The position numbers were made by a program, and so were the translations under genes. 20,071 bases of DNA from a virus. The notes under the pieces were generated by a model, which was not told where the DNA came from, made no database searches, and saw only the letters and a list, made by a program, of their open reading frames with translations. The stretch lies in the IMG/VR virus record IMGVR_UViG_3300031919_000001, positions 1 through 20,071 of that record; one strand, given 5' to 3'. Below are positions 1-20,071 of this stretch, one piece after another (position 1 is the first letter of the stretch; every line of letters begins with the position of its first letter).

Positions 1-1349
1 AAAGTCTTACCCCTCTCCGCTGCAGCAATTTTAAAACTATTAGTTACTTCTTTTCCTTCTGAATCATACCAAATACCTTCACGCTTAGTATAAACATTTC
101 CTTTCTTACTAGTAAATTCTTCTACAGGTACAGTCTCTTTAACTGCAACCTCTTCCTTCTTCAATATTCCAAGAGGGTCATAAGGTTCTGCTACAAAATC
201 CTCGGGTAATTTTCCTGTCTCAGCATAATCTTTATATTCTGCTTTTACTTGCTCTTCACTAAACTTATCATACATTCCACGCTTGTTCGCGTACTCTTCA
301 AAAGACATAGTTTCTCTTGGAGTTATTTCTTTACCTATATCTCGTTCAATTTGTTTCCTTGCTAATTCTGTACCAGTAAGTGGAATAGGTTTTTCTTCTA
401 ATCCATATTTAGTCAACTCTACTTTCGGGCCAAACTCAGGATGTTTTGCTGTTTGTGCTTCCCCAAGTTTCTCAAGTGGTTTTGCTGTTATACCCTTTAC
501 AGCTTTAGCTGGAGCTGCTTTAGTTTTTCTTATAAATTCCGGAAGTGTAAACATTGCTGCTGCTTCACCCATTGTTCCAAGTATAGGTTCTAAATACGGA
601 ATTTTTATTCCTGTCAATCTCTCAATCTCTTGTCCAATTAATCTCCAACCTTCTCCAGACATTTCTATAGGTTTAAAAACATAACTTATTAATTCCATTG
701 CTCTTTTCTCTTCTGGTGTTTTAATAAGTTTTTGTGGTGCACTAAGTATCTCTTCTACTACCGCATTTGCCTTTTGAAAATTTAAATTAACTTTACCTGT
801 TTCAGCATAATCATTTAAGCCAGAATTAACTAGTTCAATTATTCCTGCAATACCTGCTCCAGGATATAATGCCATTGTACCAAGTGTTGCACCACCAACT
901 CTTCCAGCTGCTTTTACATAATCTTTAGCAAATTTACTTACTGTACCTGTAACATCAATATCCGGAGTAAGCTTAGTAGACGGACCAAGACGATTAAATT
1001 CAGTAAGTGCATTTTGCTCTTTTTGTTCTTGTATAATACCACGAACAAGATCCTTAGTTCTTTGCCTATCTGCAGTCATTGGTATTTTTGCTGCTGGCAT
1101 AGACACATGCGTAGGTTCAACTACCTTAGGTTCTTTAGCTAAAATACCAAGAGGATCATAAGACTCTACAGTTGAAGCAGGCAAAGAAGAAGGTGCTACA
1201 GCCTCAACCTCAGCCTCATCACTCGGTAAAAGACCTAGAGGATCGTAAGGTTTTATTGTTGGAGTAACTGAAGTAACTGGCTCAGACACAGCATCCGTCT
1301 TCAATAAACCTAAAGGATCATAAGGTTTTGTATTTAAAGTTTCTTCCAT
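1..1349 (-). CDS. Large virion-type protein with YDPLG(L/I)L motifs, partial (runs off the left edge)
   Basis: I read this frame directly. It opens with ATG at 1349 and stays open for 449 codons to the window edge, so only the N-terminal part is present. The start overlaps the stop of the upstream gene as TAATG. Residues 1-70 are a Pro/Glu/Ser/Thr-rich, probably disordered stretch carrying the motif YDPLG(L/I)L three times (from residues 8, 33 and 63). A fourth copy lies near residue 388. In between are a Gly/Ala-rich segment around residues 125-150 that could be membrane-associated and a predicted helical region. No catalytic motif was recognised. Its place after the tail-hub and internal-protein genes suggests a large internal or ejection protein, like the large proteins at the end of P22-type virion operons. 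That role is inferred. The reading frame is well supported; the function is not. Confidence 0.8.
   Translation of the reverse strand, partial: MEETLNTKPYDPLGLLKTDAVSEPVTSVTPTIKPYDPLGLLPSDEAEVEAVAPSSLPASTVESYDPLGILAKEPKVVEPTHVSMPAAKIPMTADRQRTKDLVRGIIQEQKEQNALTEFNRLGPSTKLTPDIDVTGTVSKFAKDYVKAAGRVGGATLGTMALYPGAGIAGIIELVNSGLNDYAETGKVNLNFQKANAVVEEILSAPQKLIKTPEEKRAMELISYVFKPIEMSGEGWRLIGQEIERLTGIKIPYLEPILGTMGEAAAMFTLPEFIRKTKAAPAKAVKGITAKPLEKLGEAQTAKHPEFGPKVELTKYGLEEKPIPLTGTELARKQIERDIGKEITPRETMSFEEYANKRGMYDKFSEEQVKAEYKDYAETGKLPEDFVAEPYDPLGILKKEEVAVKETVPVEEFTSKKGNVYTKREGIWYDSEGKEVTNSFKIAAAERGKT
162..1328 (-). repeat. Four dispersed copies of a YDPLG(L/I)L peptide-coding motif
   Basis: On the minus strand the copies are at 1328-1302 (KPYDPLGLL), 1253-1227 (KPYDPLGLL), 1163-1140 (SYDPLGIL) and 188-162 (EPYDPLGIL). 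The core is identical in protein but uses different codons in each copy. This means selection is on the peptide and rules out a recent DNA duplication. The first three copies are 25 and 30 codons apart in a low-complexity linker, and the fourth lies about 325 residues further on. They look like short linear binding motifs. Confidence 0.8.
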
Positions 1350-2626
1350 TAATACATCCCCGCAGCTTTATAAGTCTTCAAAGCTTCCTCAACATTTATG
1401 GTTAAGTCAGTCTTTCGTTTCTCCTCTAACATTTCTCTTAAATCCATCTCCGTAAATGCAGGTACTTCTTTAGTAGGAAGTATTGTTGTAGGTTCTTCTG
1501 CAGGTTCCTCAGGAGTTACTTTATCTGGAAATAACAGTTTATTCCAAAAACCTCCAGCCTTACCCTCTTCTATCTTACTTATTTTTTCAAGCATTTTCTT
1601 TTGTGTTGGATCCATTGCTTTCGGTATACCAGTTATTTGTGCAGCTACTTCTGGAGGCACTGCAACACCTTGTGCATCTACTATACCAGTGGGATTTTTA
1701 AATACTGGTCCTTGCTCAGTCATATACATTGCACCAAGAGGCGCTAAATGTTTTTTAAGTTCCCACTCTTCCATCATTTTACCAGCAGGATTTTTAAGCA
1801 TCCCTTTACCCTTTCTAGTTATATACTTAGTCCTATATCTAGTATACATTCGTTCAAACGCAGAATCTGTAGCAGCTTTTGTCTTACCACCAGGTTGTTT
1901 ACTAATAACTTTACCTTCTTTATTAAAGAAAGTAACCATTCCTTTATCATCAACTACATGAGTATTAATTTCTTTTGTTATATCTTTACCTCTACCCTTA
2001 CCAGAACTACCAGGTTGGAGAACTCCATCAGCATAAATAGATACATTACCTTTATTATCTTCAATATATTTATAAGTAGGCTTTGCAGCTACATGACCTT
2101 CTTTTTTATAATTACTTACAATTGTAACAGGATCTAATCCAGCCTTTATTCCTGCTTCATAATAAGTTTTCCATTCTGTTGGGGGTTTATTTTCAGCTTC
2201 TTTAATCTGCGCAAGAGCTAATCTTCGTTGTAACAACTTATTCGGAGATTCATATTCTCTTTTCATTCTTTCTCCGTAAGCTTCTGCACCCATACCAGCT
2301 AAATCTCTACCCAGTCTACCACTCGGTCCAGTTGGATCGATTGCACTTGCAGCCATTCCAGCAGTACGAACAAATTGATCAAGTGGCATCTTACCTACAA
2401 CAGGCTGTCCCCAATATTCACTAAGAGTATCTTTAGGAATTGCAGGAGCAGTTGGAGCAGCTGCAGTAGTTGGAGCAGCAGATAAAGTATTAAGTATATT
2501 CTTTGGAGGAGTTAAATCTTCATCTGCTTTAAATGTAGGAGCCGCACTTTTATTTAATCTGTTAGTACTGTATCCAGGATACTTTTCTTTCTTCTTTTGT
2601 AATCTATCATATAAGATATTTGACAT
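1349..2626 (-). CDS. Unknown virion-type protein, 425 aa
   Basis: The start chosen is ATG at 2626 (MSNILYDRLQ...), because AGGAG lies 7 bases upstream; a longer in-frame extension to 2662 would overlap the previous gene and has no such site. The N-terminal third is hydrophilic and rich in Ala/Pro/Thr (an APTTAAAPTAPA-type linker near residues 45-65). The middle has scattered charged segments and Gly-Lys-rich patches (SGKGRGK). The C-terminal part is rich in Glu/Pro and ends in a charged helical stretch. No enzymatic motif, signal peptide or clear membrane segment was seen. It lies between the paralogous internal-protein candidates and the YDPLG protein, and its stop overlaps the next start as TAATG. 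It is probably a structural or internal virion protein. I do not recognise the family. Confidence 0.75.
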   Translation of the reverse strand: MSNILYDRLQKKKEKYPGYSTNRLNKSAAPTFKADEDLTPPKNILNTLSAAPTTAAAPTAPAIPKDTLSEYWGQPVVGKMPLDQFVRTAGMAASAIDPTGPSGRLGRDLAGMGAEAYGERMKREYESPNKLLQRRLALAQIKEAENKPPTEWKTYYEAGIKAGLDPVTIVSNYKKEGHVAAKPTYKYIEDNKGNVSIYADGVLQPGSSGKGRGKDITKEINTHVVDDKGMVTFFNKEGKVISKQPGGKTKAATDSAFERMYTRYRTKYITRKGKGMLKNPAGKMMEEWELKKHLAPLGAMYMTEQGPVFKNPTGIVDAQGVAVPPEVAAQITGIPKAMDPTQKKMLEKISKIEEGKAGGFWNKLLFPDKVTPEEPAEEPTTILPTKEVPAFTEMDLREMLEEKRKTDLTINVEEALKTYKAAGMY

Positions 2627-2636
2627 AATAACTCTC

Positions 2637-3515
2637 CTATTCAAATAATACTTGTGCAACACCTACAACAAATCCAACAGCAGCACCAATAGCAGCACCA
2701 ACTGGTCCACCTATCATATTACCAACAAACGCTCCATTTGCAGTCCAACTAGCAATAAATAAGATTTTAGAGATAGTAGAACGTTTTCTTAAAAAACTAG
2801 ATTTACCATAACGTATAGTTCCTCTCATACTTCCTAATGCTACACGCTCAAAATCTAAAGCTTCAAAAGGCCATAAAATATTCTTTGCTGCGAAGGTAGT
2901 ATCAGTCTCTATACCTGTCATTGCAGTCATATAATATAATTTCATTATCTCGGCATAAGAATCTGTAGTACCTTTCTGCCAATTAAGTATTGCATTATTT
3001 TTAGCACTGACATTCGGAAGTATCTTAAACTTAGCTTCAGCACTTATTGCTGCTAACTTACTCATTCTCTTACGTTCAATTCCAGCTTTACCTATAACAA
3101 AAGAACTACTGATAACAGCATTATTATTTCGCATATCTAACTTAAACTGAGGAATACTATCACGAAGTAAAATATCATCAGTTATATCTGTCGTAGCTCT
3201 AACTACCCCATTAACTTCAGTCATTTGAGCTTGCTCATTAAAGGTTGATTCCCATACTGCTTCTATATCTAAACCAGACATAAACTTTCCGAACATATCA
3301 TACAAGGAAGGGAAGTCAGCAATAGCATAACCCATACCAAGAAAGGCGTCAGTTATATTCTGATCTATATAATCAGTATATGGAGAATTATTAATAATGT
3401 CTGTACGAACTCCTGCAACAGTACCCAGTAAATTAGAATGTTTCTCCTCAATATAAGGAGCATATCTAATCATCTTTTCTGTATTCGCAGACTGTCCACC
3501 ACTACCACTACCCAT
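2637..3515 (-). CDS. Internal/ejection-type virion protein candidate, paralogue B
   Basis: This 292-aa protein starts at ATG 3515 after AAGGA, which overlaps the stop of the previous gene. It is a clear paralogue of the upstream gene at 3525-4451. Shared blocks include MIRYAPYIE near the N-terminus, FPSLYDM followed by GKFM and GLDIEA in the middle, AEIMKLYY near residue 190, and LWPF followed by LDFER before the C-terminal region. The last 45 residues form a hydrophobic glycine-zipper-like segment (GGPVGAAIGAAVGFVVGVAQ) that could insert in a membrane. Position after the tail hub together with such a tail fits an internal protein released on DNA entry. That role is inferred from context. P22 gp7, gp20 and gp16 occupy a similar map position, but I see no sequence match to them. 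Confidence 0.8.
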   Translation of the reverse strand: MGSGSGGQSANTEKMIRYAPYIEEKHSNLLGTVAGVRTDIINNSPYTDYIDQNITDAFLGMGYAIADFPSLYDMFGKFMSGLDIEAVWESTFNEQAQMTEVNGVVRATTDITDDILLRDSIPQFKLDMRNNNAVISSSFVIGKAGIERKRMSKLAAISAEAKFKILPNVSAKNNAILNWQKGTTDSYAEIMKLYYMTAMTGIETDTTFAAKNILWPFEALDFERVALGSMRGTIRYGKSSFLRKRSTISKILFIASWTANGAFVGNMIGGPVGAAIGAAVGFVVGVAQVLFE

Positions 3516-3524
3516 AATTAATCC

Positions 3525-4451
3525 TTAATAAGTAAATGCTGCTCCCATACCAAGTATAGCACCAATACCTGCACCCCATCCAGCTCCACCAGCAGCAGCA
3601 GCTGTAGTAGATGTAACTCCTCCTACTGTCGATGTAGTTGCTGCTGTTGCCGGAGCAATACTACCTCCAACCATAGCTCCCATAGCAGCACCAGTTAATG
3701 CGCCACTAATAACTCTAGAAGCTGTTGATGCTCCAGCTACATCAGTCTTTTCATTTACTGCACCCTGCAACGCACCTAAAGCTGCGCGTTCAAAGTCAAG
3801 AACAGTAAAAGGCCATAACAGATTCTTAACTGCCATAGCATAATTAACTTCATCTACATCAGTTTTTACTGAGTAATACAGTTTCATAATCTCAGCATAC
3901 GTACCAATTACTAATTTATTCCAATTAAGATGTGTTTGCCATCTCTCTTGTGCTACAGGAATAAGACGATACTTTAATTCTGCAGAAAATTTAGAAACTA
4001 ATTTTGTTTTAGAATCTTCAATAAGTGCTTTACCAACAACATAAGAACTACTCATAACAGCATTAATATCCCGCATACCAACTTGAAGTCTTGGTAAAGA
4101 ACTCTCTTCTATCTCATCATCAAGTAAAGCACTTTCAGCAACAATTAAAGCATTTACAGCAGGAGATTCTAATGTACTCTCATACATCTGATCCCACAAA
4201 GCTTCAATATCCAGCCCTGCCATAAACTTCCCGTACATATCATACAGAGAAGGAAAGCTTGCTATAACATATCCTGTACCAAAGAAAGCATCATCTACTT
4301 CAATGTCAGTATAGTCAGAAAACGGGGATTTATCTATTGCTGCTACCCTTTTAGCGTAGACAGTATTTAAAAAATTAGTGTGTCTTGCTTCAATATACGG
4401 AGCATACCTAATCATTGTTTGTGTATTTTCTGGAGCACTTCCACCACCCAT
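3525..4451 (-). CDS. Internal/ejection-type virion protein candidate, paralogue A
   Basis: The start chosen is ATG at 4451 (MGGGSAPENTQ...), 308 aa. It has a strong GGGAGGT site, matches the N-terminus of its paralogue, and follows the previous stop by one base. An in-frame extension to 4529 would run back into the upstream gene. Residues 1-230 align along their length with the protein at 2637-3515. The C-terminal 70 residues differ from it: they are very rich in Gly, Ala and Thr, with GxxxG-type spacing (GALTGAAMGAMVGG and GGAGWGAGIGAILGMGAA). Glycine zippers of this kind are known from membrane-inserting proteins. A role in membrane penetration during DNA ejection is plausible but inferred. 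The domain itself is not one I can name. Confidence 0.82.
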   Translation of the reverse strand: MGGGSAPENTQTMIRYAPYIEARHTNFLNTVYAKRVAAIDKSPFSDYTDIEVDDAFFGTGYVIASFPSLYDMYGKFMAGLDIEALWDQMYESTLESPAVNALIVAESALLDDEIEESSLPRLQVGMRDINAVMSSSYVVGKALIEDSKTKLVSKFSAELKYRLIPVAQERWQTHLNWNKLVIGTYAEIMKLYYSVKTDVDEVNYAMAVKNLLWPFTVLDFERAALGALQGAVNEKTDVAGASTASRVISGALTGAAMGAMVGGSIAPATAATTSTVGGVTSTTAAAAGGAGWGAGIGAILGMGAAFTY

Positions 4452-4452
4452 T

Positions 4453-4917
4453 TTACTTACCTCCCATCTCATAGATGAAACTTCTAAACTGTTCAGAACA
4501 GCCAGATATTTCAGCCATCTGCCATACACGAGAATTTCTTGAAGTAAATGTAATTGCTTTACATTCTTCTTTTACTGCAAGATCATATAAGACTTTAAGG
4601 TTTCTATGTAATTCCATATCCTTTATCGGATACATAGAATAGAAACATTGAATGACTAATTCTTTTCTGTTCAACATTTTATTAAGTATGATCTTCGTAA
4701 TTGCTATACTATGTAAAATTTTCTTTTCGTCAAGCAAAGCAAAACATTGAGCTTTATCACTAAGAAGATCTTGTAACAGCTCATTGAAATAATCAGACAT
4801 ATACTCTGTTGGTACTTCATCAGCTTTAATACAAGCAAATTTTATTGCGTCCCAAAACATAGGAATTTGTACTGACAAAACTCTGTAAATAATATCATCA
4901 TAAGTATTAGTAGGCAT
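4453..4917 (-). CDS. GNAT-like acyltransferase-fold protein of the virion operon
   Basis: The start is probably ATG at 4917 (MPTNTYDD..., 154 aa), since GGAG lies 6 bases upstream. An alternative ATG at 4929 has a weaker site. Either start overlaps the end of the preceding hub-half gene. The pattern suggests a GNAT (GCN5-type N-acetyltransferase) fold: an N-terminal helical part (residues 15-50), a beta strand with a self-reference to the environment (CFALLDEKKI), a strand ending in QCFYSMYPI, then an alpha-beta stretch LYDLAVKEECKAITFTSRN typical of GNAT C-termini. The canonical acetyl-CoA loop (R/QxxGxG/A) is not obvious, so activity is doubtful. Similar GNAT-like proteins occur near tail-hub genes in other podophages. 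The fold call is moderate and the role unknown. Confidence 0.6.
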   Translation of the reverse strand: MPTNTYDDIIYRVLSVQIPMFWDAIKFACIKADEVPTEYMSDYFNELLQDLLSDKAQCFALLDEKKILHSIAITKIILNKMLNRKELVIQCFYSMYPIKDMELHRNLKVLYDLAVKEECKAITFTSRNSRVWQMAEISGCSEQFRSFIYEMGGK

Positions 4918-6142
4918 CTGCAACTCCATTCACTTTAATGTAGTCAAGTTCAAAGTATTCATACTCCGCGGTCTTGACTCGAATTCTAAATTCTCTTCCA
5001 TAAGCAGTAATAAATACTCTACCAATAGAAGATACTGTATACCAAGGAGTCTGTGTAAAACTTCCTGCTTTATTTCTCCGATAGTCTATTGCAGCATAAA
5101 GATCATTTGTTAAGTCTACACCAAACTCAAGCGAGAAGATAGTCTTTCCAGCTCTAACTCCTAAGTCATAAATATCAGTACAAATTTCAAACGGGTCAGT
5201 GACTATTGTAGATGAAGCAGTAACATACTGTATACCAGATTGGTAATCAATACCAGTGATGTTTGGTGAACATTTGCCAAGACTACCCGTTACAACATCA
5301 TAAACATAGCCAACTGACCCATCACAAATATATACAAGATTATTAAATTTATCGTAAGTTAGTACTATGTTACTAGTCATTTCTGAAAGATACTCAGAAT
5401 AATCTAACATCTGCATACCATCAGAAAGTTTCCACAACTTCCCAAAACTATCTACAAAGAAATGTTTAGTCTCATCACCAGTTACAGCATGTTTACCCTT
5501 TAAACCTATTCGATAGATAGTATTCAACCCAAATACAGCACCAGCAGGAACAAGCAAGGATATACCATTCTCTCCATAAACTACAACTTTATTATTCAAC
5601 TTCTTTACAGCATAAACTAAACCCTTCCAGTCAAGTGGTCTTTCACCTGCAACATTACCTTGACCTATAGTGAAATCCAGACTTCCAATTTCAGACCACT
5701 TAATCCAATTCTCTTTTACTGAAGAAACAAAGTAGATATAATCATCATTTGGTTTAAGAGTCAGTGTAGCAACAAACAGACCATCTGCTATTATACCACT
5801 ACCCCATGTTCCAAGCAGAGACAATGTAGCAGCAAAAGCATCTTCGGCTATATTAACACTTATCCAATCACCAAGTAAAGTAGGATAAACAATTAACTTA
5901 CCACGATCTGGGGTATTAGTAGAATCATTTAAAGTACAGTCAAAAGTAAGATCAAGTGCAGGGTTTCTATCAGCCGGAGTAGTAAGCCCGTACACCCCGC
6001 TGCCTACGGCAGTCGCAGAAATGCTTCCATCAGAAATAACAATTCCAATACTAGCATCTACAAGAAGTTGAGATGGAGGTACGGTTACTCTAAACTCTGG
6101 TTGCCCAGACACAACTCTATTATCATATAGAATAACAGACAT
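4907..6142 (-). CDS. C-terminal half of a gp10-like tail-hub/stabilization protein
   Basis: 411 aa, start ATG 6142 after GAGGA. From about residue 135 the sequence has the pattern of P22 gp10-type hub proteins (packaged-DNA stabilization, closing the portal channel): NWIKWSEIGSLDF, then AGERPLDWKG, VVVYGENGISLL, GDETKHFFVDSFGKLW, and a C-terminal beta domain with EICTDIYDLGVR and REFRIRVKT. The usual N-terminal portion is missing and seems to be encoded 2.6 kb upstream at 8791-9330. In its place are about 95 residues I do not recognise, then two copies of a beta-type repeat (near residues 96-113 and 116-129; AFAATLSLLGTW and LFVATLTL) that also ends the upstream half. The family call is from recalled patterns. 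The split is an inference from the two lengths and their complementary content. Confidence 0.7.
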   Translation of the reverse strand: MSVILYDNRVVSGQPEFRVTVPPSQLLVDASIGIVISDGSISATAVGSGVYGLTTPADRNPALDLTFDCTLNDSTNTPDRGKLIVYPTLLGDWISVNIAEDAFAATLSLLGTWGSGIIADGLFVATLTLKPNDDYIYFVSSVKENWIKWSEIGSLDFTIGQGNVAGERPLDWKGLVYAVKKLNNKVVVYGENGISLLVPAGAVFGLNTIYRIGLKGKHAVTGDETKHFFVDSFGKLWKLSDGMQMLDYSEYLSEMTSNIVLTYDKFNNLVYICDGSVGYVYDVVTGSLGKCSPNITGIDYQSGIQYVTASSTIVTDPFEICTDIYDLGVRAGKTIFSLEFGVDLTNDLYAAIDYRRNKAGSFTQTPWYTVSSIGRVFITAYGREFRIRVKTAEYEYFELDYIKVNGVADAY

Positions 6143-6164
6143 AACATTCCTCTATCTAACTAAC

Positions 6165-6599
6165 TTAAACCTCAACAACGGCATATACGTCAGCAACACC
6201 AGTAGAACTTATATTCCATAAGATAAGACTGGAACTTACCGGAATAACAAGACCTTTAGGAAAAGTCCAGATTATTCCTACGCCAACAGTAGCCGGAAGT
6301 GAAACTCTTCTAAGGTAGTTAGAAGGAACTGTTGGACCTGTTCCCCATGCAAGAGCTGACCGAACTACACCAGATGCCAGAACATCATTGGGGTCTTCTA
6401 CCTGAAAGTTAACCGGATTAGTAGGTGTTATTCCTATTGCCTGTGGTCTACCAAGACCAAAAGTAGATGGTATTGCTGCAGCTAAAGTAATACCAATTTC
6501 ATATACCTTAACCCTGCCAGGAGTTGCGCCAGTCAAAAGTTCCCAACAGCAATTATCAATAGTTACATTCGTCGTTCTTACTCCAAGTGATAATCTCAT
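6165..6599 (-). CDS. Phage structural protein of unknown role, 144 aa
   Basis: Start ATG 6599 is preceded by AAGGAG. The protein is mostly beta-forming, rich in Val, Ile, Gly, Pro and Thr, with no charged clusters, as expected for a small exposed virion protein. Visible blocks are RVKVYEIGITLAAA, STFGLGRPQAIGITP, AWGTGPTVPSNYLRR, WTFPKGLVIPVSSSL and a C-terminal VADVYAVVEV. I recall such proteins among uncharacterised structural proteins of environmental phages but cannot name the family. It lies between the tandem paralogues and the C-terminal hub half, so it is one of four genes separating the hub halves. It may be a fibre, collar or decoration component. Coding status is secure; function is unknown. 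Confidence 0.78.
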   Translation of the reverse strand: MRLSLGVRTTNVTIDNCCWELLTGATPGRVKVYEIGITLAAAIPSTFGLGRPQAIGITPTNPVNFQVEDPNDVLASGVVRSALAWGTGPTVPSNYLRRVSLPATVGVGIIWTFPKGLVIPVSSSLILWNISSTGVADVYAVVEV

Positions 6600-6610
6600 T
6601 TTTATTCTCC

Positions 6611-7048
6611 TTACGCTAGTGTAACTTTTATATTAGTAACTTTTAAAATCTGCCCATCAACGGCTGTTACATCCCCACCAAAGTCTATGTAATGAATAAT
6701 AGCATCCGTGTAATCATCACCAGGAGTAACTGTCGAATTATCATAAATGATTGCTCCCGATGCAATAATAGAACCTCCGTTCGCTGTCCACTCAGCATTA
6801 CTCCAAGACATAACAGCGTTATCAAGAGTCGTACTGACTGTTACTGCAACTCCGGAGAGTATTGCTCCACCAGTCGTATAACCAAGACCATCAGCTACTT
6901 CACTTACGGATACATCTGAGTAATCTTGGTGAGTATCCTTGTCATAGGTAAACCCACTCACCATTAACATTATCTTGAAAGTATCAGTAGAAGCAATCTG
7001 CCCTTTCAGTAACATTCCTTTAACATAATTTGACAGCGCATTTGACAT
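6611..7048 (-). CDS. Structural protein, second of two tandem paralogues
   Basis: 145 aa, start ATG 7048 after AAGGAG. It aligns end to end with the gene at 7059-7493. Both begin MS..LSN, share DxFKIxLM.xGF.xDKDTH near residues 23-41, a GYT.....L.GVAVT block near residue 60, a W(S/D)N..WTA block, and end in YIDFGG followed by a short repeat of beta strands (N-I-x-V-x-L-A). The pattern fits a compact beta-sandwich. Identity between the two copies is moderate, so the duplication is old. The role is unknown; position among hub and adsorption genes points to a tail or collar attachment. No enzymatic residues stand out. Confidence 0.8.
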   Translation of the reverse strand: MSNALSNYVKGMLLKGQIASTDTFKIMLMVSGFTYDKDTHQDYSDVSVSEVADGLGYTTGGAILSGVAVTVSTTLDNAVMSWSNAEWTANGGSIIASGAIIYDNSTVTPGDDYTDAIIHYIDFGGDVTAVDGQILKVTNIKVTLA

Positions 7049-7058
7049 AATAAACTCC

Positions 7059-7493
7059 TTATGCGAGTCTTACTTCAATGTTAGAGATTGTCGCAACTCC
7101 ACCATCTGCTTGAGTCTGCTCTCCACCAAAGTCTATATAGCCAATAATAGGATCTGCTGTAGGAGTTGTAACAGTATCATCAAAGATAATCGCTCCAGGT
7201 GATGGTCCAATCGCTCCAGCTGATGCAGTCCATTGAACATTGTCCCAAGTAACTTCACACCTGTCATCTGTATCATCTTCAGTTACTGCCACTCCAGTAA
7301 GAACCTTCGTATTCTGCGTGTACCCATTTCCAGTTGCAAGCTCATATGCAGATATATCTGCATAAGCATGATGAGTATCCTTATCGAACACAAATCCTGT
7401 ATCCATTAGGATAATCTTGAAACTATCGTTAGCAAAGTCAATTACTTTACTTGCGAGTAGAAACTTAAACTTGTTTGATAATGTTGCTGACAT
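7059..7493 (-). CDS. Structural protein, first of two tandem paralogues
   Basis: 144 aa, start ATG 7493 with a very strong AAAGGAGG site, one of the best in the window. It may therefore be made in high copy. The protein contains SFKIILMDTGFVFDKDTH, AYELATGNGYTQNTKVL, GVAVTEDD and a C-terminal block PIIGYIDFGGEQTQADGG. The same blocks in the same order are found in its neighbour at 6611-7048. I recall comparable proteins as unnamed structural genes in other phages. It directly follows the propeller-type fibre gene. Together these genes form the set that separates the two hub halves. Confidence 0.8.
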   Translation of the reverse strand: MSATLSNKFKFLLASKVIDFANDSFKIILMDTGFVFDKDTHHAYADISAYELATGNGYTQNTKVLTGVAVTEDDTDDRCEVTWDNVQWTASAGAIGPSPGAIIFDDTVTTPTADPIIGYIDFGGEQTQADGGVATISNIEVRLA

Positions 7494-7528
7494 TTCAATC
7501 CTCCTTTAGTAGATTTTATGTTATACTA

Positions 7529-8791
7529 TTAATCAATAACTAGTCCTATACTATAAACAGTAGAATCAATATTTGGAGTAAAAGTAGCATCTACTGTTCC
7601 ATCTACATTTAATATAGCTAATCTATTTAATGCTACTCCATCAATATCTGTAAAAGCCCCACCAACTACTAATTTATTGTTAGCCATTTCTACTACAGTT
7701 ACAGAACTATAGTTTATATTAGGATTAAAATCAGTATCTAGTACCCATTCTGAGCTAAATTTTGCGATATGGTTTCTAGTTACCCCATTAACAGTTGTAA
7801 ACATACCACTAATTATAAACTCCCCACTATCTAATACAATTATCTCTGACACACCTGCATCTAAATAAAGATTAAAACTCGTATCTAATGTCCCATCTGA
7901 AAATAATCTAACGATATAGGTTCGATCTACTCCATTTATGTTCGTAAATCCTCCTCCAAGTATAATGTCTCCATTAGATAGAGTCACAATAGCACTAGCA
8001 TACGTATTTTCGCCTGCACCTAAAATAGTATTGAAACTCGTATCTATTGCTCCAGTTACTTCAAGTCTAGCAATGTGTTGTTTTGCAACTCCTCCTACTG
8101 TATCAAAATTTCCACTAATTATTATCTTATCATCACTTTGAATAGCTACAGTTCTTACAGTCTCATTAGCGTTTGGGTTAAAATCTATATCAACTGTATC
8201 ATCAAGGTTAAATCTAGCTATAGCATTCCGTGTAATTCCTCCAACAGTCACAAAGCCTCCAACAATTATTAGTTTGCCGTCAGTTTGTAATATTACCTTT
8301 TCAACAAAGTTACTAACTATTACATTAAAATCCTCATCTAAACTTCCATCAGAGTTTATTCTAGCTAGTCTATATCGAGAGACTTCATTGACCGTTAGTT
8401 TAGTAAACGCCCCGCCAATCCATATTTTTCCATCGTCTCGAATAAGCATATCATAGACATAACTATTTGGATAAGGCAAAAAGCTTTCATCTAGAATTCC
8501 TGTATCATCTAACTTAGCCATTCGATAAGTCAATACTGAATTGCAAGTATAAAATCCTCCACCTATAATTATAGATTCAGAAGGAGGAGGAGGAGGAGAA
8601 GGAGTCGGTACATAGTCTTTATGCCAGTAACCACAAGGTGTATGAGTAGGAGTTATAGGTTTGTTACCCTGTCCAGCATCTTTCCAAACAGGGTTAGTTA
8701 TTGTGGCTAACTTATCCCCTTCGTTAGAAATAGTCTTATTCACAACTGGAATAATTTTAAATGGTGCTTGCGCTGTTTTCCAATCTGCCAT
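7529..8791 (-). CDS. Seven-bladed Delta-60-repeat (DUF5122-like) propeller protein, probable tail fibre/adsorption protein
   Basis: The start chosen is ATG at 8791 (MADWKTAQAP...), which overlaps the previous stop as TAATG; an in-frame ATG at 8800 is possible. The protein is 420 aa. Residues 1-60 are a small N-terminal part, probably for virion attachment, followed by a proline hinge (TPSPPPPPS, residues 63-71). The rest is seven repeats of 49-53 residues. Each has a (G/S)Gx(F) turn (at residues 77, 126, 177, 226, 279, 328 and 377), then often NGV.RN.IAR, then DGTLD.SFNP. This is the Delta-60/DUF5122 pattern, which folds as a beta-propeller. The final VYSIGLVID could close the ring with blade one. 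Binding of a surface glycan or protein is inferred from domain type and place. Confidence 0.82.
   Translation of the reverse strand: MADWKTAQAPFKIIPVVNKTISNEGDKLATITNPVWKDAGQGNKPITPTHTPCGYWHKDYVPTPSPPPPPSESIIIGGGFYTCNSVLTYRMAKLDDTGILDESFLPYPNSYVYDMLIRDDGKIWIGGAFTKLTVNEVSRYRLARINSDGSLDEDFNVIVSNFVEKVILQTDGKLIIVGGFVTVGGITRNAIARFNLDDTVDIDFNPNANETVRTVAIQSDDKIIISGNFDTVGGVAKQHIARLEVTGAIDTSFNTILGAGENTYASAIVTLSNGDIILGGGFTNINGVDRTYIVRLFSDGTLDTSFNLYLDAGVSEIIVLDSGEFIISGMFTTVNGVTRNHIAKFSSEWVLDTDFNPNINYSSVTVVEMANNKLVVGGAFTDIDGVALNRLAILNVDGTVDATFTPNIDSTVYSIGLVID
8582..8596 (+). repeat. Five AGG triplets encoding the Pro hinge of the propeller protein
   Basis: The plus strand has five consecutive AGG units; on the coding (minus) strand these are CCT codons for residues 66-70 of the propeller protein. 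Slippage here would change hinge length in whole codons and would not shift the frame. Confidence 0.85.
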
Positions 8792-9330
8792 TACACCCAT
8801 CCACCTAACTGACTCAAAGTTAAATCAAAAACACTTGCATTAATCGAAAGACCTATACCTGGAACATCTGCATCTGGAGCTCCAATAACTACCTGCCCAT
8901 TATAATTCAAAATACTATTTGCCGTAGGCAAGTCAGTCGTTACACTATACACTCCAGTAGCTTCATCCCTAACTACAGCAACAGCACCATTACTTAAGTA
9001 AACATAATTATAAAAATCTACTGCAGACCAAGTAGAACCCGCAGTAGTTGTTAACTTCAGTACTAATGCTCCGCCTACCCATTCATAGATCTTAGTACCA
9101 CTACAAACAAGAATTAAATTTACGAACACAAAAAGCTGGGGAAAAGGAAAGGCATCAGTAATATCACCTGTATCCATTCTCGTAAGCTCGTCGATTGCTG
9201 CCAGTACACCATCACGCCCGACAGCTCCCTTGGATTCTACAAGGTATTTCGCATCACGAGGAGCTCGTTTTGAAGCTCTAAGTCCTCTTGCGAGTTGATC
9301 AGAGGTTATAGTGAAAGTAAATTCAGCCAT
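8791..9330 (-). CDS. N-terminal half of a gp10-like tail-hub protein
   Basis: 179 aa, start ATG 9330, overlapping the upstream stop as TAATG. Blocks that resemble the beginning of gp10-type hub proteins include RDAKYLVESKGAVGRDGVL (residues 26-44), FPFPQLFVF, CSGTKIYEW, TWSAVDFYNYVYLSNG (100-115) and NYNGQVVIGAP (142-152). An intact hub would continue after this last block into a segment like YFVSSVKENWIKWSEIG, but here the protein stops at residue 179. That missing continuation is found in the gene at 4907-6142. The last 17 residues (INASVFDLTLSQLGGWV) resemble the repeat present in that other half. The two matching parts sum to roughly 430-450 residues, close to the ~470 residues of P22 gp10. 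Whether the halves assemble together is inferred. Confidence 0.7.
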   Translation of the reverse strand: MAEFTFTITSDQLARGLRASKRAPRDAKYLVESKGAVGRDGVLAAIDELTRMDTGDITDAFPFPQLFVFVNLILVCSGTKIYEWVGGALVLKLTTTAGSTWSAVDFYNYVYLSNGAVAVVRDEATGVYSVTTDLPTANSILNYNGQVVIGAPDADVPGIGLSINASVFDLTLSQLGGWV

Positions 9331-9686
9331 TAAAGAACTCCATTATTCGTAGAATCAAAATCTTTAAACTCTTTTGGCATAACTTTAGGCTCAGTAGTTA
9401 TATCTACATCCTGCATAATTACCAACCTTCGCTCAATCTCCGGAACAGCTTTATCTAAGATTTCTTCGTACTCTAACAGTGGATTCTTTCCTTCAATCAT
9501 CTCCACTACACTTTGAACAACATCCTTCTTTCCTTTAAACTCAGGATGAGCTGTGTAAAACGCTGTATTAATCTTATGTAATGCTGCATGATTTGCCAGT
9601 AAATTCCCGATTACCTCGGGGATCATAAGTAACGTCTTTTCTACTGCGGCATTTATAATTTCATTTCTTTCACTTTCAGTAATCAT
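9330..9686 (-). CDS. Conserved small phage protein of unknown function, 118 aa
   Basis: Start ATG 9686 follows a GAGAGGATGTT-type site. The protein is mostly helical and acidic. Blocks include FYTAHPEFKGKKDVVQSVVE, IEGKNPLLEYEEILDKAVPEIERR and a C-terminal STNNGVL. I recall small proteins of this type sitting beside hub or head-completion genes in other podophages but cannot name a function. It lies between the gp4-like gene (10 bases away) and the hub N-terminal half (TAATG overlap), which makes a small connector or assembly factor a reasonable guess. There is no membrane segment and no signal peptide. Confidence 0.75.
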   Translation of the reverse strand: MITESERNEIINAAVEKTLLMIPEVIGNLLANHAALHKINTAFYTAHPEFKGKKDVVQSVVEMIEGKNPLLEYEEILDKAVPEIERRLVIMQDVDITTEPKVMPKEFKDFDSTNNGVL

Positions 9687-9696
9687 AACATCCTCT

Positions 9697-10416
9697 CTAT
9701 CTATAACTATCTGAATTTATTGAGTATCCTGCTCCATAAGGACCACTTGCTGGAACATGCATATAAACTGGTTCAACCTTCAGCGAAGAATTAAGTATAA
9801 CCATATCATCATAAGAAGACTTTGCTATTGCAGCAACCTCGGTAAATACTGCTCTTCCATACTCAGGAGACAAACGAACAGCTAAATTAAATATCATTGG
9901 CTCTTCATAATAACTAGGAAATACTAACGTATCAGTAGTAAGACCGAATGAACCTGTTTCAACAAAGGGTTTAAAACTGTTAAGGTAAAGTACCTCTGCT
10001 GCATCAGGTACTGGCCAAAGATAAATGTTAGCTAATGGAAAAGTAGGATGAAAAAATAAAACTGTTGGTCGACCAGTAGTTTCCTTACTAATTATACCTT
10101 GATACTTACTCTCCGAGATAATATCTACTGGGTGTGTAATTCCACTACTGTCAAGAATATATGCACCAAGAACTTGGTTAGGTCTGACAGTAGTAATATC
10201 CCCACCAGATCCCCAAGTATAAACTGCAGTACCTGATTCAAGTGTAACACTTTCCTTCACAGATGCAAAGACACGATTGCTCAAAGCTCCCCAAGATCGT
10301 AACATGCTCTGAAAAGCAGAAAGAGCTTCTGTCTGTCTAACAGTCTCAATAGTTTCTCCGCTACTTAAAGCTCCAATCTTCCGAAGGCTTGCACTTAACA
10401 ATTCTGACACTAACAT
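9697..10416 (-). CDS. P22 gp4-like head-completion/tail accessory protein
   Basis: 239 aa, start ATG 10416 after GAGGT. The protein begins with a helical segment (LLSASLRKIGALSSGE) typical of head-tail adaptor proteins and continues with QTEALSAFQSMLRSWG. The block RPTVLFFHP (residues 116-124) followed by IYLWPVP (131-137) is characteristic of the P22 gp4 (tail accessory factor) group as I recall it. The C-terminal part has FPSYYEEPMIFNLAVRLSPEYGR. In P22, gp4 binds the portal vertex after packaging and forms the platform for gp10. Its position just before the hub gene, as in P22, supports the call. Unlike P22 gp4, I have no evidence of a muramidase activity here. Confidence 0.8.
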   Translation of the reverse strand: MLVSELLSASLRKIGALSSGETIETVRQTEALSAFQSMLRSWGALSNRVFASVKESVTLESGTAVYTWGSGGDITTVRPNQVLGAYILDSSGITHPVDIISESKYQGIISKETTGRPTVLFFHPTFPLANIYLWPVPDAAEVLYLNSFKPFVETGSFGLTTDTLVFPSYYEEPMIFNLAVRLSPEYGRAVFTEVAAIAKSSYDDMVILNSSLKVEPVYMHVPASGPYGAGYSINSDSYR

Positions 10417-10444
10417 TTATCTTACCTCACACATTTACAGAAAG

Positions 10445-10457
10445 GTCAAATATTGAC
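10445..10457. promoter_or_regulatory. Palindrome GTCAA-ATA-TTGAC within a recurring CAGAAAGGTCAA motif
   Basis: A perfect 5-bp inverted repeat lies in the 49-base gap before the gp4-like gene. The 12 bases at 10438-10449 are identical to 18978-18989 near the HNH gene, where they also belong to an inverted repeat. This could be an operator, a promoter element or a weak RNA hairpin. No clear -10 box follows. Confidence 0.35.
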
Positions 10458-10465
10458 TATTTACC

Positions 10466-10852
10466 TTAAAATAATGGTTTGATTTTAGTTTTTGTCTTTG
10501 CACTCTTTTTCACAGTATCAACTTTAACAGGCTCTGCTTTAGAAGGCTCAGACCCAGACTCAAACTCAAACTCAGGCTCAGGCTCAAACACTACTTCTTC
10601 CTCTTCCTCAACCTCAACCTTTTCATCTCCCTGATAAAGATGTTCATGTCCTGGCAGTAATGCACATTTACCAGGTTGATCAACCCAACCTTCTTCGACA
10701 AGTTTATCAAACTTAGATTGATCTCTAACAATTTGTCCCTCCGGATGATCTTTATGAAACATCCAAAGAGGAGCAAAATTATTAAGTATCTGAATTACAT
10801 CACTTTCAGTATAAACTTTACCAGCTCCTAATAATACATTATTTGCAGCCAT
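10466..10852 (-). CDS. Acidic-tailed small phage protein, 128 aa
   Basis: The start chosen is ATG at 10852 (MAANNVLLGAGKVY...), which overlaps the previous stop as TAATG and has AAGGAG upstream; a longer in-frame ORF to 10879 would overlap the previous gene further. Residues 1-75 look folded, with WMFHKDHPEGQIV and EEGWVDQPGKCALLPGHE. Residues 78-105 are a run of Glu, Val, Phe and Pro built from short repeated units (EPEPEFEFESGSEP). A basic Lys/Thr/Ser-rich tail ends the protein (KKSAKTKTKIKPLF). The acidic-then-basic tail suggests an assembly or binding role. I do not recognise the family. Confidence 0.75.
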   Translation of the reverse strand: MAANNVLLGAGKVYTESDVIQILNNFAPLWMFHKDHPEGQIVRDQSKFDKLVEEGWVDQPGKCALLPGHEHLYQGDEKVEVEEEEEVVFEPEPEFEFESGSEPSKAEPVKVDTVKKSAKTKTKIKPLF

Positions 10853-11157
10853 TACTTTTCTCCTTCCAAGACCTTCCATGCTTGACCAACAATCAGTGCA
10901 CCGTAAGCCTTACCAATAAGTTTCTTAAGTAGAGCAACTTCCTCTACTGTCATCTCAACAGGATCTGACTCAGCTTTAATCTTACTTGCCAATTCCCATC
11001 GCTTCATCTTTTCTTCTCCAGAGAGATTTTCCTCACCTTTGAATGTAGCAAACAACGCTTCAATAGCTACTCCACGTACTGTTGCAGGCTCATTTTTCAT
11101 ATCAGGAATAATTTCTCCGTCTAACGTAAACAATCCTTTTCCTAAATTTACTACCAT
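10852..11157 (-). CDS. Conserved small helical phage protein, 101 aa
   Basis: Start ATG 11157 is preceded by GAGGAGGAAGAG. The protein carries GKGLFTLDGEIIPD at the N-terminus, then ATVRGVAIEALFA, SGEEKMKRWELASKIK, and a C-terminal LIGKAYGALIVGQAW. The pattern VALLKKLIGKAYGALIVGQAW recurs in small hypothetical proteins encoded near phage coat genes, as I recall. The function is unknown to me. It is the first gene after the C(UUCG)G hairpin and so may be expressed at a different level from the coat and decoration genes upstream. Confidence 0.77.
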   Translation of the reverse strand: MVVNLGKGLFTLDGEIIPDMKNEPATVRGVAIEALFATFKGEENLSGEEKMKRWELASKIKAESDPVEMTVEEVALLKKLIGKAYGALIVGQAWKVLEGEK

Positions 11158-11180
11158 TTCTCTTCCTCCTCTTTTGTTGT

Positions 11181-11204
11181 GGAGGGGAACCGAAGCTCCC
11201 CTCC
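11181..11204 (-). terminator. Strong hairpin with UUCG tetraloop after the decoration gene
   Basis: In the minus-strand RNA the sequence reads GGAGGGGAGC-UUCG-GUUCCCCUCC. This is a 10-bp stem with a single G-U pair and a closed C(UUCG)G loop, one of the most stable tetraloops. It begins 20 bases after the stop of the gene at 11224-12144. The following bases are A-rich (ACAACAAAAG), without a U-tract, so it may stabilise or process the coat-gene mRNA, or attenuate transcription, more than act as a full terminator. Confidence 0.7.
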
Positions 11205-11223
11205 GAATTAATTAACTAGTGAC

Positions 11224-12144
11224 TTAATAAACTGTCCCTAAAGTCATTCGACGCCAATTAGCGTCTGCTATAGTATTAGTAGCTATGCAAGCATACATAT
11301 AAGTACCGTCTTGAGTTATCTCATTAGCTACTCCTACTGTTCCGTCTACCCCAGCAACCTCTGTACCAAGTGTTGCTGCATCAACAGAAGTATGAGTTCC
11401 TGCTTCCTCAAAAACAATCGAATTTCCAGCAACACCTTTAGTCCTTGCAGCAAATAACTGAGTTGTATCTGTATTTGTGGTCGCTATTACTGTTGGATGC
11501 ATAGCAGCACACTTGTAATCAGTATCAGGAACTCCTTCATGATTAACTGCTGCTTTTAAATTGTCAAGTGCTACAGCAGCAGAAACACCAATCAGAACTT
11601 CACCTTCAGTAGGAGTAAGTGATGATTTAAAAGTGTAAACCTTTGTATCAAGAGTTACAGTATCTCCGTCAATTGGGCTTATAGTATCTGATGTCAGCTT
11701 TCCAACAGCGGCAACAGCATTAATAGGAGTTTTATTTGTACTAGCCAACGAAGATGTAGCAGTCAATACAGTAAAAGAACCTACAGCTGGAGTAGTAGCT
11801 CCAACAGGAGTACTATCTACTCCACCAGTAATAACTGTATTAGGTGTAATAAGGATACTCGGTGTACCAGCTATAGTCAATAATGCAGCAGAATGGGTAA
11901 GTGTCATATTCCCATTATTAAAGTTAATCACCGCACCACTTGCGAGGAACAAGTCGCTCCACATAAGTACTGCAGTACCAAGTGCTGCTCCATCAGTGAC
12001 ATTAGGTGTAAAATCATTCTCCACCGTTAATCCACCTGATAAAGCAAGCATACCAGTAATACTTACTGCGCCAGAAAATGTAAGAGGATTCGGAATAGTT
12101 GCTTCTTCGGCAGCATTCTCAAATATTCTATCGAGGTACGCCAT
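11224..12144 (-). CDS. Head-fibre/capsid decoration-like protein, 306 aa
   Basis: Start ATG 12144 lies 7 bases after the coat stop and uses GGGGG, which overlaps that stop. The N-terminus (MAYLDRIFENAAEEATIP) is helical. Residues 20-95 are beta-rich with GAALGTAVLMWSDLFLASGAV and NFNNGNMTLTHSAALLTIAG, patterns seen in phage head fibres. A second part (about 145-275) has DGDTVTLDTKVYTFK, AAVALDNLKAAVNHEG, TDYKCAAMHPTVIATT and FAARTKGVAGNSIVFEE. This repeat-type domain is common in phage structural proteins. The C-terminus ends with TYMYACIATNTIADANWRR. Location immediately after coat supports a capsid surface protein. The call is from recalled patterns and context. Confidence 0.7.
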   Translation of the reverse strand: MAYLDRIFENAAEEATIPNPLTFSGAVSITGMLALSGGLTVENDFTPNVTDGAALGTAVLMWSDLFLASGAVINFNNGNMTLTHSAALLTIAGTPSILITPNTVITGGVDSTPVGATTPAVGSFTVLTATSSLASTNKTPINAVAAVGKLTSDTISPIDGDTVTLDTKVYTFKSSLTPTEGEVLIGVSAAVALDNLKAAVNHEGVPDTDYKCAAMHPTVIATTNTDTTQLFAARTKGVAGNSIVFEEAGTHTSVDAATLGTEVAGVDGTVGVANEITQDGTYMYACIATNTIADANWRRMTLGTVY

Positions 12145-12150
12145 ATTATT

Positions 12151-13350
12151 TTACCCCCATAGCCTTACTGCTAATTCAGGATAAAGCGTCTTCACTCCGT
12201 AGAGTATGTCCAGACGAATTATCTCTTCGTCAGCATCTATATCATACTGTTTGACTACACGAACACTAATTCCAGCTTCCTGATCAGTCTCTCTTGCACC
12301 CCAAACATTTGCAGGCATTTCAATAGGAACTGTTACCAGAGCAAAAGCATTAGGATGGAAGATCAGATTCTGCGCATATGCAGTACTTTCAGTACCTAAG
12401 AATGTTATAGCTGCATTTACAAGAGGATACGCACTAACAGTAGAGTAGGCATTAGTCGCACCATAAACAATACTCGGTGAAATTTTAATAGTCATCGTAG
12501 TATTACTTGTAGCATCCTCCGTAACTGTAAATCTACGAAGTACACCAGTACTTACACCTGACATTGGGTTAACTGCATAGACACCAGCAATAGTAAATAC
12601 GTCACCTACTTTAACGGTGTTGTTAGTAGCATCCCAACCCTTAGTAACAATTTCACTTGTCGGCGCACTTATCGTAGCATTCATCAATGGAGTTGCACCA
12701 GAAGTAAATGCTCCAGTCGTATGTCGAACAACATTCTGATCTGTATACAAATTCAGATTGGCAATCTGCCCAAGAAAACCTTTGGTCATAATACTATCTG
12801 CAACTTTTGCTGCAAAGGTTCCTTTCAAGCCATCAGCCAATGCCCAGTTCGCTGCCGGATTCAGAATAGCAACTCGCATATCATCCGGTACTGCTTCATC
12901 ATCAAGGATCTGCTGACCATCACCAAGAGACTTAAAGGTTGATGGAGTATTTCCAGGTGTACCTGTAGAATTATAAACATCATCATACAAGGCACAAAGA
13001 TCAGCATCCAATGTATTTGCAAGAGCATTAGTAGCAGGGGAAATATATCTCTTGCTGTATTCGTCAATCGTAAGGGTTAAGTCAACAGAACTAAACGCCC
13101 AAGAAACATGCGCCTGTGTTGACATTGTGATAGAGGTTGAAGGCTCGACAATATCTGTATTAACTCTTGCTTGAGCTTTCGTTGCTCTAAATTTATTCGG
13201 CGTACGAATAGTAATCGTTCCACCAACCTTAACGAACTCATTCTTATAAGCCGTATGGACGTGCCTAGCCATTGCCAAGTGATTCGTCACCTGCATCAAC
13301 GTTTCCTTAGCAATAATACTAGGATTTAATAGTGTATTACTGGTTGCCAT
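12151..13350 (-). CDS. Major capsid (coat) protein, P22 gp5 family
   Basis: 399 aa, start ATG 13350, with AAGGAG overlapping the stop of the scaffold-like gene. The N-terminus (NTLLNPSIIAKETLMQVTNH) followed by VHTAYKNEFVKVGGTITIRTP matches the P22 coat pattern, as do a central SSVDLTLTIDEYSKRYI and C-terminal blocks FHPNAFALVTVPIEMP, then GISVRVVKQYDIDAD and LDILYGVKTLYPELAVRL. P22 coat has 430 residues and an HK97 core fold with an inserted domain; the region around residues 220-300 here would hold such an insertion. It assembles the procapsid with the scaffold, then matures during packaging. Context between scaffold and decoration genes agrees. Confidence 0.9.
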   Translation of the reverse strand: MATSNTLLNPSIIAKETLMQVTNHLAMARHVHTAYKNEFVKVGGTITIRTPNKFRATKAQARVNTDIVEPSTSITMSTQAHVSWAFSSVDLTLTIDEYSKRYISPATNALANTLDADLCALYDDVYNSTGTPGNTPSTFKSLGDGQQILDDEAVPDDMRVAILNPAANWALADGLKGTFAAKVADSIMTKGFLGQIANLNLYTDQNVVRHTTGAFTSGATPLMNATISAPTSEIVTKGWDATNNTVKVGDVFTIAGVYAVNPMSGVSTGVLRRFTVTEDATSNTTMTIKISPSIVYGATNAYSTVSAYPLVNAAITFLGTESTAYAQNLIFHPNAFALVTVPIEMPANVWGARETDQEAGISVRVVKQYDIDADEEIIRLDILYGVKTLYPELAVRLWG

Positions 13351-13356
13351 ATCTTG

Positions 13357-14385
13357 TTACTCCTTTTTAGATTCTCGCCAAACTCTATATTCCTTTGGAG
13401 ACATATCAGATGGGTCTTTCTCTGTTACACCTGTAGCTTTTACAGGAACTATAGGCTCTGGCGTCTTTGTTATTTTTTTCTTCTTTGGAGTTACAATTAC
13501 AGTTTTGCCATCAGGAGTTAATACTCCTCCTTCACTCGACGCATTTGGTTTAGGAATGTCTGCTTCTAACTCCACCTCTAACTTCCCAATTTCTCTCGCA
13601 ACTTTTATTGCTGATAATTCTCCAAACATCGCAGCTTTATCAGGATGCTGACCAAGATGATACAAAATTTCATCAGCTATTTCTGACAGAAGTATTGCTT
13701 CAATCATATTCTCTGTAAGTATAAGATTCTTGTCAAAGACAAGAGTATCATAATCCTCATACTTATCACGTCCTCGATTAGCAATACTTTCTATTTCTTC
13801 TTCAATGTCATCAATAACTTGTTTATCCTTCGCTTCGTCAGTCTCCGTAGAAACATCAATTTGCTGTACTCTTAATGCTTCTTTAACTTTCCAATCAGTC
13901 AATGCCTCAAGATAATCAGACGTATCTTCAAAATCCTCAGCAACAGGTTTCCCTTCTGTTGGAATAGTTCGTTTAAGTTTTCTCAATTCTTCTTCTGCGG
14001 CGAGACGTTTTGTTCGCTGGTAGTCTCGATCTCTTTCTGCTGAACGAAACTTTTTAGTAAGTTTTCCAATTCGTTTTTCTATTGGGTCACTATTCTTAGT
14101 TTCATTAGGTATTATAACTTTTTCTTCTTCTTTCTTTTCCTCTTTTGTTTCTCCTTCTGCAACAGCTGTAGTTTCAGTTGTTTCTTTCTCTTCTTTTTTC
14201 TCTGCTGTTTTATCTTCTTTCTCTCCATCTACAGTAGTTGTTTCTTTTTCTTCTTCCAACTCATCTGTCGCAGTCTTAATAGGTGTAGTAGAATCAACAG
14301 ACATTAAGTTTGCATTGTCAACTCCATTTATTACACCATCAACTGATATCTCTACTTTCTTTACTTCATCCAATGTCTTTAACAT
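13357..14385 (-). CDS. Scaffolding-type protein, 342 aa
   Basis: Start ATG 14385, with AGGAGG 9 bases upstream inside a potential hairpin. The protein is highly charged and largely helical or disordered. Residues 35-100 are a Glu/Lys/Thr-rich repeat-like stretch. Residues 104-140 hold a basic coiled-coil (KRIGKLTKKFRSAERDRDYQ), and residues 180-250 contain long acidic helices. The C-terminus is a basic tail (DMSPKEYRVWRESKKE, 327-342). Placement directly before coat, size, charge and a basic C-terminal helix fit phage scaffolds; in P22 the basic C-terminal helix-loop-helix of gp8 binds coat. Similar proteins are often annotated only as hypothetical. A similar tail also ends the protein at 14442-14804. 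Confidence 0.75.
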   Translation of the reverse strand: MLKTLDEVKKVEISVDGVINGVDNANLMSVDSTTPIKTATDELEEEKETTTVDGEKEDKTAEKKEEKETTETTAVAEGETKEEKKEEEKVIIPNETKNSDPIEKRIGKLTKKFRSAERDRDYQRTKRLAAEEELRKLKRTIPTEGKPVAEDFEDTSDYLEALTDWKVKEALRVQQIDVSTETDEAKDKQVIDDIEEEIESIANRGRDKYEDYDTLVFDKNLILTENMIEAILLSEIADEILYHLGQHPDKAAMFGELSAIKVAREIGKLEVELEADIPKPNASSEGGVLTPDGKTVIVTPKKKKITKTPEPIVPVKATGVTEKDPSDMSPKEYRVWRESKKE

Positions 14386-14389
14386 AATG

Positions 14390-14433
14390 CAAGTCCTCCT
14401 AAGACTTGTTGCCTGGAAATTGTCCAGTCAAGT
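14390..14433 (-). promoter_or_regulatory. Bistable leader around the scaffold Shine-Dalgarno site
   Basis: On the minus strand the leader reads ACTTG (14433-14429), a small hairpin CTGGA-CAATT-TCCAG (14427-14413), CAAGTC (14408-14403), TTAGGAG, and GACTTG (14395-14390). The middle arm can pair with the upstream ACTTG or with the downstream GACTTG. In the second case the SD sits in a 7-base loop of a 6-bp stem. This gives two mutually exclusive states for the ribosome site of the scaffold gene. Confidence 0.5.
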
Positions 14434-14441
14434 AAATTAAA

Positions 14442-14804
14442 CTACTTAGCTTCCCTCATCTTTCTGTACTCTTGTGGATTCATCTTCTCTACAGGTTTCT
14501 TAACCTTCGGTTCACAAGCAACCTGTTCAATCTGCAACTCAACTGTATAACGAGTTTTCTTATCTTTATCTGTGCTTTGTGTTTCAGACATTCTAACTTC
14601 TGTAACACTTGCTTCAGCCATAACAATGATTTTATCTCCAACTTTATAATCTTTCAGCGACGGCATTAATTCTACTTGCTCAGTTTCAAATCGAAGTTGA
14701 AGTCCATAAGGCCAGCGGTCTTGATTCTCCTGTCTTACTGAAGGATATTCTCCCTTCAATTCTTTCTTTGTCTTCTTCGGAAGTTTCATGTCTATTAATT
14801 TCAT
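14442..14804 (-). CDS. Capsid staple/cement-like protein, 120 aa
   Basis: Start ATG 14804 overlaps the preceding stop as ATGA and has GAGGAGAG upstream. The central part (residues 28-97) reads as a small beta-barrel: DRWPYGLQLRFETEQVE, KVGDKIIVMAEASVTEV and TRYTVELQIEQV. The combination of a YPYGL-type motif, a KVGD turn and a strand series is what I recall from small proteins annotated as capsid staple in tailed phages; this is recalled and not searched. The first 20 residues are basic (MKLPKKTKKELK). The last 14 (KMNPQEYRKMREAK) resemble the tail of the adjacent scaffold-like protein. It lies between portal and scaffold genes. It probably binds the capsid; whether it is in the mature virion is unknown. 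Confidence 0.62.
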   Translation of the reverse strand: MKLIDMKLPKKTKKELKGEYPSVRQENQDRWPYGLQLRFETEQVELMPSLKDYKVGDKIIVMAEASVTEVRMSETQSTDKDKKTRYTVELQIEQVACEPKVKKPVEKMNPQEYRKMREAK

Positions 14805-14998
14805 TTTACTCTCCTCTTCTGAGCCAATTTTATTAAAGCATCTCCACCTTTACCATCAGCAATAACTTTAAGTAAATTCTTTCCAAAATGCGTTTTAACT
14901 GAATACTGAGAAACTTTCTCTTTCTCTTTTTCTTTCTTTTTAGTAAAGTTTAGATTATTTTTAACTGCATATAATGAATTATTATTTTTCTCCGGCAT
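14801..14998 (-). CDS. Small basic protein, 65 aa
   Basis: The start chosen is ATG at 14998 (MPEKNNNSLYAV...), with GAGGA 8 bases upstream. A longer frame to 15013 lacks a comparable site. It overlaps the end of the portal gene by 17 bases and its stop overlaps the next start as ATGA. The protein is rich in Lys and Asn, with a KKKEKEKEK run at residues 25-33 and a C-terminal QKRRVK. No known family was recognised. Its composition would allow nucleic-acid or capsid binding. Coding status is supported by the coupled start and stop and by its place in the operon, though its low complexity keeps certainty moderate. Confidence 0.6.
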   Translation of the reverse strand: MPEKNNNSLYAVKNNLNFTKKKEKEKEKVSQYSVKTHFGKNLLKVIADGKGGDALIKLAQKRRVK

Positions 14999-16940
14999 TA
15001 GCTTCATCCTCATCTTCTTGAGAAATTTCCTCTATCATTGCCTTCAAGGATTCTTTAGACTCCTTAATCATCAACTCATTCTTAATTTTCAACCCTTCAA
15101 GTTTCGCTTCCTCTTGTTTAAGTTTAATCTGCATCTCTTCTAATTCCAATTTACCAAGTTCAAGTTTTAATTTCATGTCTGGATCTGGAGGTTCAGGCGG
15201 CGCAGATGAGTCAACCAGAGGAGTAGTAGTCGGCTCACCTGCTTCTTTAGCCGCCTTTGCAGCGAGTTGTTCTTTAATTTCCGGAGGAAGGAGAAATTCA
15301 AGTCGCTGCGCAAATTCTTCTGCTCCATCCCAATCCATAGCCTTAGCATAAAGATCACCAACAATAGGTGCTGCATCAGGATAATACTGAATAAATTCTT
15401 GCATCGACTGTCGTGCCTCAGTTCGCTGTGTAGTAAACGAAGGACCAACAGATACAACAATATCATAAGTTCCAACAGACATATCATTAAAGACTTCTCC
15501 GTCTGGTGCTTCTACATTAACTGCTTCAAACTTAAACTTCCCATCATCAAGACCAAGCCTAATAATTCGTTCAGTATCTAATATTCCAGGAGCTATATCA
15601 GCAAGTATTCTTCCTGTATGTTCAAGTGACCTGGAAAGATTGTCAATAAAGGAGAAAGTTCCAACATCTCCTTCCTTTTTCCTCTCACGAATTGCAGTAC
15701 CACTCCGTTCATTACTCTGCATACCAAGTGAAGCTTTCTGCAGTCCAACAGTATCACGAATTTCCTGATCACTATCTCGAAGCTTCTCAGTCATTGCACT
15801 TGAAACTTGTGGAGGGGTCTCACGATGTGGCCAACCAGGAGCATCCTTATCTGCGTTCGCTAACAAGTAAGGATAATTTCTTTTATGTGCTTGCTTCCAT
15901 TGAGCTTCATGACCAGCAATTTGTTTAGGTGTAAGTATATACGGAACCTTTGGTTGCAACGCAACAGTCTCCGTATCACTCGATTGCCAGTAGTTATACA
16001 TCCGTTGAGGATCTTTGGCATTTCTAATAAGACTACGAATAACTCTTTTACCAGCTACATTAAATTCCTTACCCCATACTGGAATAACAGGAATATACTT
16101 CTTTCCAACCCATTCACGACTATCAATAACACTATTACCAGAAAGAAGATACCACATAATTTTATAGCTCTGTACTTTTCTACTTCGAACAAATTGCTCA
16201 CCTTCTTCTAGTTTATCAACAACTCTATTATCCGCAAGAAGATATATTATCTTTTCAACAGGCTCTTTCACAAAGTACTCAGCTACTCGAACTGTATCTT
16301 TAGTTGCCCAACCTTCTACATACTGATCACTTGCAGTATTAAAAGGCATTGGGTCAGTTTTATATTTCTCTTTAAATTCCTCCCTATCCATGTCAGAGAT
16401 AATAAAACAGTACGGTGCATCAGAACAATCATACTCAATATGCTTACCCCAGAATACTGAAAGAGCATTATCAATTTTCTCAATAAATGCTTCTTGTTCA
16501 AAAGCACTATCCGAAGTGTACTTCGTTATTACTCTCCAAGCACCATAACCACAAGCAACAGCATGTTCAAAGCCATGATCAATAGCAATATCTGCTTTAG
16601 AAATTTGTTGCACATGCTTAATCCAACCACTAAGAATCGATGCAGTCTTTACATCTGCTTTAGAATCAACTGGAATAACTTTTATTGAAGGTCTATTCAT
16701 TCGCTGATCGCCTACAACTTGATCAATGAATACAGCCATTTTATTAACAGTAATACACGGCCTACCTTCAATTTCACGTTCTGCTCTTATACCTTCAGGC
16801 CATTGCTTACCTTCAACAGCAACAAACTCAAGATCATCCTTAGCTAACTTACGATTATCTCCGTCATCACTAATACACTTTTGAAGACGATCTTTAGCTT
16901 CCTTAAGAATTCTCTTTTCTTTCTCTGTTATTTTAGCCAT
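14982..16940 (-). CDS. Portal protein, P22 gp1-like family
   Basis: 652 aa, start ATG 16940, whose A overlaps the previous stop as TGATG. N-terminal blocks match P22-type portals: DDLEFVAVEGKQWP (residues 35-48), GRPCITVNK (59-67) and VGDQRMNRPSIKV (76-88). Further on are SKADIAIDHGFEHAVACGYG, WGKHIEYD, SDMDREEFKE, and PQVSSAMTEKLRDSDQEI with GLQKASLGMQSNERSGTA. Residues from about 590 to the end form an Ala/Glu/Lys/Leu-rich coiled-coil that could be the barrel/C-terminal helix. P22 gp1 has 725 residues, so this one is somewhat shorter. Twelve copies form the ring through which DNA is packaged and released, and to which gp4-type proteins bind. The call is strong because motifs and neighbours agree. 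Confidence 0.9.
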   Translation of the reverse strand: MAKITEKEKRILKEAKDRLQKCISDDGDNRKLAKDDLEFVAVEGKQWPEGIRAEREIEGRPCITVNKMAVFIDQVVGDQRMNRPSIKVIPVDSKADVKTASILSGWIKHVQQISKADIAIDHGFEHAVACGYGAWRVITKYTSDSAFEQEAFIEKIDNALSVFWGKHIEYDCSDAPYCFIISDMDREEFKEKYKTDPMPFNTASDQYVEGWATKDTVRVAEYFVKEPVEKIIYLLADNRVVDKLEEGEQFVRSRKVQSYKIMWYLLSGNSVIDSREWVGKKYIPVIPVWGKEFNVAGKRVIRSLIRNAKDPQRMYNYWQSSDTETVALQPKVPYILTPKQIAGHEAQWKQAHKRNYPYLLANADKDAPGWPHRETPPQVSSAMTEKLRDSDQEIRDTVGLQKASLGMQSNERSGTAIRERKKEGDVGTFSFIDNLSRSLEHTGRILADIAPGILDTERIIRLGLDDGKFKFEAVNVEAPDGEVFNDMSVGTYDIVVSVGPSFTTQRTEARQSMQEFIQYYPDAAPIVGDLYAKAMDWDGAEEFAQRLEFLLPPEIKEQLAAKAAKEAGEPTTTPLVDSSAPPEPPDPDMKLKLELGKLELEEMQIKLKQEEAKLEGLKIKNELMIKESKESLKAMIEEISQEDEDEANAGEK

Positions 16941-17143
16941 CAGTTTCCTCGATTAATTCCAACAACTTTACCACTGCGAATTGTCTTATGTATCGCCCGA
17001 GCTAAACAATCTGCTCGGATTAATTCTGCGTAAGTCTCTGGATTAACAGGATGAAATTCACAAATTGAACCACCTTTAAATGTAACAGTAAGTATATTAT
17101 CTATATCTCTATAATTAAAATTCTTAACATGCGTATTACTCAT
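16940..17143 (-). CDS. KTSC-domain-like small protein, 67 aa
   Basis: The start chosen is ATG at 17143 (MSNTHVKNFNYRD...), one base after the terminase stop. A longer frame to 17179 would run into that gene. The pattern (residues 8-56) is that of the KTSC domain: an N-terminal YRDIDNILTVTFKGGSICEFHPV, then NPETYAELIRADCLARAIHKTIR. KTSC is a small domain seen in phage and bacterial proteins, also fused to RNA-related enzymes; its function is not established. The cluster usually read as KTSC is ADCLARAIHKTIR here. It sits between terminase and portal, as small accessory ORFs often do. The domain call is moderate and the role unknown. Confidence 0.65.
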   Translation of the reverse strand: MSNTHVKNFNYRDIDNILTVTFKGGSICEFHPVNPETYAELIRADCLARAIHKTIRSGKVVGINRGN

Positions 17144-17144
17144 T

Positions 17145-18611
17145 TTAATTTCCCAACCAAGCATTTGAACCAAATGCATCTCTGTAATTCCGCCGAGGTT
17201 CTACTTCCTCTTTCTTTGTTGAAAATACTTTTGTTGCTTCATTATGAAAGTATTCAGTCAATCCAAGTGCATCAGCAATATTCGGAGAAGAAATCCCTCG
17301 AGCTTTTAAATTTTTCTTAGATTCAATAACATACCCTCCATGCGCATTAAAGGTATATCTAACAGTAGCAAGTTCGCTCGCAAGTTGTTGTCCGAGAGAT
17401 TCAGTTTCTCCATTTACCTTAACATCGGGGAATGAGTATTTACCAAGCAAACAATTATCTCTAACTCTGCACCACAACTCATCTCGAAGTCTATTAAATC
17501 TCGTAATATCACTTGATGCAAGAGCTACATTTACTTGATATAAATTTTTCATCTTATGTTTCTCAAGCCAATCTGCTACTCCTGCTCCAACACCAATTAC
17601 ATCTATCGCACATCCACTTGCATCAAGTTCCTGATACGTTTGATTAATAAATCCACCAAGGTCAATAGTATTGAGCTTTCTAAAAGTCTCCCATGGATCA
17701 ATTCTTAATCCTTGCCTTGGCATTATAATAGAACTATCATCACCGTATCTTGCTACATCAACGCCCAAATACAACGGCTCATCTTCAGCAACTTCAAACT
17801 CCTGTCCAATACATTGCTCAGCAGTCCAGAGTGGAATAAGTGTATTTTCATCTTGTAATGGAGGATTACCTTCTACACGTATCCTAAATATGTTCGAGTC
17901 CACTCCATACTTCCGAGCAAAATACAACGGCATTGAAGGATCAACATTTGTAGATTCTCTACTATCCCAATGTAAACAACACCAGTCTTTCTTTATCGCA
18001 GAATTAAAATGTGTATCGTAGAAATATCCTGTATTCCTCGTCATATTTCCTATTAAAAGAACTTTATTATCCGGCTGTGTTAATGCACCTTCAAGCGGGA
18101 TAAAGGTCGGATCTGGTATTCCCGAACTCTCATCCACTATAATAAACAAATGATCCCCATGAAGTCCAGCAAGTGTTTCAGCTTGTTCTTCCTTAGTCGC
18201 ACGAATGGAAGGACTAATTAATCTCAGCCACCATTCTTTCGGTGCTTCTTTATGCTGTATCGAATCCTTCCTTACAATAAACTCTTCTGCTACAACAGAC
18301 TGCCTCAACCATTTAGAAATCTCAGCAAGAAAAATATCTCGAAGCTGCCTATTGGTCGGGGCTGTTACAACTACTTTAGCATACGGTCTAGTAACAAGAA
18401 ACCACAACGCCAGCCATGATGCTCCAGCATCTTTACCCGTCCCATGTCCTGACCTAACTGTAACTCTCTTATTTTTTCCTACACTTTGTAAAAGTTCAAT
18501 CTGCTGTATCGATGGTTCTATATGCAAAGCTTCTTTTGCAAACTGTAATGGAGAATCTCTCCACGCTTTAAGTTTTTCAATTACAGCTTTGTTTATATTA
18601 ACTTCTGCCAT
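17145..18611 (-). CDS. Terminase large subunit (ATPase plus nuclease)
   Basis: The start chosen is ATG at 18611 (MAEVNINKAVIEK..., 488 aa), with GGAG 9 bases upstream; the same frame is open upstream past a GTG at 18659. N-terminal ATPase: Walker A SGHGTGKD (residues 54-61), Walker B HLFIIVDES with D160 and E161, and a coupling motif LLIGNMTR (185-192). Nuclease: D285 in GVDVARYGDD, D337 in AIDVIGVG, and D448 in NIADALGL, the three RNase-H-like acidic sites. The Walker A ends in Asp where Ser or Thr usually follows Lys. It drives DNA through the portal and cuts concatemers, using the small subunit for recognition. Neighbours (TerS and HNH upstream, portal downstream) agree. Confidence 0.93.
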   Translation of the reverse strand: MAEVNINKAVIEKLKAWRDSPLQFAKEALHIEPSIQQIELLQSVGKNKRVTVRSGHGTGKDAGASWLALWFLVTRPYAKVVVTAPTNRQLRDIFLAEISKWLRQSVVAEEFIVRKDSIQHKEAPKEWWLRLISPSIRATKEEQAETLAGLHGDHLFIIVDESSGIPDPTFIPLEGALTQPDNKVLLIGNMTRNTGYFYDTHFNSAIKKDWCCLHWDSRESTNVDPSMPLYFARKYGVDSNIFRIRVEGNPPLQDENTLIPLWTAEQCIGQEFEVAEDEPLYLGVDVARYGDDSSIIMPRQGLRIDPWETFRKLNTIDLGGFINQTYQELDASGCAIDVIGVGAGVADWLEKHKMKNLYQVNVALASSDITRFNRLRDELWCRVRDNCLLGKYSFPDVKVNGETESLGQQLASELATVRYTFNAHGGYVIESKKNLKARGISSPNIADALGLTEYFHNEATKVFSTKKEEVEPRRNYRDAFGSNAWLGN

Positions 18612-18626
18612 ACGCAAGAACTCCAA

Positions 18627-18742
18627 CGCCGTAGGAACGGCGAGGTTTACCCATTGCACCAGGGATATAATACTGAGACCAAAGAACGTGCAATGGTCAG
18701 GTTGCTCCTCAGCAGTGCCTGAAAATTACTCCTTGGTCTCAG
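18627..18742 (-). ncRNA. Candidate structured RNA between HNH and terminase (interleaved inverted repeats)
   Basis: The segment holds two long perfect inverted repeats whose arms interleave. In plus coordinates, helix 1 pairs 673-682 (CTGAGACCAA) with 733-742, and helix 2 pairs 651-659 (CCATTGCAC) with 688-696, all plus 18000. If both form, the minus-strand RNA is an H-type pseudoknot. A small hairpin (TCAGG with CCTGA, 18697-18701 and 18718-18722, with an inner GCT/AGC) lies in its loop, and a 6-bp hairpin (CGCCGT-TCCT-ACGGCG, 18627-18642) follows. The TerL ribosome site is directly after. The element includes the last bases of the HNH gene. I do not recognise a known class. It could instead act as DNA, for example as a cutting or packaging site. 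Confidence 0.5.
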
Positions 18743-18975
18743 CATTTTATTATAAACAGCTTCCATATATAAGTCCGTTCAATGTTGCTCAGTTTATGCC
18801 ACGGATTAGTACTTTGAGCAATTACTGTATTCCATTTTGTTATCTTCCTGTGACACTTCCTACAGAGCCGAACCGTAACCTCGGGCTTGTACAGTATATG
18901 ATGCTTGTCAAGCTTAAATGATTTGACTCTACATTTGACACAAGCCTTTGGTCTCCTTTTCTTTTTACGCGCCAT
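18739..18975 (-). CDS. Small HNH-type zinc-binding nuclease, 78 aa
   Basis: Start ATG 18975. The N-terminus is basic (ARKKKRRPK). Two zinc-type pairs (C12-x2-C15 and C38-x2-C41) flank an HH pair (H25, H26 in LDKHHI), and CHRKIT (41-46) supplies the third His, with N49 after it. This is the arrangement of short HNH proteins. Phage HNH proteins next to terminase genes are known to assist DNA cutting in packaging, as in HK97 gp74; whether this one does so is inferred. There is no strong SD, only GGG next to the ATG. The C-terminal 30 residues (IERTYIWKLFIIKC at the end) match no motif I know. The stop lies at the edge of the inverted repeats before TerL. Confidence 0.75.
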   Translation of the reverse strand: MARKKKRRPKACVKCRVKSFKLDKHHILYKPEVTVRLCRKCHRKITKWNTVIAQSTNPWHKLSNIERTYIWKLFIIKC

Positions 18976-18983
18976 CCCAGAAA

Positions 18984-18998
18984 GGTCAATTAATGACC
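18984..18998. promoter_or_regulatory. Palindrome GGTCA-ATTAA-TGACC before the HNH gene
   Basis: A 5-bp perfect inverted repeat lies in the 30-base gap between the TerS-like and HNH genes. The flanking CAGAAAGGTCAA at 18978-18989 recurs before the gp4-like gene at 10438-10449. The element could bind a regulator as DNA or form a small hairpin as RNA. It takes the place where the HNH ribosome site would be expected. Confidence 0.35.
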
Positions 18999-19005
18999 AT
19001 ATCCC

Positions 19006-19530
19006 CTAAAACTGCTGATCATCAAGAACAGAAAGGGATGTAGGTAAATTTCCACCTCCATCCCCGTTCTCTACATTCTCTCCATATGTGTCAGAATACT
19101 CTGCATCTTCTGTTTCACCATCATCAAAAGGTATTCCCGCCTTCATCGCAGCTTCCTGTTTTTCAATATGGATAAGGTGCGCAACCAAACCTTTAATCTC
19201 ACTTGGTTTTCCCTCAATATTAAGTTCTTTGTCTTTAAGTATTTTGTACGACATAACGAGATCTCGGAGACTAGCTTCTTCGATCTTCTCCAGTGTGATT
19301 GCCTCAAGTACCCTGGCCTGAAGTTCGGTAAGTTGAAGGGATTGAATCGAGCGGTATTGGAGTAACAAGCCTTGCTTCTTCTGTAAGTCCGCAATTCTTG
19401 CTCGAAGGGTCGGAGCAGAGATACCAAGCTCTACAGCTATGGCGGGGACTTTCTCTCCACGCATAAGCAAATCCAAAGCCGCCTCTACATCGACTTCTAT
19501 CTTTGGTCTACCACTACCATTTCCACCCAT
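19006..19530 (-). CDS. Probable terminase small subunit with N-terminal helix-turn-helix
   Basis: The start chosen is ATG at 19530 (MGGNGSGRPKIEV..., 174 aa), since GGAG lies 7 bases upstream; a TTG one codon before is less likely. Residues 12-50 are a helix-turn-helix: VEAALDLLMRGEKVPAIAVE, then LGISAPTLRARIADLQKK, as in many small terminase subunits that bind the packaging start. The middle is helical with many Leu and Glu. The C-terminus is acidic and Gly-rich (DGETEDAEYSDTYGEN, then NGDGGGNLP), likely flexible. Position at the head of the packaging genes supports the call. An ordinary HTH regulator cannot be excluded on sequence alone. Confidence 0.7.
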   Translation of the reverse strand: MGGNGSGRPKIEVDVEAALDLLMRGEKVPAIAVELGISAPTLRARIADLQKKQGLLLQYRSIQSLQLTELQARVLEAITLEKIEEASLRDLVMSYKILKDKELNIEGKPSEIKGLVAHLIHIEKQEAAMKAGIPFDDGETEDAEYSDTYGENVENGDGGGNLPTSLSVLDDQQF

Positions 19531-19534
19531 CAAT

Positions 19535-19744
19535 TTACTCCAGTCCTACTGCACTACAGTTCTTTCCTATTCTGAAGCAACACTCCCCGTTCATTCCGAC
19601 GAGAAACCTTGTACAAGTCTTTTCATTATCTACTCCCGCCAAGCACTTATACGATACTGTCAGCATCCTAAAGTCTTGTTTCACTACTGCAATACCTTCC
19701 ACGGGTTTAAATATTTCTTCTAATCTCTCCTGTGTTTGCTGCAT
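19535..19744 (-). CDS. Small unknown Cys-containing protein, 69 aa
   Basis: The start chosen is ATG at 19744 (MQQTQERLEEIFKPVEG...), with AAAGGA 7 bases upstream. A longer frame to 19831 begins with TTG and has no clear site. Its stop is 4 bases before the TerS-like start, so the two are probably coupled. Residues 1-12 are helical, the middle has beta-type segments (AVVKQDFRMLTVSYKCLAG), and four Cys (in KCLAG, KTCTR and GECC) plus one near the end give possible metal or disulphide sites. The family is not recognised. It is the first convincing gene from the right edge and may start the late operon. Confidence 0.6.
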   Translation of the reverse strand: MQQTQERLEEIFKPVEGIAVVKQDFRMLTVSYKCLAGVDNEKTCTRFLVGMNGECCFRIGKNCSAVGLE

Positions 19745-19857
19745 CAAGTAATCCTTTATCAAGTGTATACAGGCTACGCCGAATATACCTATTGTGTGTA
19801 CTACCATAACACAAAAATTAAAGGAAAGCAAGAACTATTTCGTAGTTTGTGAAAATA

Positions 19858-19884
19858 ATTCATACTCTATTCATACTCTATTCA
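19858..19884. repeat. 11-bp tandem repeat ATTCATACTCT (two copies plus part of a third)
   Basis: Copies lie at 19858-19868 and 19869-19879, with ATTCA of a third unit at 19880-19884. The spacing equals about one helical turn, so a protein could bind side by side on one face. The repeats lie about 115 bases upstream of the first gene of the minus-strand operon. Confidence 0.7.
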
Positions 19885-19898
19885 AAGCTTTGCTTTGA
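19882..19898. other. Short hairpin TCAAAGC-TTT-GCTTTGA
   Basis: A perfect 7-bp inverted repeat with a 3-base loop lies next to the 11-bp tandem repeats. On the plus strand a T-run follows only 12 bases later, so it is not a standard terminator. It could be an operator or a leader hairpin. Confidence 0.45.
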
Positions 19899-20010
19899 CT
19901 AAGGGGACTTTTTGAATTTTTTACCTTTGGGGAATTTGGAGTGTTTTTTACCCGTGACGCAACTGGTCAAATGGCCCTTACATCCCCCCAGTTTGACATG
20001 GTCCCTGACG

Positions 20011-20037
20011 AAATTGTCGAGCCAACAAAATTGTCGA
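20011..20037. repeat. Direct repeat AAATTGTCGA, two copies 17 bp apart
   Basis: The copies occupy 20011-20020 and 20028-20037. Two copies are too few for a firm claim. They might be binding sites or the product of a short duplication. Confidence 0.4.
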
Positions 20038-20071
20038 AATTGCGCAAGGTGTTGTAATCATTAAATAAACG

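Follow-up and report, generated by a model that had tools for sequence, protein, structure and literature searches.

The minus-strand genes at 8791-9330 (the N gene) and 4907-6142 (the C gene) correspond to a single podophage tail hub/nozzle protein, the former to its front part and the latter to its back part, and we regard this identification as confirmed. The hub/nozzle seals DNA in the phage head and opens on adsorption. Solved examples of this class are single chains; in the window, by which we mean the whole 20,071-nucleotide stretch analysed, the protein is encoded by two ORFs. We consider it quite probable that this short-tailed phage makes its hub as two polypeptides, with an N plus C pair per subunit associating in trans. 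The initial annotation had described one gp10-like hub gene split by a gene cassette, and continuous ORFs in relatives, together with Foldseek matches to nozzle/hub proteins, bear this out. The likeness to gp10 holds for the fold and the gene position but not for the sequence, which falls outside the P22 gp10 family.

On the minus strand, the window encodes in order the large terminase, portal, coat and adaptor proteins, a gene at 9330-9686, the N gene, the propeller gene, three genes of ~144 aa, the C gene and a gene at 4453-4929. This is the gene order of the structural module of a short-tailed phage. The features of the hub locus are listed here.

9697..10416, minus strand: head-tail adaptor gene (P22 gp4-like), matching phrog_637 head-tail adaptor at 1.3e-7, upstream of the hub slot
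8875..9330, minus strand: hub module of the N gene, residues 1-152, whose profile matches residues 5-167 of continuous hubs
8791..8874, minus strand: tail of the N gene, residues 153-179 plus stop, with a motif common to the C gene head
7529..8800, minus strand: receptor-type propeller gene, DUF5122 at 1.4e-56
7059..7493, minus strand: small cassette gene of the phrog_644 family, present in the gap of 49 of 49 split locus pairs
6611..7048, minus strand: paralogue of the 7059..7493 gene, ~47% identity
6165..6599, minus strand: small cassette gene, present in 17 of 49 split loci
5720..6142, minus strand: head of the C gene, residues 1-141, variable, with copies of the N-tail motif
4907..5719, minus strand: hub module of the C gene, residues 142-411, whose profile matches residues 175-450 of continuous hubs
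4453..4929, minus strand: gene directly downstream of the hub in split and continuous phages alike

The coordinates and strand first given for the N and C genes were correct. The N gene had been said to stop after NYNGQVVIGAP, which is wrong, as the 179-aa gene continues for another 27 residues (DADVPGIGLSINASVFDLTLSQLGGWV). Each cassette gene had been credited with its own Shine-Dalgarno (SD) sequence; SD-like sequences precede three of the four. The exception, judged by its upstream bases, is the propeller gene; it shares 10 bases with the N gene, and its true start may be its second ATG. The P22_Tail-4 match of the adaptor gene lies below the cut-off (0.012). The product of 9330-9686 (118 aa) matches part of a larger protein encoded upstream of the coat gene in continuous phages, and its relative comes after the C gene in L010 and L012. 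Further along the window, 2637-4529 holds two adjacent paralogous genes (~43% identical), and this pair recurs downstream of the hub in many relatives.

Relatives were gathered using both window genes as queries, and profiles were built from residues 1-152 of the window N protein and residues 141-411 of the window C protein. In about 20 relatives (L050, L051, L053-L071), both profiles match, in order, within a single ORF of 434-478 aa, the N profile at approximately residues 5-167 and the C profile at approximately 175-450, with only a short loop between them. Across the junction these continuous relatives read ...CNFKGQAVGGNVVSSWHDCDETFYVWSKIG..., whereas in the split genes the N part ends ...CNFNGQVVIGAP plus the tail and the C part resumes ...NWVKWSKIG.... 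Thus, the loop that joins the two parts in continuous relatives sits exactly at the break. The two arrangements also occupy the same slot, as the order is adaptor, hub, d1 and d2 in continuous loci versus adaptor, N, cassette, C, d1 and d2 in split loci, so that d1 and d2 lie behind the hub either way. The family profile of the 4453..4929 gene gave matches of 2e-29 to 3e-42 beside continuous hubs. The matching parts (152 and 270 residues) sum to ~420 residues, compared with 470 for the P22 chain 9jg6_a. Because both profiles match continuous ORFs in order and the split layout occurs in 49 non-identical locus pairs, chance is ruled out. The same continuous ORFs, with the nozzle/hub Foldseek matches of a continuous relative and of the window C half, contradict the possibility that the halves are always separate and unrelated to hubs.

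Sequence databases say little about either half. Pfam scans of single half sequences returned no match and PHROG at best weak ones: in a single-sequence scan, PHROG 3287 matched the N and C parts in order, at 0.23 and 2.3e-4. The P22 gp10-type Pfam family was absent from the matches of the N, C and continuous alignments, and hhalign against a "stabilization protein" gave 0.2%. In a sequence search of PDB chains, the continuous profile found only a weak match to the VP1 nozzle, and the N and C profiles alone only chance-like matches. A tblastn search of N against known phages found nothing.

The fold is more informative. The AF2 model of the continuous relative L050 (pLDDT 84.5, pTM 0.83) had only phage tail nozzle/hub chains at ranks 1-21 in a Foldseek search of the PDB, including those of Pa223, VP1, SU10, Pam1, P22, Sf6, crAss001 and T7. 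The window C protein was modelled with a confident core from approximately residue 144 and a head mostly below pLDDT 50; on its own it matched the nozzle family at ranks 1-15 in the PDB. Foldseek matches among viral predictions included several proteins named P22 Gp10 DNA-stabilising. The seven-bladed propeller plus platform of solved nozzles is therefore matched by L050 and the window C protein, and the N part is assigned to it by homology. In the window and relatives alike, the hub gene follows the head-tail adaptor gene.

By alignment, the N module covers the N-terminal platform and velcro strands, two complete blades of the propeller and strands one and two of the blade that follows; the C module comprises the remainder of that broken blade, the remaining blades and the C-terminal platform. 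In the L050 model, the break falls between strands 163-169 and 180-183, within a four-stranded group. As the break lies inside a propeller blade, neither half should close the propeller alone. The possibility that each half is a complete, independent fold is contradicted by this position, seen in the model of the continuous relative and extended by homology to the window N protein. The same position makes it unlikely that the N protein has left the hub to work alone, for example as a fibre anchor, with the C protein forming a modified hub, since an N module that ends within a blade should not fold as a complete propeller. Some N genes would fit such a role: the N module carries an adhesin-like extension in two relatives (an RCC1-like propeller in L133 and repeats in L005), and L009 and L010 have an additional N gene whose tail is repetitive. 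Against it, N is under strong purifying selection and was present at every split C locus checked that had enough upstream sequence. A hub built from N plus C pairs is the most economical reading, and two chains are most likely needed to assemble the portal plug.

The break can be compared with sites where other nozzle proteins carry an insertion. The T7 nozzle insertion is in a loop of blade 3 (PMC6702177), that of SU10 is between blades 2 and 3 (PMC9509320), and in crAss001 IG1 (163-292) is between blades 2 and 3 (PMC10172136). Judged from the model, the break is at or near this site, either in the loop of the nozzle-domain insertion or next to it; blade numbers come from the order of the strands, and the insertion site was located from that order and from residue numbers rather than from superposed structures, so the equivalence is approximate.

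Split N and C genes were found in 49 non-identical locus pairs, the window among them (a few are near-copies), with gaps of 1.4-5.8 kb; in two further contigs the gap measures roughly 7-8 kb. No gap is without genes, and each includes a member of the phrog_644 (~144-aa) family; the profile of this family had no match in the continuous loci searched. Each of 20 records searched whole (25-60 kb) has one N locus and one C locus, and no intact hub copy was detected in these 20 records, for which IMG/VR gives no completeness. The window is a metagenome-derived virus fragment, and an assembly chimera, a pseudogene or the recent decay of one hub gene could in principle produce a broken ORF. Given that the layout recurs in non-identical pairs from many metagenomes, with open frames, SD-like sequences and low dN/dS, we assign this explanation a negligible probability.

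In a first tree, the split and continuous labels required three changes, owing to L069, which is continuous with a very long branch, and L052. A second tree, which leaves out L069, L052 and L025 (a near-copy of L024), places split and continuous rows on the two sides of one branch (SH-aLRT 95). Thus, with these three rows left out, the split sequences, which come from uncultured phages, are one clade. As the tree alone is unrooted, it would also accommodate an ancestral two-gene state with continuous hubs arising by fusion. We consider this very unlikely, because in solved structures the distant nozzle/hub proteins of P22, SU10, T7, VP1 and Pa223 each consist of one chain, an argument for a continuous ancestor.

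Several loci depart from the simple pattern. L069 (6548-7852) encodes a short continuous hub with an N part nearer the split type, and its placement by the split clade rests on the very long branch. L052 (5987-7840) is continuous at the junction; a lone in-frame TAA interrupts its hub at another place, behind a pair of Ig-like-looking segments that are inserted between two blades, and an ATG comes two codons later. Either this TAA marks a further break of a different kind, or it is a sequencing error. In L004 (6941-8914) and L023 (7929-9827) a single ORF encodes two tandem C modules, of which the second is missing its first ~22 positions. In L009 (2545-3884) and L010 (3472-4742) a pair of N genes lies side by side, and the tail of the second is long and repetitive. 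The N/C dosage is therefore not always simple.

Both genes carry extra coding sequence at the break. A motif of ~20 aa in the N gene tail occurs again at the C gene head. When the N-tail profile was run against ~3,000 ORFs of the loci, 12 of the 13 non-N matches at E<1 were C genes, in their heads (hypergeometric p ~1e-20, only indicative because the ORFs are related). In the window, IGLSINASVFDLTLSQLGGW aligned with ISVNIAEDAFAATLSLLGTW with a score of 40, which was equalled in 3 of 2000 shuffles. Tails longer than ~20 residues are found in about a third (counting distinct N genes) to about half of the N genes, and many N genes end within ~10 residues of the break. As only part of the N genes are tailed, pairing cannot depend on the shared motif. 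The C head varies from 66 to 453 residues among complete split C genes (453 in L018). Relative to L001, dN/dS is low in the N core (0.12), the N tail (0.11) and the C core (0.19) and higher in the C head (0.60) and the propeller gene (0.52); dS in this comparison is high (~0.8-1.9), so these values are rough. Both hub cores are under purifying selection and the 27-residue N tail is conserved, whereas the C head and the fibre gene evolve fast.

Introns, split inteins and other ligation systems exist in phages, and the coding parts here would join cleanly within the loop, so a mature hub of one chain deserves consideration. The extra coding sequence on both flanks, conserved in the N tail and long and variable in the C head, and a gap full of conserved genes make such joining highly improbable. 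In addition, there was no Rfam match at the gathering threshold, introns included, and no intein family in Pfam scans of the N and C gene families. The locus was therefore not assigned to the class of intron- or intein-split genes, as neither a catalytic RNA nor an intein domain was matched at the junction.

The initial annotation had called the genes between the halves an adsorption cassette. This suits the propeller gene, with its DUF5122 repeats and several propeller families in relatives; for the three ~144-aa genes such a role is unproven. The propeller gene consists of an N-terminal anchor (...NPVW...HTPCGYWHK, ~8615-8800), a proline-rich linker and a beta-propeller. The NPxW...HxPCGYW anchor is common to cassette genes with unrelated C-terminal domains; a PCGYW-type anchor occurs in the cassettes of 23 of the 49 split loci; PCGYW is absent from the continuous loci. 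Large cassette genes of relatives encode RCC1, Kelch, BNR, NHL or lectin-type domains, often behind this anchor, and in L133 and L005 the extensions named above are fused to the N module itself. These sequence patterns suggest that receptor-type modules dock at the break. Among the small genes, a relative of 6165..6599 adjoins the portal gene in MW202691, and relatives of the 144-aa gene are neighbours of minor tail genes in Mycobacterium phage NoShow and precede a lectin-like gene in phiCbK.

The best solved structural matches are the nozzles of Vibrio phage VP1 (gp16, 8zkk/8zkm; 2.7e-18) and Pseudomonas phage Pa223 (9nwi; 1.5e-19), each one chain of 512-521 residues rather than two; the weak sequence alignment with VP1 runs through the break. 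The P22 gp10 and Sf6 gp8 hubs match in fold (9jg6_a, 3.8e-11; 7sg7_S, 4.5e-11), in position after a gp4-like adaptor and in similar total length, but are one chain, and membership of their sequence family was not detected for the hub here. The SU10 gp17, T7 gp12 and crAss001 gp44 nozzle/muzzle proteins share the propeller and platform; their insertion is within the same chain, whereas here the chain ends and other genes lie between. The closest named phage is Desulfofustis phage LS06-2018-MD01, which has the same gene order and whose hub (WBK39757.1) aligned with the C part at 3e-15. In GenBank this hub is a continuous 453-aa gene, unlike the split genes here; its N part gave no significant alignment, its distance from the N profile being too great. 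Literature searches covering mainly open-access papers found no hub or nozzle encoded by two genes.

In the arrangement we propose, the N chain would contribute the beginning of the platform together with the velcro strands, two blades and the opening pair of strands of the one after; the C chain would complete that broken blade and add all later blades and what is left of the platform. The two would co-assemble in trans into a closed propeller that lies below the adaptor and gates DNA. The nozzle-insertion region may survive as the N tail and C head, which may pair via their shared motif, the rest of that locus having become a cassette of separate genes. The receptor-type propeller, which has an anchor of its own, would plausibly dock close to the break. 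More tentatively, and with rather less than even confidence, we suggest that the nozzle-insertion region has become a multi-gene docking site, in which an N plus C hub bears a composite distal structure of N tail and C head, and PCGYW-anchored propellers are swapped as a cassette with the DNA-gating core untouched. Such an arrangement may carry a selective advantage.

The finding also helps annotation, as both halves lack a Pfam match and have at best a weak PHROG match. If the two-chain hub is real, a DNA gate can be assembled from two chains and broken through one blade. The nozzle-insertion loop would then be a permissive site that evolution has used in different ways, and the location of exchangeable receptor genes would be linked to the architecture of the gate.
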